Shown here piece after piece: positions 1 to 64,000 of a stretch of 64,000 bases of DNA. This DNA is from Ardenticatena maritima (GTDB lineage: Bacteria; Chloroflexota; Anaerolineae; Ardenticatenales; Ardenticatenaceae). A program made the position numbers and the translations under genes. The stretch is taken from positions 434,001 through 498,000 of the forward strand of contig NZ_LGKN01000004.1 in the NCBI RefSeq assembly GCF_001306175.1, given 5' to 3'. Every line of letters begins with the position of its first letter. The first letter of the stretch is position 1. Below the pieces are notes generated by a model that saw only the letters and a program-made list of their open reading frames with translations, was not told the DNA's origin and made no database searches.

Positions 1-480
1 AATGTCAATCAGCACCGGCCCGGGGCGACCAGAACGGGCAATGTGGAAGGCTTCGCGGATGATGTAGGCGAGGTCGCGCACGTCGGTCACAAGGTAATTG
101 TGCTTGGTGACGGGGAGCGTGACGCCGGTCACGTCGGTTTCCTGGAAGGCGTCGGAGCCAATCGCTGAGGTGGGCACCTGTCCGGTGATGCACACGATGG
201 GCACAGAGTCCATCATGGCGGTCGCCAAACCGGTGACCATGTTGGTCGCGCCGGGGCCGCTGGTTGCCATGGCCACCCCCACCTTGCCGCTGGCGCGGGC
301 GTATCCATCAGCGGCGTGGGTTGCGCCCTGTTCATGTCGCACCAGCACGTGGTGGATTTGGGGGTATTTGCTCAGGGCATCGTAGGTAGGCAAAATGGCG
401 CCGCCCGGATAACCAAAGACCACTTCCACGCCTTCGCGGATGAGACATTCCCAAATGATTTCTGCGCCTGTGAGTTGCAT
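1..480 (-). CDS. ilvB: acetolactate synthase large subunit, N-terminal part (cut by window edge)
   Basis: The first 160 codons of the catalytic subunit of acetohydroxyacid synthase, the thiamine-diphosphate enzyme that makes acetolactate or acetohydroxybutyrate at the start of valine, leucine and isoleucine synthesis. The protein opens [13 protein letters not shown], then shows GYPGGAILP, the conserved [17 protein letters not shown] stretch carrying the catalytic glutamate (about residue 50), and SGPGATN, all diagnostic of the family. The frame is open to base 1, so the rest lies outside. The start is fixed by AAAAGGAG eight bases before the ATG at 480. The gene sits behind the leader at 511-833 and is very probably controlled by attenuation. 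The large-subunit identity is secure; whether it is an anabolic IlvB or an IlvG isozyme cannot be told from this part. Confidence 0.93.
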
Positions 481-510
481 ACCATCTACTCCTTTTCAGG
501 TTGGTGAACC

Positions 511-561
511 AAACAAAAACGCCCGCCAACATGCTCCCCCCGTTGGGATGCTGTGGCGGGC
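511..561 (-). terminator. second leader terminator just before ilvB
   Basis: In the reverse-strand transcript GCCCGCCA (554-561) pairs with TGGCGGGC (521-528), with inner TCCC/GGGA pairing, and is followed by GTTTTTGTTT (511-520). It lies about 20 bases before the ilvB Shine-Dalgarno. It is a better intrinsic terminator than the hairpin at 597-624 and could be the actual attenuator or a second checkpoint. Confidence 0.65.
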
Positions 562-596
562 ATCAACGCCCTTTCCGAAACGACTTCACAAACAAT

Positions 597-624
597 CAGG
601 GCCTCCCGCGTTGGGGAGGCCCTG
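597..624 (-). terminator. attenuator hairpin of ilvB leader
   Basis: Perfect 11-bp arms (CAGGGCCTCCC / GGGAGGCCCTG) close a 6-base loop in the reverse-strand transcript, followed by ATTGTTTGTG. The T tract is interrupted, so termination strength is uncertain, but its overlap with the antiterminator makes a regulatory role likely. Confidence 0.7.
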
Positions 625-683
625 TCGTGACCTTGTGCGTGTGTGCCGCTACCATCCGGTGCTCGCGGCCTTCCCAACGCGGG
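605..683 (-). promoter_or_regulatory. ilvB antiterminator pairing
   Basis: The 3' part of the leader-peptide coding region (667-683, RNA sense CCCGCGTTGGGAAGGCC) is complementary, with one mismatch, to 605-622 (GGGCCTCCCCAACGCGGG). That second segment is also the 5' arm of the terminator hairpin at 597-624, so the two pairings exclude each other. This is the expected switch of a translation-coupled attenuator. Confidence 0.75.
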
Positions 684-765
684 CTGGCTCCTTGCCAATA
701 ATAATGACAAGGAGCGAAAGAAGGACGACAAGCACCAGGTTGAGAAGGACGAGCGGCACAAACAT
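649..765 (-). CDS. ilvB leader peptide (38 aa, branched-chain rich)
   Basis: A short frame between the promoter and ilvB encodes 38 residues: 9 Leu, 7 Val and 3 consecutive Ile, so half of the peptide is branched-chain amino acids. It starts MFVPLVLLNLVLVV, continues SLLVIIIGKEP and ends STGW before TAG. A GCAGGAGCAG Shine-Dalgarno precedes the ATG. This is the layout of the IvbL/IlvL leader peptides of other phyla: a ribosome starved for Leu, Val or Ile tRNA stalls on the codon run. The Ile triplet run (697-705) lies about 14 bases before the antiterminator strand (667-683), the distance expected for a stalled ribosome to leave that strand free. The peptide itself probably has no further function. 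Confidence 0.85.
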   Translation of the reverse strand: MFVPLVLLNLVLVVLLSLLVIIIGKEPARVGKAASTGW

Positions 766-803
766 GTGAACTGCTCCTGCTCGGTTTTCGTTTCGTTGCG
801 AGC

Positions 804-833
804 ACTATAACAAAAAGCACAAACCAGTGTCAA
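804..833 (-). promoter_or_regulatory. sigma70-type promoter of ilvB leader transcript
   Basis: On the reverse strand TTGACA (828-833) is followed after 18 bases by TATAGT (804-809), close to the consensus. Transcription would begin near 797, about 30 bases before the leader-peptide ATG at 765. Confidence 0.8.
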
Positions 834-981
834 GGGGGTATGGCACCAAATGGCACGAAGACTACCCGCATGGGTACTACCTCTATCCCTTTTTACCACG
901 CCCTGCCGGCGGTGCATATTCGCGCCTCTGGCGCGATTCGATAGAATGCTCGCGCCATAGCAGAGAGAGGAGTGCCGTTTG

Positions 982-3105
982 ATGCGATACATGCGCCGAA
1001 TCAATCAAACATGGGTTTCGTGGGTGAGCGTGCTGGTTCTTCTGGCGCTGTTGGGGCTGGCAGTGCCCGGCATCGGCTACACGCACGACGGGTATTTTCA
1101 TGCGTACCGCATTTTGGGCTTGCGTGAAGCGCTGACACAGGGCGTATGGTATCCGCGCTTTTTCCCAGAGTTTTCGTTTGGATATGGGTTTCCGGTGCTG
1201 CACTACTACGCGCCGCTGGCGTATTACGTGGGGGTGCTCCCCTTGCTGGTCGGGCGCGGGGCGGCGCTGGCGCTCGATTTCTCGTTTGCCGTTGCGGTGG
1301 TGCTGGCGGCGTGGAGCATGGGGTGGCTGGTGTGGCGGCTCTGGCGGCATCAAACGGCGGCGCTGCTAGCCGCGCTGACGTACACGTATTTGCCGTATCA
1401 CCTGGCGGATATTTACCAACGGGGGGCGCTGGCTGAAACATGGGCGTTTGTGTGGTGGCCGTTATTGCTAGGCGCAGTGTGGGAACACCGCCTGGTGTTG
1501 CTCGCCATAAGCACCGCTGGCCTTCTCTTGACGCATAACCTGTCGGTCCTGCTCATTCTTCCGGTGATTGGGTTGTGGATGCTGGCGCTGGCCATACAAG
1601 AGCGAAAAGTCGTCTGGCGGCGATGGGCGCAATTGATCGGTGCGGCGCTGGTCGGCAGTGGGGTCGCGGCGTTTTATTGGATGCCCGCCCTGTTGGAGAT
1701 GAAGTGGGTACGTGTTGGGCATGAACGCGGTAGTATTGATCCGACAGAATTTCTCGCTCCACTCCACCAACTCTCTCAACTGGAACCCAAGATTTTTTTG
1801 AAGGGGATTTTCTTCCACCCGGTCCAAATGCTTCTGCTGGGGAGCGTGCTTGTGTTGCTGGTGCTCTTCTGGGCGCACCTGCGCCACCGCCTGCTGGTGG
1901 GGGTGATGGCGGGCGTCTTGCTCATCACCTACGTGTTGCAAACGCCTTGGGCTGCGCCGCTTTGGCGCATGGTCGCGCCACTCCAATGGCTTCAATTCCC
2001 CTGGCGCTGGATGGGGATTGCGGTCTTGTGCATCGCGTTTTTGGTGGGGGCTGTCAGCACAATCAACCGGCGCATGGTGCACGTCGTCATGAGCGGGTTA
2101 GTAGGCCTGCTGATCGCCACCATGCTTCCTACGACACTTATCGAACGAACGGCGCTCGACACATACCGCTACCCTCAAGAGATGTGGCGCATTGACCAAG
2201 TGTTTCACAGTGTCGGCGCAACATGGAAGCAAGAATTTCTCCCGCTCTGGGTACGCGTGCCACCCGATGAGTTGTACCAATCCGGCCCCGCCCGCCCACA
2301 AACCGAAAGCCCCATCCGCACCGCACGTCTGCTCTCGGCGGCGTCCAACACCATTCGCCTGGCAGTTGAAACTGGCGGCGAAGCGACGCTCTCACTGCAT
2401 CAATTCTACATGCCCCATTGGCGCGCCCTGCGCAATGAGACGGAGCCACTCGAAACCTTTCCCTTGGGCGATTTAGGGCTGGTGGCAACCCGTCTGCCCG
2501 CCGGCACACAGACGCTGACGCTGGCATGGGGTGCTACGTCAACGGTGCGGCTGGCAACATGGGTCTCGCTGGTGACAACGCTTGGGGGGCTTCTGTGGCT
2601 CTGGCGCAAACAGCGCCGTTCTGTGCTGGTAACGTTGGTCGCGGGGGGGCTTTTCGCGGCTAGCGTGTGGGGATACCACGCATCCCACCACGTCGAGGTC
2701 ATTCCCATCAACGCAACGTTTGCCGAGCGAGGGTGGCTTTTGGGGTGGCAACCGCAATCGCAATCTGTTGAAGCCGGGCGTCCCTTTCACCTGACGCTGT
2801 TTTGGCTCAATCGGCGCACAATGCCCACAGACTACAACATCTTCATTCACATCACGCGTCCGGGCGAAGGCGTCCCTGTCGCCCAATATGACGGCTACCC
2901 CAACAGCGGCTTGACCCCAACAACGCGCTGGGAAGCGGGGGAAATTGTCATCTCGCGCGAAGTTGTTGATCTTCCTGAAACATTGTCGCCTGGCATATAC
3001 GATGTGTGGGCTGGCATGTATGATTGGCGCACGCTGGAACGCTGGCCGGTTGTCGGGCGCGAAGATGGACGCATCTACCTGGGAACGATTGAGATACGCA
3101 AATGA
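982..3105 (+). CDS. polytopic membrane protein, PTPS-related/GT-C-like
   Basis: A 707-residue integral membrane protein. After a first membrane segment it has a lumenal-type loop (THDGYFHAYR...FFPEFSFGYGFPVLHYYAPL), the pattern of the 6-pyruvoyl-tetrahydropterin-synthase-related membrane family, whose fold resembles GT-C glycosyltransferases using lipid-linked sugars. About ten hydrophobic segments fill residues 10-390; a beta-rich soluble part follows, then two more segments near 520-560 and a C-terminal beta domain (FHLTLFWLN...). The Shine-Dalgarno GAGAGAGGAG is nine bases before the ATG at 982; a TTG one codon earlier is less likely. Substrate is unknown. It stands alone, divergent from ilvB. 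Confidence 0.6.
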   Translation: MRYMRRINQTWVSWVSVLVLLALLGLAVPGIGYTHDGYFHAYRILGLREALTQGVWYPRFFPEFSFGYGFPVLHYYAPLAYYVGVLPLLVGRGAALALDFSFAVAVVLAAWSMGWLVWRLWRHQTAALLAALTYTYLPYHLADIYQRGALAETWAFVWWPLLLGAVWEHRLVLLAISTAGLLLTHNLSVLLILPVIGLWMLALAIQERKVVWRRWAQLIGAALVGSGVAAFYWMPALLEMKWVRVGHERGSIDPTEFLAPLHQLSQLEPKIFLKGIFFHPVQMLLLGSVLVLLVLFWAHLRHRLLVGVMAGVLLITYVLQTPWAAPLWRMVAPLQWLQFPWRWMGIAVLCIAFLVGAVSTINRRMVHVVMSGLVGLLIATMLPTTLIERTALDTYRYPQEMWRIDQVFHSVGATWKQEFLPLWVRVPPDELYQSGPARPQTESPIRTARLLSAASNTIRLAVETGGEATLSLHQFYMPHWRALRNETEPLETFPLGDLGLVATRLPAGTQTLTLAWGATSTVRLATWVSLVTTLGGLLWLWRKQRRSVLVTLVAGGLFAASVWGYHASHHVEVIPINATFAERGWLLGWQPQSQSVEAGRPFHLTLFWLNRRTMPTDYNIFIHITRPGEGVPVAQYDGYPNSGLTPTTRWEAGEIVISREVVDLPETLSPGIYDVWAGMYDWRTLERWPVVGREDGRIYLGTIEIRK

Positions 3106-3123
3106 GACGTGCGCCACGTCAAA

Positions 3124-3153
3124 AAGTGGGAGGCGCTTTTGCGCCCCCCACTT
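3124..3153 (-). terminator. terminator of the 3194-3751 gene
   Basis: 13-base arms with one mismatch around a TTTT loop (AAGTGGGAGGCGC / GCGCCCCCCACTT on the + strand). The reverse-strand RNA ends CTTTTTGACG, so it serves the leftward gene and may also stop the rightward membrane-protein transcript. Confidence 0.75.
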
Positions 3154-3193
3154 CATGGCATTCACTCCTCTGTTTCAGACACCCGGCCACTGC

Positions 3194-3751
3194 TTACGGG
3201 GCATCTTGCCCACTCCAAACAAGGCGTTCAGCAAGCGCAGGCAAGGCGTCATACATCTCTCCATCCACTTGCATCGTAATCTGCCACCCTTTTTCAAACC
3301 AATTCAGCACACCATAAACACGCTCTTCCCCGTCTATACGAAGAATTTCCTTGGCACGCCATGCCGGCTTGCCCCGCACCTCCACGGGTCCCTGCATCAC
3401 AATTTCCCCCGTGACACCAGGCACCCCCGAAGTATCAATCGCTATCTCGCCAGGGCGAAGGGCATCTTCCTCGGACGGGAAAAGTTGTATGGTGAGATGA
3501 TGGCGGCTGTCAACAGATTCATACGAAAGAAAATACCCCCCATCCGTTTGTATAATGAGCGTCTTGAGAACATACGTGTTTTCATCGGGCCACACCAGGA
3601 TTGACTCGTCAAGCGCCGCCAATTGCGCCCGTGCTTCTTCACCAACCAGAACGATATTCTCCTCATCTGCTGTTATGCGGAAAAAGGCGGCTAGCACAGC
3701 CACAAGCAATCCCGCAAGCACAAAAATGAAAGCTTTTTGTTTTGTGAACAT
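3194..3751 (-). CDS. membrane-anchored hypothetical protein (185 aa)
   Basis: I do not recognise this family. The protein has a short basic N-terminus (MFTKQK), one membrane segment (residues about 7-25) and a soluble remainder outside the membrane of roughly 160 residues with alternating beta-strand-like stretches (TYVLKTLIIQTD, HLTIQLFPSEED, GEIVMQGPVEVRGKPAW). The start at 3751 is chosen because GGAGG lies seven bases before it; an upstream in-frame ATG lacks a ribosome site. It has its own promoter at 3846-3874 and terminator at 3124-3153, so it is a single-gene unit, with a palindromic operator candidate upstream. Confidence 0.7.
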   Translation of the reverse strand: MFTKQKAFIFVLAGLLVAVLAAFFRITADEENIVLVGEEARAQLAALDESILVWPDENTYVLKTLIIQTDGGYFLSYESVDSRHHLTIQLFPSEEDALRPGEIAIDTSGVPGVTGEIVMQGPVEVRGKPAWRAKEILRIDGEERVYGVLNWFEKGWQITMQVDGEMYDALPALAERLVWSGQDAP

Positions 3752-3845
3752 GCTTGTACCTCCATAAGCGTTCATTGAAGGGAAGAGACGTTGCATAAAA
3801 TACCCCCAAAACAGTTTGACAAATACAACCAGCTTTTACCCAGGC

Positions 3846-3874
3846 AGTATAACAACCCGAAATACGCTTGTATA
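3846..3874 (-). promoter_or_regulatory. promoter of the 3194-3751 gene
   Basis: Reverse strand TATACA (3869-3874), 17 bases, TATACT (3846-3851), with TGT before the -10 giving an extended -10. The weak -35 fits a promoter needing an activator. Confidence 0.5.
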
Positions 3875-3883
3875 GGTACACGC

Positions 3884-3913
3884 GTACTCAATTTGTGAGT
3901 ACATTTGTACTCA
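3884..3913. promoter_or_regulatory. operator-like palindrome with three half-sites
   Basis: GTACTCA occurs three times in alternating orientation: 3884-3890, inverted at 3896-3902, and 3907-3913. The second pair forms the perfect palindrome TGAGTACATTTGTACTCA (3896-3913); the first pair is GTACTCA-ATTTG-TGAGTAC. The block lies nine bases upstream of the leftward -35 and overlaps a possible rightward -35 (TTGTAC 3905-3910; TATACC 3929-3934) that would serve ogt. The cognate regulator is unknown. Confidence 0.6.
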
Positions 3914-4037
3914 TGCAGGTTTTCAAATTATACCCAAACTACAAGCAACCTGTACCACCCCGTTCTCGCCCGGAAGACGCCGGCGATATCTGGGCTTTTT
4001 GGCATGAGTGGCTACAATAGCCCCCGGAGGTGCCGCC

Positions 4038-4535
4038 ATGCCACACGAATCACACATCGCTCAACGCATCATCGAAAGCCCCATAGGGCAAATTGCCATC
4101 CGCGCCACCCCGCGCGGCCTGACGGCTGTACGCATTGGCACAACAGAATCCGCACCCATCCCACCTTTCCCCACCGCAGCCGCCATCCTTGAAGAAGCCG
4201 CCGCCCAACTGCACGCCTACTTTGCCGGCAACCGCCGCACATTCGACCTCCCCATTGACTGGCAGACGCTCAACCTCACGCCCTTTCAACGCCGCGTCCT
4301 CGAAGCCGTTCAACGTGTGCCGTGGGGAGCAGTCACCCGCTACGCCACGCTGGCGGAATCCATCGGACGACCGGGAGGCGCGCAAGCCGTGGGGCAAGCC
4401 CTGGCACGCAACCCGCTGCTGATTGTCATTCCATGCCATCGCGTGGTGGGACCACGCAACGAATTACGCGGTTACGCAGGCGGCATTGAAGCCAAAATCT
4501 GGCTGTTGCAGCATGAAGGGGTGCTACTCGGATAA
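4038..4535 (+). CDS. ogt: methylated-DNA--protein-cysteine S-methyltransferase
   Basis: A 165-residue suicide repair protein that removes alkyl groups from O6-alkylguanine by transfer to its own cysteine. It has the family's helix-turn-helix-like segment (TPFQRRVLEAVQRVPWGAVTRYATLA), GGAQAVGQALARNP, and the acceptor motif IPCHRVV with Cys133. The length matches stand-alone Ogt proteins, without an Ada regulatory domain. GGAGG seven bases before the ATG at 4038 selects this start over one ten codons upstream. The adenosyltransferase follows after 20 bases and is probably co-transcribed. Confidence 0.93.
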   Translation: MPHESHIAQRIIESPIGQIAIRATPRGLTAVRIGTTESAPIPPFPTAAAILEEAAAQLHAYFAGNRRTFDLPIDWQTLNLTPFQRRVLEAVQRVPWGAVTRYATLAESIGRPGGAQAVGQALARNPLLIVIPCHRVVGPRNELRGYAGGIEAKIWLLQHEGVLLG

Positions 4536-4555
4536 CATCATGGAGGAAACGAACG

Positions 4556-5119
4556 ATGAAGATTTACACCAAAACGGGCGACGAAGGCAAAACCGGTCTT
4601 TTTGGCGGGCAACGTGTCAGCAAAGACGCCCCCCGTGTGGAAGCCTATGGCACGGTGGACGAACTCAACGCCATCCTCGGTGTTGTTGCCACCATGCTAG
4701 ACGACCCCCATCTGCTCGAACGCGTGCGCCACATCCAAGCCGACCTCTTCGTGTTGGGCGCTGACCTTGCCACGCCCGCCGACGCAGGCAAAGCCGCTGC
4801 GTGGGTGCCACGGCTCACCGCCGCAGACATCCAACGCCTGGAAATCTGGATTGACGAAGCCGAAGCCGAACTCGAACCGATGAAAACGTTCATCCTGCCG
4901 GGGGGAACCCCCGCCGCCGCCCAACTCCACCTGGCACGCACCGTCTGTCGCCGCGCCGAGCGCCGCGTTGTCTCGCTGGAACACTTTGAACCCATCACAC
5001 CTGAAGTGCGCATCTACCTCAACCGCCTGAGCGACTTGCTCTTTGTCTGGGCGCGGCTCGTCAACCAGCGGGCAGGCGTCCAAGATATTCCCTGGACGCC
5101 CCCAACTTCTAAACAATAA
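4556..5119 (+). CDS. cob(I)alamin adenosyltransferase, PduO type
   Basis: A 187-residue enzyme that transfers the adenosyl group of ATP to cob(I)alamin to make coenzyme B12. The N-terminus KIYTKTGDEGKTGLFGG is the ATP-binding signature of the PduO/MMAB family; YGTVDELNAILG and the C-terminal SDLLFVWARLVN complete the five-helix bundle pattern. GGAGG lies eight bases before the ATG. No cobalamin riboswitch is visible in the 20-base gap after ogt, and no other B12 genes are in the window. Its end overlaps the converging exonuclease gene by 11 bases. Confidence 0.9.
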   Translation: MKIYTKTGDEGKTGLFGGQRVSKDAPRVEAYGTVDELNAILGVVATMLDDPHLLERVRHIQADLFVLGADLATPADAGKAAAWVPRLTAADIQRLEIWIDEAEAELEPMKTFILPGGTPAAAQLHLARTVCRRAERRVVSLEHFEPITPEVRIYLNRLSDLLFVWARLVNQRAGVQDIPWTPPTSKQ

Positions 5120-5693
5120 TCCCCATCTGGCGCGAGGGGCGTCCGCCGAACAGCCGCCAATTCACGGGCACACGCTTCTTGGACCGTGTGAAGCGGTCCC
5201 AATAGAGCACATAGCCGTTGTCGCGCCCGAATTCGTACAACCGGCGGGTAACGTCCACATCTTGCATGCAGTAATCGCGGATAAGGTCAATGCGCCCCTC
5301 GCGCCACCATTGCAACGCCTGCAACCCATCCGCCGATTTGCGAATGCCCAGCGTGTTGTACGCCAGCGAATCCAGTTTGACGCGGAAGCCCAGGCGGCGG
5401 TGAATATCATCCAGCATGTCGAGCGTGCGGCGCGGGCGCACCGGTCGCCCCAGAACGCCAGCCAGCACCAAATAGTCGAAACGCAGCACATTGAAGCCCA
5501 CAACAACATCCGCTGTTTCCAGTGCCTGCACCAATTGCGGCACTTCGTGCGCATGATAGACGTGGAACGCGCGATCAGCGTAATCGTAAGTCACCGCCAG
5601 CGAAACCCCCAGGCGGGCGATATGCTCGCGCCCTCCCACTTCATCAAAACTGCGTTGCGTCTCCAAATCAAACACGACAATCCGTTGCGTCAT
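5109..5693 (-). CDS. DEDD-family 3'-5' exonuclease / RNase H-like protein
   Basis: A 194-residue single-domain nuclease of the ribonuclease H-like superfamily. It opens VVFDLETQRSF with the first metal-binding Asp and Glu (DxE), has the middle motif FNVLRFDYLVL, and ends with YCMQDVDVTRRLYEF, where the last Asp of the DEDD set lies. Such proteins trim DNA or RNA 3' ends; the exact substrate is unknown. GGAGAG before the ATG at 5693 fixes the start. It follows a phosphoribosyltransferase gene that has its own terminator, so it is probably transcribed separately. Confidence 0.75.
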   Translation of the reverse strand: MTQRIVVFDLETQRSFDEVGGREHIARLGVSLAVTYDYADRAFHVYHAHEVPQLVQALETADVVVGFNVLRFDYLVLAGVLGRPVRPRRTLDMLDDIHRRLGFRVKLDSLAYNTLGIRKSADGLQALQWWREGRIDLIRDYCMQDVDVTRRLYEFGRDNGYVLYWDRFTRSKKRVPVNWRLFGGRPSRQMGIIV

Positions 5694-5772
5694 GAGCGGC
5701 TCTCCTTCCACAGGTGTGAGATAGCGCGAGTATAGCAGAGAGGCGCGACGGGTGAAGCCGCGGCGGGAGATG

Positions 5773-5796
5773 AAAAAAGAGGGCGCGCGCCCTCTT
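5773..5796 (-). terminator. terminator of the phosphoribosyltransferase gene
   Basis: AAGAGGGCGC directly followed by GCGCCCTCTT, a perfect palindrome, then a T run on the reverse strand (TTTTTTC). It starts 7 bases after the stop codon at 5804. Confidence 0.8.
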
Positions 5797-5803
5797 GTCC
5801 GGC

Positions 5804-6301
5804 TTACTCTTCCCCTTGCGCCCGCTCCTCTTCCAACAAGCGGTCGCGCTCGGGGTCCCACGGATAGACAATCCAGTCGTCGGTCTCCATCACGTAGTAA
5901 TCGGGCTTTTGCCCTGGGAATTTGTTGTGCGCGGGCTTGAAGTGAATAACGGCCACATCGGCTTCGCCACCCGCCTTGCGGATACGGTCACGCACCGCCA
6001 CTGCGGTCTTCCCGCTATCCCACACGTCATCCACCACCAAAATGCGCTTGCCCACCAGCAGCGCATCGCTGGGAAACTGCAAGAAAACCGGCTCATCCAG
6101 CGTTTGCCCCACATCGGTGTAGAACATGACCGCCGCCGTGAGCACGTTGCGCAAGTCCAGCAACTCACTCACCAGACACCCTGGAATCATGCCGCCGCGT
6201 GTAATCGCCAGGACGGCGTCGTAGCGGCTGGGGTCAATTTGCTTGACGAGTTCACGCGTCAGTTCTTCAATGCGCTCCCACGAATGAAAATCTTTTTTCA
6301 T
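5804..6301 (-). CDS. type I phosphoribosyltransferase (purine/xanthine-guanine type)
   Basis: A 165-residue cytosolic phosphoribosyltransferase. The PRPP-binding loop ILVVDDVWDSGKTAVAV and the earlier AITRGGMIPGCL are typical of the xanthine-guanine/hypoxanthine group that salvages purine bases. The tail (KPDYYVMETDDWIVYPWDPERD) resembles the hood of Gpt-like proteins, with aromatic and acidic residues for the base. GGGAGG precedes the ATG at 6301. The base specificity cannot be read from sequence alone. It lies 69 bases after the PBP2 gene on the same strand. Confidence 0.8.
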   Translation of the reverse strand: MKKDFHSWERIEELTRELVKQIDPSRYDAVLAITRGGMIPGCLVSELLDLRNVLTAAVMFYTDVGQTLDEPVFLQFPSDALLVGKRILVVDDVWDSGKTAVAVRDRIRKAGGEADVAVIHFKPAHNKFPGQKPDYYVMETDDWIVYPWDPERDRLLEEERAQGEE

Positions 6302-6370
6302 GAGTGTGTGCCTCCCCCACAAAGTTGGTGTTCAGACAATACCACAAAGCCCCATTTTGGGAGAAATGCC

Positions 6371-8470
6371 TCAGCCCTGCGCCGCCACGCCAAAGTAGTG
6401 CGCCAGCACTTCGCGCACCATCGGCGCCGCCACACCCGACCCCTCGCCGGCGTTTTCCGCCATCGCCACCACCGCAATCTCAGGCGTGGGGGCGGGGGCG
6501 TAAGCCGCAAACCAGGCATGCGGCGCCACGCCAGGCGCTTCGGCGGTGCCCGTCTTGCCCGCCACGGGCACGGGAAACTCGCGGAAAATGTGGCTGGCGG
6601 TGCCGCGCGGCGGCTGTGTCACGCGCAACAAGGCGTCGCGAATGGCTTGCAGGTATTCAGGCGCAAGGTCGAGTGTGCCATCCACCTGCGGCTCAAAAGT
6701 CAACGGCGGGCGCTCTCCTGTGGGGTCTTCCGCAGAGACGATGATTTGCGGGCGATAGAGCGTGCCGCCGTTGGCAATAGCCGCCATCATGCGGGCAATT
6801 TGCAAGGGTGTTGTCAGCAAGAAGCCTTGCCCAATCGCCATGTTCACACTATCCCCCGGCGTCCAGCCGACGCCTTGCACGCTCACCTTCCACTCGTTAT
6901 CTGGCACCAGCCCAGCGCTCTCATCCAGTTCGACGCCGGTCAGCGCCCCCAACCCAAAACGCCGCGCATACGTTTGCAGCAAGTTGGGATCGCGGTTGTA
7001 CGCCGCCAGCCCCACTTCGTAGAACACCACGTCGCACGATTCGACCAACCCGTTGGAAAGGTCAATCGTGCCATGCCCGCTGGACTTCCAGCAGTTCATG
7101 CGAATGCCCAGGCGGTCCCAATAGCCCGGGCAGTTGAAGGTGCTGGTGGTGGCAAACAATCCTTCTTGCAGGGCTGTCGCCATCGAGACAATTTTGAAGA
7201 CGGAACCAGGCGGATATGCGCCCTGCGTGGCGCGGTTCAGCAATGGCTGGTCGGCTCGGTTGATGAAGGCAAGGCGCTGTTGGAGATCGAGCAGGTTGGA
7301 CATGGCGTTGGGGTCAAACGTGGGGGCGCTGGCAAGCGCCAGGACGCGCCCCGTCTTGACATCCAGCACCACGACGGAGCCCCGTTTGCCGTCCAGAACG
7401 GCTTCGGCGACTTGTTGAAGCCCCACGTCAAGGCTGGTGTGCAGACTGAGGCTTTGCTGGGCGGGCACATCGGCGAGCGTCGCCACTTCTTGCCCCTCAG
7501 GGGTAAGGACCGCCAGGCGTCCCCCTTTTTTGCCCGCCAGCCACTCTTCAGCGGCTTTTTCAAGCCCCATTTTGCCCACAATGTCGTCTTCTTCGTAGCC
7601 GCGTTCCCCCAACGCCGCCAACTCCTCGCGGCTGATTGGTCCCACGTAGCCGAGCACGTGCGCCGCTGTGCTTCCTTGTGGGTACGAACGGGCGGCTTGC
7701 TCGCGGAAATCAAGCCCGGGAATGGCCGCCAGGGTGTCGTACTGTTCTTGAAACGTCTCAAAGGCAATTCGCCCCACAGGGATGAACCAATCAGGCGGCT
7801 GGTTCGCATACAACGCGGCAATATCGGCGGGGGCTTTGTTCAACAAAGCGCTGAGCACATTCAACATAGTCGGCTCATCCTGAATACGCCCAGGCACCAC
7901 CCCCACCACAACAATCGCGCCCTGTGTGGCGAGGATATTGCGCTGGCGGTCGTAGATGACGCCGCGCGTCGAAGTGCGTTTGAAAAGGCGCAGGACGTTG
8001 CCCTCGCCCAGTTGGGGGATGATGGTGGCGGGCGTCCAACGAATGCGCCAGGTCTCGCCGACCAACGTCATCGGGAGACGTGGGCGCACCACCAAATCGC
8101 CCACCAGGCGCGTGCGATAGACGGCGTCGAAATCGGCGGCGGCGGTTGTCGCGTCCAGCCGCCCCGCCGCCACAAGCGTTGTCTCGAAGGCGTAAATGGT
8201 GGCTTCGTCAAAAAGTTGGCGGTAGGTTTGCACAAAATCATCGCGCGTGATACGCGCCTGGCTTTCATCGTCCAGCAAGGCGTACATGGTATCGAAATCA
8301 TCCGCTTGCCACGCCGATAAAAACGTGCGGGCGATAGGTTCGGGCGATTCGGCGGGCGGGGTTGCCGAGGGGGTGGGCAACAATGCCGCTTGTTGCCGAC
8401 ATGCCGCAAGCAGAGCGGCGGCAACTCCCGATGGAACGAGTTTCAAGACAGCACGTCGCGTCAGTCGCAT
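6371..8470 (-). CDS. penicillin-binding protein 2, lipoprotein with MecA-type N-domain
   Basis: A 699-residue transpeptidase that cross-links peptidoglycan outside the membrane. The N-terminus MRLTRRAVLKL followed by LLAAC is a lipobox (acylated Cys24) with a twin-arginine-like start, instead of the usual transmembrane anchor. Residues about 45-165 look like the NTF2-like domain of MecA/PBP2a-type proteins; a dimerisation domain follows (RGVIYDRQRNILAT). The catalytic domain has YPPGSVFK (active Ser, SxxK, about residue 420), ESCD as the second motif and KTGTAEAP (about 636). It is longer than a minimal PBP2 because of the N-domain. Its own promoter lies at 8509-8536. No RodA/FtsW partner is adjacent. 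Confidence 0.88.
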   Translation of the reverse strand: MRLTRRAVLKLVPSGVAAALLAACRQQAALLPTPSATPPAESPEPIARTFLSAWQADDFDTMYALLDDESQARITRDDFVQTYRQLFDEATIYAFETTLVAAGRLDATTAAADFDAVYRTRLVGDLVVRPRLPMTLVGETWRIRWTPATIIPQLGEGNVLRLFKRTSTRGVIYDRQRNILATQGAIVVVGVVPGRIQDEPTMLNVLSALLNKAPADIAALYANQPPDWFIPVGRIAFETFQEQYDTLAAIPGLDFREQAARSYPQGSTAAHVLGYVGPISREELAALGERGYEEDDIVGKMGLEKAAEEWLAGKKGGRLAVLTPEGQEVATLADVPAQQSLSLHTSLDVGLQQVAEAVLDGKRGSVVVLDVKTGRVLALASAPTFDPNAMSNLLDLQQRLAFINRADQPLLNRATQGAYPPGSVFKIVSMATALQEGLFATTSTFNCPGYWDRLGIRMNCWKSSGHGTIDLSNGLVESCDVVFYEVGLAAYNRDPNLLQTYARRFGLGALTGVELDESAGLVPDNEWKVSVQGVGWTPGDSVNMAIGQGFLLTTPLQIARMMAAIANGGTLYRPQIIVSAEDPTGERPPLTFEPQVDGTLDLAPEYLQAIRDALLRVTQPPRGTASHIFREFPVPVAGKTGTAEAPGVAPHAWFAAYAPAPTPEIAVVAMAENAGEGSGVAAPMVREVLAHYFGVAAQG

Positions 8471-8508
8471 AGGTTCCTGGCTCGCATGGTGTGATTGTTG
8501 GTGGGCAA

Positions 8509-8536
8509 ATTGTATGAAAGTGTCCAGTGGAAACAA
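8509..8536 (-). promoter_or_regulatory. promoter of the PBP2 gene
   Basis: Reverse strand TTGTTT (8531-8536), 16 bases, TACAAT (8509-8514), about 39 bases before the ATG. Confidence 0.5.
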
Positions 8537-8634
8537 AATTGGCGCTCAGCGCCGCTTTTCATGCTTTCATCTTATTTGGTATTTCCCCAGGCGGCGGCTA
8601 AGATGAACGCCCAACGATGACGAAGGAGCCACGT

Positions 8635-8952
8635 ATGAGCAGTGATCAAAATCGTTTTCCCAATTGCCGCTTTTTCCATTACGACTACTTGCGCGGTCAC
8701 GAACGCATGGAATGCCGCTTGTTGCGCAAAAGTGGATATGCGGCTTTGTGGAATTTGAAACTCTGCGAGACGTGCCCTGTGCCCCGCATTCTGCAAGAAA
8801 GCACATGCCGCCACCTGGTGCTGGAAGCGGAAGTTGTGCGCAAATGGGGCTTATTCCCGCGCGTGAAGGTCTTTGCCGTCTGTTCGGCAAGCCTGCAAAC
8901 GCTTGATAACCCTCTGCGATGCCCCCATTGTGAAGCCGAAGAGCCCGCGTAA
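8635..8952 (+). CDS. cysteine-rich hypothetical protein (105 aa)
   Basis: An unrecognised soluble protein with eight cysteines, including two CxxC pairs (LCETCPVP near residue 45 and RCPHC near the C-terminus) plus NCRFF, MECRLL, STCRHL and VCSAS. This spacing suggests binding of zinc or an iron-sulfur centre, but no known family pattern is complete. GAAGGAG is eight bases before the ATG at 8635, chosen over an ATG six codons upstream. It ends 6 bases from the converging ccmB gene. Confidence 0.7.
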   Translation: MSSDQNRFPNCRFFHYDYLRGHERMECRLLRKSGYAALWNLKLCETCPVPRILQESTCRHLVLEAEVVRKWGLFPRVKVFAVCSASLQTLDNPLRCPHCEAEEPA

Positions 8953-8958
8953 GCGGCG

Positions 8959-9633
8959 CTACTCTTCCAACACAAAATCGAAGAGCAACACCGCCACGGT
9001 GAAGAAGAGCACATCAAACGCGGTGAGAATCAAAAGCCAACGCCCGCCTTCTTGCCAGAGGCTGTTGCCGTCCATGACGATACGCCCAGCATTGACGCCC
9101 GCAATCACCACGGGAATGAGCAAGGGCATGACGAGCACGGGCAACAGCACATCGCGCAAGCGCGTGTTGGTACTCATCGCGGCAAACAGCGTCCCGATGA
9201 TGGCAACGCCCAACGTTCCCAGAAGCAGCGGCACGCTCATCAAAAGCGGAATGGAAACGGTAAACATCGCCGCAAAGAGCGGAATGACAATGACTTCGAC
9301 CAGCACCAAAAAGATGAAGGTGCTCAGGAACTTTCCCGCATAAATCGCGCTGCGGTCAACTGGCACAAGCATGAGCGCCGCCACAGCCGATTGGTCTTGC
9401 TCGCGGGCAAAACTGCGGTTCAAGCCCAAAAGCGCGGCAAACAGAATCATCACCCAGAGCAAGCCGGGGGTGACGGTGCGCCGGTCAACCGGCGAGAGGT
9501 CGAGCGCGAAGTTGAAGATGAAGATGGCGAGCACCCCAAAGAGCGCCATCACGCTCAAAATCTCGCGGCTCCGCCATTCAATGCGCAAATCCTTCGCCGC
9601 AATCAACCATGCCGCTCGCAGGTACTCACGCAT
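8959..9633 (-). CDS. ccmB: heme exporter permease CcmB
   Basis: A 224-residue membrane protein with six predicted membrane segments, the permease half of the CcmAB ATP-driven machine that releases holo-CcmE during cytochrome c maturation. The N-terminus (LIAAKDLRIEWRSREILSVMALFGVL) and the segment FAREQDQSAVAALMLVPVDRSAIYAGK match the family. The start at 9633 overlaps the end of ccmA by 8 bases, indicating translational coupling. It is the last gene of the ccm operon; no ccmC follows. Confidence 0.9.
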   Translation of the reverse strand: MREYLRAAWLIAAKDLRIEWRSREILSVMALFGVLAIFIFNFALDLSPVDRRTVTPGLLWVMILFAALLGLNRSFAREQDQSAVAALMLVPVDRSAIYAGKFLSTFIFLVLVEVIVIPLFAAMFTVSIPLLMSVPLLLGTLGVAIIGTLFAAMSTNTRLRDVLLPVLVMPLLIPVVIAGVNAGRIVMDGNSLWQEGGRWLLILTAFDVLFFTVAVLLFDFVLEE

Positions 9634-10333
9634 GCGCCCCTCCCACGTAGCGCCGATAGAGCGTGCGCCATTCGTCCATGGTGTGGGCTTCGCGTGGGGC
9701 GTTGTGCACAATTTTCCCCCCGGCGAGGATAGCGATATGGTCGCCAAGCGCCAGCCCCTGCTCCAGGTTGTGTGTCGTCATGATGATGGTGCGCCCACGG
9801 CGGGCGGTTTCGGCAAGCAACGCTCCAAACCGCTCCGCCGCGCCTTCATCCAGCCCCGTGAAGGGTTCATCCAGCAGAAGAATCAGCGGGTCGTGCAAAA
9901 GGGCGCGCGCAATAGTGGCACGCTGAATCATGCCACGGGAGAACGTGCGCACAGCGTCGTGGGCGCGATGCGCCAACCCGACTTCATCCAGCAGGTGGCG
10001 AATGCGGTTGTCGGGGTCGGGCAGGGCGTAGAGTTGCGCGAAAAAGCGCAAGTTTTCGTAGAGTGTGAGGTCGGGGTAAAGCAGGCTCTGGTGCGAGACC
10101 ATGCCAATCGCGCGGCGGGCTTCGGTCCAATCGCTGCGCAGTTCGTAGCCGTTCAGCCGCACACACCCACGTGTGGGGCGGCTGAGGGTCGCGATAATTT
10201 TGAGCAAGGTGGTTTTCCCTGCACCGTTGGGACCAAAGAGGGTCAGAAACTGCCCCTGGGCAATCGTCAGGTTGATGCCCCGCAAAACGCGATGATGCCC
10301 AAATTGCTTGTGCAGGTTCTCGATTTCAATCAC
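9626..10333 (-). CDS. ccmA: heme exporter ATPase CcmA
   Basis: A 235-residue ABC ATPase. Walker A is GPNGAGKTT, the Q-loop region SHQSLLYPDLT, the signature FSRGMIQR (an S-R-G form of LSGGQ), and Walker B LILLLDEPFTGLD, with the switch His in MTTHNLEQG. Together with CcmB it forms the ATP-dependent step of heme handling. The start is a GTG at 10333 embedded in the stop region of the upstream zinc-ribbon gene (8-base overlap); longer in-frame starts would run far into that gene. Confidence 0.88.
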   Translation of the reverse strand: MIEIENLHKQFGHHRVLRGINLTIAQGQFLTLFGPNGAGKTTLLKIIATLSRPTRGCVRLNGYELRSDWTEARRAIGMVSHQSLLYPDLTLYENLRFFAQLYALPDPDNRIRHLLDEVGLAHRAHDAVRTFSRGMIQRATIARALLHDPLILLLDEPFTGLDEGAAERFGALLAETARRGRTIIMTTHNLEQGLALGDHIAILAGGKIVHNAPREAHTMDEWRTLYRRYVGGAHA

Positions 10334-10820
10334 CGTGACTCGTCTGTTCCGCCATGTTTGGTTCGTTGACGGGTGTTCCACATTGCGCGCAAAAACGCGC
10401 GTTGACGGGCAAAGGCGCGCCGCACTGCACACACGCGCGCGCCGTCCCCCGCTGTTGGCGCAACGCCGCCACAGCGCGATCAATCCACTCATCCAGCAGG
10501 CGGTCATCGTCCGTGGTGGGCACATCAACCGCCTGTTCGAGTTCGTCCAGGCGCTTCAAAATAGCGGCGGCCTGCATGCGATAGCGCGCGTCCAATGCGC
10601 GGAAATCGGCTTCGCTGAGTTTGCCCATGCTGAAATCAAATTGTAGGTCGCGCAGCGCGTTGAGAACGGCTTCGCGTTGAAAGAGCAACGTTTCCAGTTC
10701 TTCCAGGCGCGGGTCGGGTTGGAAGGTATCGCTTCCCCCAGTGCGCCGCATCAGCGGACGCACCGCCCACGTCACCAGCAGTGCGATAAGTGCGAGTGCG
10801 ACGAATGTTTCAATGGTCAT
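10326..10820 (-). CDS. ccm-operon protein with coiled coil and zinc ribbon
   Basis: A 164-residue protein with one N-terminal membrane segment (residues about 5-22), a helical/coiled-coil middle (LEELETLLFQREAVLNALRDLQFDFSMGKLSEADF, the pattern of CcmI-like N-domains) and a C-terminal zinc ribbon CVQCG-x8-FCAQCG. In cytochrome c maturation CcmI presents apocytochrome to the ligase; this protein may take a similar place, but that is inference from position and the helical segment. It lies 15 bases after ccmF and overlaps ccmA. Confidence 0.7.
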   Translation of the reverse strand: MTIETFVALALIALLVTWAVRPLMRRTGGSDTFQPDPRLEELETLLFQREAVLNALRDLQFDFSMGKLSEADFRALDARYRMQAAAILKRLDELEQAVDVPTTDDDRLLDEWIDRAVAALRQQRGTARACVQCGAPLPVNARFCAQCGTPVNEPNMAEQTSHGD

Positions 10821-10835
10821 GCTTGCCCTCTCATT

Positions 10836-12836
10836 TCACACATGCACGCCCAAGCCGGAGCGTTCGCGTGCTTGCAAGCGTTCCAAAATGCGCTCTTCGC
10901 GCGGGTCGGGCCACATGGCAATCCAGACGCCCAGCAAGAGCACCAAGCCCCCAATCCAGACCCAAGCCACGAGCGGGTTGATGAAAATCTTGAACGTGAC
11001 GGAGTTATCGTCGTTGACGCCGGTCAACACCACGTAGAAATCTTCGGTGAGCGTGGATTCAACCGCCACCTCGGTTTCACGTTGCCCACCGGGCACTTTG
11101 AAGTGCCAATCGAGCGCGGGCGTCATCACGCCCAGAAAGCGGTCGTTCTTCCAGACATGAATGGGCGCCGCGACACGTTCCTTGATGAGGTCGCGCGAAG
11201 TCTCCACACCCAGAAACTGAATGCGATAGGCTTCCACCTGCGCCGTTTCACCCGGCGCCAGCGTCACGTCTTTGCTGCGGTCGTACACACGCGAGCCAAT
11301 CACACCAATGCTGAGCAGAACGATACCCAGGTGGATAATGTAGCCCCCATAGCGGCGGCGATTTTTCGCCACCAGCGAGAGCAACGCTGTATGCGGGGCT
11401 TCTCCTGTGCGCATGCGTTGTGTGCGCCACGCACGCCCAATCTCCGCAAGGTGCCCGACGGCGATGAAAGCCGCCACCGGCAGAGAGACAAGCGTCACCC
11501 ACTCACGCACGCCGCCGAGGAACAGCGCCACCACCGTCACGAGCGCCGCCCCAACAGGCAGCATGAGGGTACGCCGCAATTGCGGCAGCGAGACGCGCCG
11601 CCACGGCAACAACGGCGCAATCCCCATAAGCAACAACATCGCCAACAGCAAGGGTCCCGCCACCTGATTGAAGTACGGCTCGCCCACGACAACACGGCGC
11701 CCCGTCGCCAGTTCGCTGACGATGGGGTAAATCGTGCCCCAGAAAACAGCGAACCAGATACCGAGGAAGAGAACGTTATTCAACAAAAAGGCCGTTTCGC
11801 GCGAGACCATGGCATCAAGTTGGTGGTCGCTTTTGAGCAAGGGCAGTTTCTGGTAGAGCAAACCGAATGAGCCCAGCAAGAGAATAGCGATATAGACCAG
11901 GAAGTAGGTGCCAATTTTGCCTGTCGCGAAAGCGTGAATGGATTCAAGGACGCCGCTCCGCGTGAGGAACGTGCCGAAAATGCTCAACACAAACGTGAGC
12001 ATGATGAGCACCATGTTCCAGACTTTGAACATGCCGCGTTGTTCCTGCACCATGACGGAGTGCAAGAAGGCGGTGCCCACCAGCCACGGCATCAGCGAAG
12101 CGTTTTCGACGGGGTCCCACGCCCAGTAGCCCCCCCAACCGAGTTCGTTGTACGCCCACCAACCGCCCAAGCCAATGCCAATGCTGAGGAACATCCACGC
12201 CACCAACGTCCAGCGGCGCGACAAACGCACCCACGTGGCGCTTGTGCGCCCCGTCAGCAAGGCGGCGATAGCAAACGCAAAGGGAACGGTAAAGCCGACA
12301 AAGCCGGCGTAGAGCATGGGGGGGTGCATAATCATAGCAGGGTGCTGGAGCAAGGGGTTCAAGCCGCGCCCGTCGGTTTGGGGCACGGGCAAAAGCGCGA
12401 ACGGGTGCGCTTCAAAATTCATGACGATCAGGAAGAATGTAAGCACAAAGGCGTGCACAGCCAGGACATAGGGCATGAACGGCGCGGCATTTTCGCGGTG
12501 CACGAGGTACACAGCGGCTGTGTAGATGACCAGCAGAAGCGCCCAAAAGAGCAATGAACCTTCTTGCCCGCCCCAAATCCCCGTGATGGTGTAGAAGAGG
12601 GGTTGCCCAATGCTGGTTTGTCGCCACACATAGGCAAAGCGAAAGTCCTGCGAGATGAGCAGATACTCAAGCAGCAGGAAGGCAAGCACAACGAGCGCCC
12701 CCGCGCCAAACAGCGCATTGCGTCCACTCAGGACAAGTTCAGGCAATCGCCGCCGCGCCCCGAAGAAGAGCGCCACGGTCGCATAAGCGGCTAACCCCAA
12801 CGCCGCCAACATGATGAGATAGCCGGCATCAGCCAT
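10836..12836 (-). CDS. ccmF: cytochrome c heme lyase CcmF/NrfE family
   Basis: A 666-residue membrane protein with about 14 hydrophobic segments. It holds the tryptophan-rich heme-handling motif WGGYWAWDPVENASLMPW (about residue 235) shared by CcmF, CcmC and CcsA, flanked by conserved histidines (VHAFVLTFF, HPPMLY). It attaches heme to CxxCH of apocytochromes on the outer face of the membrane. GGAGAG precedes the ATG at 12836. It follows ccmE after 80 bases that contain an intra-operon hairpin. Confidence 0.93.
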   Translation of the reverse strand: MADAGYLIMLAALGLAAYATVALFFGARRRLPELVLSGRNALFGAGALVVLAFLLLEYLLISQDFRFAYVWRQTSIGQPLFYTITGIWGGQEGSLLFWALLLVIYTAAVYLVHRENAAPFMPYVLAVHAFVLTFFLIVMNFEAHPFALLPVPQTDGRGLNPLLQHPAMIMHPPMLYAGFVGFTVPFAFAIAALLTGRTSATWVRLSRRWTLVAWMFLSIGIGLGGWWAYNELGWGGYWAWDPVENASLMPWLVGTAFLHSVMVQEQRGMFKVWNMVLIMLTFVLSIFGTFLTRSGVLESIHAFATGKIGTYFLVYIAILLLGSFGLLYQKLPLLKSDHQLDAMVSRETAFLLNNVLFLGIWFAVFWGTIYPIVSELATGRRVVVGEPYFNQVAGPLLLAMLLLMGIAPLLPWRRVSLPQLRRTLMLPVGAALVTVVALFLGGVREWVTLVSLPVAAFIAVGHLAEIGRAWRTQRMRTGEAPHTALLSLVAKNRRRYGGYIIHLGIVLLSIGVIGSRVYDRSKDVTLAPGETAQVEAYRIQFLGVETSRDLIKERVAAPIHVWKNDRFLGVMTPALDWHFKVPGGQRETEVAVESTLTEDFYVVLTGVNDDNSVTFKIFINPLVAWVWIGGLVLLLGVWIAMWPDPREERILERLQARERSGLGVHV

Positions 12837-12863
12837 GTGCCTCTCCTTTCTTCAACAAAACAA

Positions 12864-12891
12864 ATGCAGGGACGTGCTGTCATCCCTGCAT
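12864..12891 (-). terminator. intra-operon terminator-like hairpin between ccmE and ccmF
   Basis: In the reverse transcript ATGCAGGGA pairs perfectly with TCCCTGCAT across a 10-base loop, followed by TTGTTTTGTTG. It would lower downstream expression or act as an mRNA end for a ccmE-only transcript. Confidence 0.6.
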
Positions 12892-12916
12892 CCATTCATT
12901 TTGAAAACGTGGCCCC

Positions 12917-13408
12917 TCATTGCCCGTCGGTTGGCACGCCCTGGTAGTGGTCGGCGGGCACTTCCGCGCCCGATTCAGCGGCTTCTTCATACTTCGACGG
13001 ACATTTCACAAGAATATTGCTGGCTTCAAACACACCGTTTTCGTTCACCCGCCCTTCGACAATCACACTGGTGCTTTTCATAAAAAGGTCGGGCATCACA
13101 TCGTGATAGACCACCGGCATGCGGTTGCCCTGGTCATCCACCATATCAAAGCGCAAAACGATGTTGCGCGTATCGTATTCGACGCTTTCCTTGTCCACCA
13201 CGGCCTCAACACGCACCATATCGCCCACAATGGCATCACCACGCGCCACCATTTCGGCAAGCGTGATGTAGTACGCGCCACCGGCACGCACGCCCTGATA
13301 GATGAGGAACGCCATGGCAAGGAGAATCACCACCCCGCCAACGACAAACTTGAATTTGCGTTTTGGAATAGGCCCAATGTGAGGCTCTTCGCGCACGAGT
13401 ACCGACAT
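12917..13408 (-). CDS. ccmE: heme chaperone CcmE, cysteine (CxxxY) type
   Basis: A 163-residue protein: one N-terminal membrane anchor (residues about 20-38) and an OB-fold beta barrel (VRVEAVVDKESVEY, MPVVYHDVMPDLF, VIVEGRV). CcmE holds heme on its way to CcmF. The usual heme-binding histidine is replaced: the motif here is ILVKCPSKYEE, with Cys136 and Tyr140, the CxxxY variant known from some anaerobes and archaea. Start at 13408 is chosen from the membrane-anchor pattern; an ATG 22 codons upstream would lie inside the promoter. It is the first gene of the operon. Confidence 0.9.
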   Translation of the reverse strand: MSVLVREEPHIGPIPKRKFKFVVGGVVILLAMAFLIYQGVRAGGAYYITLAEMVARGDAIVGDMVRVEAVVDKESVEYDTRNIVLRFDMVDDQGNRMPVVYHDVMPDLFMKSTSVIVEGRVNENGVFEASNILVKCPSKYEEAAESGAEVPADHYQGVPTDGQ

Positions 13409-13445
13409 GTTTTGCCTCCGTTCCGTCGGGTCGGATTGCACGCGC

Positions 13446-13474
13446 ATTGTAGCATAAGGAACAGGAGTTTCCAA
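13446..13474 (-). promoter_or_regulatory. promoter of the ccm operon
   Basis: Reverse strand TTGGAA (13469-13474), 17 bases, TACAAT (13446-13451). Transcription would start near 13439, about 30 bases before ccmE. Confidence 0.65.
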
Positions 13475-13534
13475 CTGACATGGCTCGTGATATTTGTCAC
13501 ATTTTCATCATCAGAACACCTTGGAAGATGCATT

Positions 13535-13564
13535 TTGCCTTGTAAGCACTCATGCTAGTATATA
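13535..13564 (+). promoter_or_regulatory. possible promoter of the PBP1A gene
   Basis: TTGCCT (13535-13540), 18 bases, TATATA (13559-13564), about 50 bases before the ATG at 13615. Confidence 0.4.
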
Positions 13565-13614
13565 CCCTTGTACATGCGGAAAAAAACGATTGTCGTTTTC
13601 GAGGTGAAACACCT

Positions 13615-16600
13615 ATGCGCGAAGCAACCAAACTCGCACTTCTGCACCGCATCGAACGCCAGCGGCGCAAGAAAAAACAACCCGGCATGAAACGTCTCGC
13701 CCAAATTGGCGCCGCCCTGTTGGTGGTGTTCTTGCTCATGGCGATGATTCCTGTCGCCGGTGCGGCTGTGGGCGCAGCGTATCTGATGGAACTGACGCCC
13801 CCAATTATTGACCGCGCCGTCGAGCAAGCCGTGGGATTCGGCGTGCAAGTGTACGCGACCTATTTCTTCGATGAAGAATTGCCCTCGCCGGACGACCTGG
13901 CGCGCCGCACGCAGCGCGTTTTCAAAACCACCAAAATTTACGACCGCACGGGGCAACATCTTCTGTGGGAAATTATTGACCCTGAAGGCGGCAACCGCCA
14001 GGTGGTGCCTTTGGAAGACATTCCCGTGCATGTGCGCCTCGCAACGATTGCACTGGAAGACCGCACGTTCTACGAAAACCCCGGCGTGAACTTGCGCGGG
14101 ATTGCGCGTGCGCTCTACCAAAACCTGCGCTATGGCACAGTCGTGCAAGGGGGGTCTTCCATTACCCAACAGCTCGTCAAAAATGTGTTGATTGACCCCG
14201 AAGAGCGCTATCAGCAAAGCTATAGCCGCAAAATCAAGGAAGTCATCCTGGCGTTCGAGATTTCGCGCCGCTATGACAAGGATACCATTCTTGAATGGTA
14301 CCTCAACACGATCAACTACGGACGCCTCGCGTATGGTATCCAGGCCGCTGCGCAAACCTATTTTGGGAAAGACGCCAAAGATTTGACGCTGGCGGAAGCC
14401 GCCATGTTAGCGGCGCTTCCTAACGCACCGGCGCTCTACGACCCCTTCACCGCGCCGGAACAAGCCAAAAAGCGCCAGGAAATTACCCTGCAAGCCATGT
14501 ATGAAGCGGGGTTCATTACCCGCGAAGAAATGGAAGCCGCCAAAGCCGAGCCGGTCCTCGACCACCTCGCCGAACCAAAACGCTATGAAATCAAGGCGCC
14601 GCATTTTGTCTTCTATGTGCAGAAGTTGCTGGAAGAAAAATATGGTCCCGACATGGTCTATCGGGGCGGTTTGACGGTTTACACCACGATTGACCTCGAC
14701 ATTCAAAAAATTGCCGAAGAATCGGCACGCGAGCACGTTCGTAAACTGCAAGAAGACCCCGAGAAGCACGTCACGAACGCCGCTGTCGTCGTGCTCAACC
14801 CCAAAACGGGCGAAATTCTCTCGATGGTGGGGAGCCTGGACTATTTTGATTCGTCCATTGACGGGCAAATCAACATGGCGATTACGCCCCGCCAGCCTGG
14901 TTCCAGCTTCAAGCCTTTCACCTATGTAACGGCGTTCGCCAAAGGGTACACCCCCGCCACGATGGTGTGGGACGTGCGCACTGTGTTCGACGATTATCCC
15001 AACCCCGCTTACGTCCCCGAAAACTATGACCGCCGGTATCACGGTCCTGTAACGCTGCGTGAAGCCCTCGCCAACAGTTACAACATCCCCGCCGTGAAGT
15101 TGCTGGAAATGGTGGGCATTCCCGCTGTGCTTGAAACAGCGCACCGCATGGGCATCAACACCTTGAACCGTGAAGACTACGGGTTGAGCCTGACGCTCGG
15201 CGGTGGTGAAGTCACTCTGCTGGACATGACCTACGCATACAGTGTTTTTGCCAACAATGGCGTGATGGCGGGTACGCCTGTGCCGCCCGAAAAACGGCGC
15301 CCTGGCTATCGTGAACTCGACCCTGTGGCGATTTTGCGCGTCGAGGACGCCAACGGAAACATTCTGGAAGAATACACACAACCCGAAACACGCCAGGTGC
15401 TTTCGCCGCAGTTGGCGTATCTCATCACGGACATTCTGAGCGATGAAGTCGCCCGCCAACCGGCTATGGGCGCCGGCAGCCCCTTGTTGCTGAGCCGTCC
15501 CGCCGCCGCCAAAACGGGGACGACCAACGACTTCCGCGACAACTGGACAATCGGCTACACGCCGCAATTTGTGACAGGCGTGTGGGTCGGGAACGCGGAC
15601 AACAGCGAGATGGGGCACGTCTCAGGGCTGGACGGCGCCGCCCCTATCTGGCATGACATCATGGAGAAAATCCACGAAGGCTTGCCGGTGGAAGAGTTCA
15701 TCCCGCCGCCTGGGCTGGTTGCCGTGCAAGTCTGCGCGAAAAGCGGGCTTCTCCCCACACCGGCGTGCCCGCGCATTCGCACGGAAATTTTTATCGAAGG
15801 CACACAGCCAACCACATACGACAACCTGTATCAGATTTTCCGCATCTGCAAACCGAGCGGCAAACTGGCAACGGTCTATTGCCCGCCCGACCAGGTCGAA
15901 GAAAAGGTTTTCATGGTGGTGCCGCCCGAAGCGATGGAATGGGCGCAACAGGCGGGTATCGAATTGCCGCCGACCGAGTACGACACCACCTATGGCCCCG
16001 TGGCGGGGAGCGGCACAGCAGTGATTACATCGCCGCAACCGTATGGGTACGTGGGCGGCATCGCGCCCATTCAGGGGACCGCCCGCACCGAACCGCCCGA
16101 CCAATTTGAGCTCTACCGCGTGGAGTTTGGTCAAGGGCTCGACCCCGCTTCGTGGATTCAGATTGGTCCCGACCACACGACGCCTGTTGTGGATGGTGTG
16201 CTGGAACAGTGGGATACGCGCGCACTGGAAGAAGGGCTCTACACACTTCAACTCACTGTCTTGCGCAAAGATGGACAGGTGGAGCGCACCAGCGTTCAGG
16301 TGACGGTGGACAATACGCCACCAACGGTGCGTATTACCTACCCGGTCGAGGGGCAAGAGTATGTGCTCAGCGATGATGAATGGGTGAGCATCCAGGTTGA
16401 CGCGAGCGATAACATCGCCATGCGCGAAGTGCGCTTCTTCATTGATGGGCGCGAGTTTACCCGTACCAGCATCGCGCCTTTCACAGCCAAGTGGACGCTC
16501 AACAACGAAGGCGCGTTGGGCCCCAATGAACTGCGCGAGCATGTGGTTTATGTGGTGGCTGTGGACGCGGCAGGGAACGAAACGCAGAGTGAAAGTGTCC

Positions 16601-16635
16601 GCATTCGCGTGCGTGGGAATCCGGAAGGCAACTAA
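13615..16635 (+). CDS. bifunctional class A penicillin-binding protein (PBP1A type)
   Basis: A 1006-residue peptidoglycan synthase. A basic N-terminus and one membrane segment (residues about 27-57) are followed by a GT51 glycosyltransferase domain (LEDRTFYENPGVN with catalytic Glu148; GGSSITQQLVKN; EWYLNTINYGRLAYGIQAAA) and a transpeptidase domain with QPGSSFKPFTY (SxxK, about 430), NSYNIPA (SxN, about 486) and AKTGTTND (about 631). About 270 residues beyond the catalytic core hold two beta-rich Ig-like modules (SGTAVITSPQPYGYVGG... and VRITYPVEGQEY...), an extension absent from short class A PBPs. GAGGTG eight bases upstream selects the ATG at 13615. Confidence 0.93.
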   Translation: MREATKLALLHRIERQRRKKKQPGMKRLAQIGAALLVVFLLMAMIPVAGAAVGAAYLMELTPPIIDRAVEQAVGFGVQVYATYFFDEELPSPDDLARRTQRVFKTTKIYDRTGQHLLWEIIDPEGGNRQVVPLEDIPVHVRLATIALEDRTFYENPGVNLRGIARALYQNLRYGTVVQGGSSITQQLVKNVLIDPEERYQQSYSRKIKEVILAFEISRRYDKDTILEWYLNTINYGRLAYGIQAAAQTYFGKDAKDLTLAEAAMLAALPNAPALYDPFTAPEQAKKRQEITLQAMYEAGFITREEMEAAKAEPVLDHLAEPKRYEIKAPHFVFYVQKLLEEKYGPDMVYRGGLTVYTTIDLDIQKIAEESAREHVRKLQEDPEKHVTNAAVVVLNPKTGEILSMVGSLDYFDSSIDGQINMAITPRQPGSSFKPFTYVTAFAKGYTPATMVWDVRTVFDDYPNPAYVPENYDRRYHGPVTLREALANSYNIPAVKLLEMVGIPAVLETAHRMGINTLNREDYGLSLTLGGGEVTLLDMTYAYSVFANNGVMAGTPVPPEKRRPGYRELDPVAILRVEDANGNILEEYTQPETRQVLSPQLAYLITDILSDEVARQPAMGAGSPLLLSRPAAAKTGTTNDFRDNWTIGYTPQFVTGVWVGNADNSEMGHVSGLDGAAPIWHDIMEKIHEGLPVEEFIPPPGLVAVQVCAKSGLLPTPACPRIRTEIFIEGTQPTTYDNLYQIFRICKPSGKLATVYCPPDQVEEKVFMVVPPEAMEWAQQAGIELPPTEYDTTYGPVAGSGTAVITSPQPYGYVGGIAPIQGTARTEPPDQFELYRVEFGQGLDPASWIQIGPDHTTPVVDGVLEQWDTRALEEGLYTLQLTVLRKDGQVERTSVQVTVDNTPPTVRITYPVEGQEYVLSDDEWVSIQVDASDNIAMREVRFFIDGREFTRTSIAPFTAKWTLNNEGALGPNELREHVVYVVAVDAAGNETQSESVRIRVRGNPEGN

Positions 16636-18044
16636 TTCGCGCTGGGCGGGCACCCATCGGTCTCCAAGACCAGCGGCCAAAAATCAATTGTGGCTGTTCG
16701 GCCTGTGATTGGTTGCAAAAAACCCGCTGTGCTCATCTTGTACACACGCATATCCGGCACCAGAGGGCGCACCCGCGAGGTGCGCCCTTCATTTGTCCAG
16801 GCAAGTTGAATGAAGCGGTTCCCCCGACAAAAGGCGTAGGTTTCAACGCCTTCGACACGTCGCGCCCACAGCAAACGCGCGCCGTTGAGGCGTGCCGCCA
16901 AAAAGCGCAACGCTTCATAAGCGGGGAAGGGACGATCGCGGTTGAGTAGGCCGGCATACCGCCAGCCGGGCCCGTTGAAGGTGTACCAGACCGCCCCGAC
17001 AAGGTCATTCTTCCAGGCGCGGGTGTACAACCGAAACACATAATTGGCTTTGGCGGCTTCATAGGCGGTTCCCGGGCATTGCGGCTCGAACGGTGGGGGA
17101 CAGAGCAAACCGCCTTCGTTCATGATGATGGGCGTTTCTTCCAGCCCATAGTCAGCCAGCACGCTCCGCAGATAGCGAACTTTGCTTTCGAGCAAGCCCC
17201 CGCGTTGGGCATAGCGCCCATTCTCGTAGAAGATATCCCAATCACGCTCGCCGGGAAACCAAAATGGATACGCATGGTAGGCGAGCATGTCAAAGGCATC
17301 GCCTGCGCCCGCCTCCAACACACCACGCAAGAAAAGCGGCTGCGTACACGTCGGATCACCTACGGCATCCACCCCGCTTCCCATCGGGCTGTCGGGCGTG
17401 CAGGAGAGGAGCAACCCGCCAAAAACGAGCATCGCGTCGGGATTGGCGGCTTTCAAGCCGGCATAGGCGGCTTCGAGCATGGTGGCATACGCCGCGCCAT
17501 CGTAGAGCGGTTCTTCTTCTTGCCCAATACACCCATAAGGCGCATCGGGACCCACGTAATCGGGGTCGGCGTCGGGTTCGTTCCAAATCTCAAAAAAACG
17601 CACGTTGAACGGCGGCGCGCTATATCGCCGCACGGCTGCGCCAACAAATTGCTGAAAATCGTCCAGCGCATCGGGGTGTACCGTGCGACACGAATACACA
17701 TCATCCTCATCGGGTGTGCGCTCCGCCCAATCGGGGGTCCCGCGAATGATGAGCATCACATCGTAGCCATGTTCACCAAGCAGTCGCAAGTCATGCTCTA
17801 ACTGGCGTTGCGTGTGCCAGCGGTAAGGGCCCGGTGTTGGTTCAACTTCGCCCCACAACAACCCATTGATACGCACCAGACGCACACCACTTTGCGCCAA
17901 AAAGGGGAGCGCACGTTCAACCTGTCCAACCCACAGTTCCGCGCCAAAGGCAAACGTATCCGGGTTGGGAAGAGGGCGCGCCGCCAAAAGGAGAGGTGTG
18001 ATGACAAGCCAAAACAGGGAGCGAAAAAGAGCCTTGGAACGCAT
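16632..18044 (-). CDS. secreted (beta/alpha)8-barrel glycoside hydrolase-like protein
   Basis: A 470-residue exported protein with a signal peptide (MRSKALFRSLFWLVITPLLLAARP). The fold pattern is that of clan GH-A enzymes, nearest GH39-like: GVRLVRINGLLWGEVEPTPG early, FEIWNEPDADP with the acid/base Glu156, YHAYPFWFPGE, and IIMNEGG with a candidate nucleophile Glu near 308. Several Cys pairs suggest disulfides outside the cell. The substrate is not evident. AAGGGG before the ATG at 18044 fixes the start. Its stop overlaps that of the converging PBP1A gene by 3 bases. Confidence 0.75.
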   Translation of the reverse strand: MRSKALFRSLFWLVITPLLLAARPLPNPDTFAFGAELWVGQVERALPFLAQSGVRLVRINGLLWGEVEPTPGPYRWHTQRQLEHDLRLLGEHGYDVMLIIRGTPDWAERTPDEDDVYSCRTVHPDALDDFQQFVGAAVRRYSAPPFNVRFFEIWNEPDADPDYVGPDAPYGCIGQEEEPLYDGAAYATMLEAAYAGLKAANPDAMLVFGGLLLSCTPDSPMGSGVDAVGDPTCTQPLFLRGVLEAGAGDAFDMLAYHAYPFWFPGERDWDIFYENGRYAQRGGLLESKVRYLRSVLADYGLEETPIIMNEGGLLCPPPFEPQCPGTAYEAAKANYVFRLYTRAWKNDLVGAVWYTFNGPGWRYAGLLNRDRPFPAYEALRFLAARLNGARLLWARRVEGVETYAFCRGNRFIQLAWTNEGRTSRVRPLVPDMRVYKMSTAGFLQPITGRTATIDFWPLVLETDGCPPSAN

Positions 18045-18110
18045 GCAACCCCTTGCTTCATGTTGGTTGACGCCATTGGCATGAGTGTACTCCAGGGGCG
18101 CGAAAATGAA

Positions 18111-18140
18111 AACAGGCATGCCACGCTGGGCATGCCTGTT
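18111..18140 (-). terminator. terminator of gap
   Basis: Perfect 12-bp arms AACAGGCATGCC / GGCATGCCTGTT with a 6-base loop, followed on the reverse strand by TTCATTTTCG. Confidence 0.8.
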
Positions 18141-18158
18141 TGAGAGCGGCGTTGCGGA

Positions 18159-19202
<1,044 letters not shown>

Positions 19203-19244
19203 CTATCAGGTTATTAGGTTGTGATTTTCGGAACAACCGCGCCT

Positions 19245-19273
19245 ATTATACGCAAGTCGCTTGAAAGTGCGAA
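19245..19273 (-). promoter_or_regulatory. promoter of gap
   Basis: Reverse strand TTCGCA (19268-19273), 17 bases, TATAAT (19245-19250), a perfect -10. The 5' leader is about 48 bases. Confidence 0.75.
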
Positions 19274-19325
19274 TGAGAACCGATTGGTTTTGCACCTGAC
19301 GAATGTCAACCACACCACAAACAAA

Positions 19326-19352
19326 GGGGTACGCTCAATGTGAGCATACCCC
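19326..19352 (-). terminator. terminator of the M20 dipeptidase gene
   Basis: GGGGTATGCTCA / TGAGCGTACCCC in the reverse transcript with a 3-base loop (one wobble), followed by TTTGTTTGTGG. Confidence 0.75.
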
Positions 19353-19382
19353 CTTGTAGTTCTTCGGCTTGTCTTCCAACCG

Positions 19383-20756
19383 TCAAGACATTTCCGCTAA
19401 CAACCGCAAATACTCAACGACCGTTTCAATCCCGCGGTAGAAGTTGGGCAAATAGAATTTCTCGTTGGGGGCATGCAAATTGTCGTCGCCCAGTCCAAAG
19501 CCCAGCATCACCGGCGGCGCCCCCAAAACGTCCATAAATGTCGCGACAACGGGGATTGAGCCGCCTTCACGTGTGAAGATGGGACGCTTACCCCACACCG
19601 TTTCAAACGCAGCGGCTGCGGCTTGCATGGGCACACTGTCCAGGGGGATGAGGGCAGGCTTGCCGCCATGCAAAGTTTTCGCGCTGAATGTGACCGTCGG
19701 CGGGGCAAGGTCCTGCAAATACGCGACAGCACGTTGGGCGATATCGTCAGGGTCCTGGTCGGGCACGAGGCGCATGGAAATTTTGGCGGATGCGCGCGCG
19801 GGGATGATGGTTTTTGCGCCCTCGCCTGTGAACCCCGCCCACATGCCGTTGACGTCCAGGGTCGGGCGTGCACCAATCCGCTCGACAATGCTGTATTCCG
19901 CTTCTCCCCATGCAGCAGGAACGCCTGTTTCGGCTTTCAATTCTTCTTCGCCGTATGGAACACGCGCCAGGTTCTCACGCTCCTCAGGCGTCAAGGGGCG
20001 TACCGCATCGTAAAAACCGGGGATGGTCACACGACCGTGCTCATCATGCAGTTGCGCCAACATGCGCGCCAACACCAACGCGGGATTGTCCACGGCCCCA
20101 CCATACAAGCCGCTGTGCAAATCATTGCGTGGGCCTTGCACAGTCACTTCAATGTACGCCAGGCCCCGCAATCCATAGACGATGCTGGGGGTATCTGGTC
20201 CCAGAATGTGCGTATCAGAAATGATAGCGGAAGAAGCCGCCAAGCGTTCCCGATTCTCCGCGATGAACGTATCCAGGTGAACACTGCCAACTTCTTCCTC
20301 ACCTTCAAAAATGTACTTGATATTGACAGGCAAACGCCCACTTGTTTTCAGATAGGCTTCAGCGGCTTTGAGATGGATGAATAATTGCCCCTTGTCATCC
20401 GTAGCGCCACGGGCATAGATATTTTCACCGATGATTGTTGGCTCAAAAGGCGGCGTTTTCCACTCGTCCAGTGGGTCAACCGGCTGCACGTCGTAGTGTC
20501 CATAGACAACCACAGTTGGCGCCTCAGGACCTGCACCAAGCCATTCACCATACACAATCGGGTGTCCACCTGTTTCAACCAGTTCCACATGCTGAATACC
20601 CACCAGGCGCATGTGTTCAGCCAGCCATTCAGCGGCACGCCGCACATCCGCAGCATGCTCTGACAGCGTACTGATGCTGGGAATGCGTAAGAACGTTTTG
20701 AGTTCTTCCACAAAACGGGTACGATGCTCGCGGGCGTATTCGCGCGGTGTCGTCAT
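19383..20756 (-). CDS. M20 family dinuclear-zinc dipeptidase
   Basis: A 457-residue cytosolic peptidase. Metal-ligand motifs are YGHYDVQPVDP, RGATDDKGQ and the catalytic EGEEEVGS; the lid/dimer domain (NDLHSGLYGGAVDNPA) is that of the CNDP/DUG1-type dipeptidases rather than ArgE. It should hydrolyse small peptides or dipeptides. GGGAGG nine bases before the ATG at 20756 fixes the start. It is monocistronic as far as the terminators show. Confidence 0.9.
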   Translation of the reverse strand: MTTPREYAREHRTRFVEELKTFLRIPSISTLSEHAADVRRAAEWLAEHMRLVGIQHVELVETGGHPIVYGEWLGAGPEAPTVVVYGHYDVQPVDPLDEWKTPPFEPTIIGENIYARGATDDKGQLFIHLKAAEAYLKTSGRLPVNIKYIFEGEEEVGSVHLDTFIAENRERLAASSAIISDTHILGPDTPSIVYGLRGLAYIEVTVQGPRNDLHSGLYGGAVDNPALVLARMLAQLHDEHGRVTIPGFYDAVRPLTPEERENLARVPYGEEELKAETGVPAAWGEAEYSIVERIGARPTLDVNGMWAGFTGEGAKTIIPARASAKISMRLVPDQDPDDIAQRAVAYLQDLAPPTVTFSAKTLHGGKPALIPLDSVPMQAAAAAFETVWGKRPIFTREGGSIPVVATFMDVLGAPPVMLGFGLGDDNLHAPNEKFYLPNFYRGIETVVEYLRLLAEMS

Positions 20757-20860
20757 AACGAGCCTCCCAATTGAACACATTTTGTCTGAGGTAGTCTGTT
20801 TGCCAACCGCAGGAACATGCCACAGAGGAAGGAAAAGAGCAAGTGGGGGCAAAGAAAAAG

Positions 20861-20880
20861 ACCCCGCCGAAGCGGGGCCC
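20861..20880 (-). terminator. terminator of the Flp pilin gene
   Basis: Reverse transcript GCCCCGC-TTCG-GCGGGG with a stable tetraloop, followed by TCTTTTTCTTT. Confidence 0.85.
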
Positions 20881-20905
20881 TTTCGTGAACGCTCGCGTAG
20901 ATGAA

Positions 20906-21100
20906 TCAGGCACCACTGAGGGTGTCAGAAATGCGCGAGAAGACCGAGCTAATCTGGCCACCGAGCAAGGTCAGCGCGGCGATGACGACGATAGCGACGA
21001 GCACGATGATCAGCGCGTATTCGACCAAGCCCTGGCCTTCTTCGCGCTCCGCAACGAGTTCGTTGAGCAAAGCGTTGAGGTAAGTGTACAGATAAAGCAT
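20906..21100 (-). CDS. Flp/type IVb pilin
   Basis: A 64-residue pilin precursor. A short leader (MLYLYTYLNALLNELVAERE) is followed by EGQGLVEYALIIVLVAIVVIAAL, the Flp signature with the Glu and Tyr that follow the prepilin cleavage site, then a short helix. These subunits build adhesive Tad pili. AGGAGG seven bases before the ATG at 21100 fixes the start. No tadA/B/C, cpaB or prepilin peptidase gene is in the window, so the assembly genes must lie elsewhere. It has its own strong promoter and terminator. Confidence 0.92.
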   Translation of the reverse strand: MLYLYTYLNALLNELVAEREEGQGLVEYALIIVLVAIVVIAALTLLGGQISSVFSRISDTLSGA

Positions 21101-21179
21101 AGTAAATCCTCCTGAATAAAATGATTTCGTTTCGGGGATAACCCCCTTCAACCTTGTGCCTTCCAACGAAGGCACTGGC

Positions 21180-21208
21180 ATTATAGCCAATTGATGAAAA
21201 GATTGCAA
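21180..21208 (-). promoter_or_regulatory. promoter of the Flp pilin gene
   Basis: Reverse strand TTGCAA (21203-21208), 17 bases, TATAAT (21180-21185). The 5' leader is about 73 bases. Confidence 0.75.
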
Positions 21209-21226
21209 TAGGAGCAAACTCCTATT
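21207..21226. repeat. perfect inverted repeat at the pilin promoter
   Basis: AATAGGAG-CAAA-CTCCTATT, 8-bp arms, touching the -35 of the pilin promoter. It may be an operator, or part of the leader of the divergent gene. Confidence 0.5.
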
Positions 21227-21310
21227 TTCTCTTGGCAACGCGACTTTCGTCCCGCCTAAAAAAGATTTGGGGGTTATCAATCCAAATACCTACTGTTGCG
21301 GAGCGTTTTG

Positions 21311-21808
21311 ATGACAATTCCTTCATGGTCCTGGCTTGTGCTGAGTGGCATTGCTTTCATCGTCAGCATTGCCGGGTTGGTGTTTCCATTGCTGCCCAGT
21401 GCGCCTTTTCTTTTCCTTGCCGCCTGCTTCTACGACGCGGCGTTTGGCTTTGAAGTGTTTGGCGCTCCTTGGCTTCTGGTGCTTGGGGGGCTTGCACTGG
21501 TGGGGAGCCTGGCCGATTGGTGGGTCGGGTATCTGCTGGCACGCCGTGGCGGCGCTTCACGTTGGGCAACGTTGGTAGGGCTGATAGGCAGCCTTGTCGG
21601 GTTTCTGCTCTTCTCGCTCCCCGGGCTTCTGATTGGCGCCGTCGCCGGTCTCTTCATCGTCGAGGCGTTGCGTCAACGTCATCTGTCATCGGCGCTGCGC
21701 GCCGGTTGGTTCTGGCTTCTCGGATGGGGCATTGGTTTGGGTGTTCAAGTGCTCACATTCGCGAGTATGGTTGTGCTGGTTCTCTGGCGTATCAGCCTCG
21801 CTTGGTAA
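21311..21808 (+). CDS. DUF456 family membrane protein
   Basis: A 165-residue protein with four or five membrane segments and glycine-rich turns (PLLPSAPFLFLAACFYDAAFGFEVFG; LVGSLVGFLLFSLPGLLIGAVAGLFIVE). The pattern matches DUF456 proteins, which have no proven function. CGGAGCG precedes the ATG at 21311. It is divergent from the pilin gene and followed by a bidirectional terminator. Confidence 0.7.
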   Translation: MTIPSWSWLVLSGIAFIVSIAGLVFPLLPSAPFLFLAACFYDAAFGFEVFGAPWLLVLGGLALVGSLADWWVGYLLARRGGASRWATLVGLIGSLVGFLLFSLPGLLIGAVAGLFIVEALRQRHLSSALRAGWFWLLGWGIGLGVQVLTFASMVVLVLWRISLAW

Positions 21809-21818
21809 GCACAAAATT

Positions 21819-21844
21819 GAAAACGCCCCATAAGGGGCGTTTTC
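21819..21844. terminator. bidirectional terminator
   Basis: GAAAACGCCCC-ATAA-GGGGCGTTTTC, a perfect 11-bp stem with T runs on both strands, between the converging DUF456 gene and the 21868-23040 gene. Confidence 0.9.
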
Positions 21845-21867
21845 GGTCGGCACACAGTTGGTGGTGG

Positions 21868-23040
21868 TTATGCTTCCAAGATGAACGATTTGATGTAGCC
21901 GCCCCGATGGAAAGCCCGCACTGTTTCGACATGGCTGAGAACAGAGGGCATGCCAACGTACAAAATGCGGTGTTCCTGCGCATCGGCTTCAAGTTCTGTG
22001 AGCAACACTTCGGTTTCCAAACGGGGCACATGTTTGGGTTGCGCTTGAATAAACGCCTCACGATGCGCCAACACCAATTGCAAGGCTTCGCGAGAGATGA
22101 TGGCCTGAGGCAATTGGTTGTTGATGGTTGAACCGAGCATCAGGCGCAACAACTTGTCGCCACGTTCGCGCTCTCCCGCGCCGTAGAGTGTGCGGGCGAG
22201 CCATGCCGTTGCCACAGGCCACACAGCCGGCAACAAGCCGCTCAACTCCGGAGCATACGAGTAGGCGGGCACATAGCCGTTCAAGCGGCGATCGAAAAGC
22301 GCGTCGTAAAGCCAATCCAGCGTGGAGAACACGGGCTCTCGGTCTTCCGGCCAGATGCCGAACAAAGCAGGCGCAAGCAGTGAAATCGTTGGGCGTAAAT
22401 CGGGGTAGCCGTTGCTGTCCAGGCGCGTGATGAAACGTTCATTGCGCAGCAAGTGCTGTTCAATGCCTTTGCGCAACGCGCCATACACTATATCCAAATC
22501 CCGGTCTCGGTAGGCTTCGGCGGCTAAATGAAAGGCTGCTGCCGCCGCCGAAGCGACCCACAAGGAAAACCCCGCCCCATCGAAGGGGGGCAAAATGTCC
22601 CCGCCAACGCGCGGCAATCCCAATTGGGGATGAAGGCGCTTCTCCAAGTACCCCAGCCCGCGGCGCACACGCACTTCAATGGCTTTGAGAAATTCGGCTT
22701 CTTCGGAGAGTTGGGCGTATTTGAGCAACGCCCACACCCCCATGGCGGTGGCTTCGGTTATGCCCGGTCCTTCCATGGGGCGGCCATCTTGGCGATAGCG
22801 CGGCGCCCAATGTCCATCCCCCTTCTGCAAAATCATCAAGCCACGCAAAATGGGGCGCAACTGTTCGCGGTTGCCCATCTCGGCCAGTGACGCCAGCAAC
22901 AACGCTTGTTCGCGTGTGACGACAACCGCGGTGGGGTCATCCGGCGGTACGTTGGTGTACGCCATGCCCGTGCTGATTTCAACACGGCAAGCCTTCAACA
23001 AAGCCTGCGTTGATTCCAGGAATGGGTCAAGATTGCTCAC
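21868..23040 (-). CDS. alpha/alpha-barrel protein, glycosidase-like, function unknown
   Basis: A 390-residue soluble protein made of repeated helix pairs (EQALLLASLAEMGNREQLRPILRGLMILQKGDGHWAPRY, TEATAMGVWALLKYAQLSEEAEF, PAVWPVATAWLARTLYGAGER), the look of six-hairpin glycosidase or GH15-like barrels. The DGHW and GPGITEATAMGVWAL stretches sit where substrate-facing residues lie in such barrels, but I see no confirmed catalytic pair. The start is a GTG at 23040 with AGAGGTG five bases upstream. It ends the glycan cluster, 88 bases after the O-antigen ligase gene. Confidence 0.65.
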   Translation of the reverse strand: MSNLDPFLESTQALLKACRVEISTGMAYTNVPPDDPTAVVVTREQALLLASLAEMGNREQLRPILRGLMILQKGDGHWAPRYRQDGRPMEGPGITEATAMGVWALLKYAQLSEEAEFLKAIEVRVRRGLGYLEKRLHPQLGLPRVGGDILPPFDGAGFSLWVASAAAAAFHLAAEAYRDRDLDIVYGALRKGIEQHLLRNERFITRLDSNGYPDLRPTISLLAPALFGIWPEDREPVFSTLDWLYDALFDRRLNGYVPAYSYAPELSGLLPAVWPVATAWLARTLYGAGERERGDKLLRLMLGSTINNQLPQAIISREALQLVLAHREAFIQAQPKHVPRLETEVLLTELEADAQEHRILYVGMPSVLSHVETVRAFHRGGYIKSFILEA

Positions 23041-23128
23041 GGTGCACCTCTTGGCAACGTTTTTTCAACGATGTGTGCTTTTGGCGATTGTATCACAAGC
23101 CTGATTTCATGGCGAGAGCAGCGCAGGC

Positions 23129-24649
23129 TCACACTTGGGCGGCGTCCCAAATCAGTTTGAAGGGGTTGGGCATAGGGGTATCCTCTTCCGGGGCTTCGTT
23201 CTGGCGCTCTTCACGCGCCAGGAGCGCCGCCGCTGTGCCTACGCCCACAAACAGCCAATAGAGTGCGACGCTGTGAGGAAAGGCGATATTGAAGAAATAA
23301 TGATCGAAAATGCCGCCAAACATCGCGCCCAATACCGCCGACAACGCCCCAAAGAGGATTGGTTCGAGCGTGCTGCCACGCCGCACGATGCGCAGGCTTT
23401 TGACGCCCAGCCAGTAAAACCCTCCCATGGTCGCCAGAAAAGCCCCCAACCCAAGCAAGCCCATAAATTCGGCCATGAGCAGATACATGCTGCTGACGCC
23501 GATATAGAGGTCTATGTCGGGTGAGCCGGAGAACCCAACACCAAACCAAGGATACCGCCGAATCAACCGCAAGGCGTCCTTGTATTCGCCAAACCGCATT
23601 TGGGTGGCTAGGTCTTCGCCCCGCAAACCGGCAATGAAGCGATCCACATAGCCTTGCGCCTGCGGCAAGAGCAATAACAGCAAGCCCGCCGCAATTGCAT
23701 ACGGAATAAGGCGGCGATAGCGTACCAGCATGAGCGGCGTCAATGCGACAACCAGCCCGACCATCGCCCCACGCGAGAAGGTCAACACCATGGCGAGCCC
23801 CATGACGAGGAGAAAGATGGCCGTGAGCCAGCGCGGCAACAACGGGCGTTCAGCGGCCAGTTGTGGCGCGGTAAAGGCGGTTATCAAGATGAGCAAGCCG
23901 CCATAGACGTTCGGGTCAACGCTGGTGCCGGTGGCGCGTTGCGCCAGTGCGGGGTTGTCTTCGATATACCGAATCACCCCCGCCCCCGACGGGTAATCGA
24001 AGACACTGAGCATGGAGAGAATGCGCGCTTCCAGCCCATCGGGCAACACGTAGAGCGCTACGCCGATGAATGCCGCCAGCGCCCCACAAAAGATGATGAC
24101 CAGCGCCAGCCCTTCCAATTGGCGGCGTGTGCGCACATGGTCAACGATGACAAGAAACAACATGATACCCAGCAACAACTCGCCAAAGCGGCGTAGAGTG
24201 TTCTTATCGAGCGGGGCGTGCTGCAACCCGCCAATGAATGCGACAATCGCCACGCCAATGAACGCCAGCACCGCCGGTGCGAGCGGACTGAGCCGCAAGC
24301 GGCGAATGTTCCCATTCGCAAGCCGCATGAACCAGACAAAGAAGGTCAACCCAAGCGCGGCGTCGAGGAAGGTGGGTTTGAAACCAATGCTGAACGGGAA
24401 AGCGGCAAATGGAAGCAAAATGGTGACGCCAACCACGGCATACAAGCCCCATTGGGGCGTGCGCAACATGAACAAGAAGAGCACAGCCGCGAAGGGCAAC
24501 GCAAGCGCCACAATGGGCGACACCAGCACGATGAGCGCCGCCGTCATCAGCACTAAGCCGACCGCCAACAGCGCCACCAACAACGCGGCGCGGCGATCGC
24601 CGACGAGAAAGGCCACACGCAGCGAACGATAGAGCGCACGTGCGTTCAT
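23129..24649 (-). CDS. O-antigen ligase/polymerase family membrane protein
   Basis: A 506-residue protein with about 12 membrane segments and the large outer loop of the Wzy_C/WaaL family (ATGTSVDPNVYGGLL... and LIRRYPWFGVGFSGSPDIDLY, which carry the conserved Arg, Pro-Trp-Phe-Gly-Val and Gly). Such enzymes transfer or polymerise lipid-linked glycans outside the membrane. Its ATG overlaps the stop of the UPF0104 gene as ATGA, so the two are coupled. In an organism without obvious LPS genes it may ligate glycans to protein or lipid carriers. Confidence 0.8.
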   Translation of the reverse strand: MNARALYRSLRVAFLVGDRRAALLVALLAVGLVLMTAALIVLVSPIVALALPFAAVLFLFMLRTPQWGLYAVVGVTILLPFAAFPFSIGFKPTFLDAALGLTFFVWFMRLANGNIRRLRLSPLAPAVLAFIGVAIVAFIGGLQHAPLDKNTLRRFGELLLGIMLFLVIVDHVRTRRQLEGLALVIIFCGALAAFIGVALYVLPDGLEARILSMLSVFDYPSGAGVIRYIEDNPALAQRATGTSVDPNVYGGLLILITAFTAPQLAAERPLLPRWLTAIFLLVMGLAMVLTFSRGAMVGLVVALTPLMLVRYRRLIPYAIAAGLLLLLLPQAQGYVDRFIAGLRGEDLATQMRFGEYKDALRLIRRYPWFGVGFSGSPDIDLYIGVSSMYLLMAEFMGLLGLGAFLATMGGFYWLGVKSLRIVRRGSTLEPILFGALSAVLGAMFGGIFDHYFFNIAFPHSVALYWLFVGVGTAAALLAREERQNEAPEEDTPMPNPFKLIWDAAQV

Positions 24650-25641
24650 TGTTCATCCCCCATATGCTCCGGCTGGGGCATGCGGCGCAACGCCAACGCG
24701 TTTTCAACCACGTACAGCACACCTCCCATCAGCCCAATCGCCAGGGTGACCGCGTAGAAGGTGAGCGACATTGCCAGGGCGACCGAGTGCGCCACCCCCG
24801 CCTGTGTGAACAACGCCACATACGCCCCTTCACGCACGCCTAACCCGTTGATCGAAATCGGTAAAGCCAATGTGAAGGAGAAAATCGGCACAAAAATCAG
24901 GTAGTACATGAGGTCAATATGCACGTTGTACGCCCACCCAATCACCACGTTGATAATGATGATGAGAATGTTGAAAAGAAGCGAGTAGAAGGTGGCGCGT
25001 AGCAAAATCGGGCGCGTGTAGCCGTCCAGCGAGGCGTACAAACCACGAATGCCCCGCCGATTGATGAGCGCACGCGCAAATGGCACATGCGTTTCAAACC
25101 ACTCACGCACACGCGCATTCAACACCAACGCCAGCCCCACAACGCCCGCCAGCGTCAGCGCTACCAAGAGCGCCAGCGTCATCTCAATCCCAAGCCCGCG
25201 TGCCCACGGCGCAACCGCTGTCCCCATGAGAAAAAGCACCATCAAACCGCATATGCGGTCGGCCAGCACACTGCTCGCGACACGTGCGCGAAAATGGGCT
25301 TGATCGCCCCGGTCGTGACGGGCGAGTTCGTAGTATTTCACAACATCGCCCCCCATGCCGCTGGGCAACACCATGTTGAAGAACGAGCCCACGAAGTAGA
25401 GATACGTCAGGCGGCTGGCGGGCACGCGAATGCCCTGCCCTTCCAAAAAGACCTGCCAGCGCCACGCCCGCACCCACATCGTCAGCGTGTAAAGAAAGAC
25501 AGCCAGCACGAGATAGCGCGGGTTGGCGCTGCGCAAGGTCGCCCATGTTTCACGCCATCCCACCAGACGCAACAAAGCGCCCAGGAGAATGACGGTCAGA
25601 ATCAATTTCAGCCAGGTTTTCCAATCACGCATTGTCTTCAC
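24646..25641 (-). CDS. UPF0104/lysylphosphatidylglycerol-synthase-like flippase domain protein
   Basis: A 331-residue protein with about eight membrane segments. FVGSFFNMVLPSGMGGDVVKYYELAR is the signature of the LPG_synthase_TM family, and GLGVREGAYVALF is its second motif. Relatives include MprF flippase domains and polyprenyl-glycan-linked membrane proteins. The start is read as a GTG at 25641 because its bases overlap the previous stop (GTGA); an ATG three codons later is also possible. It sits between two glycosyltransferase-type genes, which suggests a lipid-sugar role. Confidence 0.8.
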   Translation of the reverse strand: MKTMRDWKTWLKLILTVILLGALLRLVGWRETWATLRSANPRYLVLAVFLYTLTMWVRAWRWQVFLEGQGIRVPASRLTYLYFVGSFFNMVLPSGMGGDVVKYYELARHDRGDQAHFRARVASSVLADRICGLMVLFLMGTAVAPWARGLGIEMTLALLVALTLAGVVGLALVLNARVREWFETHVPFARALINRRGIRGLYASLDGYTRPILLRATFYSLLFNILIIIINVVIGWAYNVHIDLMYYLIFVPIFSFTLALPISINGLGVREGAYVALFTQAGVAHSVALAMSLTFYAVTLAIGLMGGVLYVVENALALRRMPQPEHMGDEQ

Positions 25642-26795
25642 CGTTCAGCCAGCAATTGCTCATAAAGCGTGATATGCTGGTCGCGAATGCGTTTCCAGTC
25701 AAACTCAGGCGCTACCTCCAACGCCCCCCGCTGCAAGCGGCGCTTGGTATCGTCGCGCCGCAAGACGAGCGCCAACCGTCTGGCAAAATCGCCCTCATGG
25801 TTGCGGCGCGCCACCGCTACGGTGTGCTGTGGTTTGAGGTAGCGGCTGGGCACACGCGGTTCGGTTGTCACCACAGCCGCGCCATGCGTCAAGGCGGCAA
25901 TCAGCGTGCCATGCCGCAACGACGCCCCTTGTGTGTAAGGAAGCGCCACCACATCGGCGGCTTTGAGCGCGGCTGAGACTTCTGCGGCGGGCACATGCCC
26001 CGTCCACATCAGCCAATCGTCGGTGAGGTTGAGTTCTTCCACCAGTTCTTCAATTTCGGCGAGATAGGCGGCATTGGTGGGGTCGCTTGCACCAAGTCGG
26101 TCGCCCACGATGAGCACTTTGGCACGAAACCCCGCCCGCAACAGGCGGTCTTGCGCCCGCAAGAGAATATGCACCCCCTTGCTGCGGTTGATAAAGCCAA
26201 AATAGACAATCAACCAATCCTCTGGCGAAACGCCCCAGCGGGCGCGCCAGGTATCGGCGTCAAAATCCGCGGGCGGCTGCACGGGAATGTTGCTGCCAAT
26301 GGGGATGAACGCGAGCAGGCGCACACCCCACGCCTGCAAAATGGCTTCATCTTCTTCGTTCGTTGTCACCACGGCATGCGCGCGTTGCGCCAGGCGGCGC
26401 ACCACGGCTTGCCGCAAACGCCCCGCCTTGGGGAACAGGTAGGGCACGCGCAAATCGTGGAATGTGACCACCACAGGCGGTCCCCCCCGCACGCGCAACC
26501 AATCCGGCAAGAGGGGAATCGCGCCCCCCAGATCGAACGCCGCCGCCTGGTACTGAATGTGCACCAGGTCGTACTCGCGCGCGATCTCCAAAATACGCGG
26601 CCATGCGAGCACATTCCACGCCCCAATCTCCGCCATCACGCGCAAACGGGGCTGTTCGACGGGTTCAGCGCGCGTACTCGTAAGCACCCCGACATCGTGT
26701 CCCTCTGCCGCCAGATGGTGCGCCAGATGCATGGTGTAGTCGGCAACTCCGCCAATCATGGGTGGATATTCACCAGAAAGCAGTAAAATCCGCAT
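25638..26795 (-). CDS. glycosyltransferase family 4
   Basis: A 385-residue GT-B fold enzyme. The acceptor side starts MRILLLSGEYPPMIGGVADYTMHLAHHL, the donor domain has LIVYFGFINRSKGVHILLRA, and the nucleotide-sugar loop is VALPYTQGASLRHGTLIAALTHGAAVV. The sugar is not predictable from sequence; mannose or rhamnose would fit the neighbouring GDP-mannose genes. GAGGGAAC precedes the ATG at 26795, 106 codons inside a longer open frame. The next gene upstream ends 11 bases away. Confidence 0.88.
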   Translation of the reverse strand: MRILLLSGEYPPMIGGVADYTMHLAHHLAAEGHDVGVLTSTRAEPVEQPRLRVMAEIGAWNVLAWPRILEIAREYDLVHIQYQAAAFDLGGAIPLLPDWLRVRGGPPVVVTFHDLRVPYLFPKAGRLRQAVVRRLAQRAHAVVTTNEEDEAILQAWGVRLLAFIPIGSNIPVQPPADFDADTWRARWGVSPEDWLIVYFGFINRSKGVHILLRAQDRLLRAGFRAKVLIVGDRLGASDPTNAAYLAEIEELVEELNLTDDWLMWTGHVPAAEVSAALKAADVVALPYTQGASLRHGTLIAALTHGAAVVTTEPRVPSRYLKPQHTVAVARRNHEGDFARRLALVLRRDDTKRRLQRGALEVAPEFDWKRIRDQHITLYEQLLAER

Positions 26796-26806
26796 TGTTC
26801 CCTCTT

Positions 26807-27730
26807 TTACAATTCCGCCAGGACTTGCCGATACGCCTGAACGCGCGCCCGCCGCATGTCCGGCTTGTGGCGCAGTTGCAATTTCGCCCATTCGAGCATG
26901 AGTTCCCACATAAAAAAGAGCCGCAACCAGCGGCGCAACAACCACGCCCACATGCGACCATGCCAGCGTTCGGTGTACACAATGCGGCTTCGCGCATAGC
27001 GCAGATGGCGTGCGGCAACCACCTGCCCGCTGCTTGCCCCTTCGTGATGAATGAAGCGCGCTTCGGGGAAATACCAAATCTCCCAGCCGGCTTCGCGCAT
27101 GCGGCGCTGCCAATCCACTTCTTCAAAGTACATGAAATAGCGCTCGTCCATGCCCCCCACCTCATCCAGAACCTCACGGCGCACGCAGAGCGCCGCCCCG
27201 ACGAGCCAATCCACCGGCTGGACTTCTTCATCGGTTCGGTCGGCAACGAAAAAGCGGTTCAACCAGGGTTTGATCAAGCCATGCAGGGGGGTGTCCTGAA
27301 AGAAAAGCACGGGGAGCGAGTGAAAACGCCGCCGCGAGGGCTGGCGCGAGCCATCAGGATAGAAGAGCGCAGGACCAACACACCCAACACGCGGATGCGT
27401 TTCCAAAAACTGTACCAATCGCTGTGGCGCGTCGTTCAGGGCTTCTGTATCGGGATTGAGCACCAAGACAAAACGCCCCCGTGCGACAGCCAACCCAGCA
27501 TTGACGCCACCGGTGTAGCCGCGATTTTCAGGCAACGCCAGGAGATGCACATCGGGGAAGAGCCGCCGCACGGTCGCCACCGAATCATCGTGGCTGGCAT
27601 TGTCCACCACAATGTATTCAACCCGCAGTGGAGACCCTTCCAGTGCGCGAAACAGCGAACGCAAGCACTGCACCAGCAAATCGCGCACGTTCCAATTGAT
27701 GATGACAATGGAAAGGTCTACCTGCTCCAT
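26807..27730 (-). CDS. glycosyltransferase family 2 (rhamnosyltransferase-like)
   Basis: A 307-residue GT-A enzyme. LSIVIINWNVRDLLVQCL, VDNASHDDS, ENRGYTGGVNAGLA and the metal-binding NPDTEAL match the rhamnosyltransferase-like GT2 group; DWLVGAALCVRREVLDEVGGMDERYFMYFEEVDW carries the ED-type catalytic residue. The C-terminal 60 residues are basic and amphipathic, suggesting membrane attachment. It lies 24 bases after the polyprenyl synthase gene. Confidence 0.88.
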   Translation of the reverse strand: MEQVDLSIVIINWNVRDLLVQCLRSLFRALEGSPLRVEYIVVDNASHDDSVATVRRLFPDVHLLALPENRGYTGGVNAGLAVARGRFVLVLNPDTEALNDAPQRLVQFLETHPRVGCVGPALFYPDGSRQPSRRRFHSLPVLFFQDTPLHGLIKPWLNRFFVADRTDEEVQPVDWLVGAALCVRREVLDEVGGMDERYFMYFEEVDWQRRMREAGWEIWYFPEARFIHHEGASSGQVVAARHLRYARSRIVYTERWHGRMWAWLLRRWLRLFFMWELMLEWAKLQLRHKPDMRRARVQAYRQVLAEL

Positions 27731-27754
27731 GGCGCAACGCCGCCCCCACGCACG

Positions 27755-28747
27755 CTACACACGCCGTCGAACAATGTACCGCGCCAGTTCGACCAACATG
27801 GTGCGCTCGGGGCATTCAGGCACCACGTCTAAATGGGTCAAGGCTTCTTCTACCAGGCGGTTGGCTTCCGCCAGGCTGCGCTCGATGGCGTCTGAATTGA
27901 CAACGGCTTCGACAATGGTCGCCACGTCTTCACGCGAGGGGCGTTTGCCATCCAACACGGGTTCAAGCAACGGGTTGTTGGGGTTGTTTTGCGCGTAATA
28001 AATCAACGGCAACGTAATGTTGCCACTGCGCAAATCACTCCCCACCGGCTTGCCCAAGGTCTCTTCATCGCCTGCGTAATCGAGCACATCGTCCACAATC
28101 TGGAAGGCTAAGCCGATGAGACGCCCGTACTCACGCAACGCCGTGGTGACAGGTTCGGGTGTGTGGCAAAGTGCCGCCGCCGTTTCACACGACGCCGAGA
28201 AGAGCGCGGCTGTTTTGCCGTAAATGCGGTTGAAGTAATCCTCAATGGCGCGATTCCAATCCCACTTCGCCCACATCTGGCGCAATTCGCCGTTGACGAT
28301 GGTCATCAGGGTTTGGGCGAAAATACGCACCACGCGCACATTGTCGGTTTCGGTTGCCCACGCCGCCGCTTGCGCAAACAGGTAGTCGCCCAGCAGAACG
28401 GCGCTGGCCGGATTGAGCAAGGTATGCAGCGTGGGGTTGCCGCGCCGCTTGGCGGATGCGTCAATCATATCGTCGTGGACGAGTGTGGCGGTGTGCAGCA
28501 TTTCGAGCGACGCCGCCAGGGAAATCATCTTCTCGTATTCAGCGCCGTAAATGCGCGAAACGAGAATCGCCAGCGACGGGCGCACCAATTTTCCGCCCGA
28601 TGCGACCACATGGGCGAGCGCCTCATCCAGCAATTCGAGCTGGATGGTGGCGGCGCTCCGCATTTTGTCGAGCACGGCGCGCAAATCCGGCTCAATGGGT
28701 GCAAATATGGGTAATGTGTGAACAGTTGCTGCGGTTGACAGAGTCAT
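27755..28747 (-). CDS. long-chain polyprenyl diphosphate synthase
   Basis: A 330-residue trans-prenyltransferase. The first aspartate motif is LVHDDMIDASAKRRG and the second IVDDVLDYAG, with GGKLVRPSLAIL binding the diphosphate. The residues before the first motif (LEMLHTATLVHDD, small/aromatic mix) are of the long-chain type, so the product is probably a quinone side chain or polyprenol carrier of 30 carbons or more. The Shine-Dalgarno GGGAGG directly abuts the ATG at 28747 with no spacer, so the true start may be an internal codon such as CTG two codons on. It is embedded in the glycan operon. Confidence 0.9.
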   Translation of the reverse strand: MTLSTAATVHTLPIFAPIEPDLRAVLDKMRSAATIQLELLDEALAHVVASGGKLVRPSLAILVSRIYGAEYEKMISLAASLEMLHTATLVHDDMIDASAKRRGNPTLHTLLNPASAVLLGDYLFAQAAAWATETDNVRVVRIFAQTLMTIVNGELRQMWAKWDWNRAIEDYFNRIYGKTAALFSASCETAAALCHTPEPVTTALREYGRLIGLAFQIVDDVLDYAGDEETLGKPVGSDLRSGNITLPLIYYAQNNPNNPLLEPVLDGKRPSREDVATIVEAVVNSDAIERSLAEANRLVEEALTHLDVVPECPERTMLVELARYIVRRRV

Positions 28748-28764
28748 CCTCCCGCTACCCGGCT

Positions 28765-29604
28765 TTACAGCCGTGATGTGTATGTTGGCGGCGCAGCCTC
28801 ACTCAGACGCGCAAAAAGCGTTTCAGCGTTGCGCGTGGTCTGGTGCGCCACCGTTTCAAATGTGCAATTTTGCAATTCGGCAATTTTTTCAGCGACAAAC
28901 CGCACGTAGGCGGGTTCGTTGCGTTTCCCCCGATAGGGATGGGGGGTGAGAAAAGGCGCGTCGGTTTCAATCAGCAGGCGGTCGAGCGGCAATTGTGCCA
29001 CAAGCGCCTGCAAGGCGCGCGCGTTTTTGAACGTCACAGGTCCATCAACACCCAGGTAGAACCCCAAAGCAAGCGCTTCTTCGGCCATCGTCTGGTCGCC
29101 GCTAAAGCAGTGCAGCACCCCCGGCGGCGTTGGCGCGCGCCCACTCTCCACCCACTCACGCAAAATGTTCAGCACATCGGCGTGGGCGTCCCGGTCATGG
29201 ATGATGACGGGCAAGCCCAATTCGCTGGCCAGCGCCAACTGCGCCCGAAAGACACGCCCCTGTACATCGTGGGGCACACGCTCCCAGTAGTAATCCAACC
29301 CGATTTCGCCAATCGCCACAACTTTGGGATGGCGCGCCAGTTCGCGCAGTTCGCGCTCAGTCTCGCTGTCCCATTCGGTTGCGTCGTTCGGATGGATGCC
29401 AACAGCGGCATAGACGGGTGCATACTGTTCCGCCAGGGCAACCGCACGGCGGCACGTTTCGCGATTGATGCCAATCGTGATCATGCGCTGGACACCAGCG
29501 GCCAACGCGCGTTCGATGACGGCCTCGCGGTCGTCATCGAACGCGTCGAAGTCCAGATGCAGGTGGGTGTCAATCAGCGTTGGCGCGCTGTGTGTCTGGT
29601 TCAA
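28765..29604 (-). CDS. tatD: TatD family metal-dependent hydrolase/DNase
   Basis: A 279-residue TIM-barrel nuclease. Metal ligands appear in DTHLHLD, GEIGLDYYW, IIHDRDAHAD, VLHCFSGD and LIETDAPFLTP, all in the normal order. The family trims 3' ends of DNA and removes modified or D-aminoacylated ends. It begins only 2 bases after the phosphomannomutase stop, so it rides in the glycan operon without an evident functional link. Confidence 0.93.
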   Translation of the reverse strand: MNQTHSAPTLIDTHLHLDFDAFDDDREAVIERALAAGVQRMITIGINRETCRRAVALAEQYAPVYAAVGIHPNDATEWDSETERELRELARHPKVVAIGEIGLDYYWERVPHDVQGRVFRAQLALASELGLPVIIHDRDAHADVLNILREWVESGRAPTPPGVLHCFSGDQTMAEEALALGFYLGVDGPVTFKNARALQALVAQLPLDRLLIETDAPFLTPHPYRGKRNEPAYVRFVAEKIAELQNCTFETVAHQTTRNAETLFARLSEAAPPTYTSRL

Positions 29605-29606
29605 GG

Positions 29607-31037
29607 CTAGCGCTCCACACCAGCCAGGTCAAGCCCGGCTTGCAAGATCTCTTCAACCTTGTCTTCGCGTGTCGTTTCGGTGTAAACGCGGATGAGCGGC
29701 TCGGTCCCGCTGAAGCGAATCAAGAGCCAGCCGCCGCCATTCCCCAGGTGGAATTTCCACCCGTCGGTGGTGTCAATGCGTTCAACAGGGAAGCCCGCGA
29801 TTTCGGTGGGGCGGGCGTTCGCCACATTGGCGCAAATTTCATCGCGGCGCTCAGCGGGATACCGCACATCCCAGCGGTCGTAGTAGTGCGGCCCCACCAG
29901 GTCGAAGAGCGTGTCCAGCAGTTCGGTGGGGCGTTTGCCGGTCTGGCGCATGAGGTCGAGGAACATCAACCCCGCCAGAATGCCGTCGCGTTCGGGCAAG
30001 TGCCCACGGAAGGCGTAGCCGCCGCTTTCTTCGCCACCGATGATGGCGTCGGTTTCGAGCATTTTGGGCGCCACATACTTGAAGCCGACGCCTGTTTCGT
30101 ACACCGGCACGCCGTATATTTCGCCCAGCTTTTCCAACATGCTGGACGCGCTGAGCGTCTTCACAATGGGACCACGCCAGCCGCGCACTTCCAGCAAGTA
30201 GTACGCCAGCAACGAGAAGACTTCCAGCTGGTTCACAAAGCGCCCGGTCTCCGCCACGATACCGACACGGTCAGCGTCGCCGTCGGTGGCAATTCCCACA
30301 TCGGCATTGAGCGCCGGCACACGTTCACGCAACACGTCAATGTTGGGCGGAATCGGCTCCGGGCGGCTCATTTCGGGGAAGATGGGGTTGCGGTGGTCGT
30401 GAATTTCGGTAATGCGCACCTTCCCCCCGGCGAGCAAGCGCGGCAACCAGCCGGCGCCCACGCCCCACATGGGGTCGGCGACTACATCGAAATCGGCTTC
30501 TTTCAGGGCGTCCAGGTCAACCAGACGGCGCACACGTTCAATGTAGGTCTCGGTGGGGTCAATGTACTCCACCAGCCCACGTTCAACCGCTTCGTCAAGG
30601 GCAATGCGGGGCACGTCGTCTTCGGATTCAGGCAAATGCTTTTCCACATCGGGCAGTTTTTCGCTGGCAACAGCGCCGCCGTAATCGGCGCGAATCTTGA
30701 AGCCGTTATCGGTTGGCGGGTTGTGGCTGGCGGTGATATTGACGCCGCCCCCCGCCGCCATGTCCAGGATGGCGTGCGAAATGACCGGCGTAGGCATCGG
30801 TCCCGCCGTCAGATAGACGTGGATATCATTTGCCGCCATCACTTCGGCGACAGCGGCGGCAAAGTTTTCGCCATGGAAACGGTGGTCGTAGCCGACAACG
30901 ACGCCACGGTCTGCATCGCCTTCTTCTTTGAGGAACTGCGCAAAGGCATGGGCGACACGGCGCACGTTGGCAAAGGTGTAATCCTCAGCAATGACGCCAC
31001 GCCAACCGTCCGTCCCGAATTTGATTTTGTGTGCCAT
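29607..31037 (-). CDS. phosphomannomutase/phosphoglucomutase
   Basis: A 476-residue hexose-phosphate mutase. [11 protein letters not shown] opens the protein; the phosphoserine loop is [12 protein letters not shown], the metal loop is TDGDADRVG, the sugar-specificity loop is [10 protein letters not shown] and the phosphate-binding loop [12 protein letters not shown]. It would supply mannose 1-phosphate (or glucose 1-phosphate) for the GDP-sugar path of the neighbouring gmd and rmd. It starts 3 bases after gmd ends. The Glu-Glu-Ser-Gly-Gly loop accepts mannose and glucose in many relatives, so the preferred sugar is not decided. Confidence 0.92.
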
Positions 31038-31040
31038 GGC

Positions 31041-33069
<2,029 letters not shown>

Positions 33070-33103
33070 GTTCCGCTTGCTCCTTTTATCACAGACGCGC
33101 GCC

Positions 33104-33132
33104 ATTATAGCGAGTTTCAAATGAAAAGCCAA
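33104..33132 (-). promoter_or_regulatory. promoter of the glycan operon
   Basis: Reverse strand TTGGCT (33127-33132), 17 bases, TATAAT (33104-33109). The transcript would start near 33097, 28 bases before the GTG of rmd. Confidence 0.75.
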
Positions 33133-33174
33133 CGCTTACGCGGAGCGTTGCCCTGCGGTGCGCTGTTCCACAAA

Positions 33175-33209
33175 AAAGAGGGCGGCTGTTCGGCACAACC
33201 GCCCTCTTT
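33175..33209 (-). terminator. terminator of pncB
   Basis: Reverse transcript AAAGAGGGCGG / CCGCCCTCTTT with a 13-base loop, running into TTTTTT. Confidence 0.85.
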
Positions 33210-33223
33210 CACCATCAACGTGG

Positions 33224-34771
33224 TTATTCGGTCTCTGGTTCGCCGCGCGCCTGGCGAATGAGGTCGCGTTTCATCTTCCAGAGGCGCGGGGTCAGCGAAA
33301 CATGGTAGACATGCGGGTTGACCAGGCGGCGCACACCGGGGTCGAGCCGTTCGATGTCCTCACGTGCCCGGCGACGGAGTTCTTCAAGCGGGGGGAAGTC
33401 GTAGACCAGCCGCCCCTCATCAAGGACGGTGACGTGCAACTCTTCCCAGGAAGTCCCTTCACGGGGCAAACTGCGCCACTTGGTGCCGTCGGCGGGGTGC
33501 CGCAAGATGATGGGTTCCATCGCGGCAATGTCTTCATCATCAAGCCCCATCAAGTCGGCGGTGGCTTTGCCGCGAGCATCGTAGAGCCGCCACAAGCGTT
33601 TGCGCCCCGGATTGGGGGTTTTGATGCGCGATTCGGAAATTTTGATGGCGGGGACCCATTCGCCCTTCTCCTGAATGGCGACCAGTTTGTATACCCCACC
33701 CAACGCCGGATCGCCCCACGAGGTGATGAGCCGCGTGCCCACGCCAAACGTCAGCCGCTTGATGAGCGCGTCAGGGTCCACGCCATAGCGGGGCGCTTCT
33801 TCTTGAATTTGGGTGATGATTTGCCAGATGACGAGTTCGTCCAACTCGCTGGAAAGGACGATGATGGTATCTTCAAAACCGGCGGCGTTCAGCATGCGGG
33901 CGGCTTGAATGCTCAGATAGGCCAGGTCGCCCGAATCGAGGCGAATGCCCACGGGGCGGTGCCCCTTGCGGCGCAGTTTCTCGAACACTTTGATGGCGTT
34001 CGGGATGCCGCTTTCTAGCGTGTCAATCGTATCCACCAGCAGGATGCAGTCATCCGGATACATGTCGGCATACGCCTCGAACGCTCCCAGTTCGCCCATG
34101 CCGAGCGCCATAGCCACCTGGACCATGCTGTGGGCGTGCGTGCCTTTTGGCGGAAGCCCCAGCGCAAAAGACATGGCGACGTTGGAGGTGAAGTCAGCGC
34201 CACCGATGAGCGCCGCACGTGCGCCGGCGTGCCCGCCACGATCGTGCGCGCGGCGCAACCCAAATTCAAGCACGAGTGACGATTGGGCGCTGTACCGCAC
34301 GCGGGCGGCTTTGGTCGCGATGAGCGTGGCGTAGTTGAGTTGGTTGAGCAGGGCGGTTTCGAGAATTTGCGCCATGGCCAGCGGCCCTTCGACGACGGTA
34401 AGCGGGGTGTTGGGATGCACGACGCGCCCCTCAGGGACGGCGCGGATTGTGAGCGCTTCAAAGTTGCCGTGGCGTGAAAGCCAGTCGAGAAAATCGGCGT
34501 CAAACAGGGGTTTGCCAGTGCGCCCTTTCAGCCCGCGCAGTAATTCGATATGCTCAGGCTCAACGCGCGCCTGACGCATCCACTCGATGAACGGTTCCAG
34601 CCCGGCGTTTACCGCAAACCCAGCCTGATGGCTGCCATAATCGGGATATTCGCGGAAGAAATGGTCAAAAAGCGCCGGCCGTTCGTGAATGCCTAAACGG
34701 TAATAGACCTGCGCCATGGTGAACTGGTAAAAATCGGTGTACAAGATGCTTTCGGTCAGCGGCGCAAACAT
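33224..34771 (-). CDS. pncB: nicotinate phosphoribosyltransferase
   Basis: A 515-residue enzyme of NAD salvage that makes nicotinate mononucleotide from nicotinate, PRPP and [19 protein letters not shown] opens the protein; [34 protein letters not shown] (the phosphohistidine region) and [12 protein letters not shown] are family signatures, as is [30 protein letters not shown] lies before the ATG at 34771, 38 codons inside a longer open frame. It is a single-gene unit with a promoter, upstream inverted repeat and strong terminator. Confidence 0.94.
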
Positions 34772-34809
34772 GTATGCCCCCTTCATCACTCGGTTGGACA
34801 GGTGACGGC

Positions 34810-34838
34810 ATGCTAACACATTTTTGTGCAAACGCCAA
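34810..34838 (-). promoter_or_regulatory. promoter of pncB
   Basis: Reverse strand TTGGCG (34833-34838), 17 bases, TAGCAT (34810-34815). Confidence 0.55.
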
Positions 34839-34841
34839 ACC

Positions 34842-34864
34842 CTTCGTGTAAAAATGACACGAAG
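34842..34864. promoter_or_regulatory. inverted repeat upstream of pncB promoter
   Basis: CTTCGTGT-N7-ACACGAAG, a perfect 8-bp inverted repeat of 23 bp, ending 3 bases from the -35. It looks like a dimeric regulator site. NAD-salvage genes in this phylum can be under NrtR-like control, but no regulator gene is nearby. Confidence 0.55.
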
Positions 34865-34895
34865 GCGCATGGTGAACACCCACAAGGCAGAAAAA

Positions 34896-34928
34896 ACGCG
34901 CGACGCATGGCGCTCATGCGTCGCGCGT
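34896..34928 (-). terminator. terminator of the DUF5335 gene
   Basis: Perfect 14-bp arms ACGCGCGACGCATG / CATGCGTCGCGCGT with a 5-base loop; the reverse strand continues TTTTTC. Confidence 0.9.
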
Positions 34929-34956
34929 TCACATTGGCATGGGTGGCGCGTTCAGG

Positions 34957-35313
34957 TCAGGCAACCACGCGCGGCACGTCCTTGAATTCGATTAACGTGC
35001 GCCCCTCTTCACGCGACTCAATGTCAATATCGAGCAAACGCCCCTCGTCATCGTAACGCAGCCAGATGTTCACAGGGTCGTTGACGGTGTGTCCGAAAAT
35101 GTCATCGTCACGCCCAACGGTGATGATGATGGCGTCGTCAATGCCATCTTCCAGGTCGGCGTCAATCGCCACCAGCGGTTCGTCTTCCGCCAGCGCCTGG
35201 TCGCCCACGTCTGTGTTCACCACCCGCACGTCCACAGGGCGTCCGGCGTTCTCTTCACTGAGACGCGCCAGGACTGTCGTCCATTCTTCACGCGGCAATC
35301 GTTTGTCGGTCAT
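34957..35313 (-). CDS. DUF5335-like hypothetical protein (118 aa)
   Basis: A small acidic cytosolic protein opening MTDKRLPREEWTTVLARLSEENAGRPVDVRVV, the pattern I associate with DUF5335, then repeated beta-strand-like segments rich in Asp and Glu (PLVAIDADLEDGIDDAIIITVG). Function is unknown. A good AAGGAG precedes the ATG at 35313. It lies between pncB and hsp20 but is separated from both by terminators. Confidence 0.65.
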   Translation of the reverse strand: MTDKRLPREEWTTVLARLSEENAGRPVDVRVVNTDVGDQALAEDEPLVAIDADLEDGIDDAIIITVGRDDDIFGHTVNDPVNIWLRYDDEGRLLDIDIESREEGRTLIEFKDVPRVVA

Positions 35314-35350
35314 CTTGGTCTCCTTTCCTCTGCTCCTGTTGATGGGCTTG

Positions 35351-35388
35351 AAAAAACAACGCGGGACGCGTATTAGACGTCCCGCGTT
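35351..35388 (-). terminator. terminator of hsp20
   Basis: Perfect 11-bp arms AACGCGGGACG / CGTCCCGCGTT around a 9-base loop, then GTTTTTT on the reverse strand. Confidence 0.9.
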
Positions 35389-35412
35389 GCCGGAGGTGTT
35401 CAGGCTGGTGCA

Positions 35413-35853
35413 TTACTTCTTGATTTTGATCTTGCGCGGCTTGGCTTGCTCAACCTTCGGGAAGTGGACAACGACCACACCGTTCTTGAATTCAGCCTGC
35501 GCCTTGTCAGCGTTGACTTCGACAGGCAGCGCCACTTGGCGATAGAACTTGCCATAGCGGCGTTCGCGGATGTGGTAGTCGCGTTCCTTTTCTTCGCGTT
35601 CTTCGGTGTGTTCCGCGCGAATCACGACCGTGTTGTTCTGCACTTCGATGTCCACTTCATCCGGCGAGAAGCCCGGCAGCGTCGCTTCAAGCACCAGTTC
35701 CTTGTCCGTTTCGTACAGGTTGATGGGCATTGACGCGAAGGTGTCTTCACCAGCCGTCAGCCATGCCGGTCGCAGGAACGATTCTTCAAACAGGCGATCC
35801 ATCGCATCGCGAATGCTCAGCATTTCGCGGAACGGGTCCCAGCGAGTCAGCAT
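35413..35853 (-). CDS. small heat shock protein, Hsp20/alpha-crystallin family
   Basis: A 146-residue ATP-independent holdase chaperone. N-terminal LTRWDPFREMLSIRDAMDRLFEESF is typical of bacterial class A small heat shock proteins, the alpha-crystallin beta sandwich runs from about residue 43 to 135 (YETDKELVLEATLPGFSPDEVDIEV; VALPVEVNADKAQAEFKNGVVVVHFPK with the GVL-like turn), and the basic tail ends KPRKIKIKK. AAGGAGGT eight bases before the ATG at 35853 selects the start. It is probably heat-induced; the upstream TTCTAA repeat at 35926-35964 is shared with the DnaJ-like gene. Confidence 0.93.
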   Translation of the reverse strand: MLTRWDPFREMLSIRDAMDRLFEESFLRPAWLTAGEDTFASMPINLYETDKELVLEATLPGFSPDEVDIEVQNNTVVIRAEHTEEREEKERDYHIRERRYGKFYRQVALPVEVNADKAQAEFKNGVVVVHFPKVEQAKPRKIKIKK

Positions 35854-35925
35854 AGGCCTCACCTCCTTTCGTCAGGGATTTTGTCACTCCTGGACAAATC
35901 CGCCTTTACATGTACGCAGGGGCTG

Positions 35926-35964
35926 TTAGAAACTCATAAACGCAGTGCTAGAAGAGTGTTAGAA
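35926..35964 (-). promoter_or_regulatory. helix-phased TTCTAA repeat upstream of hsp20
   Basis: On the reverse strand TTCTAA (35959-35964), TTCTAG (35948-35953) and TTCTAA (35926-35931) are spaced 11 and 22 bp apart, on one face of the helix. The first two form TTCTAACACTCTTCTA, matched upstream of the DnaJ-like gene (56607-56623). Confidence 0.55.
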
Positions 35965-35978
35965 TTGGGGGAAAACAA

Positions 35979-36012
35979 GGGCCTGGCTGGTGTTGCACAA
36001 CCAGCTAGGCCT
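35979..36012 (-). terminator. terminator of the glycogen synthase gene
   Basis: Reverse transcript AGGCCTAGCTGGT / ACCAGCCAGGCCCT with a small internal mismatch and 7-base loop, followed by TGTTTTCC. Confidence 0.7.
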
Positions 36013-36023
36013 GATATTCAGAT

Positions 36024-37775
36024 TCAGAGCGCCGCCAACGCCGGCAGAAAGTAGTCGCGCACGACGACATCCCACGACATGCGTTGCGCCAGCGCAAAGC
36101 CGCTTTCGAGCAGGTCGGTCTCGGCTTCACGTGTGCGCGGCAAGCGCTCCGCAAGCACCGCCGCGACTTTACGCGCCGTTGCGGCTTCGATCATATCGCG
36201 CGTCTGCTGTCCAATCGCCAGCAAATGCGGAATGTCAAGATGTAACGCCGCAACCGGCGTCACATAGTCAGCCACGACAACGTTGGGCAATGAACCGCCC
36301 CCGGCTTTCTCCACAAACCCGACGCACCCGCAAACGTTGCTCACACAGCAGAGGGCGCCGGCGGTAAGCGGTTCAACTTGCGCAATGCCAAAGGGTTCAT
36401 AAATGGATTGTCCAAATTCCACATGCGTGCCGTGCCGCAAGTCGGAAAACTGCATCTCGGCGGGCATACGCCGCCCACACCGTTCGCGGTCCCAGCCAAA
36501 CTGGTTGACGAGCACAATGCGCGTCGCCCGCGCACGCCGATTGAAGGCTTCAATGGCGCGGTAGTAGTCCACTTCCAGCCCCACCAGGTCGCCGTTGTCG
36601 GCGCGATGATAGACAGGCCAGCCATATTCGGCTTCCCAGCGCCATACGTCCTCGGCGCGTCGTCCGGTGGGAATGGCGGAACTGAGCGTGAAGAGCACAG
36701 CACTTTCGCCACGCGCCGCCAGCAAGCCATCCAGGTGCTCCATCACGCGGATATCGCGCCAAAGGGCTTTGCTGACCACCATGCGCGTGACGTGGCTCAA
36801 TATCCACGTGGGGCGCACGCCGAGCAGGTTTTGGGCGTAGGTGCGCAAGCGCTCGGTGCTGGCATGGCGGGCGTCCAGCGAGAGGGGGTGCGCGGGCACG
36901 CCGTTGTAAACCAAATCAATACGGCGCTGGGCAAACTGCGGCGCCAGAAAACGCAACTCGTCAACAACCAAATCGCCCACGGCAAAAAACCCGTCAAATG
37001 CAGCGGCAGCCATCACCAGCGCATGCTTGAAGTAGTGCGATTGGTCGCCAAACACATCTGGCAGAAACAGCCCCTGGTCGCGGGCGGTGTACATGACGTT
37101 GTAGAAACGTGTATCATGACCGGGGTGGTTTTCAACCAGCGGGCGCACGGTCGCCACTTCGTGTGCGTAGAAAACGGTTTTGTACGCGCCCGGTACGTGG
37201 CGTGCGGCGCTCAGCGCCAGCGGCACACCCAGCCACTCATGAGCAATCATCACCGCCCGCGGCGGGGTATGCCCCACAACCGCCTGCAACGCCGCTAGCG
37301 ACGGTTCCGCCGCGCGGATGAAGGTTTCATATTCGGGGTTGTGTTCGTATTTGTAACTGTCAATCCCGTAGCGTTCCCACAAATGGTACTTGTAATCGCG
37401 CACCACATCATCGCGCACGTGGCGCGCATCCACCAACAGCACTTCATGCTCATGCTCGCCAAAACGGCGCGTTCCGTAGAGCACCGCCACGTGAAAATCC
37501 ATCTCAACCCGTGTGAGCGCCTGCGCCAGCGCTTCGGGCAGATCGTACACGCCCGCACTGCTGAAATAGCGTACTCGCAACCCGTTGCGCGGCGCAAAAA
37601 GCCGTTCCATCTCGGTCGCATTGTCACGGTTGAAAGGCCCCACCAGCACGGTGCGCTGCACCGCCGCATTGTAAGCAGGTTCGCGCAACATGCCGTCGAG
37701 CACAGCGCCAATCCCGCCAACCTTGACGCCGGCTTCATGTGTAGCATGGACAATCAGGTCGAACGTGTCGGTCAT
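36024..37775 (-). CDS. GT5-like glycogen/starch synthase
   Basis: A 583-residue GT-B glycosyltransferase. The N-terminal HEAGVKVGGIGAVLDGML holds the K-x-G-G loop of glycogen synthases that binds the nucleotide diphosphate, AHEWLGVPLAL is the acceptor region, and FGQSIYEPFGIAQVEPLTAG gives the E-x7-E pair of the retaining mechanism. It should lengthen alpha-1,4-glucan using ADP- or UDP-glucose. GGAGG precedes the ATG at 37775, 15 bases after the TolB-like gene, so the two are co-transcribed. No branching enzyme or glgC is in the window. Confidence 0.82.
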   Translation of the reverse strand: MTDTFDLIVHATHEAGVKVGGIGAVLDGMLREPAYNAAVQRTVLVGPFNRDNATEMERLFAPRNGLRVRYFSSAGVYDLPEALAQALTRVEMDFHVAVLYGTRRFGEHEHEVLLVDARHVRDDVVRDYKYHLWERYGIDSYKYEHNPEYETFIRAAEPSLAALQAVVGHTPPRAVMIAHEWLGVPLALSAARHVPGAYKTVFYAHEVATVRPLVENHPGHDTRFYNVMYTARDQGLFLPDVFGDQSHYFKHALVMAAAAFDGFFAVGDLVVDELRFLAPQFAQRRIDLVYNGVPAHPLSLDARHASTERLRTYAQNLLGVRPTWILSHVTRMVVSKALWRDIRVMEHLDGLLAARGESAVLFTLSSAIPTGRRAEDVWRWEAEYGWPVYHRADNGDLVGLEVDYYRAIEAFNRRARATRIVLVNQFGWDRERCGRRMPAEMQFSDLRHGTHVEFGQSIYEPFGIAQVEPLTAGALCCVSNVCGCVGFVEKAGGGSLPNVVVADYVTPVAALHLDIPHLLAIGQQTRDMIEAATARKVAAVLAERLPRTREAETDLLESGFALAQRMSWDVVVRDYFLPALAAL

Positions 37776-37790
37776 ACAGCCTCCATCTCG

Positions 37791-39482
37791 TTAGCGGTCA
37801 AGGACGTACCAGGTTGTGGTTTGTTGCATTTCGGGCGGAACGGGAATGGCTTTGGCGCGCACATACCAGAGCGGAATTGCGCGTTCGACCAGGTGCGGCC
37901 AATCAAACCAGCGTTGCAACTCTTCGGGCGTGTAGAGTTCTTGCATCGCCGCCCACCAGGTCAGCCCATCGGTGCGCTGATAATGCCAGTATTCAAGCGC
38001 GTTCTTGTCGGTGCGCCAGTCAAAATCAGCATCTTCGTAGGAAGAAATACGCAACCAGCCTTCATCGCGCGCCAAGGTTGTAAAATCCACGTAGTACCCG
38101 TCGAGAAAGCCACGCGGTGCGCCCCCTTCGCCTGGGTACAACTCCCAACGGGCGGCATAACTGAAATCCCACGGTTGCTCGGTCAGCGGTTCGCCGCACG
38201 AACCATCTTGCACGCGGCAACGCAACCACAAACGCCAAAACACTTCGCCGTTGCGGTCTTCACGCACCACTTCCAGCCAGGCGTAGCGCCCACGCCACCC
38301 AATATCCCACAACGTATCCACCGCGCGCCCGGCTTTGTGCCACGAAAGATAGTCACTATCGCCTGTTTCGAGGTTGAGCGGGCGCAGAGCATCGCTTATG
38401 TCAACCAGAAAATCAATGCCGCTTGCCTGCCACACGCGCTCACGCAAGCGGCGAAAACTTTCAGCCACCTTGCTGCTCAGCCGCACCGTCGAGTAGGGAA
38501 TGCCCAGCGAAAACTCAGGCAATTCGACGATTTCAGCGGGCTCATCGTCGGATTGAGGCGCAGGCGGCGCAAGCGGCGGAACCGTTTGGGCGTAGGCGCG
38601 CAACAAGGTTTCATCGGGCGTGCCCCACGCCAGGCCGCGCACGGTTTCAGGCATGGGCGGCGAGCGCCGTTCAGGCCAGGTGCGCCCTTCGACATCGCGG
38701 GCTTGCATGAGGGTTGCGGCTTCGCTCCGCGGTTCCAGCCAACGCACCTCGCGCCCATCGGGCGAAACAGCCGGTTCCAGCGCCGTGTTCACCAGATTGA
38801 GCGGCTGCCATGTGTCCGTCTCCGGCGTCCAGACGCCAACTTGCGTCTCGCGCCCAAGGGTGCGCTGAAGCACCAATCGCCCATCTGGAAGGTAGTGCGG
38901 GTGGCGCTCCTCGCCGTCACTCACCAACAGCGGCGCCACATCACCTGTCGCCAGGTCAAGCGCGAACAGGTCGCCTGTGCCGTTGCGTGTCGAAATGAAT
39001 GCAAGAGCGCGTCCATCGGGCGACCAGGCGGGCGAGAACTCATGCGCGGGTGAGTCGGCGGTGAGGTTTTGCAGGCTCCCATCGCGGAGGTCAAGCAGGA
39101 AGATATCCAAATCGCCGGCGCGTTGCGAAACAAACGCCAGACGTGTGCCATCAGGCGACCAAGCCGGTTCGCCGTCATAGTGGGGGTCGGTGGTCAAGCG
39201 TGTTTCACTGCCGTCGCGCAGGTCGAGCAGATACACATCCCAGTTCTTGGCGCGCCGCGCCGCATACGCCAGACGCGTGCCATCGGGCGACCAGACGGGG
39301 TCACGCTCATCATCGGGGGTAGCGGTCAGGCGAACCCAGGCGCCGCCATCCGCCGGTTGCGCCCAAATGTCGTCTTGCCCATCCAAACGGCGCGTTGCCA
39401 CAAGCCAGCCGCCGCCGTCGGCGTACACCGTGTGGGGCCACAAAATAAAAATGAAGAAAAAGAGCATCCATCGTTTGTTCAT
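37791..39482 (-). CDS. exported TolB-like beta-propeller protein with C-terminal domain
   Basis: A 563-residue secreted protein. A signal peptide (MNKRWMLFFFIFILWPHTVYA) leads to about four to six WD40-like TolB blades of the form PVWSPDGTRLAYAARR, PAWSPDGTRLAFVSQR, PAWSPDGRALAFISTR (residues 40-290), then a 250-residue domain without a family I recognise (RLSSKVAESFRRLRERVWQASGIDFLVD, WHKAGRAVDTLWDIGWRGRYAWLEV). The latter resembles peptidase- or amidase-type folds only loosely. The start is the ATG at 39482 and has no Shine-Dalgarno; the mRNA is probably leaderless. It precedes the glycogen synthase gene. Confidence 0.75.
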   Translation of the reverse strand: MNKRWMLFFFIFILWPHTVYADGGGWLVATRRLDGQDDIWAQPADGGAWVRLTATPDDERDPVWSPDGTRLAYAARRAKNWDVYLLDLRDGSETRLTTDPHYDGEPAWSPDGTRLAFVSQRAGDLDIFLLDLRDGSLQNLTADSPAHEFSPAWSPDGRALAFISTRNGTGDLFALDLATGDVAPLLVSDGEERHPHYLPDGRLVLQRTLGRETQVGVWTPETDTWQPLNLVNTALEPAVSPDGREVRWLEPRSEAATLMQARDVEGRTWPERRSPPMPETVRGLAWGTPDETLLRAYAQTVPPLAPPAPQSDDEPAEIVELPEFSLGIPYSTVRLSSKVAESFRRLRERVWQASGIDFLVDISDALRPLNLETGDSDYLSWHKAGRAVDTLWDIGWRGRYAWLEVVREDRNGEVFWRLWLRCRVQDGSCGEPLTEQPWDFSYAARWELYPGEGGAPRGFLDGYYVDFTTLARDEGWLRISSYEDADFDWRTDKNALEYWHYQRTDGLTWWAAMQELYTPEELQRWFDWPHLVERAIPLWYVRAKAIPVPPEMQQTTTWYVLDR

Positions 39483-39489
39483 GCCGGTT

Positions 39490-39517
39490 AGTATAGAATG
39501 CTCCCCATACGCGTCAA
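39490..39517 (-). promoter_or_regulatory. promoter abutting the TolB-like gene (leaderless)
   Basis: Reverse strand TTGACG (39512-39517), 16 bases, TATACT (39490-39495). Only 7 bases separate the -10 from the ATG at 39482, so transcription should start at the start codon. Confidence 0.7.
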
Positions 39518-39605
39518 AAGGAGATATGCCATATGGCACTCGCCCGCCATTGAAACTCATGGTACACTCAGCGCACGGACAAACCAACCAAGCAGGAGGT
39601 CCAAC

Positions 39606-40526
39606 ATGAGACCCATCCTCGTCCCCCTCGATAGTTCCGAACTGGCTGAACAAGCGTTGCCGTTGGCGCTTTCTCTGGCGCAAAAGAGTGGGCGCCCGCT
39701 GGTGCTGCTCTATGTGACGCCAATGCCCGTTGTGGAGTTTATTCCGCTCCCAACCGGGGAAACGTTGGCGCTGGATGAACAACTCGCCTTGCTGAACGAA
39801 ACCGGGCGCACATACCTGGAAGGGGTTGCGCAGCGCCTCAAGCCCTTCGGGGTGGAGGTTGAAACGCTGGTGCTGGAAGGTTCGGCGGGTGAAGTCATCG
39901 CCGAGGTTGCCGATGAGCGGCATGTGTTTGCCACCGTCATGGCCACGCATGGACGTGCCGGGCTGGCACGGTGGGCGTTGGGCAGTGTTGCCGACCGCGT
40001 CATCCGGCTGACACGCCACCCGGTGTTGCTGGTGCGCCCCCGCGATACCCAAACCACGCTTGAACCGGCGCATCTGCACCGCCTGCTCGTCCCCCTGGAC
40101 GGAAGCGAATTGTCCGAACGTGCGCTGACGTACGCCCGCATCCTTGCGCGTCTGTACAACGCGGAAATCCATCTCCTGCACGTTCTCTCCCTGCCCATTT
40201 CGGGGCTTGCAGGGCTTGAAGCCGGTCCTGTGGAAGCGGCCTATTGGGCAAGCATACGCGAAGAAGGAGAGCGCTACCTGGAGCGCATCGCGGCACAACT
40301 GCGCGAAGAAGGGTTCACCGTGCAGACCGCCTTGCGCACCGAACCGATAGCGGACGCCATTTTGCAGTACGAGGAAGAAGCCGCGATAGACCTGGTGGTG
40401 ATGACGACACACGCACGCAGTGGGCTGACACGTGCCATTTTGGGGAGTGTCACCGACCGCGTTGTGCGGGGTGGGAAAGCGCCGGTACTCGTCCTCAATC
40501 CAGAAACAGAGTTTGACGAGGAGTAG
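39606..40526 (+). CDS. tandem-domain universal stress protein
   Basis: A 306-residue protein made of two UspA domains. Domain one (residues 1-150) opens ILVPLDSSELAEQALPLA and has ATHGRAGLARWALGSVADRVI near 115; domain two (about 155-300) repeats LLVPLDGSELSERALTYA and THARSGLTRAILGSVTDRVV. The GSVxxRV loops are the nucleotide-phosphate sites of ATP-binding Usp proteins. AGGAGGT five bases before the ATG fixes the start. It is divergent from the TolB-like gene and converges on the next gene 3 bases away. Confidence 0.92.
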   Translation: MRPILVPLDSSELAEQALPLALSLAQKSGRPLVLLYVTPMPVVEFIPLPTGETLALDEQLALLNETGRTYLEGVAQRLKPFGVEVETLVLEGSAGEVIAEVADERHVFATVMATHGRAGLARWALGSVADRVIRLTRHPVLLVRPRDTQTTLEPAHLHRLLVPLDGSELSERALTYARILARLYNAEIHLLHVLSLPISGLAGLEAGPVEAAYWASIREEGERYLERIAAQLREEGFTVQTALRTEPIADAILQYEEEAAIDLVVMTTHARSGLTRAILGSVTDRVVRGGKAPVLVLNPETEFDEE

Positions 40527-40529
40527 ATC

Positions 40530-41741
40530 CTATTCAAACATCGCCACTTCCGCTACGCGTATGGGCGTTTCATCATCGGCGGTCTCCGCCAGGTGCCACG
40601 CCTGCAACAATTCATCTGCCAGGCGCGTGGGAGTGAACGTCTCGGGAACACCTCCCACCCACGATTCAATACGATGCGCTGCCAGAATGGTGCGCACTTT
40701 GTTGGCGACAAAGTGCGCACCTTCGCGTGAGGCACGCCACAATAAAATGAAGAGCCCATCGCGTACTGCAAACACCTCATCACGAGCGCGTAATTCGCGC
40801 TTGAGCATCTCCATCTCATGCGAGGAAAGCCGGCGTGAAGTACGCACCGCCAACACGGAGACGGGCACATTGGCTTGCAAGGCTTCAACCAAAATCGGCG
40901 CCCAACGGCGACGCAAGAAGAGCGCCGCATCATTGACCCCCGGCGGTGTCGCGGCGGCAATCGGCGCCGCCCCCTCTTCGTAGGTCTGCAAGACCGCCTG
41001 GTCCGCAGCCATCGCCACAGCGGCCAAACTCTCACCATCGGTTGGGTAGAGCCCCACGCCAATGCGGCTCGATAGCGCGAACATCGAACGCAAGAGCGCC
41101 TGAATATGCTCCGCGGCGCGCAATGCACCATGATAATCCGTATCCCAAATCAAGACCCACAACCCATCGCGCACGGCGAGAAAATCATCATGCAAGCGCA
41201 AATGCAAACGGAGTGTTTCGCGTTCTGTGTAGGTGAGAGGACGAATGGTGTGGACCGACAAGAGTGCGAACTGTTTGCCTTCATCCTGCGCACGGCGCAC
41301 ATGCGATGACCACACCGTCAACAAACGTTGCAATCCATCTTCGCGAGACGGCAATAAGCGCGGCACAAACTCCGGCGCGAGTCGCCACACGGTCCCCAAC
41401 AACACAACTTGCGAACCCAACGCCAGCCAGCTTCCCACACCGCGCGCGCCAAACGCGAAGACGGCCGCCAGGCATCCCGCAACGATGAGCAGGGCGCTTC
41501 CCAACAAACCATACGTTGTGGTTTGCGTGGGGCGGTTGATATGCATGAACGCCGCAACGATTTGCACGATCAACGCGCCGGCAAGCAAAAGAAGGCAGAG
41601 GAGCAAGAAGGACGGTGTATCCGGCTGAAGCAACTGAGCGGCGGCGCTGAGCGTTCTCCACCACTCAGCAAAAAAGAAGCTAAAAAACGTTGTGAGAGAT
41701 GCGCCAAGAATGATATGCTCATGCCAGCGTATGTGGGACAT
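40530..41741 (-). CDS. membrane protein with two degenerate GGDEF-like domains
   Basis: A 403-residue protein with about four N-terminal membrane segments (residues 8-120) and two cytosolic repeats (about 145-255 and 285-400). The first repeat ends IGVGLYPTDGESLAAVAMAADQAVLQ, the C-terminal pattern of GGDEF domains (IGVA-YP-DG-AD-A). Where GGDEF should stand each repeat has AVRDGLWVLIW (Arg191-Gly193) or AVRDGLFILLW (Arg327-Gly329). The Gly-Gly-Asp/Glu catalytic residues are gone, so it should not make cyclic di-GMP but may bind it or dimerise. The start at 41741 is chosen from the membrane segment; its ribosome site is weak. Confidence 0.65.
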   Translation of the reverse strand: MSHIRWHEHIILGASLTTFFSFFFAEWWRTLSAAAQLLQPDTPSFLLLCLLLLAGALIVQIVAAFMHINRPTQTTTYGLLGSALLIVAGCLAAVFAFGARGVGSWLALGSQVVLLGTVWRLAPEFVPRLLPSREDGLQRLLTVWSSHVRRAQDEGKQFALLSVHTIRPLTYTERETLRLHLRLHDDFLAVRDGLWVLIWDTDYHGALRAAEHIQALLRSMFALSSRIGVGLYPTDGESLAAVAMAADQAVLQTYEEGAAPIAAATPPGVNDAALFLRRRWAPILVEALQANVPVSVLAVRTSRRLSSHEMEMLKRELRARDEVFAVRDGLFILLWRASREGAHFVANKVRTILAAHRIESWVGGVPETFTPTRLADELLQAWHLAETADDETPIRVAEVAMFE

Positions 41742-41828
41742 AACGAGCCGCTCGCCTCTGCTGTAATTGACTTTGACAACACGACTATATCCCAAACCCA
41801 CTCAACACGCAACGCCGCCACAAAAAAA

Positions 41829-41855
41829 GCGCGACGCCCTTGCGAGACGCCGCGC
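41829..41855 (-). terminator. terminator of the AIM24-like gene
   Basis: Reverse transcript GCGCGGCG / CGTCGCGC with an 11-base loop, followed by TTTTTTT. Confidence 0.8.
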
Positions 41856-41879
41856 CTGAACCTGCGTTGTGTGAGAAGG

Positions 41880-42653
41880 TTAGAAGTCCGTATCACCGCC
41901 CAAAATGGAGCCAAGCACCCCGCCGCCCAAACCGGCCACGCCTTTGCGTTCACCCCGCGCGACAGAGCCCGCCGCCGCCATCACACGGTCAGCCAGGCGT
42001 GAAAACGGGAGGCTCTGCAAATACACCTTGCCGGGCCCTTTCAGACTGGCGAGGAAAAGCCCCTCGCCGCCAAACAGCGCGTTTTTGAAACCACCCACAA
42101 ACTGAATGTCATACGTCACGGTTGGCGAAAACGCGACCAAACAGCCTGTATCAACGCGCAGGCTTTCACCAGCCGCCAGTGTGCGTTCCACAATCGTGCC
42201 GCCGGCATGGACAAACGCCAGCCCATCGCCGCGCAAGCGTTGCAAGATGAAGCCTTCACCACCGAACAACCCAGCACCCAGCCGCTTGGTAAACGCCACT
42301 TCAATGTCAATTCCCTTGGCGGCGCAGAGGAAGGAATCCTTCTGGCAGAGATACTCCCCACCCACTTCACTCAAATCAAGCGGAATGATTTTGCCAGGAT
42401 AGGGGGCGCTAAACGCAACGGCTGCTTTCGTTTCACCCTTGTTGTAGAATGTGGTGATGAAAAAACTTTCGCCGGCAATCGCGCGTTTCAAGCCCTTCAA
42501 CAATCCACCGCCCGTGGTGGTTTGCATCTCAATGCCATCGCTCATGTAGAGCATCGCGCCCGCTTCGGCCTGCACACCTTCGCCCTTGTCCAGGCGAATT
42601 TCGACCAACTGCATGTCGTCGCCGTAAATCTGGTAATCAATCACATCAGCCAT
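41880..42653 (-). CDS. TIGR00266/AIM24 family protein
   Basis: A 257-residue protein of tandem beta-sandwich repeats. [65 protein letters not shown] and [28 protein letters not shown] are family hallmarks; the C-terminus is glycine-rich ([16 protein letters not shown]). The family is widespread and its role is unclear, though membrane or mitochondrial organisation is reported for eukaryotic AIM24. GGAGGT eight bases upstream fixes the ATG at 42653. Confidence 0.88.
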
Positions 42654-42784
42654 GGGGGGACCTCCTTTCATCAACTCGGTGAAAAAGCAACAGAACCAAT
42701 CATGTGTACGTAGTGCGCAGAGGATAGTTGCGGTTCCACGAGTATCGTATCGTCTGCCAACCCAACCGACAAACGGAGTCGCTT

Positions 42785-43732
42785 ATGGGAACACTTGTGC
42801 GCGTTGAGCACCTGACGAAGCGCTATGCCAGTGGCACGCTTGCCGTGGACAATGTCTCTTTCACGATTGAAGAAGGCGAAACTTTCAGTCTCTTGGGACC
42901 CAACGGCGCGGGCAAAACGACACTCCTCTCCATGCTCAGCGGCATCCTCGCCCCAACCAGTGGCGACGCCTTCATCGGCGAGTATTCCATCCGCCACGCC
43001 CCTCTGGCAGCCAAGCGCCTCATCGGCGTTGTTCCCCAAGAAATCGCGCTCTACCCCACGCTCACCGCACGCCAGAATCTGGCGTTTTGGGGCGGCTTGT
43101 ACGACTTGCAAGGGACAACACTCCGCGCCCGTATCGAAGAAGCCCTGGAAATTGTGGGCTTGCGCGAGCATGCGAATGAGCGCGTCGAAACGTTCTCAGG
43201 CGGGATGAAGCGTCGCCTCAACATCGCCGCCGGCTTGCTTCACCAACCGCGCCTGCTCTTGCTTGATGAGCCGACGGTTGGCATTGACCCCCAAAGCCGC
43301 CGCCGCATCCTCGACACCGTCAAGCGCTTCAACGAACACGGCATGACGGTTCTTTACACGACGCACTACATGGAAGAAGCCGAAGAACTTTCGCATCGCA
43401 TCGCCATTATGGACCACGGGCATATCATCGCGTTGGGCACGCTGGACGAATTGCGGCAATTGGTTGGCGAACATGAAAGCATACGCATCACTCTGCGCGA
43501 AACCGCCGATGAAGAAGCCACCCGCCGCGTACTGGCTGAAATTCCATCCATCGAAAACGCCACGCTCACCGACCACCACATCACGGCGCTTGTTCCCAAT
43601 GCCGCCGCCGCCTTGCCCGCCATCGCCACCCACCTCAGCCAACACCACATCCCGATTAGCGCCATTGAAATCGAACGTCCCGACCTCGAAGCAGTCTTTC
43701 TCCACCTGACCGGTCGGTCTTTACGCGATTGA
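42785..43732 (+). CDS. ABC exporter ATPase (drug/lipid type)
   Basis: A 315-residue ATPase of the DrrA/CcmA-like ABC-2 class. Walker A is GPNGAGKTT, the Q-loop PQEIALYPTLT, signature FSGGMKRR, Walker B LLLLDEPTVGID and switch His in YTTHYMEEAEEL. A C-terminal domain of about 80 residues (HESIRITLRETADEE...LEAVFLHLTGR) is the DrrA-type extension that pairs with the permease. CGGAG precedes the ATG at 42785. It drives the permeases at 43743 and probably 47087. Confidence 0.92.
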   Translation: MGTLVRVEHLTKRYASGTLAVDNVSFTIEEGETFSLLGPNGAGKTTLLSMLSGILAPTSGDAFIGEYSIRHAPLAAKRLIGVVPQEIALYPTLTARQNLAFWGGLYDLQGTTLRARIEEALEIVGLREHANERVETFSGGMKRRLNIAAGLLHQPRLLLLDEPTVGIDPQSRRRILDTVKRFNEHGMTVLYTTHYMEEAEELSHRIAIMDHGHIIALGTLDELRQLVGEHESIRITLRETADEEATRRVLAEIPSIENATLTDHHITALVPNAAAALPAIATHLSQHHIPISAIEIERPDLEAVFLHLTGRSLRD

Positions 43733-43742
43733 GGAGGCCCGC

Positions 43743-44960
43743 ATGCGCAAAATAGTGCTCATCGCTCGCGCAAACCTGTTGCAACTCTTCCGCGACCGTA
43801 CCGCGCTCATCTTCATGCTCGCCCTGCCATTCGGCTTGACGCTGGTGACGGGTTTCGCCTTTGGCGACACCACCTTGCGCGATATTCCCGTCATCATCGT
43901 CAATCAAGACCCCGGCCCGGTTGGCACCGCGCTCTCGCGCATGTTTGCCAGCGAAGGGTTGCGCCCCCTGCTCAACGTCGAAACCATGACCGACCCAGAC
44001 GCCGCCAGAGCACGCCTACGCGCCGATGAAGCCGCCGCCGTCATCCTGGTTCCCCCGCTCAGCGACACCCTTCCCATCGGCCAACCTTCCACCGCATCCA
44101 TCACACTCATCACCAACCCCTCGCGGCCAGTCAGCAGCCTTATTGTGCGCACCATTTTGGCGCGTTTCACCGACACGCTCAACCTCTCCTTTGCCGCCGG
44201 CTCACTCGTCTTTCAGACGCTGGCGGAGCAAAACGCCCTGCCACAAGAAGCAACTGCGCTCCAAACATTGGGGGAAGCATGGGGCGCTTCCGCTGCGCAA
44301 ACCTTCGCCCAAGAAAGCGCGGCGCGCATCACATTCGTTCCGCTGGGCGAAACCCAGCGCGATTTTGACCCGATTGCCTACTTTGCGCCCAGCATGGCGA
44401 TTTTCACCCTCATGTTCACCATGACACAAGGCAGCAACACACTGCTCGAAGAGCGCGAACAGTGGACCCTGCAACGTATGCTCGCCACCCCCACACGGCT
44501 CTCCACCATCCTGGCGGGCAAACTCATCGGGTTGTGGCTCGGAGGCGGCGCACAACTTGCCATTTTGCTCAGCGCCAGCGCACTCCTGTTTGGCGTCTCG
44601 TGGGGGAACCCGCTCGCCGTAGGCGTCGTCTGTTTCGCGCTGGTTGTAGCGGCTTCCAGTTGGGGGCTTCTCATTGCAGCGTTCGCCCGCACATCCAGCG
44701 AAACGCGCACGCTGGGCGTACTCATCTCGATGATTTTTGGTATTGCCGCCGGGCACTTCTTCCCTCGCACAAGCCTTCCGCCCTGGTTGCAGCAAGCCAG
44801 CCGCATTTCGCCCAACGCCTGGGGATTGGACGCCTTTTTGACGCTCCTGAATGGTGGTACACTTTCCGACATCCTGTTTCACACCACAGCCCTCTTCACC
44901 ATGGCGCTCATCCTCTTTGGTGTGGCTGCGGTTGGCGCACGGCGTCAATTCTCGGCTTAA
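43743..44960 (+). CDS. ABC-2 type permease (exporter subunit 1)
   Basis: A 405-residue permease. One membrane segment at the N-terminus is followed by a large outer loop (residues about 45-200), then five membrane segments with the ABC-2 signature (EEREQWTLQRMLATPTRLSTILAGKLIG). The family exports lipids, glycans, peptides or drugs. The start has GGAGG five bases upstream, and the gene lies 10 bases after the ATPase. Its closest partner in the window is the permease at 47087-48277. Confidence 0.9.
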   Translation: MRKIVLIARANLLQLFRDRTALIFMLALPFGLTLVTGFAFGDTTLRDIPVIIVNQDPGPVGTALSRMFASEGLRPLLNVETMTDPDAARARLRADEAAAVILVPPLSDTLPIGQPSTASITLITNPSRPVSSLIVRTILARFTDTLNLSFAAGSLVFQTLAEQNALPQEATALQTLGEAWGASAAQTFAQESAARITFVPLGETQRDFDPIAYFAPSMAIFTLMFTMTQGSNTLLEEREQWTLQRMLATPTRLSTILAGKLIGLWLGGGAQLAILLSASALLFGVSWGNPLAVGVVCFALVVAASSWGLLIAAFARTSSETRTLGVLISMIFGIAAGHFFPRTSLPPWLQQASRISPNAWGLDAFLTLLNGGTLSDILFHTTALFTMALILFGVAAVGARRQFSA

Positions 44961-45013
44961 ACAGAGGCATTCAGAGCAGCACGCGCCGACGAAACAAAAA
45001 GGAGGCCACTCGC

Positions 45014-45463
45014 ATGACGGCACAGGTGCATGAGAAACTCATCTACGAGGGCGAAGAACTCTCCATGGCCTTCTGCCCGCCCTTGCCCGAAGATGACCCC
45101 CGCATCAAGCAGCGCACTCTTGAGGAATTGCAAGCGTGCGACCCAATCATCACTTCTACCGCCTGCTGGCGCGGGTACATCGCCACGTGGGAAATCAAAA
45201 ATGGAAAATTCTACCTGGTGGACATTGAGGGACGCTACAAACTGACGACAGACACGCCCATTTTTGCCGATTGGTTCAGCGGCGTGCTCCGCATTCCCCT
45301 GGGCAACATGCTGCACTACGTGCATATGGGTTTCGCCAGCGTGTACGAAGAAGAACTCTACATCAAGATTGAAAAGGGCGTCGTTGTGGCCACAAAGCGT
45401 GTGGACAATCGCGGGAAAGAGACACCCCCCTACCCACCCGACAGGTGGGGAGATATCTTTTGA
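45014..45463 (+). CDS. conserved hypothetical protein in ABC operon (149 aa)
   Basis: Function not recognised. A soluble protein with KLIYEGEELSMAFCPPLPEDD at the N-terminus and a beta-rich middle rich in Trp and Tyr (STACWRGYIATWEIKNGKFYLVDIEGRYKL, FADWFSGVLRIPLGNMLHYVHMGFASVYEEELYIKIEKG). The shape is that of a compact carbohydrate-binding-like or immunity-like beta sandwich, but I claim no function. GGAGG precedes the ATG at 45014. It follows the first permease gene after 53 bases and is followed after 37 bases by another unknown gene. Confidence 0.75.
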   Translation: MTAQVHEKLIYEGEELSMAFCPPLPEDDPRIKQRTLEELQACDPIITSTACWRGYIATWEIKNGKFYLVDIEGRYKLTTDTPIFADWFSGVLRIPLGNMLHYVHMGFASVYEEELYIKIEKGVVVATKRVDNRGKETPPYPPDRWGDIF

Positions 45464-45500
45464 GCCAGGAAGCCGCTTTGGCGCGAGGAAGGAGAGCCCC

Positions 45501-46316
45501 ATGGCTTACACTGTTATCGCGTGCGATATGTTCCACTTCGCCGACGACCCCGATCATGAAATTGAAATTCCCGGCTTTCTCACCAAGGAAGCGGCTATCG
45601 AGTACGCCCGCCGACGGGTGCGCCGTTCCGTGGAAGAGTTGCGCAAGCCGGGGCAAACGGCTGAGGAACTGCGCAATTTGTGGTACACCTTCGGGGAAGA
45701 TTGCCGCGTTGTGGGACCGGAGGGCGTCATCTACCGCGCCTCTGTGGAACTGGACGACTTTATCCGCCACCCAGCCACGCCGGAAGCGTGCGACTATCTC
45801 GCACTGTACGAGTCTCTTCTGCCCGAAGATTTCGCCCTTACGTGTGAGTGGGCGGCTGGTGCTATGCCGCCGCCTCACCACTACGAATACCGCATTGCGT
45901 TGCACCCGTATGAACCGCCCCCCGACACAGACGAAGCCCTCCCCCCTCGCCTGCACGGTGAAATCACCTTCTGGCCTGATTACCCAGGCGCGGACGTGCC
46001 CGTATGGCAAGAAACGTTTTTTGTGGGCACACCAGCCAGCCTGCGCGTGTACGCCCTGCTGGCTGAGGGCGGTTTTCTCGCTGAGGGCACGCATCCTGAA
46101 GCGGGCGCAACGCCTGTCGGCGGTGAAACGGTGAGTTTGGACGTGACCGCGCAAGGTCGGACGTGGCACATTCGCTCAACACACCTGCCGCCAGAGCAAC
46201 GCGCTTTCTTGCTGGAAGTGGTCATGCCGGCGGTGCGGCAAATGGTGCCGACGGCCGTATGGGAGCGCCTGGAAGCACGCCGACGCGCCTACCACGAGGG
46301 GCGAGAAGCGGAATAG
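45501..46316 (+). CDS. hypothetical protein in ABC operon (271 aa)
   Basis: Function not recognised. The N-terminus (MAYTVIACDMFHFADDPDHEIEIPGFLTKEAAIEYARRRVRRSVEELR) looks like a small alpha/beta domain; residues about 110-240 are beta-rich with many Pro and Trp; the C-terminus is a charged helix (WERLEARRRAYHEGREAE). There is no signal peptide or membrane segment. GGAGAG lies before the ATG at 45501. It is 17 bases upstream of the next gene and reads as part of one transcript. Confidence 0.7.
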   Translation: MAYTVIACDMFHFADDPDHEIEIPGFLTKEAAIEYARRRVRRSVEELRKPGQTAEELRNLWYTFGEDCRVVGPEGVIYRASVELDDFIRHPATPEACDYLALYESLLPEDFALTCEWAAGAMPPPHHYEYRIALHPYEPPPDTDEALPPRLHGEITFWPDYPGADVPVWQETFFVGTPASLRVYALLAEGGFLAEGTHPEAGATPVGGETVSLDVTAQGRTWHIRSTHLPPEQRAFLLEVVMPAVRQMVPTAVWERLEARRRAYHEGREAE

Positions 46317-46333
46317 CGCTGAGGAGGGGGCTT

Positions 46334-47020
46334 GTGGGCGCTCGTGCTACACTGCTCTATCTCATCAAACAGAACGCGCCCCAGGAGGGGCTTGCCTTTG
46401 CCACACCGCCCTGGTGGGACGTGGAGCGCCTTTTTGAGGTGCAACGCGAGTGGCAAATTCGCCTGCCCGACGGTCGAGAGGTGCTTCTCCTGGACTGGAC
46501 TGCGCTTCTCACGTTTGACCTGCCCTCAGGCAAGAAGATGTGGGATCTCCCAGAGCGCAACGTGGCGACTCCGGAGAGAGAATATCAACGCGCCGCCCTT
46601 CTGGAAGCGGTGCAAGACGCCGCGTGGTTCATCGTGGCGCGAGACCACGTTTGGATGGCGCCTGAAAAAAGCCAACCAGGCTGCGAGATTTGGAAAAGCC
46701 CCGTCTGGTGGTTTCACGAATACCACACAATTGAAGAGTACACCGCATGGCGTGCCACCTTTTGGGAAAGCCACCGCATCCGCGAACGCATCTTTGAACT
46801 GCCCAATCCGTTCTGGCAGGATAGGGTATGGCTGCTCACTCAAGCCGAAGCCCAAGAGATGAATGCACGCAAACAAAAAGCCTATCTGCAAGACCTGGAA
46901 GCGTTTGGGCGAAAGTTAGCCCCTCACCATCGCCGAGAAATGACCCGCTTCACCCGCGCCTTGCAAAACACAGAGTGGGTCATCATCTACGAATACGAGT
47001 GGGAATCGGGATTGTCTTGA
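46334..47020 (+). CDS. hypothetical protein in ABC operon (228 aa)
   Basis: Function not recognised. The protein starts VGARATLLYLIKQNAPQEGLAFATPP and is rich in Trp, Glu and Arg (LPDGREVLLLDWTALLTFDLPSGKKMWDL; WWFHEYHTIEEYTAWRATFWESHRIRERIF). No membrane segment or signal. The start is a GTG at 46334 with GGAGGGGG six bases upstream; longer in-frame starts lie inside the previous gene. It sits 66 bases before the second permease. Trp-rich composition like that of the 45014 gene hints at a shared origin or binding partner, but this is only composition. Confidence 0.65.
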   Translation: MGARATLLYLIKQNAPQEGLAFATPPWWDVERLFEVQREWQIRLPDGREVLLLDWTALLTFDLPSGKKMWDLPERNVATPEREYQRAALLEAVQDAAWFIVARDHVWMAPEKSQPGCEIWKSPVWWFHEYHTIEEYTAWRATFWESHRIRERIFELPNPFWQDRVWLLTQAEAQEMNARKQKAYLQDLEAFGRKLAPHHRREMTRFTRALQNTEWVIIYEYEWESGLS

Positions 47021-47086
47021 ACCAGTTGCAACATCTTGCGCATGTACAAAAACCGCAGACACGCGACATTCATTCAGGAGGCTTCC

Positions 47087-48277
47087 ATGGGACGCAAACT
47101 CTGGCACATCATGCTGAATGATATACGGCTCTACTTCTCGTATCGCAGCGCACTGCTTTTCTTCTTCCTGCTTCCAATTCTGTTCATGTGGGTGCTTGGG
47201 GCGACGTTTGGCGGCGGTCAAGAGAACGAATCCATCACATTGCCCATTCTTCTGGTAGATGAAGACCAGACACAACTCTCCACCTTCGTCGCCATGCGTC
47301 TGCGCCATGAGCCTTCCATCGTCTTGCTGGAAGAAACCGACCTCGCCCGCGCCATGCAACGGTTCGAGGAAGATGAAGCGCTTATGCTGGTCGTGCTTCC
47401 ACGCGGTTTCGAGACCAACGTGCTCGCCGGCCAGCCGGTCGAAATCGGCTACCGCCTCGCGTCCGATAGCACACGCGCCATTGCCGCCCAACAAGCCGTC
47501 GAAAACGCCGTCGCCGCCGCCGGTTCCGTCGCCACCACACTCAACGCCATGCACACCTTCTTGCGCGAGCGGGGAATCACGCCGCCTGACATCCACACGC
47601 TGTTGCCCCCATTGCTGGCAAGCCAGGCAACCCCCGCCCTCACACTCACCGAAACACGCATCACACCGCAAGAAACGGGCTTACTGAGCGGCACAGAGCA
47701 AGCCGTTTTGGGGCAAATCATCACCTGGGGCTTGATTACCTTCCTGGGCGCCAGTACCGTGTTTCTCACCGAACGCCAACGGGGAACGCTCGCCCGCCTG
47801 TTGGCGTCGCCTACGCCCCCGTGGCTGGTGCTCATGGGGAAACTGCTCTCACGCTACACGCTTGGCGTGGTGCAGAGCCTTCTTCTCCTGGGGGCGGGCA
47901 CGGTGTTGCTGGGCGTCCACTGGGGAGAACCGATAGCGCTGGCGCTGGTTGTGCTCGCATTCGCGCTGACGGGGGTGGCGCTGGGCATCGCCATAGCAAC
48001 CTTCGTCCGCTCAGCGTCGGCCGCCGCCGCCCTCTCAACCCTGTTAGCCATGCTGTTGTCGGCGCTGGGCGGCGCCTGGTGGCCGCTCGAAATCACCCCG
48101 CCGGCGTATCAGACTGTGGCGCGCCTGCTCCCCACCACCTGGGCAATGCAAGCGTTCCAAAAAGTTGTGGCGCATGGCGCAGGAACGCGCGGCGTGCTCC
48201 CCGACATCGCCATTCTGGCGGGATTTGCCGCGCTGTTCCTGCTGGCTGGCATGCGCACATTCCGCAACCCCATTTGA
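47087..48277 (+). CDS. ABC-2 type permease (exporter subunit 2)
   Basis: A 396-residue permease with the same layout as the one at 43743: one N-terminal membrane segment, an outer loop of about 160 residues (residues 45-200), then five membrane segments (FLTERQRGTLARLLASPTPPWLVLMGKLL is the ABC-2 motif). Two related permeases and one ATPase in one operon suggest a heterodimeric exporter. AGGAGG before the ATG at 47087 fixes the start. Confidence 0.9.
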   Translation: MGRKLWHIMLNDIRLYFSYRSALLFFFLLPILFMWVLGATFGGGQENESITLPILLVDEDQTQLSTFVAMRLRHEPSIVLLEETDLARAMQRFEEDEALMLVVLPRGFETNVLAGQPVEIGYRLASDSTRAIAAQQAVENAVAAAGSVATTLNAMHTFLRERGITPPDIHTLLPPLLASQATPALTLTETRITPQETGLLSGTEQAVLGQIITWGLITFLGASTVFLTERQRGTLARLLASPTPPWLVLMGKLLSRYTLGVVQSLLLLGAGTVLLGVHWGEPIALALVVLAFALTGVALGIAIATFVRSASAAAALSTLLAMLLSALGGAWWPLEITPPAYQTVARLLPTTWAMQAFQKVVAHGAGTRGVLPDIAILAGFAALFLLAGMRTFRNPI

Positions 48278-48308
48278 CCCTGGGGCGTCGCGCGGGGAAA
48301 CGAAGCGC

Positions 48309-48938
48309 CTAACACGCAATCGTGCGCTCGAAAACACCCATCTCCGTTTGCCGATACCCCATGCGCTTCAAATAAGCGATATGCTCCGGCACATGGGCGC
48401 GTGTACGCAAACGACGAATGCCATAGGCGCAAAGCAAATCGGCGCGGGCATCGTACAAGTAGCGCCCAATCTTGAAATCACGATAGCCGGGGATGGCAAA
48501 ATCCAGCAACACCTCGGCGGTTTCGCCATCCTTCCGGGCGATGAACAACCCCGCCGGCACCATGTTGCGCAGCACAAAGAAGGCAATCATGTTCGGCGTT
48601 TTGGGGTCATAGCGAAATTCGGGCTGAAAACGGGCAATCTCGTCGGCATAGAAATCCAGAAAGCGCCGAATGTACGCCCCCTGCGGATTGACTTCCAAAA
48701 TGTCAAAGGCGTCTTTTTGGCGCAGAAGTTGCCACAAATAGTACAGGTCTATCCCCACGATAAAGGCGTTGACCGCGGCGACCGGCCAAATGCCCAACAC
48801 GACGCCGTAGATGGTAAAGAGCAACGCCCCCAACAAATTGATGAGACGCAAACGCAAAATCGAGCGCATGGTGAGCGAAATCGCCACCAGCACCGACGCC
48901 ACATAGCCAATCAACTCGTAGAAGGTCTGTGCGTCCAT
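48309..48938 (-). CDS. YgjV-like membrane protein fused to a GNAT-like domain
   Basis: A 209-residue protein. Residues 1-85 form three membrane segments in the manner of YgjV/Imp-YgjV (FYELIGYVASVLVAISLTMRSILRLRLINLLGALLFTIYGVVLG). Residues about 100-205 look like a GNAT acetyltransferase fold (ETAEVLLDFAIPGYRDFKIGRYLYDARADLLCAYGIRRLRTRAHVPEHIAYLKRMGYRQ) with the R-D-F-K-I-G-R loop in the acetyl-CoA-binding position. The motif is imperfect, so activity is open. GGAGG is ten bases before the ATG at 48938. It converges on the ABC operon. Confidence 0.6.
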   Translation of the reverse strand: MDAQTFYELIGYVASVLVAISLTMRSILRLRLINLLGALLFTIYGVVLGIWPVAAVNAFIVGIDLYYLWQLLRQKDAFDILEVNPQGAYIRRFLDFYADEIARFQPEFRYDPKTPNMIAFFVLRNMVPAGLFIARKDGETAEVLLDFAIPGYRDFKIGRYLYDARADLLCAYGIRRLRTRAHVPEHIAYLKRMGYRQTEMGVFERTIAC

Positions 48939-49045
48939 GTCTGTTTTATCCTCCTTCTCCAAACCTCGGTCGCCGAACAAACGCCGTTCGACGCAAAGCG
49001 CGTGAGTATAGCGTGGTTCCTCCAACTGCAAAGCAGGTTGCGAGT

Positions 49046-49073
49046 TTGGCATTTTGCCAGGCGGTGGCACAAT
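49046..49073 (+). promoter_or_regulatory. possible promoter of alr
   Basis: TTGGCA (49046-49051), 16 bases, CACAAT (49068-49073). The -35 is also part of the inverted repeat TGGCA-TTT-TGCCA. Confidence 0.35.
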
Positions 49074-49117
49074 GCACTGTCCGAAACATGACACGGAACC
49101 ATCAGCAGATTGGACGC

Positions 49118-50248
49118 ATGAACACCCAACCACGCCCAGCAACCTGGCTTGAAATTGACATCACCGCGCTGCTCGAAAACGTCGCCGCCCTGCGCCGCGT
49201 TGTTGGTGAAAATGTGGCGCTCTTTCCCGTGGTGAAAGCCAACGCCTACGGACACGGCGCTGTCCCCGTCGCCCACGCCTTGCTCAGCGCCGGTTGCGCC
49301 GGGCTTTGCGTCGCCCGCCTTGATGAAGGCATTGCCCTGCGCCAGGCTGGCATCCGCGCGCCCATCTGGATACTCGGCTGGATTCCGCCCGAACACATCA
49401 GCGCAGCGGTCGAATACCGCCTGACGCCCACGATCAACAGTCTGGCGCAAGCCGCCGCACTGCACGCCGCCACCCCGCGCGGCGAACAGACCCCCATCCA
49501 CATCAAAGTGGATACCGGGCTCAGCCGCTACGGTCTCTTGCCGGATGAAGTGCTGCCCTTTGTGCGCGACATGCGCATGTTCAACCACCTGTCCATCGAG
49601 GGGCTATGGACGCACATGGCGCGCGCCGACGAACCAGACCCCACCCCCACACAGCGCCAACTCGCCCGCTTCGCCCATGTCCTCGAAGCCGTGCATGCCG
49701 AAGGCGTTCACCCACGTTGGCTTCACACCGCCGCCAGCGCTGCCATTCTGAACCCGGCGCTGGAAAACGCCGCGCACTTCAACGCCGTGCGCCCCGGTAT
49801 CAGCATCTACGGCTTGCGTCCCAGCCGCGAGGTGGCATGGCCTATTCATCTGCGCCCCGTTCTCACCTGGAAAGCGCGCGTGGCGCGTGTGCGTGAACTT
49901 CCCGCCGGCACAGCCATCAGTTATGGGGGCACGTTTGTCACGCCCCACGCCATGCGCGTGGCGCTGGTGCCCGTCGGCTATGGCGACGGCTACCCGCGCG
50001 CCCTCTCCAATCGGGGGGAAGTCCTCATTCAGGGGCGACGGTGCCGCATTGTGGGGCGCGTCTGCATGGACAACATTGTGGTGGATATCAACCACGTTGA
50101 ACACGTGGAAGAAGGCGACGAAGTGGTGTTGATTGGTCGCCAGGGCGACGCCGCCATCACCGCCGACGACCTGGCGCACTGGCTCGGCACGATCAACTAC
50201 GAAGTCGTCACCCAGATTTTGCCGCGCGTGCCGCGTTTTTACATCTGA
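49118..50248 (+). CDS. alr: alanine racemase
   Basis: A 376-residue PLP enzyme that makes D-alanine for peptidoglycan. The PLP lysine lies in VVKANAYGHGAV (about residue 40), SRYGL follows, and the second-base Tyr is in ISYGGTFVT; VRPGISIYG and RVCMDNIVVD are further signatures. The ATG at 49118 is preferred because the protein then starts like other Alr proteins; an ATG ten codons earlier, close behind the possible promoter, cannot be excluded. It lies 47 bases before the 2-hydroxyacid dehydrogenase gene, with which it may be co-transcribed. Confidence 0.94.
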   Translation: MNTQPRPATWLEIDITALLENVAALRRVVGENVALFPVVKANAYGHGAVPVAHALLSAGCAGLCVARLDEGIALRQAGIRAPIWILGWIPPEHISAAVEYRLTPTINSLAQAAALHAATPRGEQTPIHIKVDTGLSRYGLLPDEVLPFVRDMRMFNHLSIEGLWTHMARADEPDPTPTQRQLARFAHVLEAVHAEGVHPRWLHTAASAAILNPALENAAHFNAVRPGISIYGLRPSREVAWPIHLRPVLTWKARVARVRELPAGTAISYGGTFVTPHAMRVALVPVGYGDGYPRALSNRGEVLIQGRRCRIVGRVCMDNIVVDINHVEHVEEGDEVVLIGRQGDAAITADDLAHWLGTINYEVVTQILPRVPRFYI

Positions 50249-50295
50249 CACAACCCGAAAGCGTCAACCCGCACCCGATTCAAGGAGGCGTCGCG

Positions 50296-51309
50296 ATGAC
50301 TGTGCCCGTTCTCATCACGCTGGATTTCACCCCCGAACACATTGCGCGTTTGCAAGCCATCTCCGATGAGTTGGTCATCCGCCAGGTGCGCACCCGCACC
50401 CCCGAAGGCGTCGCCGAGGCGCTCAATCAGTACCCGGACACCGAAGTGCTCTACGCCATTCGCCTGCCGACGGCATGGCGCTCCGAGTGGGGCGTGCGCT
50501 GGATTCAACTGCACTCCGCCGGCGTGGACCACATCCCGCTGGACGTTATTCCGCCCCACGTGCGCATCACCAACGCCAGCGGCATTCACGCCGTTTGCAT
50601 GGCGGAACACGCCTTTGGCATGATACTGGCGTTGCGGCGGCGGCTCACCGACATGATGTTCGCCAAGCCATGGCACGCCTGGCCACCCGACCGTTGGGCG
50701 CTCTACGCACGCCCCCTCTTGCGCGGGCAAACGATGGGCATCCTGGGCTATGGCGCTATCGGGCGCGAAATCGGGCGGCTCGCCAAAGCCTTTGGCATGC
50801 GCGTGCTGGCATACAAACGCAACCCGGCGCAACGCGCGGACCACACGTTCGTCCTCCCCGGCACAGGCGACCCGGAAGGGCGTTTCCCCGACGCCTGGTT
50901 TGGTCCGGGGGAATTGTTCCGCCTGCTGGAAGAAAGCCATGTGGTGGTGAACACCTTGCCCGCCACACGCGAAACAGAGCACCTGCTCAACGCCGACGCC
51001 TTTCGGCACATGCCGCCGGGGGCGCTCTTCGTCAACATCGGGCGGGGGCGCACAGTGGACGAAACGGCGCTGGTTGACGCCTTGCGCACCGGCGCATTGG
51101 GGGGCGCCGCCCTGGACGTGTTTGAGCAAGAACCCTTGCCGGCGCATCATCCGCTCTGGTCGCTCGACAACGTCATCATCTCACCGCACGTCAGCGCCGC
51201 TTTTCCCGAATACGACGACTTCGCGGTCGCCCTGTTTGCTGAAAACCTGCGCCGCTACCTTCAGGAAGAACCTTTGCTCAATGAAGTCAACCGGCAACAT
51301 GGCTACTGA
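50296..51309 (+). CDS. D-isomer-specific 2-hydroxyacid dehydrogenase
   Basis: A 337-residue NAD(P)-dependent enzyme. The Rossmann motif is MGILGYGAIGREIGRLAKAFG (GxGxxG), and catalytic residues are Arg in VNIGRGRTVDE, Glu in DVFEQEPLP and His in ISPHVSA. The insert between strands (ADHTFVLPGTGDPEGRFPDAWFGPGE) marks it as a hydroxypyruvate/glyoxylate reductase-like member rather than SerA, since there is no ACT domain. CAAGGAGG precedes the ATG at 50296. The substrate is unknown; D-lactate is possible given the neighbouring alr but not shown. Confidence 0.88.
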   Translation: MTVPVLITLDFTPEHIARLQAISDELVIRQVRTRTPEGVAEALNQYPDTEVLYAIRLPTAWRSEWGVRWIQLHSAGVDHIPLDVIPPHVRITNASGIHAVCMAEHAFGMILALRRRLTDMMFAKPWHAWPPDRWALYARPLLRGQTMGILGYGAIGREIGRLAKAFGMRVLAYKRNPAQRADHTFVLPGTGDPEGRFPDAWFGPGELFRLLEESHVVVNTLPATRETEHLLNADAFRHMPPGALFVNIGRGRTVDETALVDALRTGALGGAALDVFEQEPLPAHHPLWSLDNVIISPHVSAAFPEYDDFAVALFAENLRRYLQEEPLLNEVNRQHGY

Positions 51310-51356
51310 AAGACATTGCAAGAGAACGTCATACGCTCTTAACCTTGGGGGCATAA

Positions 51357-51385
51357 TTGACGCCAACGCCCCCTTTCGGTACTAT
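51357..51385 (+). promoter_or_regulatory. promoter of rpoD
   Basis: TTGACG (51357-51362), 17 bases, TACTAT (51380-51385). The 5' leader is about 64 bases. Confidence 0.65.
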
Positions 51386-51455
51386 ACGCTCGGCCACATC
51401 ACCCACACAGCCAACCAACTTTTCAACAACCAGCCGTGCCATTGCGGAGGAGCGC

Positions 51456-53147
51456 ATGAGTGATATCAATCGCGAGAGAGTGGTGCAGAAACTCATCACT
51501 CTCGCCGGCGCGCGAAAACGCCTACGACGTCGCACTGTCATTGACGCCCTTTCCGAATACGACCTCGACCAGCAAGCGTTGAATGACATCTACCGCGACC
51601 TCCAGGCGCACGGCATCGTCATCGAAGACGCGAGCAGCACGTGGCAAGAAGAAGAGCCGCTGGATGAAGAACTCGCCGAAGTCGCCCGCGAAGAAGAAGA
51701 CCTTGACCTTGAAGATGAAACGCTCTCGCTCCTCAGTGAAGACCCCGTCCGCATGTATCTGCACGAAATCGGGCGCGTGCCACTGCTCAACAGCGATGAA
51801 GAGTTGTGGCTAGGCTTGATGATTAGCGCCGGAAGCCTTCTGCATGAGCATGAAGAAAACGGCGCCAGCACCTCACCACTGGGGCGGCGGCACTTCTTGC
51901 AATTGGTGTACGAGCGTCTGTTCGCCCTCTGGGAACAACTCCTGCGCGAGATGGACGAGTTGGGCATCGAACCGCCTGCCATCGAGCACCTCATCCAAAA
52001 TGTGCTGGACGTGCGCGACGCCTGGCCGCCCAATGTGCCTTTTATGCCGGCGCATTATTCGACACTGCACTTGCCCGTACCCAACACCAATGATGAAACA
52101 CCGGCTGAAACACCGGCGGCTCTCGCCTCCGTCGCGCCCAGCACCATCAACACTCTCCGGCGGCATCTTTATGAAATTCCCTTGTACCTTTATCTCTTGC
52201 CGGATGAACTGTTGAAACGCCTCTTGGACACCACCCAAGAGAATCGCCTGCCGCTGGCGGAAACCGTCAACCACTGGCTGAGCGAACTGGACGACGAGAC
52301 CCTGGAACAACATCTGAACCGCATTCATCGCCGCGCTGTCAACGCCAAGCAATTGCTCGCCAACGCCAACCTGCGCCTTGTGGTGAGCGTTGCGAAACGC
52401 TACATGAACCGCGGCATGAGTTTTCTGGACCTCATTCAGGAAGGCAACCTGGGCTTGCTGCGCGCCGTGGAAAAATTCGACCACACCAAGGGCTATAAAT
52501 TCAGCACCTACGCCACCTGGTGGATTCGGCAAGCCATCTCACGCGCCATCGCCGACCAATCGCGCACCATCCGCATTCCCGTCCACATGCTCGACACCAT
52601 CAACCGCGTTATCCGCATCTCGCGCCGCCTGACCCAAGAACTGGGGCAAGAACCAAGCGATGAAGACATTGCCCTTGAAATGGGCTTGTTGCCTGAGCAT
52701 GAAGCCGAACTCATCCGCCAGGCGCGCGAACATGGCGAACGCCTGGACCCCGTATTGGCGCGCAAATTGCGCCGCGCCGCCGCCAAAGTGCGCCGTATCA
52801 TGAACCTTGCACAAGACCCCATTTCATTGGAAGCCCCCATCAGCAACGAAGACAACAGCAGCCTGGGGGACTTCATCGCGGATGAAAAATCAACCACACC
52901 CGTGGATGAAGCCAGCCGCACCATGCTCGCCAAACAATTGCGCGAAATTCTCAGCCAACTGTCAGACCGCGAGCGCAAAGTGCTCGAACTGCGTTTCGGT
53001 TTGTACGATGGTCGCCCCCGCACACTGGAAGAAGTCGGGCAAGAGTTTGGCGTGACACGCGAGCGTATTCGCCAAATCGAAGCCAAAGCGCTCCGCAAAC
53101 TGCGCCACCCGCTACGGAGCAAAGAGTTGCGCGATTATCTCTCCTGA
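51456..53147 (+). CDS. rpoD: principal sigma factor (sigma70 family)
   Basis: A 563-residue sigma factor. An N-terminal region 1.1-like helix pair ([41 protein letters not shown]) and an acidic linker precede region 1.2 ([18 protein letters not shown]). Then comes a variable stretch of about 200 residues before region 2 ([57 protein letters not shown]), region 3, and region 4 ([44 protein letters not shown]). These are primary-sigma features. GCGGAGGAG before the ATG at 51456 fixes the start. Confidence 0.93.
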
Positions 53148-53167
53148 AAGCAACGCATGAACACAAA

Positions 53168-53198
53168 AACGCGCGAGGAACTCTCGCGCGTTTTCTTT
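53168..53198. terminator. bidirectional terminator between rpoD and degV
   Basis: AACGCGCGAG-GAACT-CTCGCGCGTT, a perfect 10-bp stem, with TTCTTTT on the + strand and TTTGTGTT on the - strand. Confidence 0.85.
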
Positions 53199-53214
53199 TG
53201 CACACACCACACGC

Positions 53215-54078
53215 CTACACACGCGGCGCTTCTACCCCTTCGGGGGCTGGCGTCACCGCCACGCCCACCGTCCCCGGTCCAGCGTGCGCCCCCACCACAG
53301 GCCCAATCACCGTTTCGACACAGAACCGCACATCCAGCCTGGCTTCCAATTCGGCGCGCACCTGCGCCGCTTCGTCAGGGGCGTTGGCATGCGCAACCCC
53401 CATCCAGACGGGGGTGTCCTGGTGTTGTTCAGCCACCATCTCAATCATGCGTGCCAATGCGCGCTGGCGTGTGCGCACACGGTCAACCGGTTCCACCACG
53501 CCATGCTGAAGCGCCAGCACCGGCTTGATCCGCAAGAGCGTCCCGAAAAAGGCGCTGGCGTTGCCAATACGCCCACCACGCCGCAAATACTCAAGCGTTT
53601 CCAGCGTGAAAAGCAAGGTTGTCTGCTTGGACATGCGCGTCGCGACATCGGCGGCTTCTTCCCGCGTGGCGCCTTGCCGCACAGCCTGCGCCGCGCCAAG
53701 GACAGCCAGCCCCGTCCCAATCGAAACGAGATACGTATCAACAAGCGTGATGGGCGCATTGGGGAATTGTTGCGCCGCCTGCACCGCCGAGTTGAACGTA
53801 CCGCTCAGTGTATGCGCCAAATGGATGGACAAAATCTCATCGCCGGCGTCAAGGATGGGTTTGTACACTTCCGCAAAGTCATCCGGCGAAGGCTGCGACG
53901 TGGAAGGCGAAATGTTTTTTGACTGCAACATCTCGTAAAATTCCGCCACCGAAAGGTCAACGCCATCGCGATAGATATGGTCGCCGATGATGACTTTCAA
54001 CGGCACGACGGCAATGTCGAAGGCGTTGACAAACGGTTCCGGCAAATTTGCCGCGCTATCTGTAACAATCCGAATCAT
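53215..54078 (-). CDS. DegV family fatty acid-binding protein
   Basis: A 287-residue protein. MIRIVTDSAANLPEPF and KNISPSTSQPSPDDF with SIHLAHTLSGTFNSA are DegV signatures, with the lipid-binding pocket between two lobes; GGRIGNASAFFGTLLRIKP is also typical. Family members such as FakB bind fatty acids and pass them to FakA for phosphorylation. No FakA gene is near. GAGAGGGGTG precedes the ATG at 54078. Confidence 0.9.
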   Translation of the reverse strand: MIRIVTDSAANLPEPFVNAFDIAVVPLKVIIGDHIYRDGVDLSVAEFYEMLQSKNISPSTSQPSPDDFAEVYKPILDAGDEILSIHLAHTLSGTFNSAVQAAQQFPNAPITLVDTYLVSIGTGLAVLGAAQAVRQGATREEAADVATRMSKQTTLLFTLETLEYLRRGGRIGNASAFFGTLLRIKPVLALQHGVVEPVDRVRTRQRALARMIEMVAEQHQDTPVWMGVAHANAPDEAAQVRAELEARLDVRFCVETVIGPVVGAHAGPGTVGVAVTPAPEGVEAPRV

Positions 54079-54108
54079 GGGGCACCCCTCTCCACACAAC
54101 CACGGACT

Positions 54109-54267
54109 CTATTTTTCATATCGTGCGCCTTCGGCATGGCAAAAGCGCGCATCATGCCAAACACCCTTTGCATTCTTGTACCCACACGAGAGACAGACCT
54201 CTTTGCCACAACGCTTACAAGTGCCCAACACAACCGCCTTGACACGACATTTTGCGTTCGCGCACAT
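54109..54267 (-). CDS. small zinc-binding protein (52 aa)
   Basis: A short gene below usual length cut-offs. The peptide starts MCANAKCRVKAVVLG, has GTCKRCGKEVCLSCGYKN with two CxxC pairs four residues apart (Cys17/20 and Cys25/28), and ends WHDARFCHAEG with His38, Cys43 and His44. Seven Cys and two His in 52 residues imply two zinc sites in a treble-clef or B-box-like arrangement. AGGAGG lies six bases before the ATG at 54267, a near-perfect ribosome site, which argues that it is translated. It follows the DUF420 gene after 27 bases and is probably co-transcribed. Function unknown. Confidence 0.75.
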   Translation of the reverse strand: MCANAKCRVKAVVLGTCKRCGKEVCLSCGYKNAKGVWHDARFCHAEGARYEK

Positions 54268-54294
54268 GGGTTTCCTCCTGTATCTCGATCTCGC

Positions 54295-54711
54295 TCAGAG
54301 TTGATAGAGCATCCAATAAATTACCCACCCTGACGCCGCCACAAACAACCAGACCGGCACAAGCCAGCGCCCAATCCGGCGGTGTTGGCGAAACTGCTTC
54401 TTGTTGGCGCGGTAAATGGCAAGCAACGCCGCCGGACCCACAACCATCGCCAGGATGGAATGCGGAATCAGAATGGCAAAATAGAGCGTGCGCAACCATC
54501 CGCCATGCTCGAATGGTTTCGCGCCCAAGAGCAAAAAGCGGGTCACGTAGAGGACAAGAAACAGCGCCGCAAAAATGGTCGCGCCCAGCATGAGCCGATG
54601 ATGGCGTTCACGCTGTTTGCGCTTGATTGCAATCCAGCCGGCTACCAAAAAGAGACCACTCACCAAAATCATGCCGCTTGTGAGTGGCGGCAACCACGTT
54701 TCGACCCCCAT
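54295..54711 (-). CDS. DUF420 (CtaM/YozB-like) membrane protein
   Basis: A 138-residue protein with four membrane segments and conserved polar residues within them (HHRLMLGATIFAALFLVLYVTR, YFAILIPHSILAMVV, HRRIGRWLVPVWLFVAASGWVIYWMLYQL). The three histidines facing one side of the bundle fit heme or metal binding. DUF420 proteins include CtaM, needed for heme-copper oxidase assembly in some Firmicutes; a similar role here is inference. No oxidase subunits are in the window. Confidence 0.8.
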   Translation of the reverse strand: MGVETWLPPLTSGMILVSGLFLVAGWIAIKRKQRERHHRLMLGATIFAALFLVLYVTRFLLLGAKPFEHGGWLRTLYFAILIPHSILAMVVGPAALLAIYRANKKQFRQHRRIGRWLVPVWLFVAASGWVIYWMLYQL

Positions 54712-54824
54712 TGTGCCTCCTTATCGCTCGATTGTTGTTCAAGGGGTGCAGGCTGCCCGCCATCCTATCTATTTTGAAGAAGATTGCCAACTGATACGCC
54801 AAAACGCTCGCGCGCAACAAAAAA

Positions 54825-54842
54825 CCCCACCCGAAGGTGGGG
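54825..54842 (-). terminator. terminator of copZ
   Basis: Reverse transcript CCCCACC-TTCG-GGTGGGG with a stable tetraloop, then TTTTTTG. Confidence 0.9.
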
Positions 54843-54866
54843 CCACATTCGCCAATGTGCCAGCGT

Positions 54867-55082
54867 TCAGGCGATGACCTCGGCGATGGGATACCCAATC
54901 TCCTCCATCAACGCGGCAATCTTCTCGCGCGACGCCGGCGCATCATACGTCACCACCACGCGCTTTGTCTCCTGGTCGGCTTTGACGTCAACCACGCCTT
55001 CCAACTCTTTCAACTCGCGCTGAATGGTCATCACGCAATGGCCACAGGAAATGGACGGCACGGCATACGTTTCAGTTTGCAT
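54867..55082 (-). CDS. copZ: heavy-metal-associated (HMA) copper chaperone
   Basis: A 71-residue HMA domain. VPSISCGHCVMTIQREL contains the CxxC metal loop (Cys13 and Cys16) in a ferredoxin-like fold, with VVDVKADQETKRVVVTYD and the final EIGYPIAEV strand. Such proteins carry Cu(I) to a P-type ATPase. The gene lies 26 bases after csoR on the same strand and is probably in its regulon. The ATPase itself is outside the window. Confidence 0.9.
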   Translation of the reverse strand: MQTETYAVPSISCGHCVMTIQRELKELEGVVDVKADQETKRVVVTYDAPASREKIAALMEEIGYPIAEVIA

Positions 55083-55108
55083 CGCAATCCTCCTTCATTT
55101 TCGCTACA

Positions 55109-55402
55109 CTACAAACGACTTTGGGCTTCAAACAAATCAGCCAATTCACTGATGACCCGTTCACGTTCCAGCGGGTCATCACCACGAATGGCTGTAATCA
55201 CACAATGGTTCAGGTGGTCGTTGAGAATCAACTGGTTGACTTTATCCAGTGCGCGCTTGATGGCTTGCGTCTGTTGAATAATGTCAATGCAATAGGCATC
55301 GTTTTCGACCATACGGGCAACACCACGCACATGCCCTTCGATACTCTGCAAGCGCGCCAGAATTTCTTTTTTGTGACGGTGATTTTGCGCTTTCTCGCTC
55401 AT
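55109..55402 (-). CDS. csoR: CsoR-type copper-sensing repressor
   Basis: A 97-residue all-helical DUF156 protein. It has ILARLQSIEGHVRGVARMVENDAYCIDIIQQ with the first Cys ligand, then LNDHLNHCVITAI with His and Cys ligands; the C-H-C set is that of Cu(I)-sensing CsoR, not of the formaldehyde-sensing FrmR. It represses copper export genes until copper binds. GGAG six bases before the ATG at 55402 selects this start over a GTG one codon earlier. It and copZ share the promoter at 55450-55477. Confidence 0.92.
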   Translation of the reverse strand: MSEKAQNHRHKKEILARLQSIEGHVRGVARMVENDAYCIDIIQQTQAIKRALDKVNQLILNDHLNHCVITAIRGDDPLERERVISELADLFEAQSRL

Positions 55403-55449
55403 CACAATCTCCTGAATACTCTCCCAGTGTATAAGGGGTTCATATTCAA

Positions 55450-55477
55450 AGTATACGCGGATTCAGGCGGTCGTCAA
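55450..55477 (-). promoter_or_regulatory. promoter of csoR-copZ
   Basis: Reverse strand TTGACG (55472-55477), 16 bases, TATACT (55450-55455). A CsoR operator would be expected near the -10, but no clear palindrome could be singled out. Confidence 0.7.
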
Positions 55478-55546
55478 TTTTGCTTGCCAAACAGAAGCCC
55501 CCGACGGCATTCAGGCCATCGGGGGCAACATTTGTTCCGCGCCGTC

Positions 55547-56500
55547 TTAGACGCGCGCGCGCCGTTTTTCGGCGAGTTCGCGCAAGACCCGTTCCTCTTC
55601 CGGCGTCAAATCGTCAGGCAAGACGAGTTTGACATGGGCGTAGAGGTCGCCATATCCATCGCCCTTGCGCTTGGGCATCCCTTTGCCGCGCAAGCGGAAC
55701 GTGCGCCCATTTTGGGTGCGCGGCGGAATTTTGAGCATGACCGTCCCGCTCGGCGTAGGCACGGGCACTTCCCCACCCGCAACGGCGGTGAAGATATCCA
55801 CGGGAACATCCGTGTGCAAATCTTCACCCTCGATACGCCAGGTGGGGTGCGGCAAAATATGCACAACCAGGTACAAATCGCCCGGCTCACCACCGGCGAT
55901 ACCCGGCTCACCCTGCCCACGCAAGCGCACCTTCTGCCCTTCGCGCACACCACGCGGGATAGTCGCTTCGATACGGCGCCCATCGCCCAACTCAATCAGG
56001 CGCTTTGTGCCATGATACGCTTCTTCAAGCGTAATTTCGACGGGCGCTTCCAGGTCGCGACCTTTGCGCGGCGCGGTTGTGCGCGTGCGGGTTCGCGTCC
56101 CGGCGCCGGCGCGTCCACGTCCGCCAAAAATCTGCTCGAAGAAGTCCGAGAAAATGGAATCGCCGAAAATATCCTCAAACCCTTCACCACTGGTTGACCA
56201 GCGAAACTCAACACCCGGACCGCCTTGCGTATACTGGCTCCAATCGAAGCCACCTTGTCCACCCGCACGTTGCCAGCGTTCCCAATCCGCACCCAACCGG
56301 TCATATTTGGCGCGCTTCTCCGGGTCGCTCAGCACCTGATAGGCTTCGTTGATTTCCTTGAATTTTTCTTCCGCTTTCGGGTCTCCCTTGTTCACATCGG
56401 GATGGTATTGGCGCGCCAGTTTCCGGTACGCCTTCTTGATTTCCTCTTGCGTTGCTGTCTTGGGAACCCCAAGAATTTTGTAATAGTCCTTGTATTCCAT
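55547..56500 (-). CDS. DnaJ-family co-chaperone without zinc finger (CbpA-like)
   Basis: A 317-residue J-domain protein. [32 protein letters not shown] carries the HPD motif that stimulates DnaK, followed by a Gly/Phe-rich linker ([14 protein letters not shown], residues 85-130), then two beta-barrel substrate domains ([54 protein letters not shown]). It lacks the CxxCxGxG repeats, so it is of the CbpA/DjlA-like type rather than DnaJ. It follows an upstream TTCTAA repeat and a long inverted repeat at 56542-56575. Confidence 0.92.
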
Positions 56501-56541
56501 ATGGCTTCACCTCACTTTGCCGTGGAGTTATCGTTGAGATG

Positions 56542-56575
56542 GAGTGTCGTTGTTCCAACCGCCTCCACGACACTC
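56542..56575. repeat. 9-bp inverted repeat in the DnaJ-like gene leader
   Basis: GAGTGTCGT (56542-56550) and ACGACACTC (56567-56575) are perfect inverted copies 16 bases apart. In the transcript they could form a stem between the presumed start region and the gene, or on DNA a two-site operator. Confidence 0.5.
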
Positions 56576-56606
56576 GTAGACCTGCGTTCAGAATACGGCG
56601 TTTCCA

Positions 56607-56623
56607 TTAGAAGGATATTAGAA
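56607..56623 (-). promoter_or_regulatory. TTCTAA repeat upstream of the DnaJ-like gene
   Basis: Reverse strand TTCTAA-TATCC-TTCTAA, 11-bp period, matching the hsp20 upstream element TTCTAA-CACTC-TTCTAG (35948-35964). Confidence 0.5.
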
Positions 56624-56684
56624 CACACCCACCAAATATCCAATTTTTCACACGCGGGGCTTGGTCAGAAAAAGGGGGCACAAA

Positions 56685-56708
56685 AAAGCGGCCTTGGTTG
56701 GCCGCTTT
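56685..56708 (-). terminator. terminator of the DksA-like gene
   Basis: Reverse transcript AAAGCGGCC / GGCCGCTTT with a 6-base loop, followed by TTTTTTG. Confidence 0.85.
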
Positions 56709-56718
56709 CGGGGATGGC

Positions 56719-57054
56719 TTAGCGTTTCTTGGCTGCGCACTGCACGCAATAAGGCGTTTCGGGGATAATTTCCAAGCGTTCGTAGGGAATTTCCGCGCCA
56801 CACTCAACGCAAATCCCGTATGTGCCTTCTTCCATGCGTTGCAATGCCGCTTCAATCGTCTTGATACGCCCTTCCACTTCCTCAATCATCGCCATCGCCA
56901 TCTCACGCTCCACGATGGCGGGGTCGCCTTCCCCCAGCCCATAGTCGGCTTCGGTCTCGATTTCTTCGCGGAGCGTTTCCAGTTCGCGTTGTGCGTCTTG
57001 CAACGCTTCTTCCAGTTTGGCACGCAGCAGTGAGAGTTGATCTGTTTGCAGCAT
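56719..57054 (-). CDS. DksA/TraR-like C4 zinc-finger protein
   Basis: A 111-residue protein: a long coiled coil (LRAKLEEALQDAQRELETLREEIETEADYGLGEGDPAIVE, then EMAMAMIEEVEGRIKTIEAALQRMEEGTYGICVECG) ending in a zinc finger CVECG-x15-CVQC. The family inserts its coiled coil into the RNA polymerase secondary channel or acts in similar regulation; the acidic tip here is short. AAAGGGGG precedes the ATG at 57054, the start being chosen well inside a longer open frame. The next gene downstream is a converging-free reverse-strand unit. Confidence 0.88.
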   Translation of the reverse strand: MLQTDQLSLLRAKLEEALQDAQRELETLREEIETEADYGLGEGDPAIVEREMAMAMIEEVEGRIKTIEAALQRMEEGTYGICVECGAEIPYERLEIIPETPYCVQCAAKKR

Positions 57055-57088
57055 AAAGCCCCCTTTCTGTTGTCCAGGATGCACATCT

Positions 57089-58021
57089 TCATCGACGCAC
57101 ATCAACCTGCTGGCGCCAGAACGCGAGGGTCGCTTCCAAATCCGGCGCCAGCGGTGCTTCAAATGTGTGTATCGCACCAGACGGCAAACGCAGGCGCAAC
57201 CGCCAGGCGTGCAAAAATTGCCGCTGGCTCGGTAATCCCGGCACAGGGCGACGCCGTCCATAGACCGTGTCATTGACAATCGGCGTTCCAATGGAAGCCA
57301 AATGCACACGAATTTGGTGCGTGCGCCCTGTAATCAAACGGACTTCCAGCAAGGTGTATTCAGGAAAGAGTTCGCGCACCGTGAATTCAGTCAGCGCGGG
57401 GCGTCCCCCCGGCACAACGGCAAATTTCTTGCGGTCGCGCGGGTCACGCCCCAGCGGCGCGTCAATCAAGCCATGGTCGCTTGACGGACGCCCATGCACC
57501 GCCGCCAAATAAAACTTCTCCACCTCGCGGCGGCTAAACTGCCGCTGTAAAAACCGCCGTGCTTCGGCATGCCGCGCCACAATCAACACCCCCGACGTAT
57601 CGCGGTCGAGGCGATGCACAATCCCCGGTCGGTCGCTCTGGTCGCGCACCGCCAGGTCGGGATAGCGCGCCAACAAGGCGTTGACCAATGTGCCGCCTTC
57701 GTGCCCCGGCGCGGGATGCACCACCAGCCCCGGCGGCTTGTTCACCACAATCACATCCTCATCTTCGTACAACACATCCAGCGGCAACGGTTCCGGCTGC
57801 GGCGTCGGCGGGCGCGGTTCAGGCAACGCCACGCTGACGTGCTCGGTACCGCGCAGTTTCACCCCCCCTTTGGCGGCGACAACGCCGTCCACCTGCACGC
57901 GCCCGTCGGTAATCAACTTCTGCACCGCCGAGCGGGTGAGGTCGGGGAGTTGCCCGGCAAGCCACCGGTCAAGCCGCTCACCCCGCGCTGTTTCGGGAAC
58001 CTGCCAGGTGATACGGCTCAT
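57089..58021 (-). CDS. rluD: RluD-type ribosomal large-subunit pseudouridine synthase
   Basis: A 310-residue RNA-modifying enzyme with an N-terminal S4 domain (RLDRWLAGQLPDLTRSAVQKLITDGRVQVDG) and the catalytic domain VLYEDEDVIVVNKPPGLVVHPAPGH; the catalytic Asp is in IVHRLDRDTSGVLIVA. RTHQIRVHLASIGTPIVND is the RNA-contact motif. It would isomerise uridines of 23S rRNA helix 69 or nearby. Its ATG overlaps the stop of lspA (ATGA), a common lspA-rluD arrangement. Confidence 0.94.
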   Translation of the reverse strand: MSRITWQVPETARGERLDRWLAGQLPDLTRSAVQKLITDGRVQVDGVVAAKGGVKLRGTEHVSVALPEPRPPTPQPEPLPLDVLYEDEDVIVVNKPPGLVVHPAPGHEGGTLVNALLARYPDLAVRDQSDRPGIVHRLDRDTSGVLIVARHAEARRFLQRQFSRREVEKFYLAAVHGRPSSDHGLIDAPLGRDPRDRKKFAVVPGGRPALTEFTVRELFPEYTLLEVRLITGRTHQIRVHLASIGTPIVNDTVYGRRRPVPGLPSQRQFLHAWRLRLRLPSGAIHTFEAPLAPDLEATLAFWRQQVDVRR

Positions 58022-58647
58022 TCGCTCTCCACCTCTTCGCTAGGCCACGACAAGACGCGCGACTCATCGGCGGCACGCCGCCCATTCCCTTCAGGCATAT
58101 GAACCACCACCGGCGGAAACGGCTCTTCTTCCACAGGCGGCGTTTTCGCCATGCGTCCCTGCTCTTCTTCCTGGTGCAATTTCCACGCCAGCAACAACAC
58201 GCCCCCCACAATGGCCATATCGGCGACATTGAAAATGGGGAAGGTGTACGTGTCGGTCAAATCAATCCGAATAAAATCCGTGACATGCCCAAAAATGAGG
58301 CGGTCGGACAGGTTGCCCAACGCACCGCCCAGTTGCAACCCCAACGCCGAAAAAATCAACGTGCGATCGGGCGGTAAACGGTGCTGAAAAACGACAATCC
58401 CCGCAATCACGATGAACGCAATCACGACAAAAAAGAGCCCGTAATCCTGCAAAATGCCAAACGCCGCCCCGGTGTTGTAGGTATGCATAACCCCCAGGCG
58501 GTTGAGCGGGAATGTGTCAAATGGGCGCCACGTGGTGTGCATGGGCAACCACATGCGCACCATCTGTTTTGTGATTTGATCCAGAGCGAACACGGCAATG
58601 GCCAGCCCCCATAACAGCCATCGCCGCCCCCGTCGCGTTTCGTTCAT
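58018..58647 (-). CDS. lspA: prolipoprotein signal peptidase (signal peptidase II)
   Basis: A 209-residue aspartic membrane protease with four membrane segments that cleaves diacylated prolipoproteins. The catalytic Asp pair sits in ALGNLSDRL (NxxDR) and IFNVADMAI (FNxAD). Residues about 165-209 form a charged tail (EEEQGRMAKTPPVEEEPFPPVVV...) not found in the usual 150-170-residue LspA, so the C-terminus is extended. The ATG at 58647 is preceded by AGGTG. It cooperates with the lipoprotein PBP2 found in this window, among other clients. Confidence 0.94.
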   Translation of the reverse strand: MNETRRGRRWLLWGLAIAVFALDQITKQMVRMWLPMHTTWRPFDTFPLNRLGVMHTYNTGAAFGILQDYGLFFVVIAFIVIAGIVVFQHRLPPDRTLIFSALGLQLGGALGNLSDRLIFGHVTDFIRIDLTDTYTFPIFNVADMAIVGGVLLLAWKLHQEEEQGRMAKTPPVEEEPFPPVVVHMPEGNGRRAADESRVLSWPSEEVESE

Positions 58648-58819
58648 TGAACACCTGCTTCGTTTCGTACGTATTCCGTTCCATTCGCGGTACTGCATTG
58701 TAGCCAGTTTCGCCCTTCTATACCAAAATCTCCCCCTCTGCCGCAATTTTCGTTCTTCGCCCCTCTGCATACAATGAGCGCCAACCTGCCAACCAAGCCA
58801 AAACCCGTGAGGACACCGT

Positions 58820-59770
58820 ATGGAAATTGCCGCTGTTCAACCGCTTGCCGAACGCATCATCGAGAACGTGCAGCGTGTTATCGTTGGAAAACGCGACATC
58901 ATCGAACTGGTACTCGTCGCGCTGCTTGCCGAGGGGCATATCCTGCTGGAAGACGTGCCCGGCACCGGCAAAACCACATTGGCACGCACGCTGGCGCGTT
59001 CGCTGAATGTGGACTTTCAACGCCTGCAATTCACCCCCGACCTGCTCCCAAGCGACGTCACGGGGCTTTACATCTACGACCAGCGCACGGGCGATTTTGT
59101 CTTCCGCCGCGGTCCCGTCTTCACCAACATCTTGCTGGCGGACGAAATCAACCGCGCCACGCCGCGCACCCAATCGGCGCTGCTGGAAGCCATGCAAGAA
59201 CGCCAGGTTTCGGTTGAAGGCGAAACCTACCCGCTCCCGCGTCCGTTCCTGGTGATTGCCACGCAAAACCCCGTCGAACTGGAAGGCACATTCCCGCTTC
59301 CCGAAGCCCAACTCGACCGGTTTTTGCTGCGCCTTTCACTCGGCTACCCCAGCGCCGAAGACGAAGAAAAAATGCTCTTGCGCTTCGAGCGCGAAGACCC
59401 GCTCCCCACGCTTGAACCCGTCGCCAGCGCCGACGACCTTCTCGCCGCGCGGCAAGCGATACGCCACGTGCGTGTTGATGACGACATCCGCCGCTACATC
59501 ATCAACATCACCCGCGCCACACGCGAGCATGAAGCCATCGAACTCGGCGCCAGCCCACGCGCCACGCTCGCCCTCTACCAGGCGGCGCAAGCCCTCGCCG
59601 CCATTCAAGGGCGCGACTACGTCATCCCCGACGACGTGAAGCGGCTCTGCCCCGTAGTCCTCACGCACCGCGTGCTGCTGAGCACACAAGTTGTTCTGCG
59701 TGGGCGCACCCCGGAAGCCGCCATCAACGACATCATCGAAAGCATTCCAGTCCCGGTTGAAAAGGTGTAA
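58820..59770 (+). CDS. MoxR family AAA+ ATPase
   Basis: A 316-residue ATPase. Walker A is LLEDVPGTGKTTLA, Walker B LLADEINRATPRTQSALLEAMQE, sensor 1 IATQNPVE and sensor 2 near ATLALYQAAQALA; the sequence is that of the MoxR proper group. Such ATPases work as chaperones with a DUF58/VWA partner to activate a metabolic or envelope enzyme. It is followed after 3 bases by the DUF58 gene, a stable pair in many phyla. The ATG at 58820 has GAGGACACC upstream. Confidence 0.93.
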   Translation: MEIAAVQPLAERIIENVQRVIVGKRDIIELVLVALLAEGHILLEDVPGTGKTTLARTLARSLNVDFQRLQFTPDLLPSDVTGLYIYDQRTGDFVFRRGPVFTNILLADEINRATPRTQSALLEAMQERQVSVEGETYPLPRPFLVIATQNPVELEGTFPLPEAQLDRFLLRLSLGYPSAEDEEKMLLRFEREDPLPTLEPVASADDLLAARQAIRHVRVDDDIRRYIINITRATREHEAIELGASPRATLALYQAAQALAAIQGRDYVIPDDVKRLCPVVLTHRVLLSTQVVLRGRTPEAAINDIIESIPVPVEKV

Positions 59771-59773
59771 GCC

Positions 59774-61006
59774 GTGTATCCGTCTCAGAAACGCGACCGA
59801 CCACAAGTACCCTACCACGAAGCCTGGTTCTGGATGGGGTTTCTCGTGCTGATGGCGGGCTTGTTCACCCATTCCAACACACTCAAAATGCTCGCCGCGT
59901 TCATCCTCATCGTCGGGCCTACCGCCTGGCTCTGGAACAAGTTTGCCCTGCACCGCCTGAACTATACGCGCACCTTTTCGGTGGAACGCGCTTTCGTCGG
60001 CGAAACAGTTGAACTGACCATCACGCTCGCCAACCGCAAGTGGCTGCCCTTGCTTTGGGTGAAAATCGAAGACGAATTTCCCGAAGAGGTGCCCCCCGTA
60101 GAGGGCGAACTTCCCCCCAGCAGCCAGCAAAACCGCAAACTTTTCACCCGCATCACCGCCATGGGGCGGCATCAGCAAGCCCAATGGAAACTAACGCTTG
60201 CCTGCCAAAAACGGGGCTTCTACTTTTTCGGTCCCGTCACCATCTCATCGGGCGATTTGTTCGGCTTTTTCACCACCACACGCACATACACCCACCACGA
60301 CCGGCTGATTGTCTACCCGCGCATCCATACGCTGACCGAACTGGGGCTCCCCACCAAAGACCCCTTCGGGCATCGCAAAGCCCACCAGCGCCTGTTTGAA
60401 GACCCCACACGCACGGTCGGGGTGCGCGAATACACCCACAGCGACCCGCTCAAACGGGTGCACTGGAAGATGACGGCACGCCTGCAAGAACTGCAAGTCC
60501 GCATTTGGGAACCGAGTGAATCATCGCAAGTGGTCTTCTTTCTGAACGTCGCCACATTCGCCCGCTTCTGGGAAGGGATTATCCCCGACCTGCTGGAAGA
60601 GACCATCAGCGTCGCCGCCAGCCTGGCGCTTGCCATTTCGCAGCAAAAACGCCCCGTTGGGCTCTTTGCCAACGCGTCCATTCCACGAAGCGACCAACCC
60701 ATCAAAGTGCCGCCTGGGCGGAGCATGTATCAAATGCGCCGCATCCTCGAAGCGCTCGCCGCCATCACGCCATACCCGCGCATCTCCATTGAAGAACTGC
60801 TTTTGCGAGAAAGCCCGCGCCTCAACTGGGGGGCGACGCTCGTCGTCGTCACCGGTATTGTCACCCCGGAACTCGTGCAAACCATGCTGCAACTGCGCCA
60901 CGCCCGGCGGCATCTGGCGCTCGTCAGCCTCGACCCGCGCTGGTCTGGCGACCCCAACCTGGAAGCCGCGGGCATCGTCGTCCACCAGATTCCCTACCAA
61001 CGGTGA
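59774..61006 (+). CDS. DUF58 (VWA-like) protein
   Basis: A 410-residue protein. Two membrane segments (residues about 18-55) are followed by a beta-rich domain (YTRTFSVERAFVGETVELTITLANRKWLPLLWVKIEDEFP) and the DUF58 core GVREYTHSDPLKRVHWKMTARLQELQVRIWEP, with an incomplete VWA-type fold beyond. It normally pairs with MoxR to assemble or activate another protein. The start is a GTG at 59774, three bases after the MoxR stop, with AAGGTG as ribosome site. No third member (VWA-BatA type or transglutaminase) is present. Confidence 0.9.
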   Translation: MYPSQKRDRPQVPYHEAWFWMGFLVLMAGLFTHSNTLKMLAAFILIVGPTAWLWNKFALHRLNYTRTFSVERAFVGETVELTITLANRKWLPLLWVKIEDEFPEEVPPVEGELPPSSQQNRKLFTRITAMGRHQQAQWKLTLACQKRGFYFFGPVTISSGDLFGFFTTTRTYTHHDRLIVYPRIHTLTELGLPTKDPFGHRKAHQRLFEDPTRTVGVREYTHSDPLKRVHWKMTARLQELQVRIWEPSESSQVVFFLNVATFARFWEGIIPDLLEETISVAASLALAISQQKRPVGLFANASIPRSDQPIKVPPGRSMYQMRRILEALAAITPYPRISIEELLLRESPRLNWGATLVVVTGIVTPELVQTMLQLRHARRHLALVSLDPRWSGDPNLEAAGIVVHQIPYQR

Positions 61007-61087
61007 ACACCACCAAGCCGTTTGTGTTCCCCCCAGCCTGTTGTAGAATGAACGCACACCGAATTCGATTCCCCGACGGAGGTCGCT

Positions 61088-64000
61088 GTGTCGCAAGAAG
61101 CCTTTGTACATTTGCATTGCCACTCCGAATACAGCCTGTTGGACGGATTGAGCCGCATCCCCGACCTGGTGGCACGCGCCAAAGAGTTGGGACAGCCCGC
61201 CATCGCCCTCACCGACCACGGGGTCATGTATGGCACCATGGAGTTTTACCGCGAAGCCAAAAAAGCGGGCATCAAGCCGCTGATTGGCATGGAAGGCTAC
61301 ATGGCGGCGCGGCGCATGGAAGACCGCGACCCCGTGAAAGACAAAGACCGCTTCCACCTGCTTCTGCTGGCGATGAACCAGACGGGCTACCAAAACCTGC
61401 TCAAACTTGCCAGCGAAGCCCAATTGCGCGGCTACTACTATCGCCCCCGCGTTGACCACGAGACGCTGGCGAAGTACAGCGAGGGGCTCATCGTCACCAC
61501 AGGCTGCCTGGCGGCGGAAGTCCCCCGCCTGCTCAACCGCAGCCAGGAAGAAGAAGCCATCCGCCGCCTGGAATGGTATCTCGACGTTTTCGGGCGCGAG
61601 CGCTTTTTCGTTGAACTGCAAGACCACGACATCCCCGAAATCAAGGTTGTCAATCGCCGGTTGCTCGAACTGGCGAAGAAATACGACTTGAAGGTTGTCG
61701 CCACCAACGACGTGCACTACGTCCGCCGTGAAGACGCCATTCCCCATGACGTGTTGCTCTGTGTGCAAACGGGCAAGCGCGTGAGCGACCGCGACCGTAT
61801 GCGCATGAGCGATGACGGTTACTACCTGAAAAGTTATGTCGAGATGATGGAAATGTTCGGGGAAATCCCCGAAGCCCTGCACAACACCGTCCTCATTGCC
61901 GAAATGTGCGACGTCAACCTGGACAGCCAAGGCTATCACCTGCCCAACTTTGACGTGCCCGAAGGCTACACCGCCGAAACCTACCTGCGCGAACTCGCCG
62001 AACGCGGCTTGCGTGAACGCTACGGCGACCGCGCCGAAACCGCCGAGGTGCGCGAGCGCTTTGAACACGAGTTGCGCATCATCCACCAGATGGGGTTCGA
62101 CACGTACTTCCTCATCGTGTGGGACTTGTGCCGCTTCGCCCGCGAAAACGACATTTGGTGGAACGTGCGTGGTTCGGGCGCCGGTTCGATTGTCGCCTAC
62201 TGCCTGGGCATCACGGGGATTGACCCGCTCAAAAACAACCTGATTTTCGAGCGCTTCCTCAACCCCGGACGTGTCAGCATGCCCGATATTGACATGGACT
62301 TTCCCGACGACCGCCGCGCCGAGATGATGGCGTACACCGTGCAGAAATACGGTGTGGAAAACGTGGCGCAAATCATCACCTTCGGAACCATGGGCGCGCG
62401 CGCCGCCATCCGCGACGTTGGGCGCGCGCTGGGCATGAGTGTCGCCGAGGTGGACCGCATCGCCAAAATGGTGCCGAGCGGTCCCAAAGTGAAGTTGAAA
62501 GAAGCCTTCGACAACCCCGAATTTGCGGAACTTTACGAAAAAGATAGCCGCGTGCGTGAACTGGTTGACACCGCCATGAAACTGGAAGGGTTGGCGCGCC
62601 ACGCTTCCACACACGCCGCGGGCGTCATCATCTCCGACAAACCGCTGGTTGAATACTGCCCCTTGCACCGCCCCACCAAAGGCGACCAGGACGAATCAGG
62701 GTTGGGCGTGGTGACGCAATGGCCCATGGAAATCCTCGAAAGCATCGGCCTGCTCAAAGTGGACTTCCTTGGGCTGGCAACGCTGACCATCATGCGCAAA
62801 GCCTGCGAACTCATCGAAGAGCGCTACGGCGTGCGCTACAACCTGCAAAACATTCCCTACGAACGTTGCCCCAACGACCCCGAAAAAGACGCGCAAGTCA
62901 AAAAACTCTACGACCTGCTCTCACGCGGTGAGACGACCGGGGTGTTCCAGGTGGAATCGGCGGGCATGCGCGAAGTGTTGCGCGGTATGCGCCCCTCGCA
63001 ATTCGAGCATATCATCGCCGCCATCTCGCTCTACCGCCCTGGTCCCATGGAATACATCCCGAACTACATTCGCCGTATGCATGGGGAAGAAGAAATTACC
63101 TACCACCACCCCATGCTCGAACCCATTTTGGCCGAAACCTTCGGGATTATCGTCTATCAGGAACAAATCATCCAGATTGCCTCTCAACTGGCGGGCTACT
63201 CCCCCGGCGACGCCGACCTCATGCGGCGTGCCGTTGCCAAAAAGAAAGAGAAAGAAATCGAACGCCACCGGCAATTGTTTGTCGAGGGCTGCAAGAAAAA
63301 CGGTATTCCCGAAGAAACCGCCCGCGCCATCTACGCCGATATTGAATTCTTCGCACGCTACGGCTTCAACAAAAGCCACGCCGCTGACTATGCCGTCATC
63401 ACCTGCCAAACGGCGTTTCTCAAAGCGCACTACCCCGTCGAATACATCACCGCCCTGCTCACGGTGGAACGCCACAAGAGCGACAAAGTGGCCGTGTACA
63501 TCGCCGAAGCCCGCCGTCTGGGCATTGAAGTCTTGCCGCCCGACATCAACAAAAGCTATGTCTACTTCACAATCGAACCACACCCCAACCCGCCCGAAAA
63601 CGCCGACACCCTGCCTCAAACCGACCCGCGGCGCTGGGCGATTCGCTTCGGGCTGGGGGCTATCAAAAACGTCGGCGAAAGCGCCATCGAAATCATCTTG
63701 CGCGAACGCGAGGCGAACGGGCCTTTCACCAGCATTGACGACTTTTGCCGCCGTGTGGACTTGCGCCAGTTGAACCGCCGCGTCGTCGAATGCCTCATCA
63801 AAGCCGGCTGTTTCGACGAGTTGATGCGCGAGGCGGCGCCCGAAGCCCCACGCGCCACCCTGCTCGCCATCCTCGACCGCATGATGCAGATGAGCGCCGA
63901 GGTGCACGCCGCCGCCGACATCGGGCAGATGAGCCTCTTTGACGTGCTGGGAGACGCAGACAACAGCGCCGCCAACACATTCGCGAACGAATCCATCCTG
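61088..64000 (+). CDS. dnaE: DNA polymerase III alpha subunit, N-terminal 971 codons (cut by window edge)
   Basis: The replicative polymerase catalytic subunit, open to the end of the window. It begins with a PHP domain ([35 protein letters not shown]) whose metal ligands look intact, then the C-family palm: [13 protein letters not shown] and [16 protein letters not shown] with catalytic aspartates, [18 protein letters not shown], and DAVERDD-type thumb motifs [17 protein letters not shown] and the fingers region [25 protein letters not shown]. The start is a GTG at 61088 with GGAGGT six bases before it. The C-terminal OB and tau-binding region lies outside. Chloroflexota dnaE often stands alone, as here. 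Confidence 0.95.

Follow-up and report, generated by a model that had tools for sequence, protein, structure and literature searches.

A lineage-restricted small gene beside DUF420 in Ardenticatena encodes a predicted AN1-like, zinc-finger-type protein

Introduction

A 52-codon open reading frame directly past a DUF420 gene of Ardenticatena maritima raises two questions: whether so small a frame is a gene at all, and whether its Cys/His-rich product takes part in oxidase assembly, as its neighbour and the copper genes close by could suggest. An earlier, sequence-only reading of the locus had proposed that the pair serves copper or heme insertion, citing DUF420 relatives as helpers of heme-copper oxidase. 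That premise is borne out, as extracts of two papers describe CtaM/YozB as needed for a-type oxidase in Staphylococcus and Bacillus (PMC4958251, PMC9145763). According to the same extracts, QoxABCD function in S. aureus needs CtaM even though synthesis of hemes O and A continues, and the B. subtilis cytochromes aa3 and caa3 depend on CtaM/YozB, which may act at CuB or at some other late stage (PMC4958251, PMC9145763). Here we analyse the locus within a 64-kb stretch of DNA (hereafter the window), part of an assembly of 3.56 Mb, and in related genomes.

Results

The genes and sites considered here all lie on the minus strand of the window, in the order csoR type, copZ type, hairpin, promoter-like site, DUF420, small gene, DegV. 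In the list of open reading frames and translations of the window, the small gene occupies positions 54109 to 54267. Just as had been read from the letters, it lies 27 bases (54268 to 54294) past the DUF420 gene, with an AGGAGG ribosome-binding site (54274 to 54279) six bases before its ATG; at 159 bases it exceeds the usual minimum of Prodigal, 90 bases. The DUF420 gene (54295 to 54711) encodes a CtaM/YozB-type membrane protein and matches PF04238 with 135 bits against a cut-off of 30.5 (E 2.5e-39). The next gene after the small gene, missed by the sequence-only reading, is a DegV family gene (53215 to 54078; PF02645, E 1.3e-86), which follows after a gap of 30 bases and whose start, the ATG at 54078, agrees with that of the sister species. 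Pfam matches confirm that a csoR-type repressor gene (55109 to 55405; PF02583, E 1.4e-27) and a gene for a copZ-like heavy-metal-associated protein (54867 to 55082; PF00403, E 3.8e-16) lie nearby.

Homologues were found in two further genomes, both with ribosome sites similar to that of the small gene in the window. The sister Ardenticatena genome (G001) carries the gene in the same order with a GGAGG-type site, and a genome of another genus within the family (G003) carries a copy with 61% identity over 51 residues and AAGGAG six bases before its ATG. The 29 nucleotide differences between window and sister are distributed 3/2/24 over codon positions 1, 2 and 3, giving 21 silent and 4 non-silent codon changes. 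Estimates of dN and dS are 0.046 and 1.95 by NG86, and 0.041 and 0.78 by YN00, where dS is near saturation and the ratio is therefore rough, though its direction is plain; dS against the G003 copy was not computable. Because substitutions are biased towards the third position, dN is low against dS and the sister protein is 92% identical, the sequence comparison indicates that the small gene is a real, translated, conserved gene under purifying selection.

Thirty columns are invariant across the three copies. They include C2, C7, C17, C20, C25, C28, H38 and C43, eight potential zinc ligands that persist down to 61% identity; H44 is not among them, the most distant copy having Gln at this position. 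The two CxxC pairs (C17/C20 and C25/C28) and the terminal His/Cys (H38, C43, H44) noted earlier are present; C2 and C7 had been left out. Reading by eye, we saw no hydrophobic stretch in the 52 residues. Across all six frames of the window, a relaxed regular expression hits the small gene alone, and 60 simulated 64-kb sequences (first-order Markov) give no hit; this expression was written after the protein had been seen, and conservation and substitution pattern are the stronger evidence.

Over all searches run, homologues were confined to three genomes of one family. A single-sequence scan of a large genome collection, which finds close relatives only, returned two loci: the sister species and a Clostridia locus (L005, 33%), the latter dropped because it falls within a repeat-like frame of 909 residues. 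Among 100 genomes of relatives, five matched, the window's own included, and three were counted; G092 was dropped for an internal stop, and G068 was not counted because it covers 25 residues only. The G068 locus (L008, around 1501-1575) is a 44-residue frame with 48% identity to residues 16-40, VWHD included, with no first half seen. The class and phylum searches, samples of 396 and 400 genomes, gave 10 and 11 genomes respectively at E <= 0.01, each with the window's own. Three were counted in the class search and seven matches (E 0.002-0.0096) were dropped, either for internal stops (G171, G268, G032) or as partial (G068, G287, G206, G138). The ten phylum matches dropped comprise two with internal stops, four short or unconvincing, and four that by their sequence we take to be three ribosomal protein L32 and one electron-transfer subunit. 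Plasmids yielded a single weak hit, at E 0.8, which lies under a crcB gene, searches of phages and of PHROGs found no match to the small protein, and none of 23 pattern matches in viral contigs was confirmed.

The best Pfam match of the small protein is zf-AN1 (PF01428; E 2.3e-4, 21.7 bits), with residues 2-30 spanning profile positions 1-29 of 40. The curated gathering cut-off of 27.9 bits is reached by none of the copies: the window scores 21.7, the sister copy (L004) 20.1, and the G003 copy (L007) 14.8, second there to FYVE at 15.9 bits, which is also under its cut-off. In all three copies the first five ligands, C2-x4-C7-x9-C17-x2-C20-x4-C25, fit the AN1 pattern C-x(2,4)-C-x(9,12)-C-x(1,2)-C-x4-C, whereas what follows C25, x2-C28-x9-H38-x4-C43, departs from the AN1 continuation x2-H-x5-H-x-C. 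We call the protein AN1-like and not a member of the AN1 family, since its spacing resembles that of AN1 and cross-brace fingers but its score stays under the cut-off. The earlier description of a small Cys/His-rich zinc-type protein thus gains support from eight invariant potential ligands in an AN1-like spacing.

Among solved structures, the best single-sequence match is 1x4v, whose E of 0.17 is not significant; its aligned part carries the same C-x4-C-x9-C-x2-C-x4-C spacing. A three-row profile reached a best E of 0.088, with ribosomal protein L37 leading. An AlphaFold model built from two sequences was poor (mean pLDDT 59.1), and none of the 28 matches from a PDB fold search with it was at E <= 0.001. 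Given the poor model and the lack of a significant PDB match, we read the fold from ligand spacing alone.

Weak zf-AN1 matches are also found more widely. At E <= 1, five of six family genomes match (the window's own at E 0.00154) and none is above the cut-off, and these matches mean little because 7 of 14 controls match at the same limit. Seven of 400 phylum genomes match at E <= 0.001, again none above the cut-off, against 1 of 14 controls; the window's own genome fails that limit in this search. Of these seven loci we read six, leaving out L056 for an internal stop. Four of the seven genomes, all of other Chloroflexota (G477, G484, G512 and G646, at L057, L058, L060 and L059), hold frames with C-x4-C and then C-x2-C-x4-C-x2-H, for which zf-AN1 is the best Pfam match in three and the second in one, all under the cut-off; these frames may represent bacterial fingers of a group not yet described. 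Separately, the family genome G002, in which the small gene was not found, has a frame (L021, around 1501-1584) with C-x2-C, then C-x2-C-x4-C-x2-H, then C-x2-C and a basic tail, weakly DUF2180-like (E 0.043). Literature searches on AN1 fingers in prokaryotes found nothing useful, and found no paper treating Ardenticatena together with a zinc finger.

How closely is the small gene tied to DUF420? Its position past a 27-base gap, in the same order in both Ardenticatena genomes, is that expected of a gene co-transcribed with DUF420, as the sequence-only reading had supposed. The trio of DUF420, small gene and DegV was observed in these two genomes and in no other of the family genomes. DUF420, COX1 and a csoR-type gene were each present in all six family genomes searched, and the small gene in three. 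A search for homologues next to DUF420 succeeded in the sister Ardenticatena but not in G003, where the copy follows a PspC-domain gene (L007 1122-1376; E 5.6e-17), a different membrane-protein neighbour, and where DUF420 lies on another contig among other neighbours. The small gene need not have DUF420 as its neighbour; with two of three occurrences linked, both in one genus, the association does not amount to conserved linkage or co-occurrence. No homologue was found in G002, G004 or G005, all of which have DUF420 and COX1, and in which DUF420 and the closest DegV relatives are on different contigs. Completeness is 99%, 96% and 86% for these three genomes and 83%, in 1070 contigs, for G003, so misses or misassignments are possible.

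The copper genes appear to belong elsewhere. A hairpin with a T run (54823 to 54844) follows copZ, and resembles an intrinsic terminator; only 2 of 200 shuffles fold as well or better (z -2.80). A promoter-like site, TTGGCA-N17-TAGGAT (54762 to 54790, a consensus match only), stands 50 bases ahead of DUF420 in the window and in the sister genome alike, and it is at this site, at 54791, that the DUF420 block starts to resemble the sister species at the DNA level. Because such consensus scans have a high background (promoter-like sites 5 against 1.5 in shuffles, terminator-like 8 against 5.2), we rely for both sites on their placement and conservation. The copZ and DUF420 genes of the sister species lie on the same contig and strand with csoR-copZ upstream, about 9 kb apart as against 155 bases in the window. 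That interval (L052, G001 contig 46, about 4955-13985) includes two tRNA-Met genes. In this alignment, synteny is broken between copZ and DUF420, beside tRNA genes. On the hairpin, the promoter-like site and the separation in the sister, csoR-copZ is probably a transcription unit separate from DUF420. The copper theme, examined by promoter and terminator scan, folding, sister alignment and a csoR-family search, was therefore rejected as evidence of shared function, and the presence of csoR is in itself uninformative, since csoR-type genes occur in all six family genomes.

Discussion

From gene order, conservation and ligand spacing, we judge the small gene to be real but ordinary, lineage-restricted and of zinc-finger type, with zinc binding predicted. 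We think it likely, though well short of assured, that it encodes an AN1-like protein with two interleaved zinc sites, acting as an adaptor or regulator and a companion of DUF420 and DegV, and not as a factor for the insertion of copper or heme. The gene, its conservation, the spacing of its ligands and its order are observed; zinc binding, ligand pairing, fold, co-transcription and the adaptor role we infer. The protein would probably be cytosolic, and its eight invariant Cys/His would hold two zinc ions in a cross-brace as in AN1, FYVE and IBR, with C2/C7/C25/C28 probably binding one and C17/C20/H38/C43 the other. Zinc would serve a structural role, and the folded knob, with its conserved R8, R19, Y30, K31, W37, D39 and F42, would most likely dock on a partner protein or nucleic acid. 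In Ardenticatena, the gene probably shares with DUF420 and DegV a promoter that serves these three and is expressed together with them, as a companion specific to the lineage.

A rather unlikely alternative is that the protein binds a single zinc, as a knuckle or ribbon formed by the two CxxC pairs that perhaps touches RNA or the ribosome, and that the other Cys/His serve otherwise. It draws on weak similarity to models of zinc-ribbon and rubredoxin-like proteins, as well as to ribosomal protein L37, but the L37 match requires a seven-residue insertion between the CxxC pairs, and the four residues that separate them are short for a zinc ribbon. One archaeal protein for which two zinc sites were predicted is reported to bind a single zinc (PMC11241148). 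Against the one-zinc reading stands the invariance of eight ligands in all three copies. Some predicted small archaeal zinc fingers are reported to bind no zinc (PMC11241148), which counts against the main reading.

In line with the original proposal of copper or heme insertion, the small protein could help DUF420 to assemble heme-copper oxidase by handling copper or heme at the cytosolic face; we regard this as quite unlikely. It would account for the conserved adjacency in Ardenticatena, is consistent with the need for DUF420/CtaM in a-type oxidases in the extracts cited above (PMC4958251, PMC9145763), and fits the presence of COX1 throughout the family. The third copy, however, from a fragmented assembly, is not beside DUF420, three family genomes with DUF420 and COX1 have no detected homologue, and the copZ-csoR genes apparently form a unit apart; the copper or heme reading is weak and not supported.

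More speculative still, and very improbable, is that a bacterial AN1-like finger with its own ligand set acts as a cytosolic adaptor and couples DUF420, the oxidase-assembly protein, to lipid binding of the DegV type within one operon. If true, regulation would connect the maturation of the oxidase to the lipid state of the membrane; we know of no such connection from published work. Homologues are few, which would fit a non-functional or chance frame, but third-position bias, low dN against dS, invariant ligands and ribosome sites in the homologues all argue against it and make it scarcely credible.

If the zinc-finger reading is right, a stand-alone bacterial cross-brace finger with its own ligand set would be added to a class more familiar from eukaryotes and archaea, and would point to a loosely defined Chloroflexota group of AN1-like fingers left out by the Pfam cut-off. 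It would not open the copper or heme question of the sequence-only reading.

Set beside known systems, the small protein is not of the CtaM/YozB (DUF420) family, whose members are membrane proteins. AN1 fingers, exemplified by the human ZFAND proteins, share with it the spacing of the first five ligands and a total of eight, but it has Cys for His at ligand 6 and a last pair, H-x4-C, after nine residues, and it is a stand-alone protein of 52 residues with a score under the cut-off. The FYVE and IBR cross-brace fingers (PF01363, PF01485) share the C-x2-C-x4-C-x2-C core and give weak matches, but the small protein falls far under their cut-offs, its first pair is C-x4-C and it is without the final CxxC. 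The small zinc-finger proteins of Haloferax volcanii, as described in extracts of two papers, are likewise stand-alone proteins of fewer than 70 residues with CxxCG-type motifs, mostly with no assigned function, but they are archaeal and differ in ligand layout (PMC6562870, PMC11241148). HVO_0649, the only such NCBIfam model to appear, matches only at E 0.55. The four AN1-like frames of other Chloroflexota have His at ligand 6 where the small protein has Cys and another last pair, and in its ligand spacing the small protein resembles this loose set of AN1-like fingers.
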